A DNA stretch of 64,000 bases from Planctomycetota bacterium. Lineage in GTDB: Bacteria; Planctomycetota; Planctomycetia; Pirellulales; Lacipirellulaceae. Within the stretch, counting starts at the first letter, position 1. Every line of letters begins with the position of its first letter. The translations under genes and the position numbers were made by a program. The notes beneath the pieces are model-generated. The model ran no database searches. It was not told where the DNA came from and was given only the letters and a program-made list of their open reading frames with translations. The stretch is taken from assembly GCA_024278955.1 (NCBI GenBank), contig JAJRSE010000002.1:62001-126000 (forward strand), in the 5' to 3' direction. Shown here in pieces: positions 1-64,000 of this stretch.

Positions 1-503
1 GTTCCAAAGTTATTAGTGACTCCGAGCGTCGTATCGAGATTCAATTCCAGAATCTGACCATTGGTGACGTTTGTGCCGTTGCTATCCCAAGTGCAACCTG
101 CTGGAGGAGTTGGACCTATGGCGGTTGACAAATACGCCGTAAACCCATCGTTCCCATACAAATCCCGTAGCAAGCTATGGAATCGTAGCACGCTGTTTTG
201 GTTGTTCGTGTCGCGGACCAGTTGGTTGATGACTTCGTCGAGCAGCTTTTGCTGGCGAGCTGGGGCTTGGCTTTGCTCGGTAATGCGCGCACGCGTCTTG
301 TTCATCTTTCGGTACTGGTTCGCCGTCACAATAAACGCCGTGCCGATCATCAGGAACAGCGTCAGCAGGCTGAGCACCACCAGCAGCAAGATGCCGCGAC
401 GAGAAGAATTGCGGGTTGTGAGTCGCGAGTCACGCGTTGCGCGTTGCTTACGAAAACTCACGACCAACGACTCACGACTAACCACTTTTTTATTTTCTCT
501 CAT
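1..503 (-). CDS. GspK/PilX-like membrane-anchored pilus operon protein, C-terminus beyond window
   Basis: The reading frame opens at an ATG at 503 behind an AGAAGGTGAG ribosome site and stays open to the window edge, giving 167 residues with no stop. A basic leader of about 36 residues is followed by one hydrophobic segment (about residues 37-60) that begins RRGILLLVVLSLL. This resembles the N-terminus of GspK or PilX minor pseudopilins, which lack the glutamate at +5. It is the last visible gene of the prepilin operon, 151 bases after the preceding gene. Residues 6-32 are encoded by an inverted repeat (413-484), so much of the leader is repeat-derived. The role as a minor pilin or tip subunit is inferred from position and membrane anchor; the fold of the missing part is unknown. 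Confidence 0.7.
   Translation of the reverse strand, partial: MRENKKVVSRESLVVSFRKQRATRDSRLTTRNSSRRGILLLVVLSLLTLFLMIGTAFIVTANQYRKMNKTRARITEQSQAPARQQKLLDEVINQLVRDTNNQNSVLRFHSLLRDLYGNDGFTAYLSTAIGPTPPAGCTWDSNGTNVTNGQILELNLDTTLGVTNNFG
413..484. repeat. Imperfect inverted repeat, gagtcgcgagt family
   Basis: A left arm beginning ggttgtgagtcgcgagtcac (414 on) and a right arm ending gactcacgactaacc (to 484) are imperfect reverse complements around a GC-rich centre. The unit lies inside the start of the truncated gene at 1-503 and encodes its basic leader (residues about 6-32). Related units occur at 5903-5952 and inside lysS at 55391-55456. Confidence 0.7.
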
Positions 504-544
504 AATCTCACCTTCTCAATCTCTATCCCCAAAGGCCCCTTGCG

Positions 545-659
545 GATTTTTGATGTGGGATGTTTGATTTTTGATGTGAAGGAACAGGGTTTTTCGTTTT
601 TTCACACATCAACAATCAAACATCGAACATCAAACATTCTTTTGACATCTCACATCAAT
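545..659. repeat. Imperfect inverted repeat, gatgtttgat family (copy 1)
   Basis: The left arm (about 546-580) is built of gatgtttgat and tttttgatgtg units. The right arm (601-658) carries the complement, caatcaaacatc and catcaaacat units. About 27 of 31 aligned positions pair. The loop contains aaggaacagggtttttc, also seen in the copies at 1866-2049 and 13975-14029. The unit fills the gap between the gene ending at 655 and the one starting at 503, and it supplies the TGA stop of the upstream gene. Confidence 0.8.
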
Positions 660-2049
660 TTTTCCACAACGAAAAGTCTTCCATCGATAGCTGCTGCGTC
701 GCCACGCTGATTACGCCTGGCATGAGGATCGCCCGAAGGTCGGTAAACGAGCCTTCTGGCCAATCGGGACCATCGAGCGTTAAGTAGCGAACCGGTGGCG
801 TGGCTGTGGTGCCGAATGGCATGAAATTGCCTGTCTCGTCGGTTTCCTCATCTCTCGCCAAAATGCGATACCATTTCATCATAAAAACGCCGGTCGTTTG
901 GTTGACGCCTGCCAGGGCGATCCAGTTGCCGGGGCGAATGTCTTCCATGGCTGCGTCGACCAGCAGCTTGTCATTTGTTATCGTATCAAAAATCGCGATC
1001 TCGCCATCGTTAATGAATTCCGCTTGAATCAGCCGCTCGCTGGTTGCCGAAGGTGCGACCTCGCGGCGTCGGAACACGACGACCGAAACATCGTAGCGAG
1101 CCTCGCCGTAACCACCCGACGAAGGCTGCAAGACGTCAAGTGCCTCGCTACTCGTCGGCACAATCGTCGCCAGCCACGAATAGTCGCCCTTGTACTGCCG
1201 GCGAAGCAGCCGAGGCGGCACTACTGAATTATCGAGATCCCAATTCTGAATGCTCGGCCGATCGTCCTCCTCCGGCTGCGTCACGGCCAGGTCGTCGCGA
1301 AGGCGAAAGATGGTTTCGCCGACGGCGGTATTGAGAGGAACACCGTTGGCTTGAGGTAACGTGAGCCGGCGTATTGGCCAAACATTACCAGAAAGCGGTA
1401 CCGTTGCGCCAAACCAGGGGTTATTAGGTCCAGGTAAAGTTGATGCTGCAAATGGAAATCGCAATTCGCTAATATTTGCCGTGCCTAGTGGATCGAGCAC
1501 AAATGCGTGACCTGGCCCGAATGGATAGGTGTCGTCACCAATTAAAGGAGGGGTGGTAAGAGGCATATTAAAATACCCCTTGGTCTTGTTCGGCGGCGGA
1601 GTCAAATTAGTTTGCGGCACTATGAAGTCACTATTGAGTGGACCACCTGCTATCGTACTGGCATACAACCACAACTCCGGCTGCAACATTCCGCGGGCCG
1701 AGAGTTCTTCAAACGCATTTTGAGTGAGGCTGCTGCCGAGATCGAATTTTTCGCCTTCGATCACATAGTGATTTCCGACCGGGAAAATCGCGGCCACGCC
1801 CATCAGTCCGAATAGTAGCACGAAGATCGAAACGAGAATTTCGATCAACGAGATGCCGGAGCGGGGGATGTTTGATGGGGGATGTTTGATTGTTGATGGG
1901 AAGGAACAGGGGTTTTCAGTTTTTCGTAATCCGACGCGTAAGCGAGGGATGCACCGTCCAGGGTTTATCCCTCGCTTACGCGTCGAGTTACGGGAGATTC
2001 GATCTCCGCCTTTCACATCAACAATCAAACATCCCAAATCAAACATCAT
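655..2049 (-). CDS. Prepilin-like protein with N-methylation motif (pseudopilin 4 of the operon)
   Basis: The class III prepilin motif is RSG|ISLIEILVSIFVLLFG, with Gly at -1 and Glu at +5, followed by the usual hydrophobic helix. The long C-terminal part (about 380 residues) is far larger than classical pseudopilins of 120-200 residues, as is common for planctomycete prepilin-like proteins. The only ATG codons upstream of the motif are at 2049 and 2046, overlapping the stop of the previous gene (ATGATG), so translational coupling is likely. That start gives a basic leader of about 68 residues encoded wholly by repeats (1866-2049). TTG or GTG starts inside the repeat are possible alternatives. 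Membrane pseudopilin role inferred; individual function unknown. Confidence 0.75.
   Translation of the reverse strand: MMFDLGCLIVDVKGGDRISRNSTRKRGINPGRCIPRLRVGLRKTENPCSFPSTIKHPPSNIPRSGISLIEILVSIFVLLFGLMGVAAIFPVGNHYVIEGEKFDLGSSLTQNAFEELSARGMLQPELWLYASTIAGGPLNSDFIVPQTNLTPPPNKTKGYFNMPLTTPPLIGDDTYPFGPGHAFVLDPLGTANISELRFPFAASTLPGPNNPWFGATVPLSGNVWPIRRLTLPQANGVPLNTAVGETIFRLRDDLAVTQPEEDDRPSIQNWDLDNSVVPPRLLRRQYKGDYSWLATIVPTSSEALDVLQPSSGGYGEARYDVSVVVFRRREVAPSATSERLIQAEFINDGEIAIFDTITNDKLLVDAAMEDIRPGNWIALAGVNQTTGVFMMKWYRILARDEETDETGNFMPFGTTATPPVRYLTLDGPDWPEGSFTDLRAILMPGVISVATQQLSMEDFSLWKN
1866..2049. repeat. Nested inverted repeats: gatgtttgat family outside, gcgtaagcgaggga family inside
   Basis: The outer arms (1867-1899 and about 2011-2049) belong to the gatgtttgat / atcaaacatc family. 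Between them lies a second, stronger inverted repeat: 1925-1949 pairs with 1968-1992 over 25 bases with two mismatches, around an 18-base loop. The whole unit is in frame with the prepilin gene ending at 655 and encodes its leader, including the peptide STRKRGINPG. Two unrelated repeat families nested like this suggest one was inserted into the other. Confidence 0.85.
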
Positions 2050-3341
2050 CGCCCTGCTCCTGTGCTTCGCATCGTATGCCCAAACTCGTGAGCGGCTTCG
2101 ATTTGAAATTCGGCTGTTTCGATATCGTTGGCGCCGATATATGCCCTAGCATCAACAAAAGCATTTTCGCTCACAATCGCTCGACCGGAGTTCGGCGCGA
2201 TAAAAAGCCAACGACTATCAAGATTAAGCCAGTTGATTTTGTTCTGTAGCTCAGCAAGTGCATCATTCGACGCACTTGCTGTAATGGTCCACTCGTTAGA
2301 GTTGGTGAGCCCGCCGTTTTCAACGCGCCCAAGCAGTATCGCAATCCGCGAAACATTTGTCAGCGAATTGCTATTCAGAAATACGTTACTAATGCTACCT
2401 GAAGGCGAAAACATGATGCCGACCGTGTTCTGCCCGCCACCTGCTTGGAATAGCGAACCATCGGTTGGAAACCCGCTAGTGATTGCCCCTTCGGCAATCG
2501 AGCCCTGTAAATCAATCGCGATGCCCGCAGGGAATTGCAGTGGCTCTTCGACCGAAGTCACAGGCTGGCGGATGAATTTGTAGGGTTCGAGTACCGGGGT
2601 AGCAGGAAAAGGCAAAGTTTGCCCTCCCCCTTCATTGAGCCAAATGCACCTTAAAAACATCGGGGCAGAGGTTTCTGGCTGCAAAAAACCCCCATCGAGC
2701 TTGTTCGGCCAATCGTTTTGGTTGCTGTCGTCGATAACTAGGAACTCTTTACCACGGACTTCGATTACGTCACCGATTCGAAACATTCGTGGCGGATAGG
2801 GATCCAGTGCCGGAGCGGGGGTTGCGGCAAGAACAAAATGTAAATTGTAAAGTGGAGCGTTGTCATAAGTAGCAGTAAATTTCGTTCCACCGTTACCAAT
2901 CGATCCGTTAGAGCCATAGATCAATATCGTTGGGTTTACAGTAGCAATCCTAACACGCGAAGCACTACTAAACCCCGCAAAGGCCGGCGGGACTTCCCAG
3001 CGAAAGACGTCGAGCGCCACGCCGCTGCCGGGCGAGGTTTCTCGGAAGGCGATGCCTTGGTCGCGGCCGGTGCGGGCGGCTTCGGACTGGGCCTTCATGA
3101 TGTAGGTTTGCAGCATCCGCGAGGCCTCGCGAATTTTCCGCGTGTCGTTGTTCGGCGAAAGAATCGGAATCACACCAGCGACCAGGGTCGTGAGAATGAC
3201 AATCACCACGAGCAGCTCGATGAGAGTGAGAGCGTCGCGGATGTGGGATGTTTGATGTTTGATTGTTGATGTGCAAAGCGCGCAACGCGAGCGTTCTTTC
3301 CTTTTCACATCAAAAATCAAACATCTCCCATCAAACATCAT
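2046..3341 (-). CDS. Prepilin-like protein with N-methylation motif (pseudopilin 3 of the operon)
   Basis: The prepilin motif is RDA|LTLIELLVVIVILTTL, with Ala at -1 and Glu at +5, leading into a hydrophobic helix. A GspH-like stretch follows (REASRMLQTYIMKAQSEAA), typical of H-type minor pseudopilins. The total of 431 residues is long for the family. The ATG at 3341 overlaps the stop of the upstream gene by four bases (ATGA), and a second ATG follows at once. Both come from the repeat at 3241-3342, which encodes the first 30 or so residues. Expected to be cleaved and methylated by a prepilin peptidase (none in the window) and to join the pseudopilus in the inner membrane. Confidence 0.77.
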   Translation of the reverse strand: MMFDGRCLIFDVKRKERSRCALCTSTIKHQTSHIRDALTLIELLVVIVILTTLVAGVIPILSPNNDTRKIREASRMLQTYIMKAQSEAARTGRDQGIAFRETSPGSGVALDVFRWEVPPAFAGFSSASRVRIATVNPTILIYGSNGSIGNGGTKFTATYDNAPLYNLHFVLAATPAPALDPYPPRMFRIGDVIEVRGKEFLVIDDSNQNDWPNKLDGGFLQPETSAPMFLRCIWLNEGGGQTLPFPATPVLEPYKFIRQPVTSVEEPLQFPAGIAIDLQGSIAEGAITSGFPTDGSLFQAGGGQNTVGIMFSPSGSISNVFLNSNSLTNVSRIAILLGRVENGGLTNSNEWTITASASNDALAELQNKINWLNLDSRWLFIAPNSGRAIVSENAFVDARAYIGANDIETAEFQIEAAHEFGHTMRSTGAGR

Positions 3342-3342
3342 C
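3241..3342. repeat. Imperfect inverted repeat, gatgtttgat family (copy 3)
   Basis: Left arm atgtgggatgtttgatgttt onward (3241-3274) and right arm cacatcaaaaatcaaacatc onward (3305-3341) are imperfect reverse complements with a loop of about 30 bases. It spans the stop of one prepilin gene and the start and leader of the next, and it provides the two tandem ATG codons at 3341 and 3338. Confidence 0.82.
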
Positions 3343-4537
3343 GTCCGTCCTGTAGGTGGTTGTGGATATTGTCGAGCGAGTTGTCGTCGCCGTCGTCGTT
3401 TTTGTCAAAAGGGAAACCGAAGACATAGTTATAGTCATTAACAACGGGGACAAATATCGAACCCGGGCTAGGGGTGCTTGGATCAAGCGCGACAGGGTCA
3501 AAGCTAGAAGGAAAAGGCGTGCCTGACCCAGTAAAGGCGAGATCATCGATATCCGTTTCGCCGTCTGATCCAGCCGAGTAAATGAGCGGCACCAGACGAT
3601 ACGCTGGATTGGGGTCTCTCAACTCTGCGATCCACGAGGTGGGTATCGGATAAATTACTGTCGGTGGTCCTGGTGCGCTCGGCTGGTCTCTATGAAACGG
3701 ATCCATAGGATCGTGGTCAGCATCGGCATTATGAAGGTTGGTTACAGGGTCGATCGGTTGTAGGTCAGATACGAAGCCTGCTGGCCAGCGAATGAAATGT
3801 ATAGGACGTCCCCAGCCGTCAAGAAACTCGGGGGCGCCGTCGTCGTCGGTGTCGCCGATATCTTGCTGGTTAAAAAGAGTACGTGCTTCGCCATCGCCCG
3901 TGGCTAGCATGATAATCATGTAAAGGCATTCCGCTCCTTGGTTCTCAATGATGTCCTGCGTATTTGTGCCAGTTCCCGGGGGCTTGTTAAAAACTATTTG
4001 GTTATACCGTCTGAGGTAAGACTTTTGCAGGGAGGGAAAAGTGCTCAGCACTTTGGGCTGATCCTCGGGCCCCAACCCTCCTACCGGGTTCATGAGAATG
4101 TTACTCCAGCGATCGGGCATTTCAAATTTCATTAGCTCGCGAGTCGCAAGCAATCTTACGTCGGCAAGCATTTGCCCGCGTTGGACGGGATTAAGTCCCA
4201 TCGTATTGATGTCATTAAGAATTACCGGACTGACATCCACCCGTCGCGTGGCATAGCTTGCCCAGCGTTCCATCAACAGGCCGTTGAGCTTGGCGATGGT
4301 GCTTTTGGTTCTCGCCGCGTTGGCGTGCTCCATTGCGCTGCGGCTAGCGCCGAGAAAAGCGGCGCTGAGCGTGGCGATGATTGTGATGACGAGCATGAGC
4401 TCGATGAGGGTGACGCCTGTGCGGCGAATGTTTGATGTCGGAGGTTTGATTGTTGATGTACCGGAAGCACGAGCCGAGCGCAAGCAGCCACTTCTATCGG
4501 ACATCAACAATTTCACATCAAACATCAAACATCTCAT
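3338..4537 (-). CDS. Prepilin-like protein with N-methylation motif (pseudopilin 2 of the operon)
   Basis: The prepilin motif is RRTG|VTLIELMLVITIIATL with Gly at -1 and Glu at +5. The mature part is about 360 residues, with no recognised domain beyond the N-terminal helix, and ends in an Asp-rich tail (FDKNDDGDDNSLDN) that could bind calcium, as major pseudopilins often do; this last point is inference. The ATG at 4537 overlaps the upstream stop (ATGA). About 40 leader residues precede the motif, most of them encoded by the repeat at 4427-4538. Same operon and orientation as the other prepilin genes. Confidence 0.77.
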   Translation of the reverse strand: MRCLMFDVKLLMSDRSGCLRSARASGTSTIKPPTSNIRRTGVTLIELMLVITIIATLSAAFLGASRSAMEHANAARTKSTIAKLNGLLMERWASYATRRVDVSPVILNDINTMGLNPVQRGQMLADVRLLATRELMKFEMPDRWSNILMNPVGGLGPEDQPKVLSTFPSLQKSYLRRYNQIVFNKPPGTGTNTQDIIENQGAECLYMIIMLATGDGEARTLFNQQDIGDTDDDGAPEFLDGWGRPIHFIRWPAGFVSDLQPIDPVTNLHNADADHDPMDPFHRDQPSAPGPPTVIYPIPTSWIAELRDPNPAYRLVPLIYSAGSDGETDIDDLAFTGSGTPFPSSFDPVALDPSTPSPGSIFVPVVNDYNYVFGFPFDKNDDGDDNSLDNIHNHLQDGR

Positions 4538-4538
4538 G
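4427..4538. repeat. Imperfect inverted repeat, gatgtttgat family (copy 4)
   Basis: Left arm gaatgtttgatgtcggaggt onward (4427-4460) and right arm acatcaacaatttcacatca onward (4501-4536) are imperfect reverse complements around a GC-rich loop. As in the neighbouring copies, the repeat holds the overlapping stop and start codons of two prepilin genes and encodes the leader of the downstream one. Confidence 0.8.
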
Positions 4539-5673
4539 GCTGTGCATCCTCCAACGTGCCGACGCCAAAGTTGCCGACGGTGTCGGCAATGTCGCCAATG
4601 AAAGGGCCGGTGGGGAACTTGATAATATCTTCAAGGTCTTGGGTACTCGGAGTTGCGCCCTTCATTCGGAGACTCAGTGGCATGAAGGTTCCCCAGGCGT
4701 CGTCCAAACCCGCATGAAGAATTTGAAATTTACCTTGGTTGACAAAGACCAAATCGCTAGCGGTAGGCGTTCCCGAAAAACCTTCCCGCAATTTTTCGAT
4801 AGCGTGAACCATGGGCATACCCGATCCCAGTGCGGGCATGTCGTATTGTTCGGGCTTATGACGCGAAACGTCGAGGTACACGAATGGTTGTTCTGAACCA
4901 TTGGGAGCGTATTGCCAGAAGTTGATGCGGCGGTCAACTCCATTGAGTGTGTAAGTGATGAACCTGCCATTCCCTCCATTATCAGTATCATGGTAGACGC
5001 CGTTATTATCACGTGGTGCGAGACGCCCAAGATCGAATTCATATCTTCGGTTGCGATTTTCGAGAACGTCGTCACTCCGCTCTAGAGTGCCATCTCCGTC
5101 GCCATCGGAATCAGAAAACGAAGGGCCCCCTGGTCCGGAAATTGGAAATTGAGGATCGCTACTAAAACCGCCTAGCCAAAAGACCATTGCCTCCGCCGCG
5201 TTCATGCCTCCTTCATTAAAAAGGCCTGATGACTGAACTTGACCTGTCACGGGACCACCAGCTAAGGCGAGAATCAACTCCTGCGGTTCTTGACCTCGCG
5301 GAAACGACTTTCTGAACATGCGGACGAAATCATTCTGTGCAAGTGTATTCACCGGAGGAGGGGACGTAGGCGCACTGATCATCGCATTCGGCGGATACGC
5401 TCCGTACTCGTTCTTGAAATCTTCAAACGCAGAACTTAGCTGCTGGATTTCCAGCGTGATCGAAGCTTGTTTGGCTTTGTTCAGCGCGTTGACTGCCGCC
5501 CCGGTGATGAGACCCGCAAGGACCGCGATGATCGTGATGACGACCAGCAGCTCAGTCAATGTGAATGCGCGGGGAAATGACGAATGACGAATGACGAATG
5601 ACGACCTATCTATTCGGCATTCGGCATTCGGATTTCGGATTTTCCCACCTGTCTCATTTTGATTTAACTTCAT
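4534..5673 (-). CDS. GspG-like prepilin protein (pseudopilin 1 of the operon)
   Basis: The prepilin motif is FPRA|FTLTELLVVITIIAVLAG: Phe at +1, Glu at +5, Ala at -1. It is followed by GspG-like features, including a helix (KAKQASITLEIQQLSSAFEDFK) and a run towards YGAYPPN, the hallmark of major pseudopilins, making this the best GspG candidate of the four. The 379 residues exceed the usual 140-150. Start at the ATG at 5673 behind GGAGATAGG at suitable spacing. The leader of about 34 residues carries a repeat-derived stretch (RNPNAECRIDRSSFVIRHSS) from 5574-5643. First prepilin gene after gspF. Confidence 0.8.
   Translation of the reverse strand: MKLNQNETGGKIRNPNAECRIDRSSFVIRHSSFPRAFTLTELLVVITIIAVLAGLITGAAVNALNKAKQASITLEIQQLSSAFEDFKNEYGAYPPNAMISAPTSPPPVNTLAQNDFVRMFRKSFPRGQEPQELILALAGGPVTGQVQSSGLFNEGGMNAAEAMVFWLGGFSSDPQFPISGPGGPSFSDSDGDGDGTLERSDDVLENRNRRYEFDLGRLAPRDNNGVYHDTDNGGNGRFITYTLNGVDRRINFWQYAPNGSEQPFVYLDVSRHKPEQYDMPALGSGMPMVHAIEKLREGFSGTPTASDLVFVNQGKFQILHAGLDDAWGTFMPLSLRMKGATPSTQDLEDIIKFPTGPFIGDIADTVGNFGVGTLEDAQP
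5574..5643. repeat. Imperfect inverted repeat, gaatgacgaatg / cattcggcattcgg family
   Basis: Four tandem gacgaat(g) units (about 5578-5604) face tandem attcggc units (about 5611-5635), and the two arms are imperfect reverse complements. The unit is in frame in the prepilin gene at 4534-5673 and encodes most of its leader. This family is distinct in sequence from the gatgtttgat and gagtcgcgagt families but has the same arrangement. Confidence 0.75.
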
Positions 5674-5958
5674 GACCTATCTCCTACCTCGTGGTTGGAC
5701 TACTCCATGTGCAAATGCCGTGCGCAAACCGGCGTAGTGCGGTTTGCCGTGGCAAGAATGGCCTTTTTGGCCTTATGTTATTGCCAGAACCCCCGATTTG
5801 TCTTGAAAAGCAACTTCTTGTAGCCCCGCAGAGGGGGGCTGCACCCGAAGGCAGTGTAGCGGATCGGGCGGTGTATTGTAGCAAAATTGAACAGAGCAGG
5901 GGGGAGTTGTGAGTTACGGGTCGCGAGTTAAATGGAAAACCCGAAACTCAAAGCTCCT
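5674..5958. other. Intergenic spacer with several small hairpins
   Basis: This 285-base spacer separates gspF from the prepilin genes. It holds a perfect 8-bp stem (gcaaaccg 5724-5731 with cggtttgc 5740-5747), a ggcctttttggcc palindrome near 5762, and agcccc/ggggct at 5822-5840. None carries a clear U-run on the minus strand, so RNA processing or attenuation is only a possibility. No coding potential seen. Confidence 0.5.
5903..5952. repeat. Short inverted repeat, gagtcgcgagt family (decayed)
   Basis: gttgtgagttacgggtcgcg (5906 on) faces cccgaaactcaaa (5940 on) across a short centre. It lies immediately downstream of gspF on the minus strand. The sequence resembles the unit at 413-484 but pairing is weak, so it is listed as a decayed copy. 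Confidence 0.45.
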
Positions 5959-7290
5959 TTATCCACTCAAACCATTGATCAGCTCCACGAGCGGGATAAA
6001 CAGCGCGATCACGATAAATCCGACGGCACCGCCTAGGAACAGAATCAGCAGCGGCTCCATCAGCTTGGTGAGCCCATCAGTCAGCACGGCAACCTCTTCG
6101 TCGTAGGTGTCGGCGACTTTGTAGAGCATGGTGTCGAGCTCGCCGGTTTCTTCGCCGACGTCGACCATGTTGACCACGATATCGTCGACCACGCGTTGGC
6201 GATATTTCATCATATAAATGAGCAGCCCAATCGGCCCGCCCAGGAAGGCCATGAAGAAAAAGGCGGCCATCGGGTGGGGGCTGAGTTTCGAGTATTCCTT
6301 CATCGGTTGAGCAATCGCATCGCCCTCGCGGATCCGCTCGCTAATGCGTGCATACAATCGCTCGAACACCGCGTTGCCGCTGGTCTCGCGAGTGATGTTG
6401 AGCGCTTCGAGAATCGGCACACCGCTAGAGATCAACGTCCCCAGGGTTCGCGAAGTACGGGCCATGATGTTCTTTTCGACCAACGAACCAAAGATCGGCA
6501 CCTTGATCGCAAACTGATCCCAGCCCATTCGTCCGGCTTTGAATTTACGGATCAGCTTGATCGTAAGCCAAATCGTAATCGGCACGCCGGGTATCAGATA
6601 CCAGTAGTTGACGCACCAATTGGAGAAGGCGATGAGATAGACGGTCATCGCCGGCAGATCGAGATCGAAATCGTCAAAGATCAGCACAAACGATGGCACG
6701 ATTTTGATCATGATGAACGTCAGAATACCGACTGCCACCGAGACGACGACGACCGGGTAGATCATCGCGCCTTTGACTTTGCGTTTAAGCGACTCGGCCC
6801 GCTCTTTGAACTCGGCCAGGCGCTGGAGAATAACTTCCAGGGCACCACCGGCCTCGCCTGCTTTGATCATGTTGACATAAAGTCGGTCGAACGCTTTGGG
6901 GCACTTGCCCATCGCCTCGGAGAGCGTATCGCCGCCTTCGATGGCTTCGCAGGTATCTTCGAGCGAGTATTTGAGCCGCCCCGGTTTTGATTGTTCGCTG
7001 AGGATACGAAGGCTGCGAAGAATCGGGAGGCCGGCATCCTGAAGAATCGAAAGTTGTCGGGTGAAGGCCGTTAGGTCCTTTGAAGGAACGCCACCAAAGA
7101 CAAAGCCCCGCTTCTTGCCGCTCGCATTCCCGCCATCGGCTTTCTTCCGCGCCTTTTTTACCGAGATCTTCGTAACGAAGTATCCCATCTGGCGAATCGT
7201 GGCCTGGGCGTCTTCTTCGGTCGCAGCATCGATGACGTCCTTGATTTCGGAGCCAGTCGAATCCATCGCTTCGAATTGAAAAGTAGGCAT
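5959..7290 (-). CDS. gspF: Type II secretion / type IV pilus inner-membrane platform protein GspF/PilC
   Basis: This polytopic platform protein couples the cytoplasmic ATPase to pseudopilus assembly. Two T2SSF domains are visible: the first around residues 75-200 (LTAFTRQLSILQDAGLPIL, then the GEAGG motif), the second around 280-440 (ARTSRTLGTLISSGVPILEA, then GEETGELD). Hydrophobic segments lie near 178-202, 222-250 and at the C-terminus. A cytoplasmic N-terminal region resembles the usual GspF opening. In the second domain an extra hydrophobic stretch (AAFFFMAFLGGPIGLLIYMM) lies between the conserved proline and the glutamate motif, where most relatives have only a few residues. Length 443, against about 400-410 usual. 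Operon with the ATPase genes upstream. Confidence 0.93.
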   Translation of the reverse strand: MPTFQFEAMDSTGSEIKDVIDAATEEDAQATIRQMGYFVTKISVKKARKKADGGNASGKKRGFVFGGVPSKDLTAFTRQLSILQDAGLPILRSLRILSEQSKPGRLKYSLEDTCEAIEGGDTLSEAMGKCPKAFDRLYVNMIKAGEAGGALEVILQRLAEFKERAESLKRKVKGAMIYPVVVVSVAVGILTFIMIKIVPSFVLIFDDFDLDLPAMTVYLIAFSNWCVNYWYLIPGVPITIWLTIKLIRKFKAGRMGWDQFAIKVPIFGSLVEKNIMARTSRTLGTLISSGVPILEALNITRETSGNAVFERLYARISERIREGDAIAQPMKEYSKLSPHPMAAFFFMAFLGGPIGLLIYMMKYRQRVVDDIVVNMVDVGEETGELDTMLYKVADTYDEEVAVLTDGLTKLMEPLLILFLGGAVGFIVIALFIPLVELINGLSG

Positions 7291-7308
7291 GGCGGTATGT
7301 CGTGGTCA

Positions 7309-7383
7309 GTAGTCAGTGGTCAGTGGGCAGATAGGGGTGGGCCGGTGGGAGCACTGTTTTACTGCCCACGGACTACTGCCTAC
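7309..7383. repeat. Inverted repeat, gtcagtggtcagtgggcag family
   Basis: The 22-base arms 7309-7330 and 7362-7383 are reverse complements at 19 of 22 positions, separated by a G-rich loop. The repeat fills the gap between the ATPase gene ending at 7390 and the gspF start at 7290. A stem this close to the gspF start could affect its translation; that is inference. Confidence 0.82.
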
Positions 7384-7389
7384 TCTTTC

Positions 7390-9105
7390 TTACGCATCAA
7401 TAATAGTTTCTCGAACAACTTCCTCGGTTGTGGTGGTGCCTGCGTAGGCGGCTTTCATTCCCGCATCTCGCAAGGTAATCATTCCCGCTTTTCTGGCGGA
7501 CTCTCGGATTTCGTCGGTCGAGGCGTTTTGCATGATCAGGTCGCGTAGATCGTTGTTCATGATCATCAGCTCGAAAAGACCAACTCGCCCCTTGTATCCC
7601 GTATTATTACAGTTTTCGCAGCCACCGCCACGATAAAACTTCCGCCCTTTGAGGTCTTTGGCTGTCAATTCCAGGTCGTCCAGGACCTCCTGAGGGGGGG
7701 CATACTCTTCTCGACACTTCTCGCAGACTCTTCGGACCAGACGCTGAGCCAAAATCGCCTCGACCGTCGCGGTGATTAAAAACGTGGGGACACCCATGTC
7801 CTTCAACCGCGTAATCGTGCCCGGGGCGTCGTTGGTATGGAGCGTGCTGAAAACCATATGCCCCGTCAGCGAGGCCTGAACCGCGATTTCGGCGGTCTCC
7901 AAATCGCGAATCTCGCCCACGAGAATCTTGTCGGGATCCTGACGCAAAATCGCCCGGAGACACTGGGCAAACGTATTGCCGATCGACGCATCGATTGGCA
8001 CCTGGATGATGCCTTCCATGTCGTACTCGACCGGGTCTTCGGTCGTGATGAGCTTGTCTTCGATGACGTTGAGTTCGTTGAGAGCAGAATAAAGCGTGGT
8101 GGTTTTCCCCGAGCCGGTCGGCCCGGTCACCAAGACAATGCCGTTGGGCCTGGAAATAACCTTTTGAAACTGGGTCATGAGCGTATCGTTCATGCCCACC
8201 TTCTTGAGATCGAGCGACACGACCGAGCGGTCGAGTACCCGCATCACGACGCTTTCGCCAAACATGGTCGGCAGCACACTCACACGCAAGTCGACCGGGT
8301 GCCCGCCGACGTTGAGCTCGATGCGTCCGTCCTGAGGCATCCGGCGCTCGGCGATATCGAGATCGGCCATCACCTTGATACGTGTCGTGATTGCAAAAGC
8401 CAAATGCCTCGGCGGAGGGACCATTTCGTAAAGTACGCCATCGGCCTTGATGCGGATGCGGAATTCGTCTTCAAAGGGTTCAAAATGCAAATCGCTTGCG
8501 TGGTCTTTAATCGCAATCAGCAGCACCATATTCAGTAGCTTGCGAACGGGCGCACTATCGGCCAACGCTTCGACGCTCGTCAGGTCAACCGTCCCACCCT
8601 CGGCCGCAGCTGCCGCCGCGGCAAGGTTCACATCGTCTTCGAGGTCAGAAACAATGCTTTCGACACTCTCGGTATTCTCGCCATAGTAACGATCGAGGCT
8701 TGCCACAATGCCTTGTTCGGTCGTGACGACCACCTGGATGTTGTAGCCAAGAAACGTACGCAGCTCGTCTTGCACGGCGAGGTTTTGCGGATCGCACATT
8801 GCGACGGTAAGCGTGTCGGAGTCGAACTCAATGGGGATGATGCGGTACATCTGCGCCATCGGCTCGGTCACCATCTCAATGACTTCGGGCTTAATCGTAA
8901 GATCGGCGACCGCGACCGTGCGGAGCGACATTTGTTCGCCAAGCGATTGAGCAAGTTGTTCGTCGTTGACCAGCCCCATGTCCATAGCGACCCGACCGAT
9001 CAGCTGACCAGGACGCTCGTTCTGCTCGTCGACGAGCAATTCGAGCTGTTCGTCAGAGATATATCCAAGGTCGACCATGATTTGGCCAATACGCCGCAGA
9101 GCCAT
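7390..9105 (-). CDS. GspE/PilB-family secretion/pilus assembly ATPase
   Basis: A cytoplasmic hexameric ATPase that drives pseudopilus or pilus extension. Order: N-terminal GspE domain (MshEN type, residues 1-150; IGQIMVDLGYISDEQ), an alanine-rich linker (161-170), then the motor domain with Walker A GPTGSGKTTT (about 328), an Asp box, Walker B near ILRQDPDKILVGEIRD, a His box (GHMVFSTLHTNDAPG), and a zinc-binding tetracysteine pair (CEKC and CENC) near 475-520. Length 571 is normal. Start ATG at 9105 lacks a clear ribosome site. One of two PilB/GspE-like ATPases in the operon; which serves secretion and which pilus extension cannot be told from sequence. Confidence 0.93.
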   Translation of the reverse strand: MALRRIGQIMVDLGYISDEQLELLVDEQNERPGQLIGRVAMDMGLVNDEQLAQSLGEQMSLRTVAVADLTIKPEVIEMVTEPMAQMYRIIPIEFDSDTLTVAMCDPQNLAVQDELRTFLGYNIQVVVTTEQGIVASLDRYYGENTESVESIVSDLEDDVNLAAAAAAAEGGTVDLTSVEALADSAPVRKLLNMVLLIAIKDHASDLHFEPFEDEFRIRIKADGVLYEMVPPPRHLAFAITTRIKVMADLDIAERRMPQDGRIELNVGGHPVDLRVSVLPTMFGESVVMRVLDRSVVSLDLKKVGMNDTLMTQFQKVISRPNGIVLVTGPTGSGKTTTLYSALNELNVIEDKLITTEDPVEYDMEGIIQVPIDASIGNTFAQCLRAILRQDPDKILVGEIRDLETAEIAVQASLTGHMVFSTLHTNDAPGTITRLKDMGVPTFLITATVEAILAQRLVRRVCEKCREEYAPPQEVLDDLELTAKDLKGRKFYRGGGCENCNNTGYKGRVGLFELMIMNNDLRDLIMQNASTDEIRESARKAGMITLRDAGMKAAYAGTTTTEEVVRETIIDA

Positions 9106-9196
9106 AGCAGTTTCGTAGGGGGATAGAGGTGTGAGATCAGAGTAGAGAGTCGAGTCGTAGTCGCCAGCTTCAAATCGCCGTTTTAGTTGCCATCAG

Positions 9197-10303
9197 TTAG
9201 TTGCCGTTATCCGAAGGGTCCTCGTCGAACGCGCCCCGTTCGGCACCGGCAATACGTTTCGCCAAATCCTCAGGCATGTTCGCCTTGGCAAGGACATCTT
9301 CTTTGGTGACCAGTTCGTTTTTCCAATGTTCAAACAAGTGGTCGTCCAGCAATTTCATTCCATGCTTCGAGCCGGTTTGAATTGCGGAAGTGATACGGAA
9401 AATTTTGTTTTCTCGAATCAGGTTTGCGATACCAGGCGTAACGACCAAGGTTTCAAAGGCTGCAACTCGGCCACCGCCGATTCGTGGGCAAAGCTGCTGA
9501 GCCAAAATTCCGATAATCGAAGTTGCTAGCTGAGTACGAATCTGATCTTGCTGATTGGTTGGGAATACGTCGATCACCCGGTTGATCGTCCCTGCCGCAC
9601 TCGACGTATGGAGCGTGCCAAACACGACATGCCCCGTTTCTGCCGCGGTAATCGCAGCCTCGATTGTTTCTAAGTCACGTAATTCGCCGACAAGAATCAC
9701 ATCGGGGTCTTGCCGCAAAGCACGCCGAATCGCCTCGGCAAAGGTCGTAACATCGACACCGACTTCTCGTTGGTTGATTGTCGATTTTTTATGGTTGTGA
9801 TAAAACTCGATCGGGTCTTCGATCGTGATGATATGGTGGTCGACCGTGTCGTTGAGATAATCGATCATCGCAGCCAGCGAAGTCGATTTTCCCGAACCGG
9901 TCGGTCCGGTGACCAGTATGAGCCCACGAGGACGCATGATCATGTCTTTGAAAATGGGCGGTACCGACAACTGTTCCATCGACATCAAATCGACCGGAAT
10001 CTGCCGCAGCACCATCGCGACGTGCCCCCGTTGGCGAAAAATCGAAACCCGAAACCGAGCTTGATCGCCAAACGCAAAACCAAAGTCGGTGCTGCCGGTT
10101 TCTTGAAACTCTTGTTGGCACCGATCTGGCGTGATGCTCTTCATCAGCCCCATCGTGTCGGAGGGCTCAAGGACCTTGGTCTTGAGTTTTTGCATGCGAC
10201 CATGAAGCCGCAGCACAGGAGGTTGACCTACCGTGATATGAAGATCGCTCGCCCCCTGCTTAACCTGTGCAGAAAGCAACTTGTCGATAAGAATAGTACC
10301 CAT
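9197..10303 (-). CDS. pilT: PilT-family pilus retraction ATPase
   Basis: PilT ATPases power pilus disassembly and retraction at the cytoplasmic face of the pilus machine. The N-terminal PAS-like domain (GASDLHITVGQPPVLRLHGR) and Walker A GPTGSGKST (residues 133-141) are present, as is the PilT signature ALRQDPDVILVGELRD with GTLHTSSAAGTINRVIDVFP. The C-terminal GMKLLDDHL segment is also PilT-like. At 368 residues it fits PilT (about 345-370) and lacks the long N-domain and zinc motif of PilB/GspE. Start ATG at 10303 follows AAGGAG at ideal spacing. Its presence argues for a retractable type IV pilus, not a pure secretion system. Confidence 0.94.
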   Translation of the reverse strand: MGTILIDKLLSAQVKQGASDLHITVGQPPVLRLHGRMQKLKTKVLEPSDTMGLMKSITPDRCQQEFQETGSTDFGFAFGDQARFRVSIFRQRGHVAMVLRQIPVDLMSMEQLSVPPIFKDMIMRPRGLILVTGPTGSGKSTSLAAMIDYLNDTVDHHIITIEDPIEFYHNHKKSTINQREVGVDVTTFAEAIRRALRQDPDVILVGELRDLETIEAAITAAETGHVVFGTLHTSSAAGTINRVIDVFPTNQQDQIRTQLATSIIGILAQQLCPRIGGGRVAAFETLVVTPGIANLIRENKIFRITSAIQTGSKHGMKLLDDHLFEHWKNELVTKEDVLAKANMPEDLAKRIAGAERGAFDEDPSDNGN

Positions 10304-10641
10304 ATTTGCTCCTTCCCTGTCCTTTCAGTTGGAGACGCTCGAGGCCCAACGCTTTCTGCGAGAGCCAAGTGGCTTACCTCCCGCGGCCAAAGGTCGCCAA
10401 CCGACTCTTTTTCAGTTCCAAGCAAGCCGCTGTTCCAAACGGCAAGATGAAGGGGAGTCGCCGGCAAACAATCACCAGAATTATTCCCCATGAACGCTAT
10501 AAACTCAAGTCAGCCAAGAGGATAATCAACGTCGCCGATCGCCAAAATCGTCGACCCCGAGTGCTCCCATTCGCTTCAAAATCGTTGCTCCACGGATCTG
10601 CCTCAATTCTAATCACTGAGACAGATAAAACAGTACTCGTG
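10304..10641. other. Intergenic spacer without recognised features
   Basis: This 338-base spacer lies between the upstream PilB-like gene and pilT. It ends in a strong AAGGAG ribosome site for pilT. A small agccaagtggct stem lies near 10361. I see no convincing coding frame, terminator or promoter, though the length would allow a separate promoter for pilT. Confidence 0.4.
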
Positions 10642-12342
10642 TTAGTGGTTGCTCTTCGCCACTCGAAAAACCTCTTCCAAGGTCGTGATTCCGGCAAGCA
10701 CCTTTCGGATTCCATCGTCGTAAAGCGTTGTCATACCTTGCTTTACGGCTGCCTGCCCAATCTCGACGGTCGAAGCACCCGAGAATGCCAATTCCCGCAC
10801 TTTCGCCGTCATCGTCATCAACTCAAAAATCCCTAAACGACCCCGATAGCCGCTATCCCCGCAATGTGAGCAGCCGGCCCCCTTCATAAACGAAGCCTTT
10901 GCCGCCTGCTCAGGCGTAATGCCGGCGTTCTCGAGTTCGGCATCGGTGAGCGTATGTGGCTGTTTACACTTCGAGCAGACAACTCGCACGAGCCGCTGGG
11001 CCAGGATACCGACCACACTGCCTGCCACCAGATAGGCCGGGACTCCCATATCAACCATGCGAGTTACCGCACCTGGGGCATCGTTCGTATGAAGCGTACT
11101 AAAGACCAAGTGACCCGTGAGCGACGCTTGGATGCCCATCGACGCGGTTTCGTAGTCTCGCATTTCGCCGACAAGAATTACGTTGGGTGCTTGCCGCAGC
11201 ATGGAGCGAATAATTAACGCAAAATCGAGCCCGATACTATGCCGAACTTCAACCTGGTTGATCCCTGGCAAGTAATACTCGACGGGATCTTCTGCGGTAA
11301 TAATTTTTCGGTCAGGGCGGTTAAGCTCGTTGAGCGCCGCATAGAGGGTCGTCGTTTTTCCCGATCCCGTAGGACCCGTTACAAGCACAATGCCGTTGGG
11401 GCGGCGGGTAAGTGCGCGAAAGACTTTGAAATCTCTCTCGCTGAGCCCCAGTTGGCGGACTCCAACGCGAATGTTGTCTTTGTCGAGCAGTCGCATCACG
11501 CACGACTGGCCATGCGAAGTAGGCAGCATACTGACCCGCAGGTCAAGCTCTTTGCCGCCGGCGGTAATTTTGATTCGACCATCCTGCGTACGCCGTCGTT
11601 CGGCAATGTCCATCTTTGCCAAGATCTTGATGCGCGAGAGCAGCGCACTAAGTAAACGACGCGGAGGGCTATCTCGTTCGATCAACACGCCATCGATACG
11701 ATATCGAATTCGAATCCTGCTTGCAAAGGGCTCAACGTGAATATCAGAGGCCCGCAGCTGAACCGCTTCGGTAATCATCAATTGAACCAGACGCACGACC
11801 GGTGCGCTGTTTTCGTCGACGACGGCATCGTCATCGCTGTCGGCGTCGTCTTCGGTCTCGGTAAAGTCGATCGCCGTGTCGGTGAACTCCTGCAACATCG
11901 AGTCGGCGCTTTCGCCATCCATCTGACCGTAATTACGGTTGATCGCCTCGTTGATTTGCTCTTTGGTCGCGAGACCGATTTCCACTTCGCGATTCAAGAT
12001 AAACTTCAGCTTGTCGAACGTTTCAAAGTCCAACGGATCGCTGACGACGATTTTGAGTTTGCCGTCCTCCTCAGAAAATGGGAGAACCGAGTTCTCGCGC
12101 GCAACCGACTCAGGAACCAGTTCAACAACTGCCGGTGGAATCGGCACGTTGTCCAGGTCGTAGTATTCGTAGTCGTGTTGTTCTGCCAAGGCTCGCATCA
12201 CTTGCTCAGCCGTAGCGTAGCCTAGCTGGACAAGGGCGTCTTGGATTTTCAGCTTGCGCGAGGTTGCGACAGTTTCTGCCTCTTGAAGCTGCTCAGGCCC
12301 GAGAAGGCCTTTCTTTATTAAGTAGTCACCGAGGTCGGCCAT
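10642..12342 (-). CDS. pilB: PilB/GspE-family pilus assembly ATPase (second copy)
   Basis: Cytoplasmic extension ATPase. The start was set at the ATG at 12342, giving MADLGDYLIKKGLLG, because GAGAAGAAG precedes it and the upstream in-frame region lacks domain character; the protein is 566 residues. The MshEN-type domain covers residues 1-140, an acidic linker (DDADSDDDAVVDE) lies near 165-177, and Walker A GPTGSGKT is at 323-330. Walker B (MLRQAPNVILVGEMRDYETA), the His box and a CSKC...CSHC zinc motif follow. An Ala replaces the usual Asp in the RQAPNVILVGE segment. First gene of the visible pilus operon. Confidence 0.92.
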   Translation of the reverse strand: MADLGDYLIKKGLLGPEQLQEAETVATSRKLKIQDALVQLGYATAEQVMRALAEQHDYEYYDLDNVPIPPAVVELVPESVARENSVLPFSEEDGKLKIVVSDPLDFETFDKLKFILNREVEIGLATKEQINEAINRNYGQMDGESADSMLQEFTDTAIDFTETEDDADSDDDAVVDENSAPVVRLVQLMITEAVQLRASDIHVEPFASRIRIRYRIDGVLIERDSPPRRLLSALLSRIKILAKMDIAERRRTQDGRIKITAGGKELDLRVSMLPTSHGQSCVMRLLDKDNIRVGVRQLGLSERDFKVFRALTRRPNGIVLVTGPTGSGKTTTLYAALNELNRPDRKIITAEDPVEYYLPGINQVEVRHSIGLDFALIIRSMLRQAPNVILVGEMRDYETASMGIQASLTGHLVFSTLHTNDAPGAVTRMVDMGVPAYLVAGSVVGILAQRLVRVVCSKCKQPHTLTDAELENAGITPEQAAKASFMKGAGCSHCGDSGYRGRLGIFELMTMTAKVRELAFSGASTVEIGQAAVKQGMTTLYDDGIRKVLAGITTLEEVFRVAKSNH

Positions 12343-12654
12343 AAGTGCTTCTTCTCTGTTCTGGTAAGTTTCCGACGAGTTGGTTTTTGGGAGGGGAAGA
12401 GTCGATCGCTGGAAGGCGAAAAATTCCTCACCTGAGCCCAAGGCTGCTTGTACGGTCGTTTGCGGGACGTCGTCCTAGAGAGTTGCCCTAGAAGTCAGTT
12501 TGCGGAAAGAACTCCAGGCAGTCCGAAGTCTCAGACACCAGAGAAGTTACGCCCTGCCACCCAACAATCTTCCAACTGTTAGGCTAATGACGGCGGGGCA
12601 AACTGTCAACGAATTGTGGACTGCCTAACTTAGGCCGATATTCTGCTTCACGCC
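12343..12654. other. Probable promoter/leader region of the pilus operon
   Basis: These 312 bases lie between the first pilus ATPase gene and the next minus-strand gene. It is the natural place for the operon promoter, but I could not identify a clear -35/-10 or -24/-12 pair. No coding frame, repeat or terminator stands out. Confidence 0.35.
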
Positions 12655-13131
12655 TCAATTGCCAGGCTGGGCACGGATCGCTCGGGCGTCCAAACGGAAC
12701 TGCTGGGCAAGCTTTCTCATCGCATCGGCCTGTTTATATAGCTCTATTTGCTCAAACTTCTTGGCCGAGAGCGTAAGTTGCCAGGCGGCATCGCGAAGCG
12801 ATTCTACCGGTCCTGATGCTAAATCCTTCGCATCCAAATAATCCGTTGCTTCTGCTTGAACGACTTTCGTCGCGGGTTGATACCCTTGCAGCGGTTTCCG
12901 ATCCGTGACGATCGACCCCCCCAGCCGCTCCTGAATTTCCAGCAGTTCTTGCACCACCGCCGCCCGAGATGCCGATTGATCCGCATCCGCCACGGTTACA
13001 AAGCCTTCGGGAACCGTTGGAGCTTCTGCTGCCATCGTCGAGACCGTGGCCAGCAACAGCCAGGCGACTGTGGTGTTAACGAAAAACCTGCGAGAAAGAA
13101 ATCGAAGTTGCATGGCGAATACTTGCCACAT
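12655..13131 (-). CDS. Small secreted protein of unknown function
   Basis: The 158-residue product has an N-terminal signal peptide: basic MQLRFLSRRFF, hydrophobic core TTVAWLLLATVSTM, and a likely cleavage after AAEA. The mature part is about 120 residues, predicted mostly helical and hydrophilic, with one Gly/Tyr-rich turn (KPLQGYQPATK) and no recognised domain. Start ATG at 13131 follows GGAG with an 8-base spacer; an internal ATG at 13113 would give a more classical signal peptide. It reads in the same direction as the gene upstream but a terminator at 13166-13201 separates them. Function unknown. Confidence 0.7.
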   Translation of the reverse strand: MWQVFAMQLRFLSRRFFVNTTVAWLLLATVSTMAAEAPTVPEGFVTVADADQSASRAAVVQELLEIQERLGGSIVTDRKPLQGYQPATKVVQAEATDYLDAKDLASGPVESLRDAAWQLTLSAKKFEQIELYKQADAMRKLAQQFRLDARAIRAQPGN

Positions 13132-13165
13132 CGGAAAGTCTCCAAGCGGTTGGCTCGGGATAGAT

Positions 13166-13201
13166 AAAAGGGCCCTGCCCCGTGGGGAGGACAGGGCCTT
13201 T
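13166..13201 (-). terminator. Rho-independent terminator after the DUF2513-like gene
   Basis: aaagg(g)ccctg (13167-13177) pairs with cagggccttt (13192-13201), with one bulged G. On the minus strand the stem is followed by a TTTT tract. It lies 35 bases beyond the stop of the gene at 13236-13847. Confidence 0.75.
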
Positions 13202-13235
13202 GCAAAGCAATAAATTCATCGAGAGTATCAAAACC

Positions 13236-13847
13236 CTAAATCAAATAACCCGGCAGCGACGCGTCGTAAGACAAATCGGCAATTCCATCGCCATCAAGGT
13301 CGATACCTTCTCGAACTACTCGTTCGCGAAACCTTCCATCCTCGGCACGCACACGAACGTATCGCACATTGTCTTCTTCCCAGTACGAGCGGTCTTCCAG
13401 CGGTTGGGGCTCAACTCGATAGGCGGGACGAGGGGCAACGGCTTCGGGCTCGTAATGCAATGGCCGAGATGTGGCTACCACTCGCTGGCGAGGTAAACGC
13501 TTAGGACCTGTGAGAGCCCAATGCAAAAGAATGCCGCGAATCACTTTCAACGACAAGCCTCCGGTACGGTCCTGGCAAGTCCATTTTGCCTCGCGCCATC
13601 GTGATTCGTTCCGAACAAGTTCGAGCAACTCGTGTCCGTCGTGAGTCAGTCGGACGCAAGGAATACCGGTGCTAGTGCGATCAATTTCCTTCAGGAGTTC
13701 GGCGTCGATCAGAAGCCGCAGGTGATACCGGATACTCTCCTCGGTCTCCTGTTCTGGGCCCGATCTTAGAACGCTCACAGAGCAATCGGTACCGTGGTTT
13801 TCTATCTCAAGCAGCAACTGCCGCGCTAGGTCCAAATCTCGTTTCAT
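13236..13847 (-). CDS. DUF2513-like winged-helix protein with calcium-loop-like tail
   Basis: The start was placed at the ATG at 13847 because GGAGGTG stands 7 bases before it, giving MKRDLDLARQLLLEIE. Residues 1-85 resemble DUF2513, a small winged-helix-like family (YHLRLLIDAELL, then a TSTGIPCVRLTHDGHELLE segment). A variable middle with many charged residues follows. The C-terminus ends in LDGDGIADLSYD, which has the spacing of a dockerin or EF-hand calcium loop, unusual for this family. Length about 203. It is a single gene with its own terminator. DNA binding is possible but unproven. Confidence 0.65.
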   Translation of the reverse strand: MKRDLDLARQLLLEIENHGTDCSVSVLRSGPEQETEESIRYHLRLLIDAELLKEIDRTSTGIPCVRLTHDGHELLELVRNESRWREAKWTCQDRTGGLSLKVIRGILLHWALTGPKRLPRQRVVATSRPLHYEPEAVAPRPAYRVEPQPLEDRSYWEEDNVRYVRVRAEDGRFRERVVREGIDLDGDGIADLSYDASLPGYLI

Positions 13848-13974
13848 GGGTGCACCTCCGTTTGCACGTGGGGATATAAAAGCAACAGGGTCTTTCGCTG
13901 TGCAAATTTGTTCCATTCACGCTGAAGAGTCAACCTCGATCGAAAGTGCTAGCACCTAAAGAAGAGAATTCGGT

Positions 13975-14029
13975 TGGCAAGGAACACGGGTTTTCACATC
14001 AAAATCAAACATCCCACATCAAACATCCG
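13975..14029. repeat. Single-arm copy of the gatgtttgat repeat family
   Basis: aaggaacacgggttttcaca (13979 on) followed by caaaatcaaacatcccacat and caaacatcc. This matches the loop and right arm of the copies at 545-659 and 1866-2049, but the left arm is missing. It abuts the stop of the creatininase gene at 14031. Confidence 0.7.
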
Positions 14030-14030
14030 T

Positions 14031-14795
14031 TCAAGCGTACATGTCATCTGGATCAGCCGCAGCCAAATCGACCAGAAACTCGGACACCTTCTCCGCAATT
14101 GTCTGGAAATATCGAGCACCCTTCTCAGCCGTCGCGGCACCCGGGTCGCCTACGCCTGTGTCAGCCGTCACCTGGGTCCACTGACGCGGTGCCCAAGCCC
14201 AGCCTTCTTGTAGACCCGCAATGCGGAACCGCTTCGCTGCACCGTCTCCTGCTTGCTCTAGCGGTAGCACTAGCTCAGGCGCCAAGTGCATCATCAGGCT
14301 GGTTTCCATTTCATTCGCGTGGTCGCCAGCCGCCTCGAAGAATTCCTCGGGTGGCACTACCGCAAACCCGTCTACCGCACAGAGGAAAAGCGACGTCCGT
14401 GCCTGAGCCTCGCGTATCATTTGCCGAAAGTTGTTCCCGCCATGAAAATTCAGGACGACTAGCTTACGCACTCCATGCCCTTCCAAACTATCCACCACGT
14501 CTTCTAACACACGAGCTTGCGTTGAAGGATTCATGTTAATCGTCAGCGGTATGTCGAGCTGCTGTGTGTTCACGCCAAAAGGCATGGTTGGCAGCACGAC
14601 CACATAGGCCTTCCGGTCCCAAGCCAGCCGAGCCGCCTCGATTGCCACTCGTTGGGCTTCGTAGTTGTCTGTCCCATACGGAAGATGATAGTTGTGCGCT
14701 TCAGTTGCTCCCCAAGGAAGCACGGCAACTTCGTAAGCCGTTTGGGGAATCGTCGAAAAAGTTGTTTCTGCCAGAACGTAAGGCCGACCAGACAT
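14031..14795 (-). CDS. Creatininase-family amidohydrolase
   Basis: Metal-dependent amidohydrolases of this family act on small cyclic or linear amides such as creatinine, mycofactocin precursors or pterin-derived amides. The start at the ATG at 14795 (MSGRPYVLAETTF) gives 254 residues, close to the family norm of 240-260; the longer frame upstream has no family similarity. Metal-ligand motifs are visible: GATEAHNYHLPYGTDN (Glu, His, Asp) near residue 31, NFHGGNN near 130, and a Glu in DHANEMETS near 170. Substrate cannot be deduced. The gene behind it (14851) encodes an unrelated membrane protein. Confidence 0.88.
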   Translation of the reverse strand: MSGRPYVLAETTFSTIPQTAYEVAVLPWGATEAHNYHLPYGTDNYEAQRVAIEAARLAWDRKAYVVVLPTMPFGVNTQQLDIPLTINMNPSTQARVLEDVVDSLEGHGVRKLVVLNFHGGNNFRQMIREAQARTSLFLCAVDGFAVVPPEEFFEAAGDHANEMETSLMMHLAPELVLPLEQAGDGAAKRFRIAGLQEGWAWAPRQWTQVTADTGVGDPGAATAEKGARYFQTIAEKVSEFLVDLAAADPDDMYA

Positions 14796-14850
14796 GAAGG
14801 TCCCTTCAGAAAAGTGTACTACAGGAAGAAATCGACGAGTACTCGCAAAA

Positions 14851-15144
14851 TCAGTCCTGCATGCGAAACTTCGGATGCAATACAAACGCCGCGGCAGTCG
14901 TAAACAATCCCACGAGAAGCAGTTGCCCAAAAAACCGATCGGTATCCAACGAGTAGGTAACCACCAGTTTGCTATGCCCCGTATTAAACTGATCGCCCTC
15001 TGGCGCATCAAGAAAGTAATGGTAGTCCGTAGGCAAACTAATCGTTTTTCGAGGAGAAACAGCCTGCCCTTCATACGGCGGGAATGTACACATCGCAATC
15101 GCGACCAACGCACCCGTCAGGATTGAAATTTTGGTTAGAAGCAC
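14851..15144 (-). CDS. Small membrane protein of unknown function
   Basis: A 97-residue product starting at GTG (15144) behind AGGAAC. It has a hydrophobic N-terminal segment (ISILTGALVAIAMCTF, residues 6-21) and a second hydrophobic helix near the C-terminus (FFGQLLLVGLFTTAAAFVL), with a polar stretch of about 50 residues between them. Topology would place the middle in the periplasm. No family recognised. It lies 55 bases upstream of the creatininase gene and may be co-transcribed with it. Confidence 0.6.
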   Translation of the reverse strand: MLLTKISILTGALVAIAMCTFPPYEGQAVSPRKTISLPTDYHYFLDAPEGDQFNTGHSKLVVTYSLDTDRFFGQLLLVGLFTTAAAFVLHPKFRMQD

Positions 15145-15188
15145 TTGGAGTTCCTAAACGATGCGAAGTTTCTTTTTTTCGGTCAGCT

Positions 15189-16421
15189 TTACCGTATCTG
15201 ACCTTCAGCCGATCGCGCCGTCTCGGCTTCAGCTTCCTTCTCGAAGAGTGTTCCATACTGGCTCGCTTGAAGCCGCGTTATCATGCCACGGATGATTTCC
15301 TGCTTGTCGAGTGCCTCTTGCTTTGCCAGCTCGGCTGCCTGGCGAAGAGACGCAGCTGCGGTTCGTTCCGCCTTTGCTTCCAAGCGTGCTATTTGGGCCA
15401 AGTATTCACCCATTCGGGCCGCTTTCTTGCTCGACTCCATGACGTCCATCCGCTCGGCAAGCAGCAGTTGCTGATCAATCGCCTCGGTGCGAGCTTTTCT
15501 CGCCTTAATTTTACTTTTCTCTACCGCCAGAAGAGTCTGCTCGGCTGCCGTTCTTTCCCGTTCGACCCCTTGCTTCACAAGCTGTAACTCGGCTCGCTGC
15601 TTTTCAAGGTTGGCCCGATCCTCGGCCAACAGCCTTTTAGCTTCTTGTGCCGCAGCAAGCGATTCTTGAGCAGACTCTTTCTCAAACTTCGCCGAATCGA
15701 TTGCCGCCAGGGCCGCAGCTTGCTCCGCCTGGGCGGCTTTTCTTTCTTCCACCGCCGAGGCATAAATCCGCTCGGCTGAGTCGAGCGCCTTCTCCGCAGC
15801 CACGCGGTCGTTCTGCGCCTTGGCGGCGGTCCGGTTCACTTCAGCCACAAGATTCCTCGCCTCGGCAGTCTCAGCCTTCACCATCTCAGCCTCAGCAAGG
15901 ATCGACTGCGCCGCTGCCAAATCCGCCGCTAGCTGCTCCCTGGCGGTTTCGTTCGAGCTACGTAGCTTCCGTTCTTCTGCGACTGCCAGGCGGACTGCTT
16001 CAAGCGTCTTCTCTGCCGCCAACCTCTCCCGCATAGCGACCTGACGAACATGAGCGGCCTTGGAAAGCGAGAGCGAAGCCTTCTCCTCCGCCTTTAACGC
16101 CTCGGCACAAACGGCAAGCGAGCTTTTGTGCTCCGCCTGGGCATCAGCAAATGCAGACTGCGAAGTGGCACTCTGCGAAGCGGCCAGCTGGCCCACTTTT
16201 ACCGCCTGGTTGCGAAGCCGATGGGCCTCAGCCAATTGCTGCTCAGCCTCTTGAGCAACGAGCTCGGCACGCTCGTTGGCGGCCAACGCCGCTTCCTTGG
16301 CGTTACCAGCTTCTTGCTGTACTTGATCCAACGCGGTGCGCAGTTGCACCATTTCGCGGTTGGTGAGACCTAGGATCAGAAAAAAGCAGAGGCTCACGGA
16401 TAGAAAGGTTATTCGATTCAT
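15189..16421 (-). CDS. Alanine/glutamate-rich coiled-coil protein with N-terminal membrane anchor
   Basis: The N-terminus (MNRITFLSVSLCFFLILGLT) is a signal anchor or signal peptide. The remaining roughly 385 residues are almost entirely heptad-rich, Ala/Glu/Lys/Gln helix with no Pro and very few Gly, the signature of a long coiled coil (for example ALAANERAELVAQEAEQQL). No globular domain is visible, and low-complexity similarity to TolA- or Smc-like proteins is not evidence of shared function. ATG at 16421 with GAGAGA upstream. Likely an envelope rod or spacer; role unknown. Confidence 0.75.
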   Translation of the reverse strand: MNRITFLSVSLCFFLILGLTNREMVQLRTALDQVQQEAGNAKEAALAANERAELVAQEAEQQLAEAHRLRNQAVKVGQLAASQSATSQSAFADAQAEHKSSLAVCAEALKAEEKASLSLSKAAHVRQVAMRERLAAEKTLEAVRLAVAEERKLRSSNETAREQLAADLAAAQSILAEAEMVKAETAEARNLVAEVNRTAAKAQNDRVAAEKALDSAERIYASAVEERKAAQAEQAAALAAIDSAKFEKESAQESLAAAQEAKRLLAEDRANLEKQRAELQLVKQGVERERTAAEQTLLAVEKSKIKARKARTEAIDQQLLLAERMDVMESSKKAARMGEYLAQIARLEAKAERTAAASLRQAAELAKQEALDKQEIIRGMITRLQASQYGTLFEKEAEAETARSAEGQIR

Positions 16422-16675
16422 GGGTTTATCTCTCTAGCTCGGTTTCCGCATCAAAGGGGCAGACAAGCAGATGTCTAACTCTTGCATCGACCTCGCCCAA
16501 CAAGACGATTAGGTAGACGAGCGAAAATAAATCGCCCAACGCTAGAAACTTTTTGGCAACCATGCACCAGATAAGACATTCCTCAGGACCAGAACTCCTG
16601 CTTCCTTATTTTGCTACAAAGGGGTAGGATTTTTAGTGTGTTCTTTTGTGTAGAAAACTATTACGAGGCCTTCGG

Positions 16676-16849
16676 ATGAAACCCAAAGAAGAATTGCAAG
16701 CAATTATTCAGCAGATTGCTTCGGAGAACAGCCCTGTCGGCATGGACGCGGTTTACGTTCACGCCCTGATTCTCGACCGACTACAAAGCCTCAGCGACCG
16801 GTTAGAGCGGCTAGAGAACGCCGTCGCAGCAGGTAACGGCAAGAAGTAA
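16676..16849 (+). CDS. Small coiled-coil protein of unknown function
   Basis: A 57-residue product from the ATG at 16676 (GAGG upstream): MKPKEELQAIIQQIASENSP followed by a helical segment LILDRLQSLSDRLERLENAV with Leu heptads. It is hydrophilic and has no signal. The single-helix heptads suggest oligomerisation. It faces actF convergently with a hairpin between them. A longer in-frame start at 16646 would add ten residues without ribosome site. Confidence 0.55.
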   Translation: MKPKEELQAIIQQIASENSPVGMDAVYVHALILDRLQSLSDRLERLENAVAAGNGKK

Positions 16850-16894
16850 CACAATCGAGAGTTAACGCAATAAAGTCAGGAGCCGAAAGAGAAA

Positions 16895-16915
16895 CCCGGG
16901 ATCGCAATCCCCGGG
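16895..16915. terminator. Hairpin between convergent genes, CCCGGG-atcgcaat-CCCCGGG
   Basis: cccggg (16895-16900) pairs with cccggg (16910-16915) around atcgcaatc. It lies between the small plus-strand gene ending at 16849 and actF ending at 16961. There is no T-run on either strand, so terminator function is inferred from position and from its likeness to hairpins at 52247, 59391 and 60305. Confidence 0.5.
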
Positions 16916-16960
16916 CGAACGGTTCGTTCTGTCCTCAATTCGCAAGCTGCATGGGCGATT

Positions 16961-18118
16961 TTAGCAATGGTAATGCAAGCTCTCGCTTAGCAGCGGATCG
17001 CCGGTTGGCACAGGCGGTGCATTGCCGAAAGATCGAATAAACAGCCAGCCAAAGGTTCCTACCAGCAACGCCCCGCTAGCGATTTCCCAAACGCCAAACA
17101 CGGGGGTCGAACCCATGGTCGAAGGAAAAATCATGATATACAGGTCGACCCAGCGACCAATCAACACCAAGACCGCAACTTTCATCATCACGCTCCCGCT
17201 CCGTTTACAGGGCTTCGGCAGCAAAATCAGGAAGGGGGCAACCCAGTTCAGCACAAGATTCAACACCATCAGCGGAGCCCAAGGTCCCTGCGTTCTCGGC
17301 AAATAATAAGACGTTTCTTCTGGGATGTTCGTGTACCAGATTAGCATGTACTGGCTAAACCAAATGTACATCCAGAAACAGCTGAATCCGAGCAGAAGCT
17401 TGCCTAAGTCATGTAAATGATCGTCAGTAAAAAAGCCCTGGAGCGGACCTCGCTTGCGTAGCAAGAGGCTCAAAATAATGATCCCTGCGATAGCCGCCTG
17501 AATCGTACCTGCGAAATTGTAGACACCCCAAATCGTGCTGAACCACATGGGCTCAAGCAACATGAGCCAATCGAAACTGGCAAGCGAGAAGCTGACCGCG
17601 TACACCACAAGAAAAATAGCGCCTAGTCGTTTGTTCAAAAGCGAGAGCCCAACGCTCCCCGACCGATCCTGCCGCCGCGATACCGAAACCAAAACGCGAG
17701 AAAAGACAATCCAAAGCCCAACGTAGACCATTGCTCGAAGCATCCAAAACGAGGGCGTTGTCCAAAGTTCTTTGAACCAGAACGTACCGGCATCTCCATG
17801 GGCGTGCCAAGTGTACCGTTCGCGTCCCAATGCAAGGACAATAAGCAAACCGATTCCGGCAGGAGGCAACAAAACGGCCATCGCCTCAGGTACCCGGCGA
17901 AACGCGATATTCCAAGAGGCTCCGCAAACATAATTCAATGCCAAAAATAACGCGCCGCCAAGGCCGAGCGTTGTCAGATAAAAACCTACAAGTAGCAGAT
18001 TGCTCCATATTCGCTCAGGGGCCACTGCCGCACCCGCTGCAAGGACGATTGCAGCAAAGGTCGCGAGCACGGCCATGCGATTGGAAGTGAGCGGTGAGGA
18101 AAGAGTATTTGGCGTCAT
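16961..18118 (-). CDS. actF: Alternative complex III, NrfD-like quinol-binding subunit ActF
   Basis: ActF is one of two large membrane subunits of alternative complex III, a quinol:electron-acceptor oxidoreductase of the bacterial inner membrane. The 385-residue protein has about ten hydrophobic segments, for example SNLLLVGFYLTTLGLGGALF and FLILLPKPCKRSG, and is shorter than ActC, as in other act operons. It belongs to the NrfD/PsrC superfamily that holds quinol in a four-helix bundle. ATG at 18118 overlaps the actE stop (ATGA). Last gene of the array; a possible terminator hairpin lies beyond it at 16895-16915. Confidence 0.88.
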   Translation of the reverse strand: MTPNTLSSPLTSNRMAVLATFAAIVLAAGAAVAPERIWSNLLLVGFYLTTLGLGGALFLALNYVCGASWNIAFRRVPEAMAVLLPPAGIGLLIVLALGRERYTWHAHGDAGTFWFKELWTTPSFWMLRAMVYVGLWIVFSRVLVSVSRRQDRSGSVGLSLLNKRLGAIFLVVYAVSFSLASFDWLMLLEPMWFSTIWGVYNFAGTIQAAIAGIIILSLLLRKRGPLQGFFTDDHLHDLGKLLLGFSCFWMYIWFSQYMLIWYTNIPEETSYYLPRTQGPWAPLMVLNLVLNWVAPFLILLPKPCKRSGSVMMKVAVLVLIGRWVDLYIMIFPSTMGSTPVFGVWEIASGALLVGTFGWLFIRSFGNAPPVPTGDPLLSESLHYHC

Positions 18119-18792
18119 GATTCAGTTTCCGTCTCGTCGGGTGGTTCTTGCTCAGCAGCAGGCTCGTCGCTTTCGACTTTTGACTCTTCGGTTTCAACTT
18201 TCGGTTTTTCGTTTTCAACTTTTTGCAGGCTGCGGATGTAGTTAATCATATCCCAACGCCGTGCGGACGAGAGCTGCGCCGCAAACTGCGGCATGCTGTT
18301 TTGTCCGTAGGTAAGGAGGTGGAATAGCTGCCCATCTTTCATGTCCTTCGACTTGCCTGTTAGCAGCGAAGGCGGAGGCGGAAAGCCTCGCTGGGCCACC
18401 GGTCCGTTGCCTTTGCCATCGCCGCCATGGCAAACGACACAAAATATTTTGAAAGCAGCCGCTCCTCGGGCGATCGAAGCGGCGCCCTCTTCGGTGTTTA
18501 TGTCCAAGGGATTCAAAAGCTCTTCACCAGCACGTATCGCATCTTGAGGCGTCGCCTCAAAATGAAAAAGCTGCGTCCCGCGAGCGATCGTGCCCGGTAC
18601 AGGGCTCTGCATTGTCCGACCATTCGCAAAATTACCATTGGGCTCAAACGACCCGTAGGCAGGCGAGTAGGTCATGTCATCGCCTAAGTTGACCTGGTAA
18701 TTGGGCTTGGAATGGTCGACCCGCATCAGACTAAGCAGAACAAAGACCGCCATGAGCGCAAAACCTAGAAAAAAATTAACTCGCGTCAGCAT
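18115..18792 (-). CDS. actE: Alternative complex III, monoheme cytochrome c subunit ActE
   Basis: A membrane-anchored periplasmic cytochrome that carries electrons out of complex III. The start is the ATG at 18792 overlapping the actD stop (TGATG); a TTG just before it is less likely. Features: an N-terminal hydrophobic anchor (FFLGFALMAVFVLLSLM), one heme site CVVCHG (about residues 118-122) with a candidate axial Met in NSMPQFA, and no lipobox. The last 34 residues are acidic and repetitive (KVENEKPKVETEESKVE), probably a repeat-derived addition, since the haem domain ends near residue 190. Overlaps actF by four bases. Confidence 0.88.
   Translation of the reverse strand: MLTRVNFFLGFALMAVFVLLSLMRVDHSKPNYQVNLGDDMTYSPAYGSFEPNGNFANGRTMQSPVPGTIARGTQLFHFEATPQDAIRAGEELLNPLDINTEEGAASIARGAAAFKIFCVVCHGGDGKGNGPVAQRGFPPPPSLLTGKSKDMKDGQLFHLLTYGQNSMPQFAAQLSSARRWDMINYIRSLQKVENEKPKVETEESKVESDEPAAEQEPPDETETES
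18166..18222. repeat. Low-complexity stretch encoding the actE tail
   Basis: Tandem near-repeats of ttttcaactttcgg and ttttcgactttt type encode KVE-type units of the actE C-terminus. They resemble another short intergenic repeat family (encoding KTENRKLK or, on the other strand, LSVFSFQL) known from related genomes; that assignment is from memory and uncertain. Confidence 0.4.
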
Positions 18793-19343
18793 CAAGAGGT
18801 CCCTCCTGTCGATAGAACCCGTTCTTCTAGATCTACCAGATTGAAGGGTTTCAATAACGCTTCGGCTTGCGATGCGTCAAACTGCGAATCGGCCTGATCA
18901 ATCACAAGCACAAACCGGTCGTCGGTGACTCGTTCGATTACGGGCCGGTATTTTTTACCAGGGAAAAGTCTCGCTACCCAAAAAAGAGCGAAAACACTTG
19001 CAAAACCTGCAAGCAACACTGCCGCCTCGAATGCCACCGGAACATTCGAGGGCAACGAATTCCAGGGCTTCCCGCCAACATCAATGGCCCAAGCCAGCGC
19101 ACTAACCCAGTGCTCAAACCAGAGCATCCCCAACCCACCTGCCATGCCAAACACAAAGCAGACCCATGTCAGTCGAGAAGGCCGCAGCCCCATCGCCCGG
19201 TCGAGCCCATGTACGGCGTAAGGGGTGAAAACATCGACAATGGGGTGGCCTAGCCGGTGGACCTCGCTGGTCGCGGCTAACAGGTCTTCTTCGTGGTCGA
19301 AAGTTGCCAAGAGGCAACTGTGTTCTTCGGGAGGGCCAGTCAT
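18792..19343 (-). CDS. actD: Alternative complex III subunit ActD (DUF3341)
   Basis: A 183-residue DUF3341 protein with a cytoplasmic-side N-domain ([20 protein letters not shown], typical of ActD) and two hydrophobic helices ([19 protein letters not shown] and [21 protein letters not shown]). In known act operons ActD anchors beside ActC and ActF and has no cofactor. ATG at 19343 overlaps the actC stop by four bases (ATGA), and its stop overlaps the actE start by one base. Confidence 0.9.
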
Positions 19344-20782
19344 ACCGCGTCTCCTTTTGCAGATTCCTGCGGTGCCTTCGAGCGAGGAGGGTTCTTCAGC
19401 ACGCCTTTGATCTCCGCCATCGCGATTACCGGAGCAACACGGCAGAACAGTAGGAAGCAGGTGAAGAAAAGCCCAAAGCTCCCGATAAACGTAATGATTT
19501 CAATGGTCGTCGGCGTGTAATGGGCCCAGCTCGAAGGTAGAAAGTCGCGGTGCAGGCTCGTTACGATAATTACAAATCGCTCGAACCACATACCAATATT
19601 GATAATAATGCAGATCACAAACACCACCGCGACATTACGTCGTAGTGGCCTGAACCAGAGAACTTGGGGTATCAACACATTACAAGAAACCATCGTCCAG
19701 TAAGCCCAACTGAACGGTCCCAAAGCTCGGTTTAAGAACACAAACTGCTCGTAAGGGTTTCCGCTATAAGCCGCCATGAAAAACTCAGTGCCATAAGCCA
19801 AGCCAACAAGCGAACCCATCGACAGCATCAGCTTACACATCGATTCGATATGGACGATCGTAATATAGTTTTCGAGCTGCATGACCTTGCGGGCGATAAT
19901 CATCAGCGTTAGCACCATCGCTAGCCCGCTAAAAATTGCCCCTGCCACAAAGTAAGGCGGGAAGATCGTCGTATGCCAACCCGGTATCACGGCCGTAGCA
20001 AAATCCATGCTAACAATCGTATGGACAGAAAATACCAGTGGCGTTGCAAGCCCAGCAAGCAACATGTAGACCGTCTCGTACCGATGCCAAGTGCGTGCCG
20101 ACCCATTCCAGCCTAAGCTGAAGATCGAAGCGATTCGCTGCCGAATTCCTGGTTTCGAGCGGTCGCGAATCGTCGCCAAATCGGGAATCAGCCCAATGTA
20201 CCAAAAAACTGCCGAAATCAACAAATAGGTCGAAATCGCGAAAACGTCCCACAACAAGGGCGACTTAAAATTGACCCAAAGCGAACCCCGAGTATTCGGA
20301 TACGGCCCCATCCAAAACGCAAGCCACGGACGGCCCATGTGGATAACGGGAAACAAGCCCGCGCACATGACTGCGAATAGCGTCATCGCCTCAGCCGACC
20401 GGTTGACCGAGGTCCGCCATTTCTGTCGAAACAAAAACAGGACCGCCGAGATCAGCGTCCCCGCATGGCCAATGCCGACCCAAAAGACAAAGTTCGTAAT
20501 GTCGAAGGCCCAGCCTACCGTTCGATTCAGCCCCCAAGTGCCGATGCCAAAAGCAATTTGATAGGTCACTGCAATTGTGCCAGCAATCAATGCCGCCAGC
20601 GAAACCGAAAACGCTGCCCACCATAACGCAGTTGGCTTGCGGTCCATCGGCTCGCAAATATCACGAGTGACATCCCCAGGCCGCTTGCCGCCGGTAATCA
20701 AAGTCGGACGCAACGCCGCCAACTCTTCCGCAGACGGAGCGTTTACGGCTGGAGCCGATCTTTTTTGTTTTGACTCAACCAC
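19340..20782 (-). CDS. actC: Alternative complex III, NrfD-like quinol-binding subunit ActC
   Basis: A 480-residue polytopic NrfD-family protein and the main quinol-oxidising membrane subunit, docked to the Fe-S part of ActB. About ten transmembrane segments are visible; conserved NrfD-like stretches include [20 protein letters not shown] and [20 protein letters not shown] (the GHAGT motif near the quinol site). Starts at GTG (20782), eight bases inside actB. The stop overlaps actD. The sequence fits act operons and not the shorter PsrC or DmsC anchors. Confidence 0.92.
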
Positions 20783-23700
20783 TGTGAGACTCCCGATTGT
20801 GATGCTTCTCTGCGTTATTTTTTTCTTCGCGATTCTTCACCACGCGTAAGTAAGAAACCGAAGGGCGTACATTCAACTCTTCGAGCACCCGAAAGCGGCG
20901 AGGGTTATCAAGGGCTGCGGAAATTTTGCTTCCCTGGTCGTTCATGTCGCCAAAAACGATTGCGCTTGCAGGGCACGACTGCTGACACGCGGTCTGAATT
21001 GCACCGTCGGCGACCGGTTGGCCATGGCTTTTGGCCTCGATTTTCCCCGCCTCGATCCGCTGGACACACATCGAACATTTTTCCATCACGCCCCGCGAAC
21101 GGACCGTGACGTCAGGGTTTAGCACCAAGTTCTGGAGCGAATCGTCGTGGGGATATTTGAACCAGTTGAATCGCCGGACTTTGTAAGGACAGTTGTTCGC
21201 ACAGTAACGCGTTCCAACACAACGGTTGTAAACTTGCTCGTTGAGGCCTTCGTCGCTGTGGACCGTTGCCAAAACCGGGCAAACCGTTTCGCACGGGGCA
21301 TTTCCGCAGTGTTGACACATCATCGGCTGATGGTCGATGTCCATGTCTTCGCCTTCGCCCGTGTAGTAACGATCGATTCGCATCCAGTGCATTTCTCGCT
21401 GACGACGAACCTCGTCGTAGCCGACCACCGGCACGTTGTTTTCTGACTGGCAAGCAATGACACATGCCGAACAGCCCGTGCATTTATTGAGATCGATCAC
21501 CATCCCCCAAGAATGTTTGGGACGAGGGTGATCTTCGGGCCAGAGCTGCGTCTCGCCATCGAAGTGATGCTCGGCAGCCCCAGAATGGACATCCTTTGCA
21601 AAAGCGTCGAGGGTGGTATGCTCCACAATCTCGCGACGTTCACCGCCACGCGGAGCGATTTCTTTTGGCACCTCAAGCGAATGATAGGTTTGAGTTGCCG
21701 CAAGCTCGAATTTACGTCCCGTCTTCGTGAGCTTAATGCCGGAGCGTAGATACTGCTGCGTTCCATCACGAAACTCGACAAAACCGGCTGCATTCTTGCC
21801 GACGAACTCGTTCTCAGCCACTGTCGGACGAGCTTCAAACCATTGAGGTCCAATCTTCGCAAACCGGTCGGTTCCTTTGCAGCCGTAAGCCAAGGCGATG
21901 GCCAACACGTCCTTATGTTGGCCGATTTGAACCAGCACAGGAAGCTCAAGCGACGACTCTACCCCCGAAATCGAGACGTTCACAACATCGCCGTCTGCGA
22001 TCCCACGTTTCTCGGCATCTTCTGGCGAAACACATACGTAGTTGCCCCAAGTAACCTTGGTTACCGGGTCAGGCAGCTCATGCAGCCAAGGGTTCTGCGA
22101 GTGTCGACCGCCAGGCATCGGAATTTTTTGATAGAGAACCAAAGAAAAACCTTCGGCCTCTTTTGGCTGAGCCAAAGTGTCAACTGCGTCTATCTTGAAC
22201 GGTTCGATCAGATTCTCTTCGCTCTCCACCTCAACAAAACCCTGATGAAGCGTCTGTTCCCAGAAAGCGAGGAAAGTGTCAGGAGCGTCGGCTCGGCGAC
22301 GAGGGAAAATGACCTCTTCCCAGTGCGCTCGTACCGCTTCGTATGCTGCGCCGGGACGACCAGACCAAGCGTCAAGGCTTTCAAGCACTGCCCGCGTTTT
22401 CCCAAGCGGCCTGAGTGTCGGCTGAGCGAGGCTAACCAGCCCGCTCAAGGGCTCGGCATCGGCCCACGACTCGAGGACGTGGTGATCGGGACAAACAAAC
22501 TTCGCCACGGCTGCGAATTCGTCTTCGTGAGTTGCAAAGCTCACCGTAAGTGGGATCTTAGCAATGGCCTCGGTCAACGAATCGCTCTCGGGCAAGTCAT
22601 GTAACAAGTCCACCTCGGCGACCAGCAAGGCGCCAATCTGGTTGCCCTTCATTTCGGCAATCAGTTCTTCGACCCCCCGATCGTTGGCCTGCCGTTGGCG
22701 ACTAGGGCGTTTGAGGTCGAGTGTCGAGTCGTAATTTCCAAGTTGGTGATTGAGCAAGTTCACAACACGCTGGACACCCACATCCTGGCTATCACACACA
22801 ACCAGGCTCTTTCCCCGGGCATCCCAAAGTCGCTTGGCAAGATCAGTAAGAACAGGCCCATAGTCGCTCGAAGCTCTGCGAGCTAAGGGCTCGCTCAGAG
22901 GTTGGCCCGATAGTTCACCAATTTTCTCTGCCAGACTTCCGAGCAGAGGGCCCTGCTCTTCTGGAGCGATGCTAACCCGTCGGTCGGCGTTGCTTCCTGT
23001 CAGCGACATCCGGCTTTCAAATTGCACATGGTACGACATCTCTGGCGATGCTTCGCTCGGAGCACGCCGACTGCTCCAAGCGGCGGTAAACTCGACCGGC
23101 GAAATCCAGGTGCCAAGAAAATCGGCTCCAAACGAAACAATCACGTCCGCTTGTTCAAACCGATAATGCGGCAGCACGCGCGCCGCATGAGTCTGCTGGT
23201 GAGCGTCAAGAATTGCCGAGTGGCTCACCGAGTCGAGAACCACATGTTTCGCATCAGCAAACGGTTCGAGAAACCGATCGATCGCAGCCTGTAGCGTCGG
23301 ACTGGTAATCGTAGGAGTTACCAACCGAACCGCCTTCGCTGCTTCTTTGATCTGTCGAAGCGACTCGACGACCTGCTGATCAACGGTTGCCCAATCCGAA
23401 GATTTTCCCGCTTGGAGCGGATTCGCGAGACGCTGGCTATCGTACAAACCAATCGGAAGCGCCTGGCCAACCGCACACAGCCCTCCACCCGAAAGGGGAT
23501 GGCCGGGCAAGCCTTCCATTTTTAGTGGCCTGCCATCCCGAGTACCCACCAGCATTCCGCAAGCCGAGGGACAGCCTGTACAAGTCGAAGCATAGTATTG
23601 AAGGCGTCCCGGAATTGCTCCGGCGGGTTGCAGCGGGCTGGGCAACGATGTTTCAACCGGCGCTCGCCCGCAACCCCCCAGGGCAGCAAGCGAAAACGAA

Positions 23701-23825
23701 AAACCAGCGGCCTCTAGGAATCGCCGTCGGCTCACCTCGGAGGATTCATCCAACGCGACGATTTCGAGCGACGGACCATGGAGACCAGGATCGCCAGATC
23801 GTAGATTGTCAGGAAGTTGTGTCAT
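20775..23825 (-). CDS. actB: Alternative complex III, molybdopterin-like/iron-sulfur subunit ActB
   Basis: A 1016-residue two-part protein on the periplasmic side of complex III. The N-terminus has a Tat signal ([13 protein letters not shown], residues 32-44) followed by LGGC, so Cys52 could be lipidated. Residues about 60-750 resemble the molybdopterin oxidoreductase fold, which in ActB lacks the cofactor. The C-terminal part holds four cysteine clusters for Fe-S centres: [49 protein letters not shown], and CSMC with CQQSCPASA. This fusion is the diagnostic ActB layout. It overlaps actC by eight bases. Confidence 0.93.
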
Positions 23826-23844
23826 TTCATCGGGTTCGTAATAA

Positions 23845-24498
23845 CTAGTGGTGGCAAACAGTACAGTTAGTAGAAGCGTTGACCTTGTGGCCGTTGATCC
23901 CTTCGCGTGTCGCGTCGCGATGGCAATTCACACACCAGCCCATCGACAGCGTCGCATGTTGTCGCATTCGCTCCATCGATTCGACAGGCCCATGGCATTT
24001 CTGACACGAGACGCCCGCCCCAACATGCGCCTGGTGATTGAAGCGAGCATAGTCGGGCAAGTTGTGGACTCGCACCCAAGGAATCGACTTCGGCTCGACG
24101 CCTTCGAGAGGCTGGAATTTATCATCCAGTGCTAGCGAGTCGTAGAGCTTTTTCAGTTTCTCAGAAACGATCGTTTTAGGTTTGCGCCCTTCTTCTTCAG
24201 CAGTCCGCATCTCGTACTGCATCTCGTCGAACGGAGCGGTCACGTAACGATGACACTTCATGCAAACATCCGACGAAGGAATACCCGCATGACGTCCCGA
24301 ATCGGCAGACGAATGACAGAACTGGCAGTCGATCTGAAGCTCGCCCGCATGAAGGCGATGCGAGTAATCAATCGGTTGCTCCGGAGCGTAGCCCTGCTGG
24401 TTATCGGGCATCCGCCAGGTCACCATGGCAGACGCAAGCAGCGCGAGGCCAAGGAATAATCCAATCAGTAGTACGATCGTAATAACGCGTTGTTGCAT
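23845..24498 (-). CDS. actA: Alternative complex III, pentaheme cytochrome c subunit ActA
   Basis: Five CxxCH haem sites are visible: CQFCH, CMKCH, CQKCH, CVNCH and CTVCH, the expected ActA count. An N-terminal anchor (ITIVLLIGLFLGLALLASAM) follows a short basic start. The ATG at 24498 was chosen over the ATG at 24555, which overlaps the previous gene and puts 19 basic residues before the helix. Mature domain lies in the periplasm, receiving electrons from ActB. The 46-base gap to the nitrate transporter gene is among the widest in the array but still compatible with one transcript. Confidence 0.92.
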   Translation of the reverse strand: MQQRVITIVLLIGLFLGLALLASAMVTWRMPDNQQGYAPEQPIDYSHRLHAGELQIDCQFCHSSADSGRHAGIPSSDVCMKCHRYVTAPFDEMQYEMRTAEEEGRKPKTIVSEKLKKLYDSLALDDKFQPLEGVEPKSIPWVRVHNLPDYARFNHQAHVGAGVSCQKCHGPVESMERMRQHATLSMGWCVNCHRDATREGINGHKVNASTNCTVCHH

Positions 24499-24544
24499 TG
24501 TTTTTCTTCTTGACTCGAGACCTAGACGCCGAACTCGATATTTC

Positions 24545-26161
24545 CTAACACTCAACCCCTGAACCTTTGCGAGCGTAGAACCACCAGTTCACTGCAAGGC
24601 AGCTGGAGTAATAAACGGCAAAACCATAGAGGGCATACTGCGGTGTGCCCGCTTTGATTTGTGTTGCAAAAACTTTCGGAATCAGAAACGCTCCGTACGC
24701 CGCAATTGCCGAAGTCCACGCCAAGACGGGACCGGCCTGGTCTTTGGAAAAAATGTACGGAATCATCCGAAACGTCGAACCGTTTCCAATTCCCGTCGTG
24801 GCAAATAGCACGATAAAAGTCATCAAAAAAGGAATGAAGTACTTTTCAGGATGCCCTACTATGGTCCCAGCATCGTCGGTGATCGCCGCCTCTTGTCCTG
24901 CAAGCGAAACAAAATACCCCGCCAGCAAGGTTGAGCCCACCATGACCCAGGTATCCCACTGCGTGACTCGGGCGCCACCCAACTTGTCGGAAAGCCATCC
25001 CCCCAGTGGGCGAATCAGCGCACCCACAGCAACTCCAATCCAGATGTAGTGTGAGGTAACCAGCCCATTCGTCGGCGTGACAAAAATGTCATCCAGCAAC
25101 TTCGGAAAGGCGGCCGCGTACCCAATAAACGAGCCAAAGGTCATCGTGTAAAGCCATGTCATCACCCAGGTATGCTTGTTACTAAAGATCGCAAATTGGT
25201 TTTTTAGCGGCTGCTGAATTGCTTGAGGTGTCATGAATCGCATCATCAACAGCGTAGACGCTACCGCGGCAGCAACCACGAGAAAAATGCGAACCAGCTC
25301 GGGTATCGGAACTTTTGCAAACACCAGCAGCAACACCCCGACGCCCGCCCCTAGGAAACCGAGCAATTGCAACCAGAGGTACTTCCCAATAGCAACGGGC
25401 GTAGGCCCACACTTATGCTGCGGTAAGTTGTTCATAAACAGGCCTGCCAGCAGGGCGAGCACTACCATGACCGGGACCCACACGAATGCGGCATTCTGAA
25501 CCCAGAGGAAATTGTTTTCTCCGAGCGATTGCGGGGCGCCTCCAAACTCTCCGAAGATCCCGAAAGTGATAACCCAGGGGATGAGAAACTGCATAACGCT
25601 GACGCCCAAATTTCCTAATCCAGCGTTCAGCCCCAAAGCAAGGCCTTGCATCTTCTTCGGATAGAAAAACGAAATGTTCGACATGCTCGAAGCAAACGCT
25701 CCGCCGCCAACTCCCGACATCGCTGCTAGGACAATGTAGACGGAAAACGGAGTTTCTGGATCGCGTAGCGCCAGTCCCGTCAAAAAAGCGGGAATGACCA
25801 GCAAGACCGTTGTCATGAACTTGACATTCCGCCCCCCGCAAATCGCAATCATAAACGAGTTCGGAATTCGAAGCGTAGCGCCAGCCAACCCCGCTACGGC
25901 GGGCAGCGTGTACATCAACGTCTTGTAGCCTTTCACGTCAAACGGCTCGCCGTCGTTCATGAACGTAAAGTTGAAAAGCTCGGGATTCGCAAAATGCACT
26001 TTCTGAATGATTTTGGCAAGCATTCCCCAATAGAGCCAAACCGCAAACCCGCAAAGCAGGTTGGGGATTGAAATCCACAGGTTCCGGTTGGCGATCGATT
26101 TACCCGTCGAGTTCCAAAAATCTTGGTCTTCGACGTTCCAGTGTTCAGGTGTTTTAGCCAT
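24545..26161 (-). CDS. narK: NarK-family nitrate/nitrite transporter
   Basis: A major facilitator of about 12 helices. It moves nitrate in or nitrite out across the inner membrane for respiration. The 538 residues include NarK hallmarks: a glycine-rich motif near LGLNAGLGNLGVSVMQF and a paired stretch after GNGSTFRMIPYIF, both conserved for anion binding. Relatives with an N-terminal extension (VEDQDFWNSTGKSIANRNLW) resemble the NarK2 or nitrate/nitrite antiporter type. It is the second transporter behind narI and lies 6 bases after the fusion gene. Confidence 0.9.
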   Translation of the reverse strand: MAKTPEHWNVEDQDFWNSTGKSIANRNLWISIPNLLCGFAVWLYWGMLAKIIQKVHFANPELFNFTFMNDGEPFDVKGYKTLMYTLPAVAGLAGATLRIPNSFMIAICGGRNVKFMTTVLLVIPAFLTGLALRDPETPFSVYIVLAAMSGVGGGAFASSMSNISFFYPKKMQGLALGLNAGLGNLGVSVMQFLIPWVITFGIFGEFGGAPQSLGENNFLWVQNAAFVWVPVMVVLALLAGLFMNNLPQHKCGPTPVAIGKYLWLQLLGFLGAGVGVLLLVFAKVPIPELVRIFLVVAAAVASTLLMMRFMTPQAIQQPLKNQFAIFSNKHTWVMTWLYTMTFGSFIGYAAAFPKLLDDIFVTPTNGLVTSHYIWIGVAVGALIRPLGGWLSDKLGGARVTQWDTWVMVGSTLLAGYFVSLAGQEAAITDDAGTIVGHPEKYFIPFLMTFIVLFATTGIGNGSTFRMIPYIFSKDQAGPVLAWTSAIAAYGAFLIPKVFATQIKAGTPQYALYGFAVYYSSCLAVNWWFYARKGSGVEC

Positions 26162-26167
26162 AGTTTT

Positions 26168-27952
26168 TTACAGTACCTCAGGTTCTTTCTCGGCGTCGAG
26201 ACGAACCAAGTGGTCGAGCGACAGTGGACCTGCACCACGCCAAACAAATAGAACTAACGTGAAGAAGACAAACGTAGTGAATTGAAAATCGACGTTCGTG
26301 CCCAGCACACCTTCGCTGGCCGCTGCTCCCGCAGAGAGGACCACCGCGCCAAGCAAAATCAATGCGTTGGCAGCTGCCGCAACGCGCGTTACGAATCCAA
26401 GAACCAAGCTGGCACCGCCGATAATATGAGCAAACACAACCGACCAAGCAATCATGGTCTGCCCCTGGCCAAGGCCCGTGCCTAAGGTCGACTCCAACTC
26501 AGCCATGTTCATGATGAAGTAGATGCCTTTGATAAACAGTGCGATGCCTAAATAGATTCTCAAAGCATCCATAGGACGCAGATGGCGAACGCCAGGAAGG
26601 AGCTTTTTGAGCGGAACCCGACTTTTGAGTTCTTCATGCCGTCGAGCCATCGCGCGATCAAATTCGTCCGCTGCTATCTTTTCATCTGCCGCGCTAAAAC
26701 GAACCAGAAAAACAAGGAACGAAGATACGGTGACCAAACAGCCAAGGATCAGCAACGCTTGCTGATAGGAAATATCTTCTGCACGAATCAGGAACCCGGC
26801 AGCCACGGCACCCATGTTTCCGCCCGCACCGACGATGCCCGAGACAGAACCTAATGCCTTCTTGTTAATGAATGGGACAACCGAGTAAGTTGCTCCTTCA
26901 GACATCTGTGTAAACAGACTGAATACGATCATCGAAGGGATTGCAAAAGCAAGTATTCGCATCTGAGAGAAGAAGATCAGTGCGATCCCCTCTGCCAGAA
27001 TCGCAATAAACAGCCAACGAACTCGCCCTTTCAAGCCGCCCTTGCGAACAAAACGGTCGCTAATAAATCCGCCAAGCGTACGAGCAAAAATATTCATCAA
27101 ACCAAACAGGCCCGCAACCAACCCCGCCGTTTTCAGGCCGAGCCCAAACTCATTGCGGTAGTAAAGTGCCGCAATGTTGTTAATGGTCAGCTCAATCCCA
27201 AAGCAGGCAGCATAAACAAAGAAAAGAGCCCAAACACGATAGTCGCGCGCCGCCAGCCAAAAAGAGCCTTTGCCTGATTCCGACGGCTTCAGTTCTCCCG
27301 AAGCTCGCAATTGCTTGAAATTGCCGTTCGGCAGGTCGGTGGTAACGAAGAAGTAAGCAATGCCCGTGGCAAAGCACACCCCACCAGCCGCCATCATCGA
27401 CAGACGCCAAGCCGAAGGTTCGAGATACCCAAGGCCAACGAACCCCGCAAACACCAGCGGCATGATCATCTGCGTCACACCGCCGCCCAGGTTGCCCCAG
27501 CCAGCACTAGTCGCATTGGCAGTACCGACGACATTCGGGGCAAACATGACCGAAGTGTGGTATTGCGTGATAACAAACGAAGCGCCAATCACACCAATAC
27601 CAAGGCGAAACAAGAGAAACGATTCATAGGTGTTTGCCAGTCCAATCGACATGACCGGAATCGAGCCAACCATCAACAGGAACGTATAACAAAGACGCGG
27701 TCCAATTCGATCGCACAGCCAACCGATAAACAGCCTCGCTACGATAGTGATCGCGACCGACGCAATAATCGTGTTGCCAATTTGTTGCTTTGTAAGACCG
27801 AGTTCTTCCGACACAACCGCCATCAACGGGGCAATTCCAAACCATGCAAAAAAGCACAGGAAGAACGAAAACCACGACATGTGGAATGCGCGCATTTGCC
27901 GCGTTTTCAGCGAAAATAACTCGATACGTGTGGCTTTGTTTTGAACGTCCAT
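26168..27952 (-). CDS. NarK-type nitrate transporter fused to a C-terminal DoxX domain
   Basis: Residues 1 to about 420 form a NarK1-type major facilitator, with MSWFSFFLCFFAWFGIAPLM at the start and nitrate-signature glycine stretches (SAGWGNLGGGVTQ and GIVGAGGNMGAVAAGF). After a charged linker (about 420-460) the last 134 residues form a four-helix DoxX/quinol-oxidase-subunit-like domain, starting MDALRIYLGIALFIKGIYF. There is no stop or frameshift at the join. NarK tandems are common, but a DoxX fusion is not one I know as standard. It lies 4 bases after narI. Nitrate/proton symport is inferred; the DoxX part may touch the quinone pool. Confidence 0.87.
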   Translation of the reverse strand: MDVQNKATRIELFSLKTRQMRAFHMSWFSFFLCFFAWFGIAPLMAVVSEELGLTKQQIGNTIIASVAITIVARLFIGWLCDRIGPRLCYTFLLMVGSIPVMSIGLANTYESFLLFRLGIGVIGASFVITQYHTSVMFAPNVVGTANATSAGWGNLGGGVTQMIMPLVFAGFVGLGYLEPSAWRLSMMAAGGVCFATGIAYFFVTTDLPNGNFKQLRASGELKPSESGKGSFWLAARDYRVWALFFVYAACFGIELTINNIAALYYRNEFGLGLKTAGLVAGLFGLMNIFARTLGGFISDRFVRKGGLKGRVRWLFIAILAEGIALIFFSQMRILAFAIPSMIVFSLFTQMSEGATYSVVPFINKKALGSVSGIVGAGGNMGAVAAGFLIRAEDISYQQALLILGCLVTVSSFLVFLVRFSAADEKIAADEFDRAMARRHEELKSRVPLKKLLPGVRHLRPMDALRIYLGIALFIKGIYFIMNMAELESTLGTGLGQGQTMIAWSVVFAHIIGGASLVLGFVTRVAAAANALILLGAVVLSAGAAASEGVLGTNVDFQFTTFVFFTLVLFVWRGAGPLSLDHLVRLDAEKEPEVL

Positions 27953-27956
27953 CGAA

Positions 27957-28649
27957 CTAAGGCTTTCTTCCTCGGGTGCCGTGCCAGCGAACTACCTGCG
28001 TCTTGCGCCAGAGATAAGGGTTGGGGATGACCAGTACATGAACAAGGCGAGTGAAGGGGAAAAAACCAATCGTGAGAAATGCCAACACAACGTGCAGCTT
28101 GACCAACGACGGCATCGACGCGACAAAAGAAATATCCGGCGCGAGCTTCAAGATCGACCATAGATAAGGAGACATATTGGTCGCAAACCACGAAGAACCC
28201 CACGGGTAGAAAATCGCTTGGCAAACGCCGCTAACTGTTTGTACCAACAACATCGCAAACAATATCCAATCCGTCGGAGTAGTTACCATCCGAATCTTGC
28301 TGTTCCCAAACCGCCGGACCACAACTCCGATCAAGCCAATAAGCGTAAGGATGCCAAACGCGAGAGCAGATATTTCGAGAACGTAGAGCCGCCAAGGCAC
28401 GCTATTCCAAGCAAGCAGCGTTCGCGGGATCGCAAACGCCAGCAGGTGCCCTCCCGTAACTACCAAAATGCCGTAGTGAAACGGCACCACCGCCCAAAAG
28501 TGATGCTTGTTCTCAAGAAACTGGCTCGACAAACTCGAATAAGAGAACGACTGCACCCGATAGCGGTAAATTGTCATCAGGAAAAACGTAAACAGGCACA
28601 CGTACGGTAGTGCAATGAAAAGAAACTGGTCAAGAAAATTTTCGTTCAT
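27957..28649 (-). CDS. narI: Respiratory nitrate reductase gamma subunit NarI (cytochrome b)
   Basis: Five hydrophobic helices fit NarI, which oxidises quinol at the membrane and passes electrons via two b hemes to NarH. Four candidate His ligands are visible: in PFHYGILVVTGGHLLAF (two) and in LVKLHVVLAFLTIG and TRLVHVLVIPNPY. At 230 residues it matches the usual 225-240. It starts at ATG 28649, overlapping the narJ stop by four bases. Confidence 0.94.
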   Translation of the reverse strand: MNENFLDQFLFIALPYVCLFTFFLMTIYRYRVQSFSYSSLSSQFLENKHHFWAVVPFHYGILVVTGGHLLAFAIPRTLLAWNSVPWRLYVLEISALAFGILTLIGLIGVVVRRFGNSKIRMVTTPTDWILFAMLLVQTVSGVCQAIFYPWGSSWFATNMSPYLWSILKLAPDISFVASMPSLVKLHVVLAFLTIGFFPFTRLVHVLVIPNPYLWRKTQVVRWHGTRGRKP

Positions 28650-29422
28650 TTTAGTCCCTCCTCTTGGAGTCCAGGAGTTTTATATTGCATCTGTAGGGGA
28701 ACCAATTCGGCATTGCCGCCACACGATTGCCCAGGCATCGGGTACGATTGCAACGGGTCATCCATCCCGGGCGGACGTGGCCCATTTTGCCCCGGAAAAT
28801 CTTTCCCGTTGGCCAGCAGCTTCTCATCGTTGTCGCCCCAGGGTTCACTTTTGCCACAGTACGTTTCAAGCAGCAAAACTAAGCAACGAATCAGATGACG
28901 ATAAGGCGACTCACTCTTTTCAAGCGAGGTCTGCATCTTATAAAGTGCTGGGAAAACACATGCGTGAGCAAACTGATGAGCCTCTTCCTCGGGCATCAAA
29001 GCCAGTACCGGAAGCACATGGGTCAAATGATCGGGCAACTCGCCCGATTCGGTGATTCCGTACTTGGCCAATTCTTCGCGCATCCGCACTAAAAATTGTC
29101 CTCGCATATAATCTTCGCCAAACAGGTGCCATCCGATTTCAAGCGCACACGACGGATTCACGTCGAAGGTTCGAGTGTAGGTCTCTTCCAACTCATAGGG
29201 GCCGCACTGCTCAACAAACTCACCAAACTCAGAAATCCCTTTACCTGCCTCGGGCAGCGGTAGATGAACGATCAGATAAAGCAACTCGACTAGCTGGATA
29301 TAGTGTTCATCAGGATAACCCAGCAGCCGACTAATCGTTCCCAAGCTGCGCACCTGCTCAGACACGGGTTTTTCTTCAGTCACGGCATCAACAATCGGCA
29401 ATCCGAATTCTGAATTTTGCAT
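28646..29422 (-). CDS. narJ: Nitrate reductase assembly chaperone NarJ
   Basis: NarJ is a cytoplasmic chaperone of the TorD/DmsD type that holds NarG until the molybdenum cofactor is inserted. The 258-residue product carries the NarJ core (ISRLLGYPDEHYIQLVELLY, then YTRTFDVNPSCALEIGWHLF with the conserved F-D segment), followed by a Gly/Pro-rich tail (about residues 200-258) longer than in E. coli NarJ. Two-base gap to narH, overlap with narI. The position between narH and narI is the standard order. Confidence 0.9.
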   Translation of the reverse strand: MQNSEFGLPIVDAVTEEKPVSEQVRSLGTISRLLGYPDEHYIQLVELLYLIVHLPLPEAGKGISEFGEFVEQCGPYELEETYTRTFDVNPSCALEIGWHLFGEDYMRGQFLVRMREELAKYGITESGELPDHLTHVLPVLALMPEEEAHQFAHACVFPALYKMQTSLEKSESPYRHLIRCLVLLLETYCGKSEPWGDNDEKLLANGKDFPGQNGPRPPGMDDPLQSYPMPGQSCGGNAELVPLQMQYKTPGLQEEGLK

Positions 29423-29424
29423 TC

Positions 29425-30918
29425 TTAGAGCCCTCTCCTTGGTCCACCGACAAAACCAAAGCCAGTCTCGGCCTTTTGTTCTCCCGGCTCTTTGATCATT
29501 TCAATTGCTTCCTCACGATGCATGGGAGGAATCACAAAACGATCTTCAAACGTGCAAAGAGAGGTCAACTTGTAGATCGCTTCGGCTTCTTCGAGCGAGC
29601 AATCAGCCTCTCGCAAGAACCGATCGGCCGTCGCACGGTCCACATCGCCAACCGTTTCGGCTCGCCGATGCCATCGCACCGCAAGTTGTTTACCCATCGC
29701 ATAGCGAACGACCCCTTCGTGTCCCCCGCCAAACAGGTTGGCGAAATACTGCATCGGGATACGCGACTCGTCGATGCCGTGAAAAAGATTTTTCATCGTA
29801 TGGCTCGCCAATCCCTCTTCAAAGTTCGCCATCACTGGCGACATCGGAGGTACATAAAACAGCATCGGCAAAGTGCGATACTCGATATGCGGTGGCAAAG
29901 CGATTTTCCACTCCATCACAAACTTATAAACCGGCGACTGCTGGGCCGACTCAATTACTCCGTCGGGGATACCTGCCGACTGAGCTTTGCGGATAATCTC
30001 GGGATCGTGTGGGTTGAGAATCAACGATCGTTGCCCTTCAACCAACTCCTCGTCCGGAAGATTCGCGACTTCCTCAAGGCGATCGGCATCGTAGAGCAGT
30101 ACGCCCAGGTACCGGATTCGTCCCACGCAAGAATGAAAACAAGCCGGTGCTTGCCCCGTTTCAAGACGCGGGAAACAGAGAATGCACTTTTCGCTCTTTC
30201 CCGTAAACCAGTTGAAATAGGTTTTCTTGTAAGGGCAAGCGGCGACACAACTACGCCACGCTCGGCACTTCTTCTGATCAATCAGCACGATGCCATCTTC
30301 GCCTCGCTTGTATAATGCACCCGACGGGCACGAAGCAACACAACACGGGTTGAGGCAATGGTTGCAAATTCGCGGGAGATAGAACATCACCAACCGCTCA
30401 ACTGAGCTTAACTGCAACCGCTGCTGATCGGACAGCCCTTCAAGATTCGGATCGTTCGAGGCATAGATTTGCGACCCGCCAAGGTCGTCGTCCCAGTTGG
30501 GACCAGACTCGACTTCGATGTCCTCACCTGTGATCATCGAAATTGGCTTCGCGATCGGCTGATCCGAACCCTCTTCGGCGTTAAACAAGTTCTGGTAGTC
30601 GTACGTCCAAGGCTCGTAGTAGTCGTCCATGCTGGGCATGTGCGGGTTGTGGAAAATATTCGGAATCACCCGCGCCTTGCCGGTCGACTTGATGCGGATC
30701 GGCTGATCCCCATTTTTTTCCCAGCCGCCTTGGTATTGCTCCTGGTCTTCCCATTTCGTCGGATACCCTGTGCCTGGCTTGGTCTCGACATTGTTCCACC
30801 ACATATAGTCCGCACCCTTGCGGTCGGTCCATATGTTCTTGCAGGCAATACTACAGGTATGGCACCCGATACATTTATCGAGGTGAAACACCATGGAAAC
30901 TTGCGATCGAATATTCAT
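29425..30918 (-). CDS. narH: Respiratory nitrate reductase beta subunit NarH
   Basis: The Fe-S subunit relays electrons from NarI to NarG. All four ferredoxin-like cysteine groups are visible: CIGCHTCSIACKN, CNHCLNPCCVASCPSGA, CRAWRSCVAACPYKK (with the Trp that makes a [3Fe-4S] centre), and CILC with CFHSCVGRIRYLG. The 497 residues fit NarH of 480-520. It starts at ATG 30918, 22 bases after narG, and no Tat signal is present, as expected for the cytoplasmic enzyme. Confidence 0.95.
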   Translation of the reverse strand: MNIRSQVSMVFHLDKCIGCHTCSIACKNIWTDRKGADYMWWNNVETKPGTGYPTKWEDQEQYQGGWEKNGDQPIRIKSTGKARVIPNIFHNPHMPSMDDYYEPWTYDYQNLFNAEEGSDQPIAKPISMITGEDIEVESGPNWDDDLGGSQIYASNDPNLEGLSDQQRLQLSSVERLVMFYLPRICNHCLNPCCVASCPSGALYKRGEDGIVLIDQKKCRAWRSCVAACPYKKTYFNWFTGKSEKCILCFPRLETGQAPACFHSCVGRIRYLGVLLYDADRLEEVANLPDEELVEGQRSLILNPHDPEIIRKAQSAGIPDGVIESAQQSPVYKFVMEWKIALPPHIEYRTLPMLFYVPPMSPVMANFEEGLASHTMKNLFHGIDESRIPMQYFANLFGGGHEGVVRYAMGKQLAVRWHRRAETVGDVDRATADRFLREADCSLEEAEAIYKLTSLCTFEDRFVIPPMHREEAIEMIKEPGEQKAETGFGFVGGPRRGL

Positions 30919-30940
30919 ATTTTCGTTTGCCTTGGTTCTT

Positions 30941-33900
30941 CTAAAATTTTACGACAGGGCACTTGCGAATAATTATGTGGGTGTCTCGATTACATCCGAT
31001 CGGACCCCAATAGTTAAAGTGGTAGGTAAACTGCCCATAGCCACCAATCATGAAGTTCGGTTTCAAGCGGGTTCGTACCAAGCTGTTGTGGCCACCGGCT
31101 CGCCGGTTTTTCCGGATCGGCGACTTCGGCACGCTGTACGTACGCTCAGGCGAGTGGTACTGAATACAGATCCCCGGCGGGATCCGTGCGCTAACTGCCG
31201 CACGAGTAACCACCACTCCGTTGTCGTTGTAGACTTCCACCCAATCGTTGTCGTCGATTTCCAACGCTTCGGCATCTTGAACGCTGACCCAAACCGGGTC
31301 GACACCGCGCGAGAGCGTGGTCATGCGTTGGTTGTCGCCATAGGTCGAGTGGATATGCCACTTGCCATGGGGCGTTAAGTAATTGAGCGTCAGCACCTTC
31401 GAGTCGCTCGGAGTCTCGGCTTCGCTAAATACCAGGTCGGCATACTGAGTCGGCAATGGCTTCGGCTTGTAAGTCGGAACATGTTCGCCAAACTGAATGT
31501 AAGCCGGATGGTCTAAGTAAAAATGTTGACGACCGGTAAGCGTTCGCCAAGGCACATCCGCTTCGATGTTATAAGTAAACGCCGAATACGTACGGCCATT
31601 TTCGATCAACCCCGACCACATCGGACTATTGATAAATCGCTGCGGTTGGCACTGAAGGTCTTCGTAAGAAGCCACCACGCTACGATTTTTCTCGGCAAGG
31701 TGTGCAAGCGGCACGCCGGTCTTTTCTTCCATGTTCTTGTACGACCGATACGCCAATTCGCCGTTGGTTACCGTCGCAAAATGTAGAATCGTATCGCACA
31801 CTTCCGTATCGCGACGGAGCGACGGATACGTACCTTCACCCCAAGTCACCGTAGGATGCGTCTTGAGGTACTCGTCGTACTCTTCCTTGATCGCGTACGA
31901 AGTGCCATGGGCGCCAAGACCTCCCTCGCGGACGTTTGGTCCCCAGGAGATGTATTGGTTGTAGATGTTCTTATAGTCGCGTTTCACTACCTTAAAGTTA
32001 GGCATCGTCTTGCCTGGAATCGCTTCCACGCCACCGTCGATCCATTGCTTCATGTCAGGCTGAGCAATTTCAGCAGGCGAATCATGGGCGAGCGGTGCCG
32101 CGACTAAGTCCTCGATTGGCTCGGGGAAGTGTTTCTCTGCAAGCTCCGAGAACTTCTTGGCAACCAACTGGAAAATCTGCCAGTCGCTTTTCGATTCCCA
32201 GCACGGAGGCACCGCCTCCGATAGCGGGTGGATGAAGCTGTGCATGTCGGTCGAATTCAAGTCGGCCTTCTCATACCAAGTCGCTGCCGGAAGAATGATG
32301 TCGGAGTAGAGCGCCGACGTGTCCATCCTGAAGTTCAAGTCAACGACCAAATCCATCTTCCCTTGCGGCGCCGTCTTATGCCATTCGATCTCTTTCACCG
32401 ACTCTTCGGCCATATCTTCGTGAATGCAGTTGTCGTGCGTGCCAAGATAGTGACGCAAAAAGTACTCGTGTCCCTTGGCGCTCGACATCAACGCATTGCC
32501 TCGCCAAATGAACCACACTCGTGGCCAATTTTCTTCCGCGTCCGGATCTTCAACCGAGAACTTCATCTCGCGATTCTTGAGCCGCTCGGCCACCCAGGCA
32601 GCCATCTCCTCCTCCGTTTCGGCTCCAGCTTCTCGTGCCGCTGCGGCAACTTCGATCGGGTTTTCTGGAAACTGAGGATAGAACGGAAGCCAGCCGCTAC
32701 GCACCGCGCGAACCTGTGTGTCCATCGTGTGGCCTTGGGCCAGGCTGTCTTCGTCTTGTTGCTTAGGTACGGTGTGGTAGTCAGTAAAATCTTTTTCGTA
32801 ACGCCATTGGTCAGAATGCACGTAATGCCAGCTCGGAGCATTTTGCAGCCGAGGCGTCGATTGCCAGTCTTTCCCCGACATAATCGAGGCCCACGACTCC
32901 GCCGGAGCCAGCTTCTCTTGACCCACATAGTGAGCCAATCCACCGCCATTGACGCCCACGCATCCACAGAACATGAGTGCATGGATACCAGCCCGATACA
33001 TCAAATTTGCGTGATACCAATGATTGATTCCCGCACCAATAATGATCGTGCATTTACCCCCAGTAAGCTCTGCCGTCTGACCCCATTCGCGTGCAAATCG
33101 AATCACGTCCTCTCGGTCTCGCCCTGTGTATTTCTCAGCCCATGCCGGGGTGTAGGGTGCATTCTCGTCGTTGTAGTCGACCGGGTAATCTCCCGCCAAA
33201 TCGCGGTCTACTCCGTACTGGGCCATCATTATATCGTAGACCGTTGTGACCTGTACTTCTTCGCCATCGACGGTCTTCAACGTTCGCGTGGGAACCCCTC
33301 GCTGATAAACCGTTCCCATGCCGAAATCATCGAGTTCAACCTGAGTTACGCCATCGTTCTTAGAAAGGAAAGTCAACTCAGGCTGAATCTCGCTGCCATC
33401 TTTGCCGTCTTTCAGCAGCAGATTCCATTGCCCTTTCACATCTGCCCATCGGTGACCCGAGCTACCCATTGGCATTTTGGGAGTTCCGGTCTTCTCATCC
33501 CACATCAGGAACTTCCACTCGCCATGCTGCTCGTCCGCATATTGTTTTAGTCGTCCAGCGCGAAACAACTGCCCCGGACGCATAACCCCGTCCTTGCCTT
33601 TCTTAAGCTCGACCAAATAAGGCGAGTCGGTAAACTTGCGAGTATATTGATCGAAGTAAGGAACTTGCCGCTTGTGATGAAACTCGGTCAGCAGCACATG
33701 GTTCACCGCCATCCACCAGGCACCGTCTTGGCCTGCGTTGATGTCGATCCATTCGTCGGCATATTTTGAAACCTGACTAAAGTCAGGGGAGAATACCCAC
33801 ATCTTCGACCCGTTGTGTCTAGCTTCCGCTGCAAAATGGCAATCGGGCGTTCGCGTCATGCTGAGGTTCGACCCCATCACGGCAAGCAACTTTGCATGGT

Positions 33901-34600
33901 ACCAGTCGGCACTCTCGGCCACGTCCGTTTGCTCGCCCCAAGTCTCGGGCGAAGCAGTAGGCAAATCGCAGTACCAGTCGTAGAACGAAAGCGATATCCC
34001 CCCTAACAGTTGAAGCAACCGCGAACCCGAGGCGTAGCTGATCATCGACATTGCAGGAATCGGCGAAAAACCTGCGATACGATCAGGACCATGTGATTTG
34101 ATCGTATGCACGAGCGATGCAGAAATAATTTCCAGCACGGTCGCCCAATCGGTTCGTCTTAGCCCCCCTTTTCCACGCGCCTTTTGCCAACGCTTCCGGG
34201 AGGTGGGATTCTCGACCATGCTTTTCCAAGCATCCACCGGGTCCTGGTGATCAGATTTCGCCTTGCGCCATAGGTCTAAAAGCGCGCCGCGAATATAGGG
34301 ATACTTCACTCGCAACGGGCTATAGAGGTACCAGCTATACGAAATCCCTCGCTGACAGCCGCGAGGTTCATAGGGGGGAATGCCCTTTTCGAGGATTGGA
34401 TAGTCGAGACCCTGCATCTCCCAGGTCACGATTCCGTCCTTGACAAAAATTTGCCAAGTACAGCCACCTGTGCAATTCACGCCGTGGGTACTACGAACCA
34501 CTTTATCGTGTTGCCAGCGATTGCGGTAGAATTCTTCCCAGCTGCGACCTTCAGGATTTACCTCATCGCGAATCCAGGCAATGGCATCTAAAACACTCAT
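30941..34600 (-). CDS. narG: Respiratory nitrate reductase alpha subunit NarG
   Basis: Catalytic molybdenum subunit that reduces nitrate to nitrite. It holds the FS0 cluster motif ([17 protein letters not shown], with His and Cys ligands near residue 40) and the molybdenum ligand Asp region ([19 protein letters not shown]) near residue 210. The 1219 residues match NarG. The N-terminal [10 protein letters not shown] is the vestigial, uncleaved Tat-like segment of cytoplasmic NarG, so it faces the cytoplasm and is not the periplasmic archaeal-type enzyme. ATG at 34600 overlaps the upstream cytochrome gene by four bases. Confidence 0.96.
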
Positions 34601-35634
34601 GATTTACCTCGAGATGTATTAGCTTTAACGAGCGATCTACGCACAGAATGAAAGCGGCGATTCCAAATGGCATCAAGAAAAAAGACCCCCAATACCGCAC
34701 CAATAAGTCCGGACAACAAAAAGGCAACTTGCCCTGTCGACGAAGTGGCTGGTCGCTCGGCCGTGGTCGATTCAAAGTAGGCAGCCAGCGAGTTGACCTC
34801 TTCCGACGTCAAAGGGTGGCTCTTGAAAATTGGCTGCATCGTTGCCGTGCCAGGAGCCATCAACCACGCGCTAATCGCTGCTCGGCCCTTGAGGCGTTCG
34901 TAGACGTTCGTCAAATCAGGGCCCAGTCGCCCGCCGCCCAAGGCTCCGAGCCCATGCATGCTATGGCAAGAAATACAGGACGCCCCACCGGCTTCGAGTC
35001 GTTGGGTCCCTCGGAAAATATTTCGCCCGTTCGCCCGATCTTCATCGGTGAAAGGAGCCGTTGAAATTTGCAAGCCTCGGAACCGCGATTCTTCGAGTTG
35101 CGATTCGGCTTCAATTAAGTCGAGTAAATTTTCAGCTCGCTCGCGTGTGATTCCCGGAGGCGTCGGCATAGGAATGTTTCGAGACTCTTCGAGAATCTTC
35201 TTCGCATAGGAATCGCCGCTGTCGATCACCGCCTTCGGGTTCATCAGGAAATTCACGAACCACTCGCGATCCTGACGTTTAGATAAGTCTTTGAGGTCGG
35301 GGCCCGTGAGGCGACCGCCGCCGATGGTATGGCAGCTCATGCAGTTCTGCTGGAAATAGTCCGGCGTATCCTGCCCCAGGGCTTCTTGAACGGAGGCCCC
35401 GCCTGAGAGGAGCAGAGAAGCGGCAATGACAAAAAAGGTCAGCAGATTTCGCCTGAGAGCTAAATGTTCCCGTAGAGAGAAAAAGCAGTCTCTCTGCGAG
35501 AACTGCCAAGAATCCGCTCCCAAAGGGCTCTTTTCACTCTTACTTAGAGGAGAATAGAGGGCCAGAACTCGTTGATTTGCCGGCTCGGAGGGCGTCAAAA
35601 TCACTGCTCCAAGGCTTTTTAGTAGGTTGCCCAT
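34597..35634 (-). CDS. Membrane-anchored diheme cytochrome c, NarC-like by position
   Basis: Two CxxCH sites (CMSCHTIGG near residue 98 and CISCHSMHG near residue 220) and a C-terminal transmembrane helix ([20 protein letters not shown]) define a periplasmic diheme cytochrome. A candidate axial Met is in NIPMPTPPG. The start was put at the ATG at 35634, since the upstream frame opens only with TTG (35652). It leaves about 60 residues before a hydrophobic segment ([18 protein letters not shown]), so the true start may lie further in, possibly at TTG. As first gene of a nar operon it parallels NarC of Thermus, but similarity beyond the heme sites is untested. Confidence 0.75.
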
Positions 35635-35722
35635 AAGAATCAGTCGTATCAAAAAACACTAGAAAAAGAGTGCATAACTATAATCGGACAAAACGATCCG
35701 TAACTCTTGTGTTGCTATTTAG

Positions 35723-35749
35723 ATTATGAGGCGATATAAAGGATGTCAA
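35723..35749 (-). promoter_or_regulatory. Probable sigma-70-type promoter for the nar-act array
   Basis: On the minus strand a TTGACA (35749-35744) is followed after 15 bases by CATAAT (35728-35723). The -35 is perfect and the -10 is 5 of 6; the spacer is short of the optimal 17. It lies 89 bases before the ATG at 35634 in the only gap between the two divergent clusters. Confidence 0.5.
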
Positions 35750-35757
35750 GGTCCTTT
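35738..35757. promoter_or_regulatory. Palindrome overlapping the -35, candidate Rrf2 operator
   Basis: aaagga (35738-35743) and tccttt (35752-35757) form a perfect inverted repeat around an 8-base centre that contains the -35 of the nar promoter. It lies 40 bases before the ATG of the divergent Rrf2 gene, a position that could affect both transcripts. Binding by that protein is inference. Confidence 0.4.
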
Positions 35758-35796
35758 TGTCCATTTTACTGCAACTTTCCTGTAAACCGGTGCTCT

Positions 35797-36300
35797 ATGA
35801 TTTCTCAGACCGTCGAATACGCTCTACGGGCCATCGTTACGATCGCCCAGCACGAAGGTCATCCTTGCACTGCCCGGCAAATTTCAGAGATCACCAAGGT
35901 CCCGGCTCCTTATCTTTCAAAGCTGATGCAAGGTCTCGTTAGGGCGAATATTGTCCGCTCTCGCCGAGGCCTCCACGGCGGTTTCATCCTCGTCCTACCC
36001 CCACAAGAATTGGCCATCTGGAATGTCGTCGATGCGGTTGAGCCATTCCGACGAATCCACGAATGCCCGCTAGGTATCAAGTCACACGGGTCGATGCTTT
36101 GCCCTCTTCACCGACGTCTCGACGACGCCATGGCAACGGTGGAGCAACAGTTCAGAAACACAACCATCGCCGACGTCCTGGTAGAGTCGGGCTCTGTCAC
36201 GCCGCTTTGCCAGGAAAAGAAAACCTTCATGATCCAAGCCAACATTGCTGCTTTCAAACAAACCACAAAAGTAAACCCAGACGAACCTACAAAAAAATAG
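35797..36300 (+). CDS. Rrf2-family transcriptional regulator
   Basis: A 167-residue winged-helix regulator; start set at ATG 35797 (MISQTVEYALRAIV), the family start, not the upstream ATG at 35743. The DNA-binding helix is TARQISEITKVPAPYLSKLM, followed by a Gly-rich wing (SRRGLHGGF). Cysteines at 90 and 102 match the outer two of the three cluster ligands of NsrR (about 91, 96, 102), but the middle one is missing (KSHGSM), so a cluster would need another ligand such as His97 or Cys138. Divergent from the nar array, 12 bases before the flavoprotein gene. Probably senses NO, redox or Fe-S state. Confidence 0.87.
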   Translation: MISQTVEYALRAIVTIAQHEGHPCTARQISEITKVPAPYLSKLMQGLVRANIVRSRRGLHGGFILVLPPQELAIWNVVDAVEPFRRIHECPLGIKSHGSMLCPLHRRLDDAMATVEQQFRNTTIADVLVESGSVTPLCQEKKTFMIQANIAAFKQTTKVNPDEPTKK

Positions 36301-36312
36301 AAAGGATGCGAG

Positions 36313-37809
36313 ATGAAACCAAGTTCACATCCCCTTCTCATTCAAGGGGGCATGGGAGTCGCGGTCTCCGCTTGGAAACTTGCCAAGGCCGTTTCGCTGA
36401 CAGGTCAACTAGGAGTTGTCGCGGGTACAGCGCTTGACTCCGTCATGGTACGTAGGCTGCAGCTTGGCGACCCTGGCGGCCACTTGCGTCGGGCATTCGC
36501 TGAGTTTCCATTACCTGCGATGGCTAAACGAATTCTTGACCGTTACTTTTTGCCAGGCGGCAAGTCTCCCGAGGCCCCTTTTGTCGCAACAAAGCTATTG
36601 GACGAAAAACCGTCTCAAGAGCAACTCGAACTGATTGTCTTAGCAAACTTTGCCGAGGTCTTTTTGGCCAAAGAAGACCACGAAGGTTTCGTGGGCATCA
36701 ACTATCTAGAGAAAATCCAGTTGCCAATGCTTCCTTCGCTGTTCGGTGCCATGATTGCCGGTGTCGACTACGTGCTGATGGGAGCTGGCATTCCGACCGC
36801 CATTCCAGGAGTTCTCGATCGCCTCTGTGAGGGAGGGGCAGTGAAATTGGCTTTGAAAGTTGACGGGGCTGAACGCGATGACCGGTTTTGCGCTCATTTC
36901 GATCCCGAAGCATTTACTGGCGGGGAAGTGCCTTGGTTGCGTCGCCCCAAGTTTTTTCCGATCGTAGCCTCAGCTACCCTTGCGACGATGCTAACTCGCA
37001 AATCAAGTGGAGCCGTTGACGGTTTTGTCGTCGAAGGCCCCACTGCCGGTGGGCATAATGCACCACCCCGTGGGAAAATGCAACTCGATGATCGCGGCGA
37101 GCCAATCTATGGTGCGCGAGATGCCGTCGATCTTGAAACAATGCAATCACTGGGCCTTCCATTTTGGCTCGCCGGGTCTTACGGCTCTCCTGAGCAAGTA
37201 GTAAACGCATTGAATGCCGGAGCTGCCGGAGTTCAGGTGGGGACCGCCTTTGCTTTCTGCGACGAGTCGGGAATGAATGAAGATATCCGCCGCCAAGTCA
37301 TTGAATCGAGCAAGTCAGGGCAGATCGAAGTCGTTACCGATCCCGTGGCATCGCCGGCCGGTTTTCCGTTCAAAGTAATTTCTCTGTTGGGAAGCCTTTC
37401 CGATTCTGTTGCCTACCAACTTCGTAAACGACGTTGCGACCTGGGGATGCTGCGTCAGGCGTTTAAGCGTGTCGACGGCACTCTAGGCTGGCGATGCCCG
37501 GCTGAGCCCGCTTCGGCTTTTCTAAAGAAGGGTGGCAAAGAGGCAGATGCCATCGGCCGAAAATGTGTCTGCAATGGACTCATGTCGAATGTTGGACTCG
37601 GCCAGATACGTGCTAGCGGCGAACGCGAGCTACCGTTGGTCACTTGTGGAAACGACGTCAAAAATGTTACTCAATTCTTGACCACGCCAGACGTGCTGGG
37701 GTATTCCGCTCGCGAGGTGGTCGATTACCTTTTATCCTTGGTCAAAAAATTTCGACCTGCTGAAACCCAACCTGCTGAAACAGAGTCTCTTGGCAAACAG
37801 ACACTTTAA
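36313..37809 (+). CDS. Nitronate monooxygenase-like FMN protein
   Basis: The TIM-barrel FMN family of nitronate monooxygenases and related 2-nitropropane dioxygenases oxidises alkyl nitronates, releasing nitrite. Visible motifs: IQGGMGVAVSAWKLAKAVSL at the start, VEGPTAGGHNAPPRGK (His248, candidate base) and AGSYGSPEQVVNALNAGAAG with GVQVGTAFAF for FMN phosphate. The 498 residues exceed the usual 320-370; the extra C-terminal part has Cys 375, 395, 418 and 420 in RRCDLG, WRCPAEP and RKCVCNG. Start ATG 36313 follows AAGGA. Two bases before the hemerythrin gene. True substrate unknown. Confidence 0.83.
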   Translation: MKPSSHPLLIQGGMGVAVSAWKLAKAVSLTGQLGVVAGTALDSVMVRRLQLGDPGGHLRRAFAEFPLPAMAKRILDRYFLPGGKSPEAPFVATKLLDEKPSQEQLELIVLANFAEVFLAKEDHEGFVGINYLEKIQLPMLPSLFGAMIAGVDYVLMGAGIPTAIPGVLDRLCEGGAVKLALKVDGAERDDRFCAHFDPEAFTGGEVPWLRRPKFFPIVASATLATMLTRKSSGAVDGFVVEGPTAGGHNAPPRGKMQLDDRGEPIYGARDAVDLETMQSLGLPFWLAGSYGSPEQVVNALNAGAAGVQVGTAFAFCDESGMNEDIRRQVIESSKSGQIEVVTDPVASPAGFPFKVISLLGSLSDSVAYQLRKRRCDLGMLRQAFKRVDGTLGWRCPAEPASAFLKKGGKEADAIGRKCVCNGLMSNVGLGQIRASGERELPLVTCGNDVKNVTQFLTTPDVLGYSAREVVDYLLSLVKKFRPAETQPAETESLGKQTL

Positions 37810-37811
37810 AC

Positions 37812-38423
37812 ATGGAGAAATTTCCGATGCTACCCACTGAAATACTGATGCAGGAACATCGCGTCATCGAACAAGTTTTAGATTGCTTAGAAATCATTGC
37901 CCAACGCGCCGACAAAGACGGAAAAGCGGATTGGGAGTCGGTAGAGCAGGCGATCGATTTCTTTCAAAACTTCGCCGACCGATGCCATCACGGCAAAGAA
38001 GAAGATTGCCTATTTCCAGTGCTTGAAAAGAAAGGTTTCTCGCCAGAGCAAGGGCCAACTGGCGTTTTACGCAACGAACACGAAGTTGGCCGTCAGCATA
38101 TCCAAGGAATGCAACAAGCAGCCACAGACGCGGCAGCCGGCGGTTCGCTGGCAGTCGCCGCCCTGGTTTCCCATGCTCGATCATTCGTACAGCTTCTCCG
38201 GAAGCACATTCAGAAGGAAGATCAGGTCTTATTTCAAATGGCCGACCAAGCCCTCTCCGAACAAGAACAGACGGAGCTGATGGAGTCCTTTGCACGCGTC
38301 GAACACGACGATCTGGGACCGGAAACTCACGGGAAATACCTCGAGATCGCAACCCAGCTGGCAAAACGTTTTGGTGTAAAAACTTGTGCCTCAACTTCTT
38401 CAAACTGTTGCGGCCATGGTTAA
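37812..38423 (+). CDS. Hemerythrin-domain protein with Cys-rich tail
   Basis: A 203-residue protein with a four-helix di-iron domain: His in QEHRVIEQ, HHGKEEDCLFPVLE, NEHEVGRQHI and RKHIQKEDQVLF give the His/Glu pattern expected for hemerythrin-like domains. Such domains bind O2 or NO or take part in iron homeostasis and nitrosative defence. It ends in TCASTSSNCCGHG, a Cys-rich tail that could bind metal or form a redox pair and is not a regular part of the domain. ATG at 37812, two bases after the flavoprotein gene, so co-translation is likely. Confidence 0.85.
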   Translation: MEKFPMLPTEILMQEHRVIEQVLDCLEIIAQRADKDGKADWESVEQAIDFFQNFADRCHHGKEEDCLFPVLEKKGFSPEQGPTGVLRNEHEVGRQHIQGMQQAATDAAAGGSLAVAALVSHARSFVQLLRKHIQKEDQVLFQMADQALSEQEQTELMESFARVEHDDLGPETHGKYLEIATQLAKRFGVKTCASTSSNCCGHG

Positions 38424-38471
38424 AGCCCACATAGGAAGAAATTTTCTTAGCTCCCCACACAGGCGATTGCC

Positions 38472-40253
38472 ATGTCACAAGGTACCTCAAAAACTCCCGT
38501 CCATCCCAAAGGCACAAAAGCACGGGTGCTACTAGCCAGCGTTTTTGGCCCCTACGCTCAGGACGATGCCTATGGCAGTCGGCTAATCAACCCGATGGAA
38601 CTTTACCACAATCAGGTCACGCGAGTGCAGCAAGGGTTTTCGTTGCGTACTTTCAATCGTTCCTGGGGGTTGATGTTAATCCAAGCTAATCTCAAAGCTC
38701 CGTGCACCCTGCTCGACTTTGCGACGGAAGACCGATTTGTCGAAGAGCTCAAGGCCAACCAGTACGACATCATCGGCATCGGCTCGATTATGACCAATCT
38801 GCTGAAGGTTCGGCGGATGTGCAAACTCATTCGCAAGCACCAGCCCGACGCAACGATTGTCGTCGGCGGACACTTGGCAAATCTTTCGGTGCTTAAAAAA
38901 TATGCCGACGTCGATCATGTCGTCCGAGGCGATGGCGTACGGTGGATGCGGAAATTTCTTGGCGAGGACGAGCACCAACAGGTTCTCCACCCGGTCGTTC
39001 GTGCCAATATCGGCACCCGAATCATGGGCGTCAATCTACACAACCACCCAGGAGACGCCTGTGCAACCCTGATTCCCTCGGTCGGTTGCCCCATCGGTTG
39101 CAACTTTTGCTCCACCTCTGCCATGTTCGGCGGCAAAGGGAAGTTTATCGAATACTATCAAACCGGCGAAGAAGTCTTCGATATCATGTGCCAGCTCGAA
39201 AGGTCGCTAAACATCAAAGCATTTTTCGTCATGGACGAAAATTTCTTGCTCGACAAGCCCCGCGCATTGCAGCTACTCGAAAAAATGAAGCTGCACAAAA
39301 AACCCTGGTCCTTGTACGTCTTTAGCTCGGCGAATGTGCTGCAAAAATACACCATCGACCAACTCGTCGCGCTCGGCGTCTCTTGGGTTTGGCTCGGGCT
39401 TGAAGGCAAAGGCTCAAAGTACACCAAACTCTCGGGCACCAATACCGTTGAGTTTGTGAAAAATCTACGTGACCACGGAATTCGTGTCCTCGGTTCAAGC
39501 ATCATTGGTCTCGAAGAGCATACCCCTGAAAACATTGACGAAGCCATCGAACACGCCGTGAGTCACAACACCGAGTTCCACCAGTTCATGCTCTACACCC
39601 CCATTCCTGGCACTCCGTTGTTCGCAGAACACGAGAAGAAGGAGACGCTCAAAAGCCTAGCGGACGTTTCAATTGCTGATATTCATGGCCAGCATGTTTT
39701 CAACTACAACCACCCCCATATCAAAGACGGCCAAGAAACCGAATTTTTGCTCCGCGCCTTTCGACGCGATTTCGAAGTCAACGGTCCAAGCATCGTCCGC
39801 ATCATCCGCACCGTCTTACGCGGCTGGAAAAAATACAAAAACCACCCCGATGCTCGCATCCGAGCACGCTTTGCACACGAAGCCTCAAACCTCCCCATCC
39901 GTTACGCTGGCGTCCTTTGGGCCACAAGGCAAAGCTACCGCGACAAGCCGCACTATGTTGCTCAAATTAATGAACTGCTCAAAGAGCTACACGCCGAGTT
40001 CGGCTGGCGATCTCGCCTCGCCGCTCCCATTGCGGGACGCTACCTATATTCTAAACTCAAGAAACAACAACAAATGCTGGACGACGGCTGGACTTACGAA
40101 CCCCCAACATTCTACGAAAGCAATTTCCCCCAAGGTCCTGCGGGTTCGCAGCACATAAAAATCGCGAAGGCACATTGTGCGGGCCTATCCCCGCATGCGC
40201 ACACCAATCCAGACCTAGCAGTTTTAGAACCAGACAGCTGTGTGCCAAGTTGA
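38472..40253 (+). CDS. B12-binding-domain radical SAM protein
   Basis: Two-domain enzyme: a cobalamin-binding domain at residues about 15-150 (IIGIGSIMTNLLKVRRMCKL, VVGGHLANL) and a radical SAM core with CPIGCNFCSTSAMF, the CxxxCxxC motif of the [4Fe-4S] cluster, near residue 203. The sequence WVWLGLEGKGSKYTKLSG and YTPIPGTPLF are typical later SAM-core strands. A C-terminal helical part (about 450-593) is unassigned. It is 593 residues long. Chemistry and substrate cannot be read from the sequence. It lies in the Rrf2-hemerythrin cluster (48-base gap), but no cobalamin genes are near. Confidence 0.87.
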   Translation: MSQGTSKTPVHPKGTKARVLLASVFGPYAQDDAYGSRLINPMELYHNQVTRVQQGFSLRTFNRSWGLMLIQANLKAPCTLLDFATEDRFVEELKANQYDIIGIGSIMTNLLKVRRMCKLIRKHQPDATIVVGGHLANLSVLKKYADVDHVVRGDGVRWMRKFLGEDEHQQVLHPVVRANIGTRIMGVNLHNHPGDACATLIPSVGCPIGCNFCSTSAMFGGKGKFIEYYQTGEEVFDIMCQLERSLNIKAFFVMDENFLLDKPRALQLLEKMKLHKKPWSLYVFSSANVLQKYTIDQLVALGVSWVWLGLEGKGSKYTKLSGTNTVEFVKNLRDHGIRVLGSSIIGLEEHTPENIDEAIEHAVSHNTEFHQFMLYTPIPGTPLFAEHEKKETLKSLADVSIADIHGQHVFNYNHPHIKDGQETEFLLRAFRRDFEVNGPSIVRIIRTVLRGWKKYKNHPDARIRARFAHEASNLPIRYAGVLWATRQSYRDKPHYVAQINELLKELHAEFGWRSRLAAPIAGRYLYSKLKKQQQMLDDGWTYEPPTFYESNFPQGPAGSQHIKIAKAHCAGLSPHAHTNPDLAVLEPDSCVPS

Positions 40254-40285
40254 TCTCCATTCTTTGAAGAGTTAGAAAATTTAGC

Positions 40286-40795
40286 ATGAGTAGTAAGTTG
40301 AAACGAATTCACGTTATTGGCAAAAAAAACAGCGGCAAGACGACCCTAATTACTGAACTCATTCAGGCCTTTACCCAGCTAGGCTATCGAGTGGGCACCA
40401 TCAAACACACACACCACCAGCACGAACTCGATGCCCCTGGCAAAGACTCCCATCGCCACCGGGAGGCCGGCGCCCAAGTCGTCGGTATCCTTTCGCAAAA
40501 GATGAATGCCGTCTTTTGGCCTCCAGAAGAAACTGCCGACTCGACACGCGAGCAACGATACCAGCAATTCTCGCCAATGTTCGAGAACTGTGATCTGGTA
40601 ATTGTCGAAGGAGATTCAAAAACAGAGCAACCAAAAATAGAAGTCTGGAGGGAAGAAACCGGAGCAACTCCCATGGCTTCAAGTGACGCTTCGATTTACG
40701 CAGTCGTGACCGACGACAAACCAAAAGTCGACACGCCCACATGGCCCCGGTCCGACGTGGCAGCAATCGCGAAGAATATTCTTGCGATGAAGTAG
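40286..40795 (+). CDS. mobB: Molybdopterin-guanine dinucleotide biosynthesis adapter MobB
   Basis: A P-loop protein of 169 residues. Walker A GKKNSGKTT follows the family opening (RIHVIGKKNSGKTTLITELI), with TIKHTHHQHELDAPGKDSHRH and REAGAQVVGI diagnostic of MobB. MobB binds GTP and aids MobA in building the bis-MGD form of the molybdenum cofactor that NarG needs, which fits the nearby narG. MobA and other cofactor genes are absent from the window. ATG at 40286, 32 bases after the radical SAM gene. Confidence 0.92.
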   Translation: MSSKLKRIHVIGKKNSGKTTLITELIQAFTQLGYRVGTIKHTHHQHELDAPGKDSHRHREAGAQVVGILSQKMNAVFWPPEETADSTREQRYQQFSPMFENCDLVIVEGDSKTEQPKIEVWREETGATPMASSDASIYAVVTDDKPKVDTPTWPRSDVAAIAKNILAMK

Positions 40796-40909
40796 CCCTC
40801 TTCCCTTTTTACGCAACATTTAGCGAGTTGAGTGGAGAAAATTGCTAGAGTTTTCGCTTCAATTAAACAATAATCCGCAAGAATCTAAAAAACGAAACGA
40901 GAATAGACA

Positions 40910-43132
40910 ATGAAACGCCTATGGCTACTTTTTACCTTCGTAATGGTCGTTTCCTTTGCGGTGCTCGGTTGGATTGGTATTCGTATCAATGCTGAAGCGC
41001 CGCCGCTTGCAAATAAGGTTGTCACAACCGATGGCACCATCGTCGTTGACGCTGGTGAAATCGCCTCTGGGCAAAATGTATGGCAAGCCATGGGAGGTAT
41101 GGAAGTCGGCTCCATCTGGGGGCATGGCAGCTACGTCGCTCCCGACTGGTCAGCCGACTGGCTGCACCGAGAAGCGGTCTTTATTCTCGACCATTGGTCC
41201 CGGGCTGAATTCGAGGTCTACTTTCAGGACCTTAATGAAGAACGCCAGGCACAGCTCATAGGTCGCCTCACGAAGTTGATGCGCACCAACTCCTACGATC
41301 CAAAAACGAAAACCATCACGATCGATCCTGTTCGAGCCGATGCCTTTCAGGCAAATCTTAAGCACTACTCCGATATCTTCGCAAATGGGAACGTCGATTA
41401 TGCGATACAAGTAGGAGCGGTCTCCGACCCTGATCGACTTCACAAGCTGGCCTCGTTTTTCTTCTGGACTTCGTGGGCAGCTTCAACCAATCGCCCCAAC
41501 GACCATATCTCCTATACCAATAACTGGCCCTACGAGCCACTGGTCGGAAATCGAGCCACGGGTGAAGCGGTCGTTTGGACTGGCGTAAGCATCATTATGC
41601 TACTCGCCGGCATCTCGGGTATGGCTTGGTGGTATGCGTCGCGCCGGGCCGAAGAAGAAGAACTGGTCCCGCCAGAAACCGACCCCCTCGGTCACTGGGA
41701 AGCCACCCCCTCGCAGCGTGCAACTCTCAAGTACTTTTGGGTCGTCTCAGCTTTGATTTTGCTGCAAATGCTACTTGGAGTTATCACCGCCCACTATGGC
41801 GTCGAGGGAGACGGCTTTTACGGCTTTGCGCTTTCCAAATGGCTGCCTTACAGCGTCTCTCGTACTTGGCACGTCCAATTGGGGCTTTTCTGGATTGCTA
41901 CCGCATGGCTTGCAGCCGGCCTCTTCATTGGGCCGCTGGTGAGCGAAAAAGAGCCCAAAGGACAGCGCCTCGGGGTCAATATCCTCTTTGCTGCCCTGCT
42001 TCTCGTCGTTGTCGGTTCGTTGACCGGCGAGTGGTTGAGTATCCAAAACAAAATGTCCGATACGGTTTCGTTTTACTTCGGCCATCAGGGGTATGAATAC
42101 GTCGACCTAGGCCGTGTATGGCAGATTGCTCTTTTCGGCGGACTGCTGCTGTGGTTTTTTCTCATGATTCGAGTATTACGCCCCGCCTTACGTCAAGAAG
42201 GACAGCAGAAACAGCTCGTCGCACTGCTCGCCGTATCAACTGCAGCGATCGCTCTTTTCTACGGAGCCGGACTTACCTGGGGGCATCATACCCATCTTAC
42301 GATGGTTGAATACTGGCGATGGTGGGTTGTTCACCTTTGGGTCGAAGGTTTCTTCGAGGTCTTTGCTACCACAGTAATTGCATTCATCTTCATGCGACTC
42401 AATCTTGTGAAGCCAGGCATTGCCGCCGCCTCGGCTTTGCTTTCTGCCACTATTTTCCTTGCAGGTGGCATCATCGGCACCTGCCACCATCTCTACTTCT
42501 CGGGCACGCCTACCTTAGCAATGGCCTGGGGGTCGGTCTTCAGCGCGCTCGAAGTCGTGCCTCTCTGCTTGGTAGGCTTCGACGCCATGGAAGATCTGCG
42601 ACGCTCAAAAATGTCGCCTTGGGTTCAACGCTACAAGTGGCCCATCTACTTCTTCATCTCGGTCGCGTTCTGGAACATGGTCGGCGCAGGCCTATTTGGC
42701 TTCATGATCAACCCACCCATTGCCTTGTATTACATGCAAGGATTAAACACCACTCCTCTACACGCCCACGCAGCACTCTTCGGGGTCTACGGGATGCTAG
42801 GCATCGGTTTGATGCTGACCTGCCTGCGGGTTCTTGTCCCCGGTCGCGAGTGGAAAAACGGCCTCCTACGGTTTTCGTTTTGGGCACTCAACGGTGGCCT
42901 CATGGCAATGTGCTTACTGAGCTTGCTTCCCGTTGGCCTGCTCCAAACTTGGGCTTCCGTCGAATTTGGCTACTGGTACGCCCGCAGCAGCGAGTTCATG
43001 CAAACTCCCATGATGCAAAGCCTACGCTGGATGCGTGTGCCAGGCGACACGATCTTTTTCCTCGGTGCAGTCAGTTTGGTTGTTTTCGTAGCCGGCCTAA
43101 AAACAGGGCACTCTTTCAAAAAACAAGAGTAA
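40910..43132 (+). CDS. norB: Quinol-dependent nitric oxide reductase (qNor)
   Basis: Single-subunit qNor, which reduces NO to N2O with quinol in the inner membrane. The N-terminal soluble extension (IASGQNVWQAMGGMEVGSIW) distinguishes it from cNor. Later helices hold the heme and Fe_B ligands: HVQLGLFWIATAWLA, HLWVEGFFEVF (with the family glutamate), GTCHHLYFSGTP (Fe_B His pair) and HAHAALFGVYG. Total 740 residues with about 14 helices, normal for the family. A 114-base gap to mobB may hold its own promoter. No nitrite reductase gene is near, so its NO may be external or from a distant gene. Confidence 0.95.
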   Translation: MKRLWLLFTFVMVVSFAVLGWIGIRINAEAPPLANKVVTTDGTIVVDAGEIASGQNVWQAMGGMEVGSIWGHGSYVAPDWSADWLHREAVFILDHWSRAEFEVYFQDLNEERQAQLIGRLTKLMRTNSYDPKTKTITIDPVRADAFQANLKHYSDIFANGNVDYAIQVGAVSDPDRLHKLASFFFWTSWAASTNRPNDHISYTNNWPYEPLVGNRATGEAVVWTGVSIIMLLAGISGMAWWYASRRAEEEELVPPETDPLGHWEATPSQRATLKYFWVVSALILLQMLLGVITAHYGVEGDGFYGFALSKWLPYSVSRTWHVQLGLFWIATAWLAAGLFIGPLVSEKEPKGQRLGVNILFAALLLVVVGSLTGEWLSIQNKMSDTVSFYFGHQGYEYVDLGRVWQIALFGGLLLWFFLMIRVLRPALRQEGQQKQLVALLAVSTAAIALFYGAGLTWGHHTHLTMVEYWRWWVVHLWVEGFFEVFATTVIAFIFMRLNLVKPGIAAASALLSATIFLAGGIIGTCHHLYFSGTPTLAMAWGSVFSALEVVPLCLVGFDAMEDLRRSKMSPWVQRYKWPIYFFISVAFWNMVGAGLFGFMINPPIALYYMQGLNTTPLHAHAALFGVYGMLGIGLMLTCLRVLVPGREWKNGLLRFSFWALNGGLMAMCLLSLLPVGLLQTWASVEFGYWYARSSEFMQTPMMQSLRWMRVPGDTIFFLGAVSLVVFVAGLKTGHSFKKQE

Positions 43133-43198
43133 AGTACCCGCAGAAAGGTTGCTCAAAAAACAATACGCCGCATCTTCGACACGCCTGCCCGGTTTACG

Positions 43199-45205
43199 CT
43201 AATTTAATCCCATCATCGAAGCACCCTGAAACGTAACCAACGCCGCCATATAAGCAAGCGCCGACATATACCCCAGCTGCAACATGGGCCATTTCCATGA
43301 CCCCGTTTCGCGGCGCGTGACCACCTGGGTCGGCAAGCATTGCATTGCCAGCACGTAAAAAATCAGCAAGCTCAGACAGGCCGCCGTCGTAAACACGGGA
43401 CGCCCGTCAAGGTCTTTGCTGTTGCGCAATCGATCAATCAACAGGCTCCCTTCCTCGTCCGTTTCTTCACCAACGCCATAGAGCACCGCCATCGTCGAGA
43501 CGACAACTTCGCGGGCGGCAAACGAGCTGAGAACGCCGACGCTCATTTTCCAGTCGAAACCCAGCGGTGCAAAAACCGGTTCGACCAAATGGCCCAGCTG
43601 GCCGGCAAACGAGTGCTCGAGTTGTACCTGGCCAAGTAGCTTTGTCGCCGCTTCACCGTTGCCGGCCCCTTCATACTCGGCAAGCTGCGTCTGGACGTCG
43701 GCGGGCAAGTCTTCTATCGCCGTTTTGGGATACGTGGCAAGCACCCAAATCACCAGCGAAATGACCATAATCGTCGTCCCAGCGGTCTTCACAAATGCCC
43801 ACGACCGGTCGACCATCAACAAAAACGCATTCTGAAGCGAGGGCAGCCGATAGTTGGGGAGCTCAAGTACTAGCGGTTTAGTTTCGCCGCGAAGCAGCGT
43901 TTTCTTAAACACCCAGGCCATCGCAAGTGCCGTGACAACTCCTAATACATAAGCGGCGGTAAAGAGTAGCGACGCTTTTAACGGGTCGGCGGGAAACAGC
44001 AAGGCCATCACCATTGCATACACAGGCAGCCGTGCCGAGCAAGTCATCAGCGGCAGCACCAGTATCGTTACCAATCGATCTCGACGGTCGTCGATCACTC
44101 GGGCGGCCATAATCGCAGGAATCGCACAAGCATGCGCCGACAACAGCGGCACAAATGCCTTCCCGGGCAAGCCAACTCGATACATAAGCCGATCCATCAC
44201 AAACGCTGCCCGAGCCAAGTATCCTGAGTCTTCAAGCAACGCAAGCAGGAAAAATAACATACAGATCTGGGGCAAGAAAACCAACATTCCGCCCACGCCA
44301 GAAATGATGCCGTCAGCAAGCAAACTGCTGAAATCTCCTTTGGGCAACCACTCTCCGACCGTGTAGCTGGCCAATCCAAACCACCCGTCGATCAAATCCA
44401 TCGGATACTGAGCCATCCAAAAGATCACGAGAAAAGTTAGCGTCATGATCGTGGCAAAACAGGCGAGTCCTACGATCTTATGGGTGAGGACCTGATCCAA
44501 TGCTTCCGAAAAACGCCCATGCGCCGACGAGTCTCCACGAGACGTTGCCGAGCTCACCGTCTCAGCCCAATCGTGCCGGGCTGAGTACTGACACCCGCTA
44601 CAAGCCGTGCAGGTTGCCAAGCTCGGGTGGACCGAGGGCAGAGTTTGCTCGCGGGCGAGTTCTTCCAGTGCCGTACTCAATTCGTCGAGCCCACGTCCCG
44701 TTCGAGCCGAAATGGGGATCACAGGACAGCCAAGACGCTTTGCGAGCTCTTCAAGATCAAACTGCAAACCATGCTGGTCGGCTACGTCAATCATGTTCAG
44801 CGCAACTAGCGTTGGCATTTGCAGGTTCAGTACCTGGCTTGTGAGAAGCAGATTGCGTTCCAGGTTGGTCGCATCAATAACCACAAGCACAGCATCAGGC
44901 CGCACAGTCCCCACCCGCTTGCCAAGCAGCGTATCGACCGCCACATGTTCGTCGAGAGTAACCGCATCGAGTGTGTACATCCCAGGTAGATCAATCAACG
45001 TGACCTTCTGGCCACCAAGCGAAAAACTCCCACGCCGGTGTTCGACCGTCGTACCGGGGAAATTGGCCGTTTGAGCACGGAGACCCGTAAGCCGATTGAA
45101 AAGCGAGGTCTTACCCGCATTCGGATTGCCTGCCAGGGCAATAGTCCAAGGCCTATCGATTGCAGGTAAAACGGGCAAACCATTCTGATTCAAAGTGGAA
45201 CTCAC
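43199..45205 (-). CDS. feoB: Ferrous iron transporter FeoB
   Basis: Inner-membrane Fe(II) transporter with an N-terminal GTPase domain: G1 GNPNAGKTSLF (residue about 27), G3 DLPGMY, G4 NMID. The membrane part has the Gate motifs and ends with the typical VTRRETGSWKW segment. A cysteine motif CTACSGC is present at about residue 200, between the G-domain and the first helices. The 668 residues are slightly short, since many relatives reach 750. It starts at GTG (45205), 13 bases after feoA. Convergent with norB. Confidence 0.95.
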   Translation of the reverse strand: MSSTLNQNGLPVLPAIDRPWTIALAGNPNAGKTSLFNRLTGLRAQTANFPGTTVEHRRGSFSLGGQKVTLIDLPGMYTLDAVTLDEHVAVDTLLGKRVGTVRPDAVLVVIDATNLERNLLLTSQVLNLQMPTLVALNMIDVADQHGLQFDLEELAKRLGCPVIPISARTGRGLDELSTALEELAREQTLPSVHPSLATCTACSGCQYSARHDWAETVSSATSRGDSSAHGRFSEALDQVLTHKIVGLACFATIMTLTFLVIFWMAQYPMDLIDGWFGLASYTVGEWLPKGDFSSLLADGIISGVGGMLVFLPQICMLFFLLALLEDSGYLARAAFVMDRLMYRVGLPGKAFVPLLSAHACAIPAIMAARVIDDRRDRLVTILVLPLMTCSARLPVYAMVMALLFPADPLKASLLFTAAYVLGVVTALAMAWVFKKTLLRGETKPLVLELPNYRLPSLQNAFLLMVDRSWAFVKTAGTTIMVISLVIWVLATYPKTAIEDLPADVQTQLAEYEGAGNGEAATKLLGQVQLEHSFAGQLGHLVEPVFAPLGFDWKMSVGVLSSFAAREVVVSTMAVLYGVGEETDEEGSLLIDRLRNSKDLDGRPVFTTAACLSLLIFYVLAMQCLPTQVVTRRETGSWKWPMLQLGYMSALAYMAALVTFQGASMMGLN

Positions 45206-45218
45206 CGAAGCGATAACC

Positions 45219-45443
45219 TTAACAAGCAGGAATCAGCTCGACCACAACACCCGTCGCGAGTCTCGCCGACATGCCTACCCTTGTGCCAAGAACGCGGATA
45301 ATAAGCGGGTCGCCTGTCCTCACGAGTTGCACCTGCCGACCAACACAAATTCCCATCGCCTTGAGTCTAATCGCGTCGTCTTCAGGGACGTTCAGGCCAG
45401 CAATCAAAGCAACCGAATCAGCAGGAAGTTCTTGAAGCAACAC
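45219..45443 (-). CDS. feoA: Ferrous iron transport accessory protein FeoA
   Basis: A 74-residue SH3-like FeoA protein with the conserved segments IRLKAMGICVGRQVQLVRTG and IIRVLGTRVGMSARLA. FeoA aids FeoB, probably at its cytoplasmic face. The start is GTG at 45443 with no clear ribosome site. It precedes feoB, as in most feoAB operons; no FeoC is seen. Confidence 0.92.
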   Translation of the reverse strand: MLLQELPADSVALIAGLNVPEDDAIRLKAMGICVGRQVQLVRTGDPLIIRVLGTRVGMSARLATGVVVELIPAC

Positions 45444-45873
45444 AGCAGAACCAGTCTATTTATTCTTAGCGAAAAACTGCCAGTATAGCTCAATTGCCGA
45501 GAGAAGAAATGCGCCAACCTCCGGCAGGACGCTTGCAAAGTCAAAAAACCGCCTTAGACGATAAAAAACAAAAAACAAAGTTTATTGCTGCTCTTTGAGC
45601 CTTTTGTGCCCCAGCTCCTGTTTTCCAAGGCTCCAGCCGCGCGAGCGTCACAATTGCAGGTAACTAGCGGAATCCCTTTCCTAGTCCGCGCCCAGTCCGG
45701 TTTGGTAGCTGAGATAGCACGATTACCTCTTGAGCGTTGTCCAAGGTAGAGAAAGAGTGGGCTCCCCCTTTTTGCGTTGCCGAAAATCTTGCGATTGACG
45801 CTGCGGTGGCCGTTTTCTACGCTCCCCACGGTTTTTGTTCCGGGGTTGGTCGGTCTTTTTATGCAGGACTCGG
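45444..45873. other. Intergenic region between feoA and the next divergent gene
   Basis: These 430 bases should hold promoters for feoAB (minus) and for the plus-strand gene at 45874. I could not identify a clear Fur box or promoter pair. A stretch near 45565-45610 (aaaaaacaaaaaacaaag, then ctctttgagccttttgtgcc) resembles one arm of a further repeat family but has no partner. No credible coding frame. Confidence 0.35.
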
Positions 45874-46608
45874 ATGTCTGGTCGCACGAAAATCCTGTTC
45901 TCCCTTTTCGGAGCTGGCTCGCTGGCTGGCGCGGTGCTGGTTGGCCTTGCCATGCACGCGGTTCGGCAAGTGCAGCCTTTCTACACGGCGGCAATCGAAA
46001 TCAACGCCGATACACTTGCCGACGAGAGCCATGCGATGGAACGCCGGGTTGCCGCCCTGGTGAGCGACGTCGTAGCGGTGCCCCGTTGGCAGGCCGTTTT
46101 TTCTGATCTTGAGGTCAACGGCTGGTTGGCGGTTGCGCTGAAAGAAAAATTTGCGGACCTGCTTCCCGAGAGCATCGTCGATCCACGGGTTGCGTTTTTT
46201 CGTAACGAGGCGGTGGTCGGGTTTCGCTTGGTGAGCGAGGATTTTTCGGCTGTCATTTCTGTACGAGTCGAAGCATGGGTTTCTGAGAGCGATCTGCTTG
46301 CGGTGCGATTGCTGAAAGCTCATGCGGGTACTTTGCCGATTCCGCTTTCTACCATCGTTGAGCACATGTCCCAAGGTGCTCGTACCCTTCAACTTCCATT
46401 GCGGTGGACACAAGAAGAAGGCTTTCCGGTCGCTTTGATCTCGTTGCCAGACGTGCTTTCGACGAGCGAAGAATCGCGTCGACTTGAGGCGGTGGAGCTA
46501 CACGAAGGCGAGCTTTACGTCGTGGGTAGCACTTGGTTACTAGAACCTTCGCTGTCGGCACCTAGGTTTGCGGAGAAGGAGAAGTCGGAGAGGGAGAAGT
46601 TGCGGTGA
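45874..46608 (+). CDS. Membrane-anchored protein of unknown function
   Basis: Start placed at ATG 45874 (MSGRTKILFSLFGAGSLAGA) with AGGA 7 bases upstream. One N-terminal hydrophobic segment (LFSLFGAGSLAGAVLVGLAM) anchors a mixed alpha/beta domain of about 210 residues, with patterns such as RWQAVFSDLEVNGWLAVALK. A short charged tail (EKEKSEREKLR) ends the protein. No family recognised. It lies alone between feoA and a convergent phosphoesterase gene. Confidence 0.68.
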   Translation: MSGRTKILFSLFGAGSLAGAVLVGLAMHAVRQVQPFYTAAIEINADTLADESHAMERRVAALVSDVVAVPRWQAVFSDLEVNGWLAVALKEKFADLLPESIVDPRVAFFRNEAVVGFRLVSEDFSAVISVRVEAWVSESDLLAVRLLKAHAGTLPIPLSTIVEHMSQGARTLQLPLRWTQEEGFPVALISLPDVLSTSEESRRLEAVELHEGELYVVGSTWLLEPSLSAPRFAEKEKSEREKLR

Positions 46609-46633
46609 ACTCCTGCGACCTGACAGATCGCAG

Positions 46634-47032
46634 CTATTGGGGGGAATCTACTTTGAGCTGCCAACCGCTTGGGGAACGGTTTAGCTGGGCATTGCCAATG
46701 ATCTTGGCTCCTTGGATGCGAAACTCGTAGTGGTCTGTTTGCTGAGAAATAAGCTCGTAGGCCCCAGCGTCGCATCGTTGCACTTTGCCTCGATCTCGGC
46801 TCAGAGGGCCTTCAAAATTGAGATACTCAATCCGATGGTCAGGCAGACGAATTGCTGGAACCGTTTCTTGGGTGGCGGTTGCTGAAATCTTTAGCGGCCC
46901 GGCCCAACTGGCCGGCAACTCCCGCAGCTCCCAGGTGGCGAGCGACTCACCCATCTGTAGCATAAAGTCCCAATGGCTGGGTTTTTCATAGCCGGGAGGG
47001 CATTCATGGTGTAAGAGGACAAAGCGAGGCAT
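46634..47032 (-). CDS. Stand-alone LigD 3'-phosphoesterase-like protein
   Basis: The 132-residue protein matches the phosphoesterase domain found at the N-terminus of LigD in bacterial non-homologous end joining: PRFVLLHHECPPG with the His pair and HWDFMLQMGESLATWELRE give the HxDFxLE-like core. In planctomycetes the domain often stands alone, as here. It may trim 3'-phosphate or ribonucleotide ends, but some catalytic positions differ and activity is not assured. No Ku, ligase or polymerase domain lies nearby. ATG at 47032. Confidence 0.72.
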   Translation of the reverse strand: MPRFVLLHHECPPGYEKPSHWDFMLQMGESLATWELRELPASWAGPLKISATATQETVPAIRLPDHRIEYLNFEGPLSRDRGKVQRCDAGAYELISQQTDHYEFRIQGAKIIGNAQLNRSPSGWQLKVDSPQ

Positions 47033-47089
47033 CGTGCTTGGATTGTTGCACGAAAGGCTTGCTGGAGCGAGTCTCCCAAAGACAGGATT

Positions 47090-49378
47090 TTAACGACTCC
47101 CGATAATATCAACGCTCTCGACGGTGCGAATCGGCGTCGGAGCATTGCGGCTTATTACCTCGGCGGTGATGTTCCGAACTCCAGGCTGCTTCACCGTGAC
47201 CGTGATTTGGAACTCAAGCCGTTCGCCCTTCCGGAATGTGGCAATTGGCTGGAATCGGAGTTCGTTGCCGACAAGATTCGGCTCTACGCCGGCGTTTGTG
47301 CGAATGCTGGTCATGTCGGGAGCCAGTTCAGCAGGAAAAAGAACGCGGAGTTGGACCTGCTGATCATCCACGGGTCCGTTTTGGAGGATAACTTGGTAGG
47401 TGGCACGGGCCCCGACTCGTACGGGGTTGCCGTATGCGGTAATTCCTACCTGGAGGCTGTTGGCGGCCGGAGGAGCCGAAGGGGTTGGCCCGCCTGTTGG
47501 AGGGATAGCACCTTGAGGTACGACATCGGCTTCGCGCCTTGGCAGGATCAACATACAAAATTCGTCGGCTCCGCTGATCGTGCCTGCCGTGGTGCCGGTG
47601 ACAGCAGAAACTTGGGCTCTGCTGCACGCATTTTCCGACGGGGCCAAACATTGGCACTGAACGTCGATGCGTTTCGTCTGGCCAACTTCTAGGCGAGGGA
47701 TTCGCCAAAGAAAGTGATCGCGGTTATCGCCCAGGGCGATCCTCTCAAAACCGGGCTCCGAGGGGGTCGCCCGAAGCGAAGGGGGATACTCGTCGGCAAT
47801 CTCAAGGTTGGTCAGAGCGACTTCGCCCGTATTGGTGATGAGAAGAGTAAAAGGAGCCACTTCGCCGACAATGCGTTGGCGAGGCCCCTGTTTTTCTACT
47901 TTCATGCCCGCTTGCTGTTGCGCCGGCGGATGCGTGGCGTTGACGAAAGCCTGCTTCTCGGCACGGGCTCCTTCCTTGCAACTTACCGAAACAACATGCC
48001 CTAACCTACCTGCTTGGTGAACTCCAAAGTTTAAGAAAATAGACCGCGAGTCGCCTGCCGCCAAGCTGCCGATCGCATTGTTTTCCACCTCGTAAACGGG
48101 CGGCTGGACACTGGGGTGGCTTAGCCCTTGGTCGAAGCGATCGATCAACACGATGTCGGTTGCTTGGGCATCGCCCAGGTTGCGGATGACGACCTCGAAT
48201 CGGGCTCGCCCGCCGACTTGAACGCTCTGGTCGCCAAAAATCTCTAATTCAAGCTGGGGGCGACGGACCGTGGCGGGAGGCGCAGTCTGCAAAGGTGGCT
48301 GCGAGGGAAGGGGCGAGGCTCCTAAGTTGTCGACGGGCGGTAAGTAGTCGTTGACGCCACCGGTCCAGTTGATCGTGCTCGCACCATTGGCAACGACAAG
48401 CCTGGGAGCGTTGTTACCACGGTAACCTTGGGGGCGAACTAGCTGAGTGCGGATCTGAGTGACGCTGCCTGCCGAGCCGGTAGGGGTGACGTCAATACTG
48501 GCTCGACCCTCGGAGTCGGTGGTTGCTTCGACGACTTGTCCCGATTGGCCACCGCTAAGCGTACCTCCGCCGTCGGCAACTTCGTAGCGAACGAGCCAAC
48601 CTTCCAGAGGTGTGCCATCGGTTTGCCGACGTACGATCGTGGTCATGACTTGCGAGCTGCCGGCGGTGATCGTCGTCGGTGGGAACGTCCACTGGACATC
48701 AACCCAATAGATCGTCGCCATGGCGCGACGCTCTTTCCAAGTCTCGATCTCAGGCGCGACGGCCGTGATGTGGCTCGTGCCTTCGACTGGCGAGGTGATC
48801 GAAGCCCAGGCTTCGCCGGGTTCGATTTGGACGTCGTCACTTACTTCGGCGGTGCCGCGAGTAATCGTTAGCGGTACCTTGGCCGTGTAACCGATGGCGT
48901 ATTGGTTATCGATCTTCTTGGGTTTATTCCACGGCAGCCACGGATCGCGGAAGTAGCCGCGTCCGCCGAGCGAGACAAACTCGCCTGCGCTTTCACGAGC
49001 AATCAGCCACTCGATTTTGGCATCGGTGAGCAAGTAGCCTTCGCGTGTGCAGAATCTGGATTTGAGCAAAACTTCGCTGCCCACGGGGGCGAGGATGCGT
49101 TCGGGGGTAATCGTGAGCGTGTCCTGAGGAACAGGCGGAAGGCCGACTCGGGGTTGCCCTGGCACGGGCTGCGGAAAGACGGGATCGGTAAACACGGGCG
49201 GAGCTAGCGGGTTGGTGGCTGGCGCCGCAACGGGGGTGACCCGATTCTGAGGCCGCAGGAATATCCTTTCCCCGGTTGGGTCGATCCGTGGCAAACCTGC
49301 ACATCCTCCGGTAGTCAGCGCATAGATTCCCAGCATCATCCAGAGCCTGGCGCGTTGTGGGAATCTGAGGGAGGACAT
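47090..49378 (-). CDS. Large secreted DUF11-repeat/Ig-like protein
   Basis: A 762-residue envelope protein with a signal sequence (MMLGIYALTTGG) ending at Cys26 in a lipobox-like TTGGC, so it is probably a lipoprotein although the lipobox is not perfect. A Pro-rich segment leads into Ig-like (Big-type) stretches, then at least three DUF11 domains: one starting LELEIFGDQSVQVGGRARFE, one with RIVGEVAPFTLLITNTGEVA and one with AYGNPVRVGARATYQVILQN. Such repeats are found in surface and adhesion proteins. Starts at ATG 49378. No partner genes adjacent; function unknown. Confidence 0.75.
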   Translation of the reverse strand: MSSLRFPQRARLWMMLGIYALTTGGCAGLPRIDPTGERIFLRPQNRVTPVAAPATNPLAPPVFTDPVFPQPVPGQPRVGLPPVPQDTLTITPERILAPVGSEVLLKSRFCTREGYLLTDAKIEWLIARESAGEFVSLGGRGYFRDPWLPWNKPKKIDNQYAIGYTAKVPLTITRGTAEVSDDVQIEPGEAWASITSPVEGTSHITAVAPEIETWKERRAMATIYWVDVQWTFPPTTITAGSSQVMTTIVRRQTDGTPLEGWLVRYEVADGGGTLSGGQSGQVVEATTDSEGRASIDVTPTGSAGSVTQIRTQLVRPQGYRGNNAPRLVVANGASTINWTGGVNDYLPPVDNLGASPLPSQPPLQTAPPATVRRPQLELEIFGDQSVQVGGRARFEVVIRNLGDAQATDIVLIDRFDQGLSHPSVQPPVYEVENNAIGSLAAGDSRSIFLNFGVHQAGRLGHVVSVSCKEGARAEKQAFVNATHPPAQQQAGMKVEKQGPRQRIVGEVAPFTLLITNTGEVALTNLEIADEYPPSLRATPSEPGFERIALGDNRDHFLWRIPRLEVGQTKRIDVQCQCLAPSENACSRAQVSAVTGTTAGTISGADEFCMLILPRREADVVPQGAIPPTGGPTPSAPPAANSLQVGITAYGNPVRVGARATYQVILQNGPVDDQQVQLRVLFPAELAPDMTSIRTNAGVEPNLVGNELRFQPIATFRKGERLEFQITVTVKQPGVRNITAEVISRNAPTPIRTVESVDIIGSR

Positions 49379-49785
49379 TTTTCGAAACTTTTTAGATTAC
49401 TTGGTTGTAGGGAGGCGTGTTGGACCGAAGCTGCTAATCAAATTTGCTGTTAAACTGTAACGCCTAGGAAAAGGAATGTGGCAAACTATCAACACGATAC
49501 GTTGCTTTTTTGGAACATTGGAGTGCCCAGACGAGGGTTACTCGGAGCATCCCGATTATTGGAAATATGCCGCATCTGGGGCAAAAAGCAGCTGAGAGGG
49601 CAAAAGAATCCCAGGGCGAGAAGAAGCGGGCCTTTTTCGGGAAGCCTGAGGGCGAATTCCTTGCTTCGTTAGCCTTGCCGAATTAAACTCAAAGCTGGCC
49701 TAGTGTGCCCAGTTTGGCATTAGGTTTGCCCTTCAGATGGGTACACAGAACAGAGCCCCCCTTAAGTTTCCCAGAGGTCCTTCCT
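49379..49785. other. Divergent promoter region without recognised elements
   Basis: 407 bases between divergent genes. A possible ribosome site (ccagaggtcc) precedes the plus-strand start at 49786. No convincing -35/-10 pair, repeat, RNA gene or coding frame was found in the rest. Confidence 0.35.
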
Positions 49786-51228
49786 ATGTTGTCGCTTCTT
49801 CGTACATCCTTTGCTCGGCAAATCCTTGCAGCCTGCTTTGTGGTTCTGGCATTGTCTCAGGCGAGTTTTGCCCAAATCGGCGGCGGTGGCGGTGGTGGCG
49901 CAGGTGGCGGCGGCGCTGGCGGTGCTGGGGATGACACGATTGGTGGCGGATTAACCTCGGGAGTCTCGGTCGATGCCGATGGCGTGCTTCGCGGGCTCTC
50001 GGAATTCGACCCAACAGGGGAGCTTGCCCGACAACGGGCGAGGGAAGCGGTTGCCGACATTGACAGCGACATGGCAACTCCGAGTCGGTTGCGAAAAGTT
50101 TCGCTCACTCGGATGGCGCGGCTGATAAGAAAAGCGATCGACGAAGGACACGGTCCCGACGAAGCAATGAAGCACTTGGCTGGACTGACGCGTATTCAAT
50201 ACGTTTTCTATTACCCTGAAACTCAGGATATCGTGATCGCAGGCCCAGCCGAGGGCTGGTTTGAATCGGCTCCTGGTCGTTTCGTGGGTTTGAAGTCGGG
50301 ACAACCGGTTCTGGAGCTTCAAGATCTGCTGGTCGCGATGCGAGCTTTCCCGCCTGCCCAGAAAAGCAATCCGCTTGTCTTCTGTTCGATCGATGCAACC
50401 CCCGAAGGCTTGTCGAGAATGCAACGGTTCTTGAGCCAAGTCGGACGGCAGATTCAACCTAATGATGAACAATTTATCGTCGACGGTCTTCGCGAAAGTT
50501 TGGGACTTCAAGTCGTAACGCTTGGGGGTATCCCGGCGTCGACTCACTTTGCCCAGGTCATGGTCGAAGCCGACTATCGCATGAAGCTTATTGGAATCGG
50601 GCTTGAGCAAGCTCCGGTAAAAATCAAAAGCTATCTCTCGCTAGCCAGTTTCGCGTCGATCGCTCGCAATGCAATGTGCCGATGGTGGTTTGTGCCCGAC
50701 TACGATCGAATTCGAGTTACCGAGGACGGCAACGCCGCCGAATTTGTCGGTAACGGAGTGAAGCTTGTAGGCGAAGATGAGCTGGTCGCCGCAGACGGCA
50801 CCCGCCAGCAAGCTGGCAGACAAAATCGGGCAAGTCGCAACTTTACTCAGAGCTTCACACGAAAATACGAGCAACTGGCCGAGCGGGCTCCCGTCTACGG
50901 ACAGCTTCGTAACTGCATCGACATGCTCGTCGCAGCAGCCTTTATCCAGCAGAACGACCTCTTCGGCAAAGCCGGCTGGGACTTCTCGGTGCTTGGCAAC
51001 GAATCACACTACCCGATCGAAACGTACAACGCTCCGCGGCAAGTCGAATCAGCGGTCAACAGCATGTGGAAAGGGCGGCATCTGGCGACTCCGGTAGGCG
51101 GAGGCGTCGAAATTCGTGCCTCGAAAGCTTTAGATCATCCGCTGACAGATGAAGACGGCTCGCTAAAGACAGCCCGTAACGCGACCAACATTGCCGACCT
51201 ACCAGCCGACCAGTGGTGGTGGGATTAG
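49786..51228 (+). CDS. Secreted planctomycete protein, DUF1598-like
   Basis: Start at ATG 49786 (MLSLLRTSFARQILAAC) gives a clear signal peptide ending near LSQASFA. A glycine-rich spacer (QIGGGGGGGAGGGGAGGAG) precedes a 440-residue domain with GVSVDADGVLRGLSEFDPTG and VTLGGIPASTHFAQVMVEAD, consistent with the planctomycete DUF1598 family; this assignment is from memory. Ends in a WWWD tail. Mature protein probably periplasmic or surface-exposed. Followed 67 bases later by another Gly-rich secreted protein. Confidence 0.75.
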   Translation: MLSLLRTSFARQILAACFVVLALSQASFAQIGGGGGGGAGGGGAGGAGDDTIGGGLTSGVSVDADGVLRGLSEFDPTGELARQRAREAVADIDSDMATPSRLRKVSLTRMARLIRKAIDEGHGPDEAMKHLAGLTRIQYVFYYPETQDIVIAGPAEGWFESAPGRFVGLKSGQPVLELQDLLVAMRAFPPAQKSNPLVFCSIDATPEGLSRMQRFLSQVGRQIQPNDEQFIVDGLRESLGLQVVTLGGIPASTHFAQVMVEADYRMKLIGIGLEQAPVKIKSYLSLASFASIARNAMCRWWFVPDYDRIRVTEDGNAAEFVGNGVKLVGEDELVAADGTRQQAGRQNRASRNFTQSFTRKYEQLAERAPVYGQLRNCIDMLVAAAFIQQNDLFGKAGWDFSVLGNESHYPIETYNAPRQVESAVNSMWKGRHLATPVGGGVEIRASKALDHPLTDEDGSLKTARNATNIADLPADQWWWD

Positions 51229-51295
51229 AAAACCGCAGTCTGCAGCGAACTACGAATTTAGATTCATACCTCGGAACAACCCATCGAAAGTGAAA

Positions 51296-52195
51296 ATGAC
51301 GATGAACCTACGGCAACAGACCAAGCGACTCCTTACACTAGGAATTCTCTTTAGCGGAGTCATGGCGGTTAATGCACAAGCAGCCAAACCGACACCGACT
51401 GAAAATGAAGCGAGCAAGGCAGAACCGGTCGACTTGTTCGACGCGATCGATCAAAATTTGGTTGACGTAAAATTCGTGGCCCGCAGCAGCAGCAAAGGCC
51501 GCCTGGTCATGACCAACAAAACCAAGGAAGCGATTAATCTTCTCATCCCCGAGGCATTCGCCGGCGTACCCGTGTTAAGGCAATTTGGCGGCGGCGGTGG
51601 TGGTGGTGGCGGTGGATTAGGCGGCGGTGGCGGGGGTGGCCAGCAGCAGGGTGTCGGCGGCGGCGGTGGAGGCGGCGGCGGTCGAGGTGGTGGTGGCGGC
51701 GGACGCGGCGGCGGTGGACGCGGTGGATTCAACATCGCTCCAGAAAAAATCGGTCGACTCGACGTCCCCCTGGTTTGTCTCAATCATGGACTGAAAGAAC
51801 CTTCGTCAAGCAAACCTTATGAAATTCGCCCACTAGAAGACGTGGTCGATAGCCCCGCACTGGTCGAGGTCATCAAAGCTTACGCAAACGGCGAGCTCCC
51901 GTTCGGCGCATCGCAGGCCGCCGTTTGGAACCTTAATAGCGGAGTCAGTTGGGATGATTTGGCCTCGAAACTCACGGGGACAAAGCGTCAGTTCGTGCGC
52001 CATCCTTACTTCAGCAGCCAGGAAATTCGCGCTGCGATGGCGATCGTCAATCGGGCCGAAGCCATGACCGAAGGCGAAACCATTGTGCGTCGTCGTTGGA
52101 CTCCGCCGAGCAAATCGGAGACCCCATCTCGCTTGCCGACCGAAGAACTTGAGTCGGACGATTACGACGGGTACGACGCAGAAGACGAGTCGTAG
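51296..52195 (+). CDS. Secreted glycine-rich protein of unknown function
   Basis: ATG at 51296 begins MTMNLRQQTKRLLTLGIL; an ATG at 51302 is equally possible. The signal peptide ends near VNAQA. A short N-domain (PVDLFDAIDQNLVDVKFVAR) is followed by about 45 residues of Gly with Gln and Arg (51588-51729), then a domain of about 110 residues that opens with IGRLDVPLVCLNHGLKEPSS and holds EVIKAYANGELPFGASQAAV. Acidic C-terminus. The two domains flanking the Gly spacer are not recognised. It follows the DUF1598-like gene closely and may share its transcript. Confidence 0.72.
   Translation: MTMNLRQQTKRLLTLGILFSGVMAVNAQAAKPTPTENEASKAEPVDLFDAIDQNLVDVKFVARSSSKGRLVMTNKTKEAINLLIPEAFAGVPVLRQFGGGGGGGGGGLGGGGGGGQQQGVGGGGGGGGGRGGGGGGRGGGGRGGFNIAPEKIGRLDVPLVCLNHGLKEPSSSKPYEIRPLEDVVDSPALVEVIKAYANGELPFGASQAAVWNLNSGVSWDDLASKLTGTKRQFVRHPYFSSQEIRAAMAIVNRAEAMTEGETIVRRRWTPPSKSETPSRLPTEELESDDYDGYDAEDES
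51588..51729 (+). repeat. GGN trinucleotide tract encoding poly-glycine
   Basis: About 140 bases of ggc/ggt/gga codons with rare cag and cga codons encode the glycine-rich spacer of the gene at 51296. Such tracts are prone to replication slippage and length change. Confidence 0.85.
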
Positions 52196-52246
52196 TACCA
52201 GCCAAAGAAAGTTGCGAAAACGCGCAGCTCCCAAACAAACTTTGAA

Positions 52247-52278
52247 AGCCCAAGGATTGTAACCCCTGGGTTTTTTTA
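52247..52278 (+). terminator. Terminator after the Gly-rich protein gene
   Basis: agcccaagg (52247-52255) pairs with cccctgggt (52263-52271) around attgtaa, and the stem runs into seven T. It lies 52 bases after the stop at 52195. Its core resembles the hairpins at 16895, 59391 and 60305. Confidence 0.78.
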
Positions 52279-52327
52279 CCTGGTAGCCAAGGAAAACTGC
52301 AAAGTCATGGAATTCAAAAACTGATTG

Positions 52328-52381
52328 GCCACAGAGGATACAGAGAATCCCTTGTTTTTACCTCTCTGTGCTCTCTGTGGC
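52328..52381. repeat. Inverted repeat, ccacagaggacacagag family
   Basis: gccacagaggatacagaga (52328-52346) and tctctgtgctctctgtggc (52363-52381) pair at 16 of 19 positions, loop 16 bases. It lies between the terminator at 52247 and the convergent gene ending at 52451. Confidence 0.75.
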
Positions 52382-52450
52382 TACACCTCTCATCTGTTTG
52401 TTTATTGACTTTACAGTTCTCCTACCTGGTAGCCTCCAGGAGTTGCATTC

Positions 52451-54142
52451 TCAAGCGGCGGACTTTGCGTTTTGACGTTGTTGGCCCAGTAGACGCTGGA
52501 TCTCAATTTGGTACTGGATTCGCTGCGTCTGCCAGCTCTTCGCATCAGTTTCGTAATGACGCTGCTGGCGGTCGAGTTCGTTTTCACGAGCCACTAATCG
52601 TGCAGCTCGTTGTTCGAGGTCGCGTTCGCAGCGCTCAAGCCATTGCATCAATTCGAGACGGCGTTCTTCCACTTGTTGGTGCTCGCCAGCTAATTCGAGA
52701 CGCACTTTTTCCAGATCACGCCGGCGTGTCTGAACCTCCTCAGCCGCCAACTGAAAGTGGTCTGACAAGCGAACTCGAACTTGAGCTATCGAGCGAGACA
52801 GAGTGGCCGGTGCAAGAACCCCTTGCAGTTGAAGCCAAGTTTCTTCGGTTGCCAGGCGTAGCTCGAGCACTTCGCGCTGGGCAGCTCGTAGTTCTTCTTG
52901 AACTTGTTCAAGAGCGGTCTGACGCTGCTCTAGCTCGGCTTCTCGGCTGTCGAGGCCCTGCTCGCGGCGGGTCTGAACAGCGGCAGCCTGTTCGTGCTGC
53001 AATTTCGTGGCACGACGTTCAGTTGCTACTTGGTTCTCAAAAGCCAGCTCATCGCGCTCTAGCTCGCGCTGACGTTCGTGAAGCTCAACTTGCTGCTCAG
53101 CCAACAGCGATTCTGCCCTTGCAAGGCAATCGTCTCGATCTTCGAGTTCGTGCGATCGCTCCTGAAGCTCAATCATCTTCTGTTCGGTTATGTCCAGCCG
53201 TTGAAAACGCTCTAAAGCGGTTTTGATTTCTTGCTCTCGAAATCGAATTCGACGCTCTTGCTCGTCGTATTCTGCCTGACGCCGTTCGTGGGTTTGAAGT
53301 TGTCGATCAAGTTCGGCCCGTTGAAACTCGCCCTCGCTCGCTCGTTCTCCAAGACGCTGCTCCCAGTCGCAAAGCTCTGTTTTTCGCTGGTCGAGTTCCA
53401 AGCCAGCGGCTGCAAGGTTTTCGCTTTGCTGCTGCAAGGCAATCTTTTCGCCGGTACAACGCTCCATTTGTTTGTAAGCTTCTGCCTCGCGCTCGTCCAA
53501 CTCTCGTTGTCGTTGCTCGAATGCTTGCTTGAACTCGTCGCAGTCTTGCTGCTTGGTCTGGCAAAGGGCGGCTTGGATATCGAGTTCGCTTAGCTTCTCT
53601 CGTAACTCGGCTTGTGAGACTTCAAGTTCAACCTGCACTTCAACCACTTGCCGCTCTCGCTGCTCGAGCTGCTTCAATCGCTGCTCGACCTCGACCGTAT
53701 CAAAAGCATTTGTAGGTTGCTCTGCTTGTTGAGCTAACTCCTGCTCTTGCTTAAGCAGCGTCTGCTCTCGCTCGTCCAGCTCGGTCTCTCGGTCTTCGAG
53801 CCACAGCCGGGCATTTCTAATGCGGGACTCAAATTCTGCTTCTTGCGAATTAAGCCTTGCATCGCGATGGTCGACTTCTTCGAGCCGAGATTGCAGCCGA
53901 CCGGCCAGGTCTGCCGCCTGACGGGCTAGGACTTCTGGCGATGCTCCTACTTCGAGGAGCTGTGCCACGGTCGAGCCGACGTCGGAGGTTAGCTCGCGTT
54001 TTTCTGGAGCAATTGCGACCGGTTCACTCGGGGCAGAGATAATTTCGGCCCTGCGCAGAGGGTGCGCTCCGTCGACCCGAGTCTCACGTTGGAGCTTCGG
54101 CTCGGTTGCTTGATCTTGTCGCTCTTGGTTTTCGTTCGCCAT
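52451..54142 (-). CDS. Long Glu/Gln/Arg-rich coiled-coil protein
   Basis: The 563-residue product is almost entirely charged helix with heptad pattern, for example RLKQLEQRERQVVEVQVELE and LAEQQVELHERQRELERDEL. There is no signal peptide or transmembrane helix, so it is probably cytoplasmic. The first 80 residues are less regular, and the last 60 include LERCERDLEQRAARLVAREN. No globular domain. Compared with the coiled-coil protein at 15189-16421 it lacks a membrane anchor. Function unknown; scaffold or cytoskeletal role is only a guess. Confidence 0.75.
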   Translation of the reverse strand: MANENQERQDQATEPKLQRETRVDGAHPLRRAEIISAPSEPVAIAPEKRELTSDVGSTVAQLLEVGASPEVLARQAADLAGRLQSRLEEVDHRDARLNSQEAEFESRIRNARLWLEDRETELDEREQTLLKQEQELAQQAEQPTNAFDTVEVEQRLKQLEQRERQVVEVQVELEVSQAELREKLSELDIQAALCQTKQQDCDEFKQAFEQRQRELDEREAEAYKQMERCTGEKIALQQQSENLAAAGLELDQRKTELCDWEQRLGERASEGEFQRAELDRQLQTHERRQAEYDEQERRIRFREQEIKTALERFQRLDITEQKMIELQERSHELEDRDDCLARAESLLAEQQVELHERQRELERDELAFENQVATERRATKLQHEQAAAVQTRREQGLDSREAELEQRQTALEQVQEELRAAQREVLELRLATEETWLQLQGVLAPATLSRSIAQVRVRLSDHFQLAAEEVQTRRRDLEKVRLELAGEHQQVEERRLELMQWLERCERDLEQRAARLVARENELDRQQRHYETDAKSWQTQRIQYQIEIQRLLGQQRQNAKSAA

Positions 54143-54385
54143 CCTACTGCCTGCGGAGAAGCTCGCATCGAAGTGCCGGAATTATTTAGTTAATCGGCAT
54201 ACTCTGCCTAAGCGTCTCAATCGGCAGTTCTCGGGCGAAAGTTGAAATTTCGCATGTAGATTCGCGCGAATGCACTGCTAGCAGGGCTTTTGGTGCAAAA
54301 ACAGCTGCCGTTGACCAGTCCCCCCTATCCACTAAAATCCTACCTCTCTTAACATGACATCGCCCAGCGTGCGCGCACATAGAAT

Positions 54386-56044
54386 ATGACCACAGTAATG
54401 ACTGATCAGACAGACAATTCCACCAGCCAGCCGGGCTCTCCTCTGGAGCAGGCCCGTCGAGAGAAAATCGCGAAGCTCATCGAGCTGGGCGTCGACCCCT
54501 GGGGCGGCCGGTTTGACGATCGAGCAATGATCGGCGACATTCGTGCCCGAGATTCCGAAATCGTCTACCGCACCGAAGACGGCACCGACCACCCGCTCCC
54601 CGATTTCAACAACGTCGCCGAAGACTTTAATTTCCGACAATGGAAAGCCGACCTCGGCAAAGGCCAGATGCTCGGGCCTCAAGTGCGCGCCGCAGGCCGC
54701 ATTGTGCTCCATCGCGACAAAGGAAAACTCAACTTCATCGACATCCGCGACATGACCGGCGATCTCCAGCTCATGGTCGGAAAAAAACAAGTCGGTGACG
54801 ATTGGGCAATTGTCGAGCAGCTCGACCTCGGAGACATCATCGGCGTCGACGGAATGCTCGGTCGCAGCAACACGGGCGAGCTTTCGATCTTCGCCGAGCG
54901 AATCCACTTTCTCACCAAATCCATCGAAACTCCGCCCGACAAACACAGCGGGCTGCAAGATCCCGAGCTACGTCAGCGAATGCGGTATCTCGACCTCATC
55001 CACACCGAGGGCATGTTGCCGCGTTTTCTCGAGCGAACCAAGATCGTCCGATCGATTCGCGAAACCCTCAACGAACAGAATTTCGTCGAGGTCGAAGGTC
55101 CAACGCTCCACTCCGTTGCCGGAGGCGCCGCAGCACGACCTTTCAAGACTCACCACAACGCGCTCGACATCGATCTCACAATGCGAATCGCTCTCGAATT
55201 GCACCTCAAGCGACTCATGGTCGGAGGGATCGAACGCGTCTACGAGATGGGCCGCGTCTACCGTAACGAAGGCATCGATCAAAGCCATAACCCCGAATTC
55301 ACGATGCTCGAAGTCTATCAAGCCTACGGCGACTACCGCTCGATGATGGACCTCACCGAAAAATGTATTTGCGGGGCGATTGAATCGTTGGTCGCGAGCC
55401 GCGAGTCGCGTGAAAGCGGGGCAACAAAAGATTCCTCGCAACTCGCAACTTGCGACTATCAACTCAACTGGGCCGACAAAACCATCGACTTCACTCCGCC
55501 CTTCGAGCGCCGAACCTACGATGATCTCATCCGCGAACACGCCGGCGTCGATCCGACCGACGAAACGGCCGTCGCCGAGATGGCTGCCTCAATCGGCATC
55601 GAAACCGAAGGACGCCACCCCGACGTCATCAAAAACGATCTCTTCGAGGCCAAGGTCGAGGAACACCTCGTCGGCCCGATTTTTGTCATCGACTACCCCA
55701 GCAGCATCTGCCCGCTGACCAAACGCAAACGAGACAACCCAGCCATCGCCGAGCGATTCGAGCTTTTCGTCCACGGCATGGAACTGGCAAATGCTTACAC
55801 CGAGCTGAACGACCCCGATCTCCAAGAAAAACTTTTCCAAACTCAATTGGCAGGCATGAACGAAGAAGATTCCATGGCCAAAATGGATACCGACTTCATC
55901 CGAGCCCTACGCTACGGAATGCCGCCTGCCGGAGGGCTCGGAATCGGCATCGACCGCCTTGTCATGCTGCTAACCAACACTCAATCCATCCGCGACGTCA
56001 TCCTCTTCCCCTTATTACGCCCCGAACAAACAAAAGATGATTGA
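54386..56044 (+). CDS. lysS: Class II lysyl-tRNA synthetase with a repeat-derived insertion
   Basis: Charges tRNA-Lys in the cytoplasm. The OB-fold anticodon domain (about 90-190) is followed by the class II core: motif 1 around [11 protein letters not shown], motif 2 in [19 protein letters not shown], and motif 3 in [13 protein letters not shown]. Between motifs 2 and 3, residues about 336-360 ([16 protein letters not shown] then QLATCDYQL) replace a short loop of other LysRS and are encoded by a repeat (55391-55456). The protein is 552 residues against about 500-510. Start ATG 54386; 54398 is an alternative. The stop TGA at 56042-56044 lies in another repeat. Confidence 0.95.
55391..55456. 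repeat. Inverted repeat, gagtcgcgagt family, in frame inside lysS
   Basis: The 20-base arms 55391-55410 and 55437-55456 are reverse complements at 16 of 20 positions, and all four differences are transitions. The loop is 26 bases. It resembles the unit at 413-484. It adds about 20 residues to LysRS without breaking the frame. Confidence 0.8.
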
Positions 56045-56092
56045 TGTGCCCCCCCTTTCACATCAAAAATCAAACATCCCACATCCAAAACA
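56041..56092. repeat. gatgtttgat family, right arm with short hairpin, after lysS
   Basis: ttgatgtg (56041-56048) faces cacatcaa (56059-56066) across a C-rich loop, followed by aatcaaacatcccacatcc. It supplies the lysS stop codon and lies between lysS and the lolC-like gene. Confidence 0.72.
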
Positions 56093-56110
56093 TTCCCAAG
56101 GACGGGTAAC

Positions 56111-57655
56111 ATGTACAAGCTGCTTCTATGCTGGCGCTATCTACGAACGCGGTATATCGCACTCGTTTGTATCGTGAGTGTCACGCTTGGCGTCGCGACC
56201 ATGATTGTCGTCAACAGCGTGATGGCCGGTTTCACCAACGAAATGCAGTCTCGCCTCAACGGCATGTTAGGCGATCTGGTCTTCGAGTGCCGCAGCCTCG
56301 ACGGCGTTGCCGATGCCAAGTTGCACATGGCAAAAATCCGCAAAGCCACCGGCGATGCGATTATCGGCATGTCGCCCACGGTTTCGGTGCCGGCGCTCAT
56401 GTACATTGATGTCATGGGACCCAATCGCGAAATTCAGGCAATGACCAAGCCGATTACCTTGGTAGGCATCGAGCAGTCGACTTACGCCGACGTCAGCGAT
56501 TTCGACGACTACCTACAACATCCCAGCAACCGCCAACAACTTGAATTCAAACTGCGAAACGGCGGCTACGATGTCTACGATCATCAGGCCGAAGATAACG
56601 AAAACGCTAAACCTCGCAAACAAATGGAAAGAGCCGGGTGGCCCTACCGCCGATACAAGGCCTCCCTACTTAAACAACGCGAATTGATTGCCGGTAGGGA
56701 AAAAGCGTCGATCGAAACTCCCGAAAGTAACCTTCCAAAAAATCCTTTTGGACCTGCAAACGATCAAGCAGAAGGACGCGATTTCGACCCCGCTACAGAG
56801 CAGCACCCTGGCATTGTCTTGGGAATCGGCACCTGTAGCTTTCGCGGAACCGACGGGACCGATCAGTTCTTCGCCCTGCCCGGCGACGACGTTCGCGTAA
56901 GCTTCCCCAAAGCCTCGTTGCCCCCAGAAGCGATTAGCGAGTTCTACACGATCGTCGATGTCTACGAGAGCAAAATGAGCGAATACGACGCAAATTTTGT
57001 CTTTGTTCCGCTCCGCTCGCTCCAGCAAAGTCGTGGGCTAATCGACCCAACCACGGGCATTGGCAAGTTCTCGTCAATTCAAATCAAACTTCGCCCTGGA
57101 GCCGACGCCAATCAGGTACGCGATCAAATTCGTGAGGCCTTCCCTCCACATCTCTACGTGGTCAGCACCTGGCGAGACAAACAAGGTCCGCTCCTTGCAG
57201 CAGTTCAAATGGAGCAAGCCGTGCTCAATGTCTTGCTGTTTATGATTATCGCGGTTGCAGGTTTCGGCATCTTGGCCATCTTCACGATGATCGTCGTCGA
57301 GAAAACTCGCGATATCGGAATTCTGAAATCGCTTGGCGCCTCGGGCCGCGGAGTGCTGGGTATCTTCCTAGGTTACGGATTGAGCTTGGGCATCCTGGGC
57401 GCCGGTGCTGGCGCCGGCTTAGGACTCCTGTTTGTAAAATACATCAACGAGATTGCCGATCTCCTCGGACGTATTACCGGGCAGCCCGTGTTCGATCCTT
57501 CGGTTTATTACTTCTACAAAATCCCTGCGGTTGTCTATCCACAAACGGTCGCCTGGATTTGTCTGGGCGCGATCGCAATCGCGGTAATGGCAAGCATCTT
57601 GCCCGCGCGCCGTGCTGCATTGCTTCATCCTGTAAAGGCATTGAACTATGAGTAG
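56111..57655 (+). CDS. LolC/LolE-type ABC transporter permease
   Basis: A FtsX-family permease of 514 residues. It has one N-terminal transmembrane helix (IALVCIVSVTLGVATMIVV), a periplasmic domain of about 300 residues, then three helices at the C-terminus around VLNVLLFMIIAVAGFGILAI and GVLGIFLGYGLSLGILG, the LolCE/MacB-like topology. With the adjacent ATPase it should extract lipoproteins or similar substrates; the periplasmic domain is larger than in LolC. Start ATG 56111 behind AAGGACGGG. Overlaps the ATPase gene by eight bases. Confidence 0.88.
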   Translation: MYKLLLCWRYLRTRYIALVCIVSVTLGVATMIVVNSVMAGFTNEMQSRLNGMLGDLVFECRSLDGVADAKLHMAKIRKATGDAIIGMSPTVSVPALMYIDVMGPNREIQAMTKPITLVGIEQSTYADVSDFDDYLQHPSNRQQLEFKLRNGGYDVYDHQAEDNENAKPRKQMERAGWPYRRYKASLLKQRELIAGREKASIETPESNLPKNPFGPANDQAEGRDFDPATEQHPGIVLGIGTCSFRGTDGTDQFFALPGDDVRVSFPKASLPPEAISEFYTIVDVYESKMSEYDANFVFVPLRSLQQSRGLIDPTTGIGKFSSIQIKLRPGADANQVRDQIREAFPPHLYVVSTWRDKQGPLLAAVQMEQAVLNVLLFMIIAVAGFGILAIFTMIVVEKTRDIGILKSLGASGRGVLGIFLGYGLSLGILGAGAGAGLGLLFVKYINEIADLLGRITGQPVFDPSVYYFYKIPAVVYPQTVAWICLGAIAIAVMASILPARRAALLHPVKALNYE

Positions 57656-58412
57656 TCTTCTCCAAGCAGCCTCTGGATCACCAGAACAGTCCACATCTCC
57701 GCTTGCGGTTTCGCCCCCACTCGAGCAAATGGGCACCCGTGGACTATTCAAAAGCTATTACAAAGGAACCTTAGGCATTCCCGTGCTGCAAGGAATCCAC
57801 CTCTCGGTCCACGAAGGCGAGTTCCTCTCGATCGTTGGTCAAAGCGGCAGCGGCAAAAGCACTTTGCTTCACCTCTTAGGCACACTCGACCAACCCGATG
57901 CCGGCGAAGTCTATTTTGAAGGCAACCGCATCGACAACCTCCCCAGCGCCAGCTGCGACCTGTTGCGCAACCGCCATTTCGGCATGGTCTTCCAGTTCTA
58001 CCACCTGTTGCCAGAATTCTCGGCACTAGAAAACGTTCTCACTCCCGCCCTGATCGCGGAGAGTACTTTGGGCTACTGGCGGAAACGCAAACAATATCGC
58101 CGCCGGGCCGAGGAATTGCTCGAATTGGTTGGCCTCAGCGATCGCATGAAACACAAACCACGCGAAATGTCGGGCGGCGAAATGCAACGGACAGCCATCG
58201 CCCGGGCTCTGCTTGCCGAGCCAAGCGTACTGCTAGCCGACGAGCCCACCGGTAACCTCGACCGAGCCACCGGCGAGCAAATCATGCAAATGCTCCGAGA
58301 GTTGAACCAAGAGCAGAAGCTTACTATAGTCATGGTGACCCACGACCCATGGATCGCCGAACAAGCAGACCGAGTGGTCCGATTGGGAGAAGGACAAATA
58401 CAAACCGCGTAA
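57648..58412 (+). CDS. LolD-type ABC transporter ATPase
   Basis: Nucleotide-binding subunit, 254 residues. Walker A GQSGSGKST (about 66), Q-loop in FGMVFQFYHLLPEF, signature MSGGEMQRTAIARALL, Walker B VLLADEPTGNLD and H-loop VTHD are all present. The MacB/LolD subclass fits by sequence and by the adjacent FtsX-type permease. The first 27 residues are Ser/Pro-rich and unlike the family; an internal ATG at 57729 (MGTRGLFKSYY) is a possible start. Eight-base overlap with the permease. Confidence 0.93.
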   Translation: MSSLLQAASGSPEQSTSPLAVSPPLEQMGTRGLFKSYYKGTLGIPVLQGIHLSVHEGEFLSIVGQSGSGKSTLLHLLGTLDQPDAGEVYFEGNRIDNLPSASCDLLRNRHFGMVFQFYHLLPEFSALENVLTPALIAESTLGYWRKRKQYRRRAEELLELVGLSDRMKHKPREMSGGEMQRTAIARALLAEPSVLLADEPTGNLDRATGEQIMQMLRELNQEQKLTIVMVTHDPWIAEQADRVVRLGEGQIQTA

Positions 58413-58465
58413 GACAAGCGAACCTACAATATTCAAAGAGACTCCTAAAGTTACTCAGGGCCACA

Positions 58466-58491
58466 ATCCCCAGCCCCCAGCCCCCAGCCCA
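58466..58491. repeat. Tandem cagcccc units before ilvE
   Basis: Three near-perfect copies of a cagcccc unit stand directly upstream of the ilvE start at 58498, where a ribosome site would be expected. No purine-rich ribosome site is left, so the tract may weaken or replace it. A short repeat of this type is known from related genomes; this link is from memory. Confidence 0.55.
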
Positions 58492-58497
58492 AGAAAA

Positions 58498-59355
58498 ATG
58501 TCTCGACAGGTCTACATCAACGGCAAGTTTGTCCCTTCCGACCAAGCAACCGTCAGCGTATTCGACCACGGGCTGCTCTACGGCGATGGCATTTTCGAGG
58601 GACTTCGTAGCTACGGCGGCAAAGTTTTTGAGTTGAAAGAGCATGTTCGGCGGCTCTACGAATCGGCCCTGGCCATTTGTCTAGAGATTCCGATCTCGCA
58701 GGACGAGATGTGCGATGCAATCGACCTAGCCGTGCAGACCAACGCCATCGACGACGGTTACATCCGGGCGATCGTCACTCGCGGGGTAGGCACCTTAGGG
58801 CTCGATCCGAATCGATGTAGCAATCCCCAGGTAATTATTATTGCCGACACCATCGCCCTTTATCCGCAAGAGATGTACGAAAATGGCTTAGAGATTGTTA
58901 CCGCAAGTGTGATTCGCAATCATCCCGCCGCGTTAAGCCCGCGGATCAAGTCGCTCAACTATCTCAATAATATCCTCGCAAAAATCGAAGGCCTTCGAGC
59001 CGGCTGCGTCGAAGCTCTGATGCTCAATCACAAGGGCGAAGTCGCCGAATGCACAGGCGATAACCTTTTTCTCGTACGCGACGGCAAGCTATTCACTCCT
59101 CCGCTCGACGCCGGCATTCTGGCCGGCGTCACTCGCGAGGTCGTCGTCGAACTGGCCTGCAAGGCGGGCATCGAAGTCCTCAAAGTCGCACTCACCAAAC
59201 ACGACGTCTACGTCGCGGACGAGTGCTTCCTTACCGGCACAGCCGCCGAAGTCATTCCCGTCGTGAAAGTCGACGATCGAGCTATTGGCTCTGGCAAACC
59301 TGGCCCGATGACGCTCGATCTCAAAGAACGCTTCCACGCCTTCGCCCGAGCGTAG
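58498..59355 (+). CDS. ilvE: Branched-chain amino acid aminotransferase IlvE
   Basis: A class IV PLP aminotransferase of 285 residues, catalysing the last step of Leu, Ile and Val synthesis. FDHGLLYGDGIFEGLRSY opens the family fold; the PLP Lys lies in RIKSLNYLNNILAKIE (about residue 143-158). GEVAECTGDNLFLV and TGTAAEVIPVV are the later conserved parts. No ribosome site before ATG 58498. D-amino acid aminotransferase is a less likely alternative. Followed by a bidirectional terminator at 59391. Confidence 0.9.
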   Translation: MSRQVYINGKFVPSDQATVSVFDHGLLYGDGIFEGLRSYGGKVFELKEHVRRLYESALAICLEIPISQDEMCDAIDLAVQTNAIDDGYIRAIVTRGVGTLGLDPNRCSNPQVIIIADTIALYPQEMYENGLEIVTASVIRNHPAALSPRIKSLNYLNNILAKIEGLRAGCVEALMLNHKGEVAECTGDNLFLVRDGKLFTPPLDAGILAGVTREVVVELACKAGIEVLKVALTKHDVYVADECFLTGTAAEVIPVVKVDDRAIGSGKPGPMTLDLKERFHAFARA

Positions 59356-59390
59356 AGCAAGCGTCGCCTCAGTATTCGAGAAACAAAAAA

Positions 59391-59414
59391 GCCCAGTGAT
59401 CGAAATCCCTGGGC
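59391..59414. terminator. Bidirectional terminator between ilvE and the PEP-CTERM gene
   Basis: gcccag (59391-59396) pairs with ctgggc (59409-59414), with tgatcgaaatcc between. A-rich aaacaaaaaa precedes it and ttatgttttt follows, so it can end transcripts from both convergent genes. Confidence 0.8.
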
Positions 59415-59443
59415 TTATGTTTTTGCTGCCATATTGAGATCAA

Positions 59444-60106
59444 TTACCGTCGGCGATAGGCCAAACCCAGCAGGCCAACCGAGAACAAAGCGAGTGTCGA
59501 AGGCTCAGGAACAGGCACGACAAGCACACTGCTTAATGCATAAAAAGGCCGAGCCGTTGTCCATGCGCCCGCTCCGCCATCATCAATCCAGGCGGCCGTT
59601 GCAAGATCGGCTCTGCCAGTACGAACATTTTGTGACGATCCTAAAAATCGTGCTGGAACCTTAAACCCCGAAGAGTCCGTGCCGGTGTGAACAACCACAT
59701 TGCCGGGTACGCTTGCGCCAAATTGATTGACATTGATTGAAGTTGCAATACTTCCATCCCAAAGATCGGCGGAACCGCTCGCAATTTGCGACCCATCAAG
59801 TAAATAAACTGGGGCACTTACCAAGGCATTGTCGCGAGCATCGACTGACGAAGTTGAGCCAATTGCAGACCATGTTACGCCTAGATCTGTCCCTGTCAGC
59901 CCTGGGTTCAGGGCCGCCTGGCCTTGAACGAAGGTGTTATAGATGCCTATGCTAAAATTAGTCGCACTGAGAGTGTCATCCGTCACGAATGCCAGCTGAT
60001 ACGGATCTCCAGGACTGAGCCCGGCTGGTACCAATGCAGCTAGCGCGCAATTGGGGGTCCATAATAGAAGAGAGATAGAAAATACATGGAAAAGTTTTCG
60101 GTACAT
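59444..60106 (-). CDS. PEP-CTERM sorting-domain protein
   Basis: A 220-residue protein with a signal peptide (FHVFSISLLLWTPNCALA) and a C-terminal PEP-CTERM motif, VPEPSTLALFSVGLLGLAYR R: Pro-Glu-Pro, then a hydrophobic helix, then an Arg cluster. Such proteins are sorted by an exosortase, which is not in this window. The mature part is Ser/Gly/Thr-rich with no recognised domain and may be a matrix or exopolysaccharide-associated surface protein. ATG 60106 follows AAGGAA. Single gene between terminators. Confidence 0.88.
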   Translation of the reverse strand: MYRKLFHVFSISLLLWTPNCALAALVPAGLSPGDPYQLAFVTDDTLSATNFSIGIYNTFVQGQAALNPGLTGTDLGVTWSAIGSTSSVDARDNALVSAPVYLLDGSQIASGSADLWDGSIATSINVNQFGASVPGNVVVHTGTDSSGFKVPARFLGSSQNVRTGRADLATAAWIDDGGAGAWTTARPFYALSSVLVVPVPEPSTLALFSVGLLGLAYRRR

Positions 60107-60304
60107 TAGCGTTTTCCTTATCGAGTTCTAGAGACGCAAAATTACAGGAGCAGGTATCTCCCCAGCAAACTATTGAGAGCCGCTGCCCGCCAACTTCGTA
60201 CACGCGATCCATGGGAAATGCGAGGATTCCCCAGAATCGCGATGCTGCCAGTTTACCAGTGGCCTTGGTTTATGGCCAGTAAATGAACATCAAACACGAA
60301 AAAA

Positions 60305-60328
60305 GCCCAGGAATTGCAATTCCTGGGC
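60305..60328 (-). terminator. Perfect palindromic terminator after the gene at 60360
   Basis: gcccaggaattgcaattcctgggc is a perfect 24-base palindrome (60305-60328). On the minus strand it is followed by TTTTTT, and it lies 32 bases beyond the stop at 60360. Related hairpins are at 16895, 52247 and 59391. Confidence 0.82.
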
Positions 60329-60359
60329 CCAGTTACGGTGTTGGTTTTCTCTGCTTGCC

Positions 60360-61154
60360 CTACCGCGATTGCCCTCGAACCACGCCGCCCTGGGCCCGAC
60401 TGGCGAGGAAACGCTCGTTGTCGACTTTCTTGAAATTCGTTAGATACCGGCGTGCCTCTTCCAACCGCGAGTGGTCTTCGCGCGACAGTCGCCAGGTAAA
60501 CAGATGGGTCGCACGAACCGAGGTCGCCTGCGTGTCGACTGTACGCCGAATCTCTACCGGCACCACTCCGTGCGACTGCAAAGCCGCATTAAGCTCCAGT
60601 CGCGGCTTGGGAGGCGGGTTACCGTGCATCATCGAATTGAGCTGCGTGTACCAGTCGGTGAATTCCCGATACTGGGCCAGCGCGTTTTCGTTCTCGGCAG
60701 GCACCGTTGCTACTCGGTATTTCCAGCTTTCGCTCTCGAGTCGGAGCGTGCCCGACTCCTCGTCAAATGTTTCTTCAAACGAAGGATTTGCCGAAAACCT
60801 TAACAGCGGATCTTCTTGACTCGACGCCCAAAGCGTAAGCTTTTTCATCAGCCCCGAAATCTGTTTGGTCGTCACCTCGGTGCGCTGCTTCGACTCAAGA
60901 TCAAGCAATATGAACCGCCCAGGGTGCGACGCGGTCGGAGAACGGAAAACAGCAATCTGTTCGGGCTGCTCAGAGAAATCGTAAACCGTGCCCGAGTCGA
61001 ATAGCGTAATGTTATGGCTCAGAGATTCCGTTTCGTCTCCGAGATAAACATCGGTTTCAATTCGAAGTTCCTCGCCAGCGACGGCGATTTCTGTGGGGAT
61101 CATTACCATGGTAGTCAAAGCGACAAGTGCGACTGAGAGACGTGCGGCGAACAT
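60360..61154 (-). CDS. Secreted protein of unknown function
   Basis: Start placed at ATG 61154 with AGGAAG upstream, giving a signal peptide (MFAARLSVALVALTTMVMI) cleaved near AVAGEE. The mature part of about 240 residues holds an N-terminal beta-rich region (ELRIETDVYLGDETESLSHN and VYDFSEQPEQIAVFRSPTAS) and a helical C-terminus rich in Arg and Glu. No recognised domain. The gene stands alone, with a perfect terminator behind it. Confidence 0.7.
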   Translation of the reverse strand: MFAARLSVALVALTTMVMIPTEIAVAGEELRIETDVYLGDETESLSHNITLFDSGTVYDFSEQPEQIAVFRSPTASHPGRFILLDLESKQRTEVTTKQISGLMKKLTLWASSQEDPLLRFSANPSFEETFDEESGTLRLESESWKYRVATVPAENENALAQYREFTDWYTQLNSMMHGNPPPKPRLELNAALQSHGVVPVEIRRTVDTQATSVRATHLFTWRLSREDHSRLEEARRYLTNFKKVDNERFLASRAQGGVVRGQSR

Positions 61155-61257
61155 GACGTTTCTTCCTATACCGAGAGATTTGGGCCGATGCGGCAAACAG
61201 AAGAATACGAAGCACCCCCAAAGCTGTAAACGCCGGTTGAGCCAGCAAGCGCATCTG

Positions 61258-63009
61258 CTAGCACTCGCTCTCGCCGACGTGCCAGTCGTCCAAATGAATC
61301 TCGACCGAAACCCGGCCCCGATAGCGGTTGATCACCGGCCGAAAGGCGATCGAGAATGTGCCATCGATCCCCGCAAGTTCTTCTTCCCAGTCTCCGCCAC
61401 CAAACGCCACGGCACGCATTTTTACGCCATGCTGGTCGAAAGTCATCGACAGATGGTGGCCCGTCGCGCCCATTCGTTTTGGCTTCCCTGCGAGCCGTAC
61501 TTCGCTAGCACATAGCACGGGCCGCGAGTTGCCTTGGCCAAAGGGGGCCAGGCGATCGATTTGCTCTACCGTCTGACGAGTTAGCATTTGCAGCGTCGCT
61601 TCCGCGTCGATTTGGAGTTCGGCCAGGCGACCATCCTCGGCGATTTTTTCTCGAGCAACTTGGCAGAAGGCAGCTCGAAATTCGTCAACATGCTTCGCTT
61701 GAATTCTTAACCCGGCTGCCGCAGCATGGCCGCCATGGCTTTCTAGTAAATGTCCACAATCGGCCAACGCTTCGTGTAAATTGAAACCAGGCACACTCCG
61801 AGCAGACCCAATTCCTGGCTTCACGCCCAAAGGATCGCCTGCAATTAGTACTACCGGTCGATGGTGCTTCTCGGCAAGTCTACCTGCCACGATGCCTATC
61901 ACGCCGGGATGCCACGTGTGGTCGGTTAACACCAACGCGGGCGAGTCGCTCAAATCGCCCATCGCTTTGACCTGCTTCGAGGCAGCAAGCATGATGCTGC
62001 GATCTTGCGATTGTCGTTGCGAATTAAGCTCGTCCATGTACTGAGCAATCGTGTCGGCTCGCTCCACACTGTCGGTGGTCAATAGCTCGATCGCAATGTC
62101 TGCCTGCCCTAGTCGCCCCGCAGCGTTAAGCCGTGGCCCGATCACGAAACCAATATCTTCGCATTCCAGAAACGATTTTTCGTGGAGTTGGGTCTTCCGC
62201 AGTAGGGCAGCAATCCCCACCGACGGTTCCGCTTTGAGCGAGTTGAGACCATAGCGAACGAGGATACGATTTTCATCAATCAGCGGCACGACATCGCAAA
62301 CCGTACCAATGGCCGCCAGGCCAATCGCTTGTAACAAAAACGTCCGCAGCCGATCGGTCACTTTCTTGCCATCGCTTGCACATTGGCAAAGAGCCCAAGC
62401 AAGTTTGAATGCGACTGCCGCACCACAAAGCCCTGCAAAGGGATATTCGGTTCCAGGCAGGCCCGGGTGAACAATTGCGGCTGCCTCCGGCAAGGTGTCG
62501 CCCGTTTGATGGTGATCGGTCACCACCAAGGTCAGCCCGAGGTCCTTCGCTACCTGAGCTTCCTCAACACTCGCAACCCCGCAGTCAACCGTAACAATCA
62601 GCTCGGTTCCTTGCTCAGCAATTTTTCGCAGGGCATCGGCGTTAAGACTGTACCCTTCTTCGATTCGATGGGGCACATAGAAGTCGACTATTGCACCCAA
62701 TAGCCGTAGACAACGCAACAGAATCGCGGTCGACGTCATCCCGTCGGCGTCGTAGTCGCCATAAATCGTGATCCGCTTTTTTACTTGGACCGCAGCGTAG
62801 ATAATCTTCGCCGCCTCTTCGGCTCCTGGGAGCTCGGCTGGCTCGCGTAGACCGCTAAGTTTGGGATCAAGAAATTGTCGAGCAACGTCAGGATCGCTAA
62901 TCCCCCGAGACATCAGCAACTGCGCAACAACAGCCGGTATTCCCGCCGCCCTTTCCAGTGCGGCAACATCAAGAGGATCGCAATTGGCAATGCGCCAGCG
63001 CTTAGGCAT
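61258..63009 (-). CDS. recJ: Single-stranded-DNA-specific 5'-3' exonuclease RecJ
   Basis: The DHH-family nuclease acts in recombination and mismatch repair. Metal motifs: DYDADGMTSTA (motif I), VDCGV, VTDHHQTGD (DHH motif III), and SHGGHAAAAGL (DHHA1). The C-terminal OB-like part ends in the RecJ-type FRPVINRYRGRVSVEIHLDD. Total 583 residues matches RecJ (560-590). ATG at 63009. The start region abuts the repeat at 63027. No recombination partner genes nearby. Confidence 0.95.
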   Translation of the reverse strand: MPKRWRIANCDPLDVAALERAAGIPAVVAQLLMSRGISDPDVARQFLDPKLSGLREPAELPGAEEAAKIIYAAVQVKKRITIYGDYDADGMTSTAILLRCLRLLGAIVDFYVPHRIEEGYSLNADALRKIAEQGTELIVTVDCGVASVEEAQVAKDLGLTLVVTDHHQTGDTLPEAAAIVHPGLPGTEYPFAGLCGAAVAFKLAWALCQCASDGKKVTDRLRTFLLQAIGLAAIGTVCDVVPLIDENRILVRYGLNSLKAEPSVGIAALLRKTQLHEKSFLECEDIGFVIGPRLNAAGRLGQADIAIELLTTDSVERADTIAQYMDELNSQRQSQDRSIMLAASKQVKAMGDLSDSPALVLTDHTWHPGVIGIVAGRLAEKHHRPVVLIAGDPLGVKPGIGSARSVPGFNLHEALADCGHLLESHGGHAAAAGLRIQAKHVDEFRAAFCQVAREKIAEDGRLAELQIDAEATLQMLTRQTVEQIDRLAPFGQGNSRPVLCASEVRLAGKPKRMGATGHHLSMTFDQHGVKMRAVAFGGGDWEEELAGIDGTFSIAFRPVINRYRGRVSVEIHLDDWHVGESEC

Positions 63010-63026
63010 GTCATCCGTAATTGGTG

Positions 63027-63100
63027 TGAGTCCAGAGGCAACCGTCCAGAGGCCCGTGAGGAGAGGAAATCGCTAGACTCTCGACCCTGGACTCTACTCC
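63027..63100. repeat. Imperfect inverted repeat, gagtcca/tggactc family
   Basis: gtgagtccagaggcaaccgt (63027 on) and ctctcgaccctggactctac (63077-63096) are imperfect reverse complements. It lies between recJ and rpmG on the minus strand, filling that gap. Confidence 0.6.
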
Positions 63101-63103
63101 CTA

Positions 63104-63280
63104 CTACTTCTTCTTTTCGACATGCAAAGTGTGCTTCCGAAGACGCGGGCAATACTTCTTGAGCCGCAGCTTTTCGCCACCCATTTTTCGGCGGATCGTG
63201 TAGTTGTAGTCGCCGGTCTCTTCACAAACCAAGAATACTGACTCGACCTTCCGCTTTCTTCTGCCTGATTTCTTGGCCAT
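63104..63280 (-). CDS. rpmG: 50S ribosomal protein L33
   Basis: A 58-residue basic protein: [20 protein letters not shown], then the L33 core with Cys-bearing turns ([32 protein letters not shown]). Two cysteines lie where zinc-binding L33 has four, so it is the reduced, non-zinc form. Start ATG 63280 follows AGGAAAAG. Two tandem stop codons end the gene. Confidence 0.93.
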
Positions 63281-63490
63281 GATCTTTTCCTACTTCGTCT
63301 AAATTCGGGTTGGGTACTACGGGGGGTGCTAGAAGAAGCACGTATCATTGTGGGCAACCCGCCATTCTACGCCTTTTGCCAATTTCTTCCAGTGGTGAAA
63401 TCGGGCCCTTTGGTAGAGATTCAGACGCATTCCTCACCTTGTGAGCCGCAGGCGGCACTCTGAAGAAGTCGCTAGGCCACCGGAAGAGCT

Positions 63491-63814
63491 CTACGCCTTG
63501 GCGGCGTCGAGGGCTTCTTGCAGGCGAGCCTTGGGCTGGACGCCAACAAATCGGTCGACCACTTCACCATTCTTGAAGACCATCAGCGTGGGGATGCTGC
63601 TTACACCGTAGTTTTGAGCCGAATTTGGGGAGTCGTCGATGTTGATTTTCGTCACTTTCGCCGAGCCAGCATTCTCGCCTGCTAATTCCTCGACCATCGG
63701 AGCGATCTGACGGCACGGGCCGCACCACGGAGCCCAAAAGTCGACGAGCACAGGCTCTGAGGACTGAATAACTTCCGCGTCGAAACTGCTGTCGTTGACT
63801 TCTTGAACGCCCAT
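63491..63814 (-). CDS. trxA: Thioredoxin
   Basis: A 107-residue thioredoxin with the active site WCGPC (FWAPWCGPCRQIAPMVEELA), cis-Pro in SIPTLMVFKNGE and the C-terminal helix expected for the fold. Reduces protein disulfides in the cytoplasm. Start at ATG 63814 (MGVQEVND), where the fold begins; the longer frame from 63895 is not like the family. About 210 bases separate it from rpmG downstream. Confidence 0.94.
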   Translation of the reverse strand: MGVQEVNDSSFDAEVIQSSEPVLVDFWAPWCGPCRQIAPMVEELAGENAGSAKVTKINIDDSPNSAQNYGVSSIPTLMVFKNGEVVDRFVGVQPKARLQEALDAAKA

Positions 63815-64000
63815 GATGGAAAATTCCCCAGATCTGGGGCTCCTTTTGCTTGTGCAAATGTCAATCCAAGGACCAAACCAGTCCAAGACCGCCATTTGCT
63901 ATTGGTTGTTTTTCGCCTTGCTAGCTACTACGCAACGATCGATCTGTAGGTTCAATCGCCACATCGCGTCCCAGCAGGAGAGGATTTTCAGGGAACCCGC

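Follow-up and report, generated by a model that had tools for sequence, protein, structure and literature searches.

The operon and its repeats

The window analysed here, a stretch of 64,000 nucleotides from a planctomycete of the family Lacipirellulaceae, begins with a minus-strand operon in which Pfam searches place GspE, GspF and N-methylation-motif proteins together, the combination that defines a type II secretion or type 4 filament operon. Its genes are the following.

7390–9105, minus strand: GspE/PilB-like ATPase (T2SSE with an MshEN domain); open reading frame, and Pfam for the same protein read from locus L043
5959–7290, minus strand: GspF-like protein (T2SSF); open reading frame and Pfam
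4534–5673, minus strand: prepilin p1; open reading frame, PF07963 and alignment; leader start MKLNQNET, cleavage motif AFTLTELL
3338–4537, minus strand: prepilin p2; open reading frame, ATGA overlap with p1, PF07963 at 21.1 bits
2046–3341, minus strand: prepilin p3; open reading frame, ATGA overlap with p2, PF07963 at E 0.0015
655–2049, minus strand: prepilin p4; open reading frame, ATGA overlap with p3, PF07963 at E 0.0052, stop codon at 655–657
1–503, minus strand: 5′ part of p5; frame 3–503 free of stops, full length from locus L043 by a rough gene call

With hmmscan, p1 scored over the PF07963 cut-off of 21.2 bits, p2 fell 0.1 bit short and p3 and p4 were under it; in a second search all four were over the cut-off, p4 reaching 21.5 bits when scored with its neighbours in frame. 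The p5 protein (1936 residues), whose coding region continues beyond the window edge, has a prepilin-like N terminus and gave no Pfam match at E 0.01. From start to cleavage motif, p1 to p4 measure 35, 40, 36 and 64 residues, against the leaders of 30–68 residues in the original prediction. An Rfam search of window positions 1–8000 returned no match. Promoter-like sites numbered 10 versus 6.4 in shuffles (s.d. 3.0), and terminator-like sites 14 versus 10.9 (s.d. 4.1).

The repeats of this operon are degenerate tandem heptamers in inverted pairs, here called heptad hairpins, which lie in frame in five prepilin-like leaders and in the gaps between genes. They are listed without strand. Fold z compares RNA folding with shuffles for six stretches of the window, whose limits are given in brackets.

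7302–7384: GTCAGTG-type heptad hairpin in the GspE–GspF gap; arms 7308–7330 and 7362–7384, 87% complementary; fold z −4.5 (7300–7390)
5905–5955: degenerate GAGTTAC-type inverted pair in the GspF–p1 gap, seen by eye only (repeat tools gave none)
5574–5643: GAATGAC/ATTCGGC heptad hairpin within the p1 leader; heptad score 32 (contig C36, 67576–67642), inverted score 14; fold z −1.7 (5574–5685)
4427–4538: TTTGATG heptad hairpin forming the p2 leader; arms 4428–4459 and 4501–4532, 81% complementary; fold z −4.4 (4427–4548)
3240–3342: TTTGATG heptad hairpin forming the p3 leader from the start codon on; arms 3240–3278 and 3301–3339, 82% complementary; fold z −4.5 (3235–3352)
1866–2049: TTTGATG heptad hairpin forming the p4 leader, with a palindrome nested inside; arms 1867–1902 and 2012–2047
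1925–1992: the nested CGACGCGTAAGCGAGGG palindrome of the p4 leader hairpin; arms 87% complementary
545–659: TTTGATG heptad hairpin in the p4–p5 gap; arms 546–578 and 605–637, 88% complementary, with an extra arm at 645–658; fold z −7.0 (541–660)
413–484: GACTCAC heptad hairpin within the p5 leader; arms 415–438 and 455–478, 71% complementary; fold z −1.6 (405–515)

Arm complementarity, the folding of six stretches and a period-7 scan bear out all six inverted repeats of the original prediction, in which the GTCAGTG hairpin (7308–7384), the degenerate pair at about 5905–5955 and the nested palindrome (1925–1992) had been missed. Its placement of the repeats at successive gene junctions suits 545–659, which occupies the p4–p5 gap, but 413–484 and 5574–5643 lie inside the 5′ ends of genes. 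One repeat was said to supply a stop codon, and that of p4 (655–657) does sit within a repeat arm of the 545–659 hairpin. The repeats were also thought to form the ATGA stop/start overlaps found at three junctions (p1/p2, p2/p3 and p3/p4). At p1/p2 this did not hold up, since the ATGA is also present in two related genomes, G013 and G019, both without a heptad tract there, and is therefore not made by the repeats.

In 506 kb of the window's own genome, 36 period-7 tracts had a score of at least 12. Periods 4, 5, 8, 10, 11 and 13 yielded 0–2 tracts each, and periods 6, 9, 12 and 14 yielded 14, 13, 21 and 24, respectively; the repeat unit is therefore seven bases. On contig C36, 7 of 22 tracts fall within the 8 kb of the operon, and the operon of genome G000 counts 7 or 8 tracts, according to which strand is scanned.

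Leaders in related genomes

An orthologous operon is present in 36 of 43 genomes of the family; the seven without an orthologue at E 1e-30 stand outside the counts. A scan of contigs with a p1-alignment profile was discarded as a source of orthologues, as it mostly retrieved common prepilin motifs at 27–49% identity over short stretches. Heptad tracts were found at 52 of 92 prepilin leader sites of the 36 operons and at 3 of 79 control prepilins (Fisher p 7e-15, with sites of related genomes not independent). Inverted repeats with a score of at least 11 occur at 35/92 and 4/79, and a tract or a strong inverted repeat at 57/92 and 6/79, respectively. The underlying motif search, from which the second match of G009 (locus L050) was left out, overlooked no fewer than five operon genes that have heptads or strong inverted repeats (G000 p2, G004 p3, G012 p4, and G015 p2 and p3), so that 52/92 and 57/92 are low estimates. 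Tracts stand at one or more scored leader sites in 24 of the 36 genomes, and nine genera have them.

The controls combine 50 non-operon matches from the window's own genome with 29 loci from the best 30 of 247 matches in four others (G004, G006, G008 and G010), locus L206 having been dropped because the motif is absent. Among these prepilins from five genomes of the genus, in the three positive cases the tract lies no more than 150 nt from the motif, and in one of them (C132:74259) it is in the leader. The original prediction held that the repeats are tolerated because prepilin leaders are cut off. The leader positions are consistent with this, but cleavable leaders alone cannot explain the pattern, because other prepilins are almost without repeats.

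As had been anticipated for orthologous operons, it is at the repeats that the leaders differ, and the mature parts can be aligned. The heptamers vary among species and genes and are alike within one genome. Leaders share 2.15 nine-mers within genomes versus 0.55 between orthologues (p 0.0008), and the mature parts, which follow orthology, show the reverse (1.76 versus 6.05). Orthologous leaders within the genus share 1.90 nine-mers, near the within-genome value. In G024, from another family, one near-identical heptad cassette is found in five leaders.

The p1 gene offers a view of how the leaders may have grown. Its start, M..(N/T)Q(N/I)E(T/N), is kept in 8 of the 10 same-genus genomes that have the operon and is followed by heptads in G000, G001, G007, G008 and G010. 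G012 has the same start, no heptads, and its cleavage site after 14 residues; p1 leaders are also short in G015, G017 and G039 from other genera. The heptad-free G012 leader and these short leaders suggest that the repeats are additions, and we infer that they were inserted into an originally short leader. All four scored sites are filled in G006, G007, G010 and G018. In five genomes (G013, G016, G019, G044 and G046) the operon is kept and none of its scored sites has a tract or a strong inverted repeat. The leaders of G013 and G019 run to about 30–50 residues with no detectable heptads, so the finding that would speak against the original model, equally long leaders lacking repeats, is partly there; the G013 p2 leader can, however, be aligned by eye to a G012 heptad leader and looks decayed.

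One concern is that translation might really begin just before the cleavage motif, the repeats then being 5′ untranslated sequence. Some leaders do contain internal ATG or GTG codons. Against this, 8 of the 10 genomes of the genus conserve the p1 N terminus upstream of the repeats, and in three window genes it is the distal start codon that takes part in an ATGA overlap. The used frames are also open across the repeats, whereas in heptad leaders the five alternatives lack stops in 30–47% of cases (66–71% in the shorter heptad-less leaders). Such an annotation effect is scarcely credible. A net-charge test also favours the used frame (0.135 versus 0.084 per residue, p 7e-6) but says little on the repeats, because heptad-less leaders lean likewise (0.178 versus 0.103). 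For the frame, charge and Shine–Dalgarno counts, start codons were picked by a simple score.

A different reading is that the repeats are selected mRNA hairpins. A renewable hairpin over the start region of each cistron would couple translation to the upstream gene or protect the upstream message and so set the pilin ratio, the structure being kept while the sequence is free. The recurrence of different heptamers at the same position, from start codon to cleavage site, in nine genera fits this, as do the strong predicted folds in four of the six window stretches and a Shine–Dalgarno-like sequence at 54 of 92 chosen starts. Further, the accessible part of one report (PMC12548453) describes coupling in which upstream ribosomes unfold hairpins. 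Mean fold z is −2.04 at the 57 sites with heptads or inverted repeats, compared with −0.09 at the 35 without and −0.14 at 50 other prepilins, and values below −3 were obtained at 15/57 and 2/35 of the operon sites, respectively. The lack of excess RNA structure at heptad-less sites argues against a required hairpin, as do the five genomes that keep the operon without tracts or strong inverted repeats at scored sites, and heptad leaders with tracts on one side only, such as G018 p3 and p4. We regard selection for such hairpins as possible but doubtful. Rather unlikely, too, is an extended form, a renewable regulatory layer in this bacterial order, in which selection would keep the start-codon hairpins of type 4 filament cistrons while a heptamer-generating process copies units between leaders and rewrites their sequence, structure being inherited without sequence. 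If it were true, pilin ratios could be retuned or switched by whole heptamers.

As 7 = 1 mod 3, gain or loss of one heptamer would shift the frame and could switch single pilins off or on, as at a contingency locus. Tandem units of a length indivisible by three at the start of filament genes would suit this role, and long arrays do exist (G012 p3 and p4, heptad scores 73 and 68). The window units, however, are degenerate and few, the leaders examined are in frame, and slippage has no need of inverted arms, which makes phase switching very unlikely.

Distribution and origin of the repeats

The operon is a hot spot for heptad tracts, though not the sole one. The operon loci of the 36 genomes hold 172 tracts in 455.7 kb (0.377/kb), about ten times the density of random stretches (27 tracts in 760 kb, 0.036/kb; 38 stretches of 20 kb from nine genomes). 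Tracts with periods of 6, 9 and 10 are likewise raised per base (50 versus 28, 37 versus 25 and 7 versus 1), and periods 5, 8 and 11 give 5/4, 6/7 and 2/3 tracts at operon loci and random stretches, respectively. In G004, 14 tracts lie within 305–324 kb, and random 200-kb samples of G004 and G006 hold 6 and 2. Other dense places are G000 C70 at 53–92 kb and G004 C4 at 361–405 kb; the genes of the former had no tblastn match in the latter, and a heptad place in G006 (L345, three tracts) matches two C70 genes at 48% and 38%. Two heptamer patterns recur in many places, with at least 114 and at least 15 matches in G006 and 18 and 69 in G004 (overlaps counted).

Outside the operon, a rough home-made gene caller places 55 of the 81 tracts in the scanned stretches between genes, 16 at gene 3′ ends, and 5 each at 5′ ends and within called genes (gene functions near the other dense stretches were assigned by eye). 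The 55 intergenic and 16 3′-end tracts agree with the earlier proposal that the repeats settle in gaps.

The heptads could also be ordinary REP/REPIN elements mobilised by RAYT transposases. Y1 transposase genes occur in all eight genomes searched, and G013, whose leaders are tract-free, has one weak Y1 match with two stops. Yet any heptad tract was present in 4 of the 30 RAYT loci read (of 54 matches), locus L163 is bracketed by CCCAGGGC palindromes rather than heptads, and the heptads have no single consensus. None of the 30 loci has a RAYT gene flanked by the same heptad repeat; L157 alone has tracts on both sides, with different units. RAYT mobilisation as the main cause is thus not supported (4/30 loci with a heptad tract) and seems highly improbable, and the Y1 search of eight genomes with the 30 loci read yielded no mobilising enzyme or target site.

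The account that we consider fairly probable is that the operon is a hot spot for heptad hairpins combined with leader tolerance and within-genome copying. The operon would be a recurrent landing and amplification site for short inverted pairs of degenerate seven-base tandem repeats, in which the 5′ arm is as a rule rich in G and the 3′ arm in C; the 5′ arm is G-rich in 86 of 93 heptad hairpins, shared descent included, and in 55 of 80 inverted repeats without heptads. Such repeats would gather where harm is small, which elsewhere in the sampled genome may mean gene gaps and gene ends, and in a tightly overlapped operon the existing gaps and the codons from start to cleavage site. Leader codons would accept them because a leader, whose removal is to be expected, needs only an open frame without stops, which would leave the repeats close to neutral. 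In favour of this tolerance, the loop of the p4 hairpin carries another palindrome in frame, CGACGCGTAAGCGAGGG, which is dispersed in its own genome (32 matches at up to three mismatches; reversed control 0). Once in one leader, arms or whole cassettes may be copied to neighbouring leaders of the same genome, with slippage, fold-back synthesis, gene conversion or a transposase as candidate processes; copying among neighbours would therefore make leaders alike within species and replace them between species.

Several points weigh against this account. Among them are the failure to find a mobilising enzyme or target site in the Y1 search and loci described above, the other dense places and the scattered matches of two heptamer patterns, the raised periods of 6, 9 and 10, and the within-genus value of 1.90 shared nine-mers. 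Tolerance does not explain the preference for this operon over other prepilins. Neutral repeats should leave some junctions empty, yet four genomes are full, as a functional device would also give. Finally, 5 of the 81 non-operon tracts lie inside called genes.

Significance and comparison with known repeats

Among the papers listed by searches of the open-access literature, none dealt with heptad hairpins that serve as prepilin leaders or occur in operons of planctomycetes. Heptamer repeats are known from many bacteria, and this operon could shed light on their origin, site choice and spread. From one species to the next, the same junctions are filled anew with different words, and apparently empty, filled and decayed states coexist. 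With orthologous genes as rulers, turnover, copying between neighbours and tolerance become measurable, so that the operon can serve as a natural test of repeat spread and tolerance. In practical terms, leaders of 30–60 residues made of repeats exist, and gene callers and signal-peptide models may mishandle them.

The cyanobacterial STRR heptamers are families of tandem heptamers dispersed between genes and are alike in this respect, but in-frame prepilin leaders do not feature in the available descriptions of them.

The GGGAATC heptamers of Xanthomonas are in intergenic excess, with 70 and 75 convergent, stem-loop-capable pairs in two genomes, according to the accessible part of their description (PMC4692102). 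They share with the present repeats the seven-base tandem unit, seen here as a period-7 excess, and a mostly intergenic location, which here applies to 55 of the 81 non-operon tracts and not to the prepilin junctions of the operon. The order is also common to both, the G-rich strand coming first (taken from the word "convergent" for Xanthomonas, and seen here in 86/93). On the evidence of that part, Xanthomonas has one G-rich unit whereas many unrelated degenerate units are found here, and the conserved operon hot spot and the use in coding leaders are features of the present system. The G-runs able to form quadruplexes have no counterpart in the main window units, TTTGATG, GACTCAC and GAATGAC, which on direct reading contain no GGG.

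In marine Beggiatoaceae, TAACTGA heptamers stand beside start codons, intragenic copies lie mostly at protein ends, and stop codons are overlapped (PMC4679880, in part); all three traits recur here. Unlike the present repeats, they are described there as one unit in direct repeats, with one indirect set, and they precede the starts instead of making up leaders. Rickettsia palindromic elements and REPs inside genes are readable in frame, some at protein ends, although the consulted sections warn that many N-terminal elements may lie outside the real gene (PMC3733652). In-frame insertion at a tolerated place in the protein is common to both systems, the tolerance in our case being probable rather than observed. 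The Rickettsia elements form defined sequence families in these sections, whereas the heptamers here differ between genomes and genes; nor do the sections concentrate them in one operon or tie them to a cleaved leader. Finally, mycobacterial interspersed repetitive units are, in the portion of the report available, small repeats at start codons with four-base coupling overlaps (PMC12548453), as are the repeats of this operon. Those units bring a small open reading frame of their own, which remains coupled, whereas the present leader repeats continue in frame into the downstream gene.

The operon and its repeats in the window

The source genome (G000; other G numbers denote the genomes compared, C numbers contigs and L numbers loci taken from genomes) comprises 4.6 Mb in 146 contigs, with the window at positions 62001–126000 of contig C36. 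Four prepilin-like genes, p1–p4, lie in a minus-strand operon and are joined by ATGA overlaps. The GspE- and GspF-like genes of the same operon are the following:

7390–9105, minus strand, GspE-like gene
5959–7290, minus strand, GspF-like gene

The last gene, p5 (C36 56693–62503), encodes 1936 residues with a prepilin-like N terminus; a Pfam search at E 0.01 gave no match, and p5-like proteins were found downstream in eight of ten order-level loci searched. All the hairpin repeats that the original prediction had placed in this operon were found, together with an additional clear hairpin between the GspE-like and GspF-like genes (7308–7384). The repeats occupy gaps and the codons from the start codon to the cleavage site (the leader). 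Their arms are built of degenerate heptamers in tandem, namely TTTGATG and its complement, GACTCAC, GAATGAC with ATTCGGC, and GTCAGTG. On RNA folding, four of six window stretches were far better than their shuffles and two were not.

Seven is a special repeat period in this genome. Across 506 kb, 36 tandem tracts of period seven scored at least 12, while periods 4, 5, 8, 10, 11 and 13 gave 0–2 each; the 14, 13, 21 and 24 tracts at periods 6, 9, 12 and 14 are expected from coding periodicity and multiples of seven. Lowering the threshold to 11 gave 22 tracts on C36 and 21 on the other scanned contig. The hairpins are also polar: in the loci scanned, 86 of 93 heptad hairpins carry the G-rich arm 5' and the C-rich arm 3' on either strand, and a weaker bias of this kind is seen in inverted repeats lacking heptads (55 of 80).

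The loop of the p4 leader hairpin contains a different element, read in frame: the palindrome CGACGCGTAAGCGAGGG (1925–1992). It is dispersed, with 32 matches in the genome at up to three mismatches; several other copies are likewise paired in inverted orientation. Elsewhere, palindromes of the CCCAGGGC type flank the Y1 (RAYT-type) transposase gene of L163 and lie on one side of that of L156, and a palindrome related to that type stands near the one in L164. The CCCAGGGC-type palindromes may be the true REP partners of these transposases.

Heptad tracts at operon loci and elsewhere

A p1 orthologue was present at E ≤1e-30 in 36 of 43 genomes searched within the family, and 172 tracts were counted over the 455.7 kb of their operon loci. 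The control sequence, 760 kb taken at random from nine of these genomes as 38 stretches of 20 kb, has 27 tracts, so that tract density is about tenfold higher at the operon. Other periods gave, for operon loci and controls respectively, 5 and 4 tracts (period 5), 50 and 28 (6), 6 and 7 (8), 37 and 25 (9), 7 and 1 (10) and 2 and 3 (11). In G004 the operon stretch (C2, 305–324 kb) has 14 tracts, as against 6 in 200 kb of random stretches; G006 has 2 in its random 200 kb. At least one tract occurs in 30 of the 36 loci, and at scored leader sites in 24 of the 36 genomes. No tract was seen at scored sites, several genomes having only one or two, in G013, G014, G016, G019, G021, G040, G041, G044, G046, G051, G053 and G057; G013 is tract-poor elsewhere too (1 in 60 kb), and G046 has 2 tracts in 40 kb there. 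Of the 92 operon prepilin sites that were scored, a tract lies no more than 150 nt from the motif in 52, an inverted repeat scoring at least 11 is present in 35, and one or the other in 57. The corresponding counts for 79 control prepilins from five genomes (50 non-operon matches in G000 and 29 of the 30 best loci among 247 matches in G004, G006, G008 and G010) are 3, 4 and 6, with one of the three tracts in leader position. Reading ten loci at the level of the order, outside the family, gave 11 tracts in G024, six in G038, two in G033 and one apiece in G036 and G035; the loci of G037, G031, G028, G034 and G029 have none.

The operon is not the sole heptad-rich place. Two heptamer patterns searched genome-wide, counting overlapping matches, are scattered over many places: the first has at least 114 matches in G006 and 18 in G004, the second at least 15 and 69. 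Dense regions, with genes judged by eye, include C4 361–405 kb of G004, among genes resembling glycan synthesis, and C70 53–92 kb of G000, among housekeeping-like genes. Within the former, L343 (365001–385000) carries 15 tracts in 20 kb, and two mutually similar tracts lie inside a 766-residue open frame. By rough gene calls, 81 non-operon tracts comprise 55 intergenic ones, 16 over gene 3' ends, 5 at 5' ends and 5 internal.

Likeness within genomes and the order of events

Within a genome, the leaders of two different genes have on average 2.15 nine-mers in common (107 pairs), whereas orthologous leaders of different genomes have 0.55 (1153 pairs; one-sided p 0.0008, the pairs not being independent). 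The relation is reversed over the 130 nt that begin the mature part (1.76 versus 6.05). Orthologous leaders inside the genus reach 1.90 (192 pairs), so divergence time explains part of the leader difference. Copying between leaders is likely for p3 and p4 of G012 and for p2, p3 and p4 of G000. The G012 pair (L055) consists of long compound repeats (SSIFNLTSHIPPPST...), very alike in the two genes. In G024 (L353), five prepilin-like genes of one operon carry a near-identical leader cassette of GTCAGTG-type units; it stops immediately 5' of the cleavage motif, ending in CGCCGGCCAAAGGCCGGCGC in four of the five.

The p1 start, M..(N/T)Q(N/I)E(T/N), is retained in eight of ten same-genus genomes with the operon, which speaks in favour of translation starting ahead of the repeats. 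Heptads follow this p1 start in G000, G001, G007, G008 and G010. In G012 the cleavage site comes after 14 residues, a short start that is a choice, since the frame is open farther upstream; p1 leaders are short in G015, G017 and G039 too. The simplest order would be a short ancestral leader to which heptads were added later, although the G012 leader may instead have lost them. The repeats had also been proposed to form the ATGA overlaps; that does not hold for p1/p2, where the overlap was not created by repeats, as it also occurs in the tract-free G013 and G019. By eye, the codons that follow the p1 start (~AATCAAAATGAGAC; window 5650–5664) seem conserved at their third positions as well in eight genus genomes (the window with L044, L049, L052, L053, L055, L056 and L058), which hints at a constraint on the RNA besides the peptide.

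Tolerance, selection and known systems

The mean fold z is −2.04 at sites carrying heptads or inverted repeats (15 of 57 below −3) and −0.09 at sites lacking both (2 of 35), the latter being near the −0.14 of other prepilins of G000 (1 of 50). Were a hairpin required, heptad-free sites should have gained other structures, and their value shows no excess. Further, a frame other than the used one is free of stops in 30–47% of heptad leaders, against 66–71% of the shorter heptad-free leaders, indicating that the used frame is kept open. Based on these data and the in-frame second palindrome, tolerance of heptads in a hot spot is ranked first and considered probable, and selected hairpins come second as an unlikely explanation.

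Several elements have precedents. Heptameric repeats are an already described building block (PMC4692102, PMC4679880), as are in-gene repeats close to protein ends (PMC3733652, PMC4679880) and, for MIRU, repeats at coupled junctions (PMC12548453). The G-rich-arm-first hairpins resemble the convergent pairs of G-rich heptamers that PMC4692102 describes in Xanthomonas. As far as searches of the open-access literature show, the new features are a conserved operon hot spot, the use of heptads as prepilin leaders, and words that are replaced between species while remaining alike within a genome.
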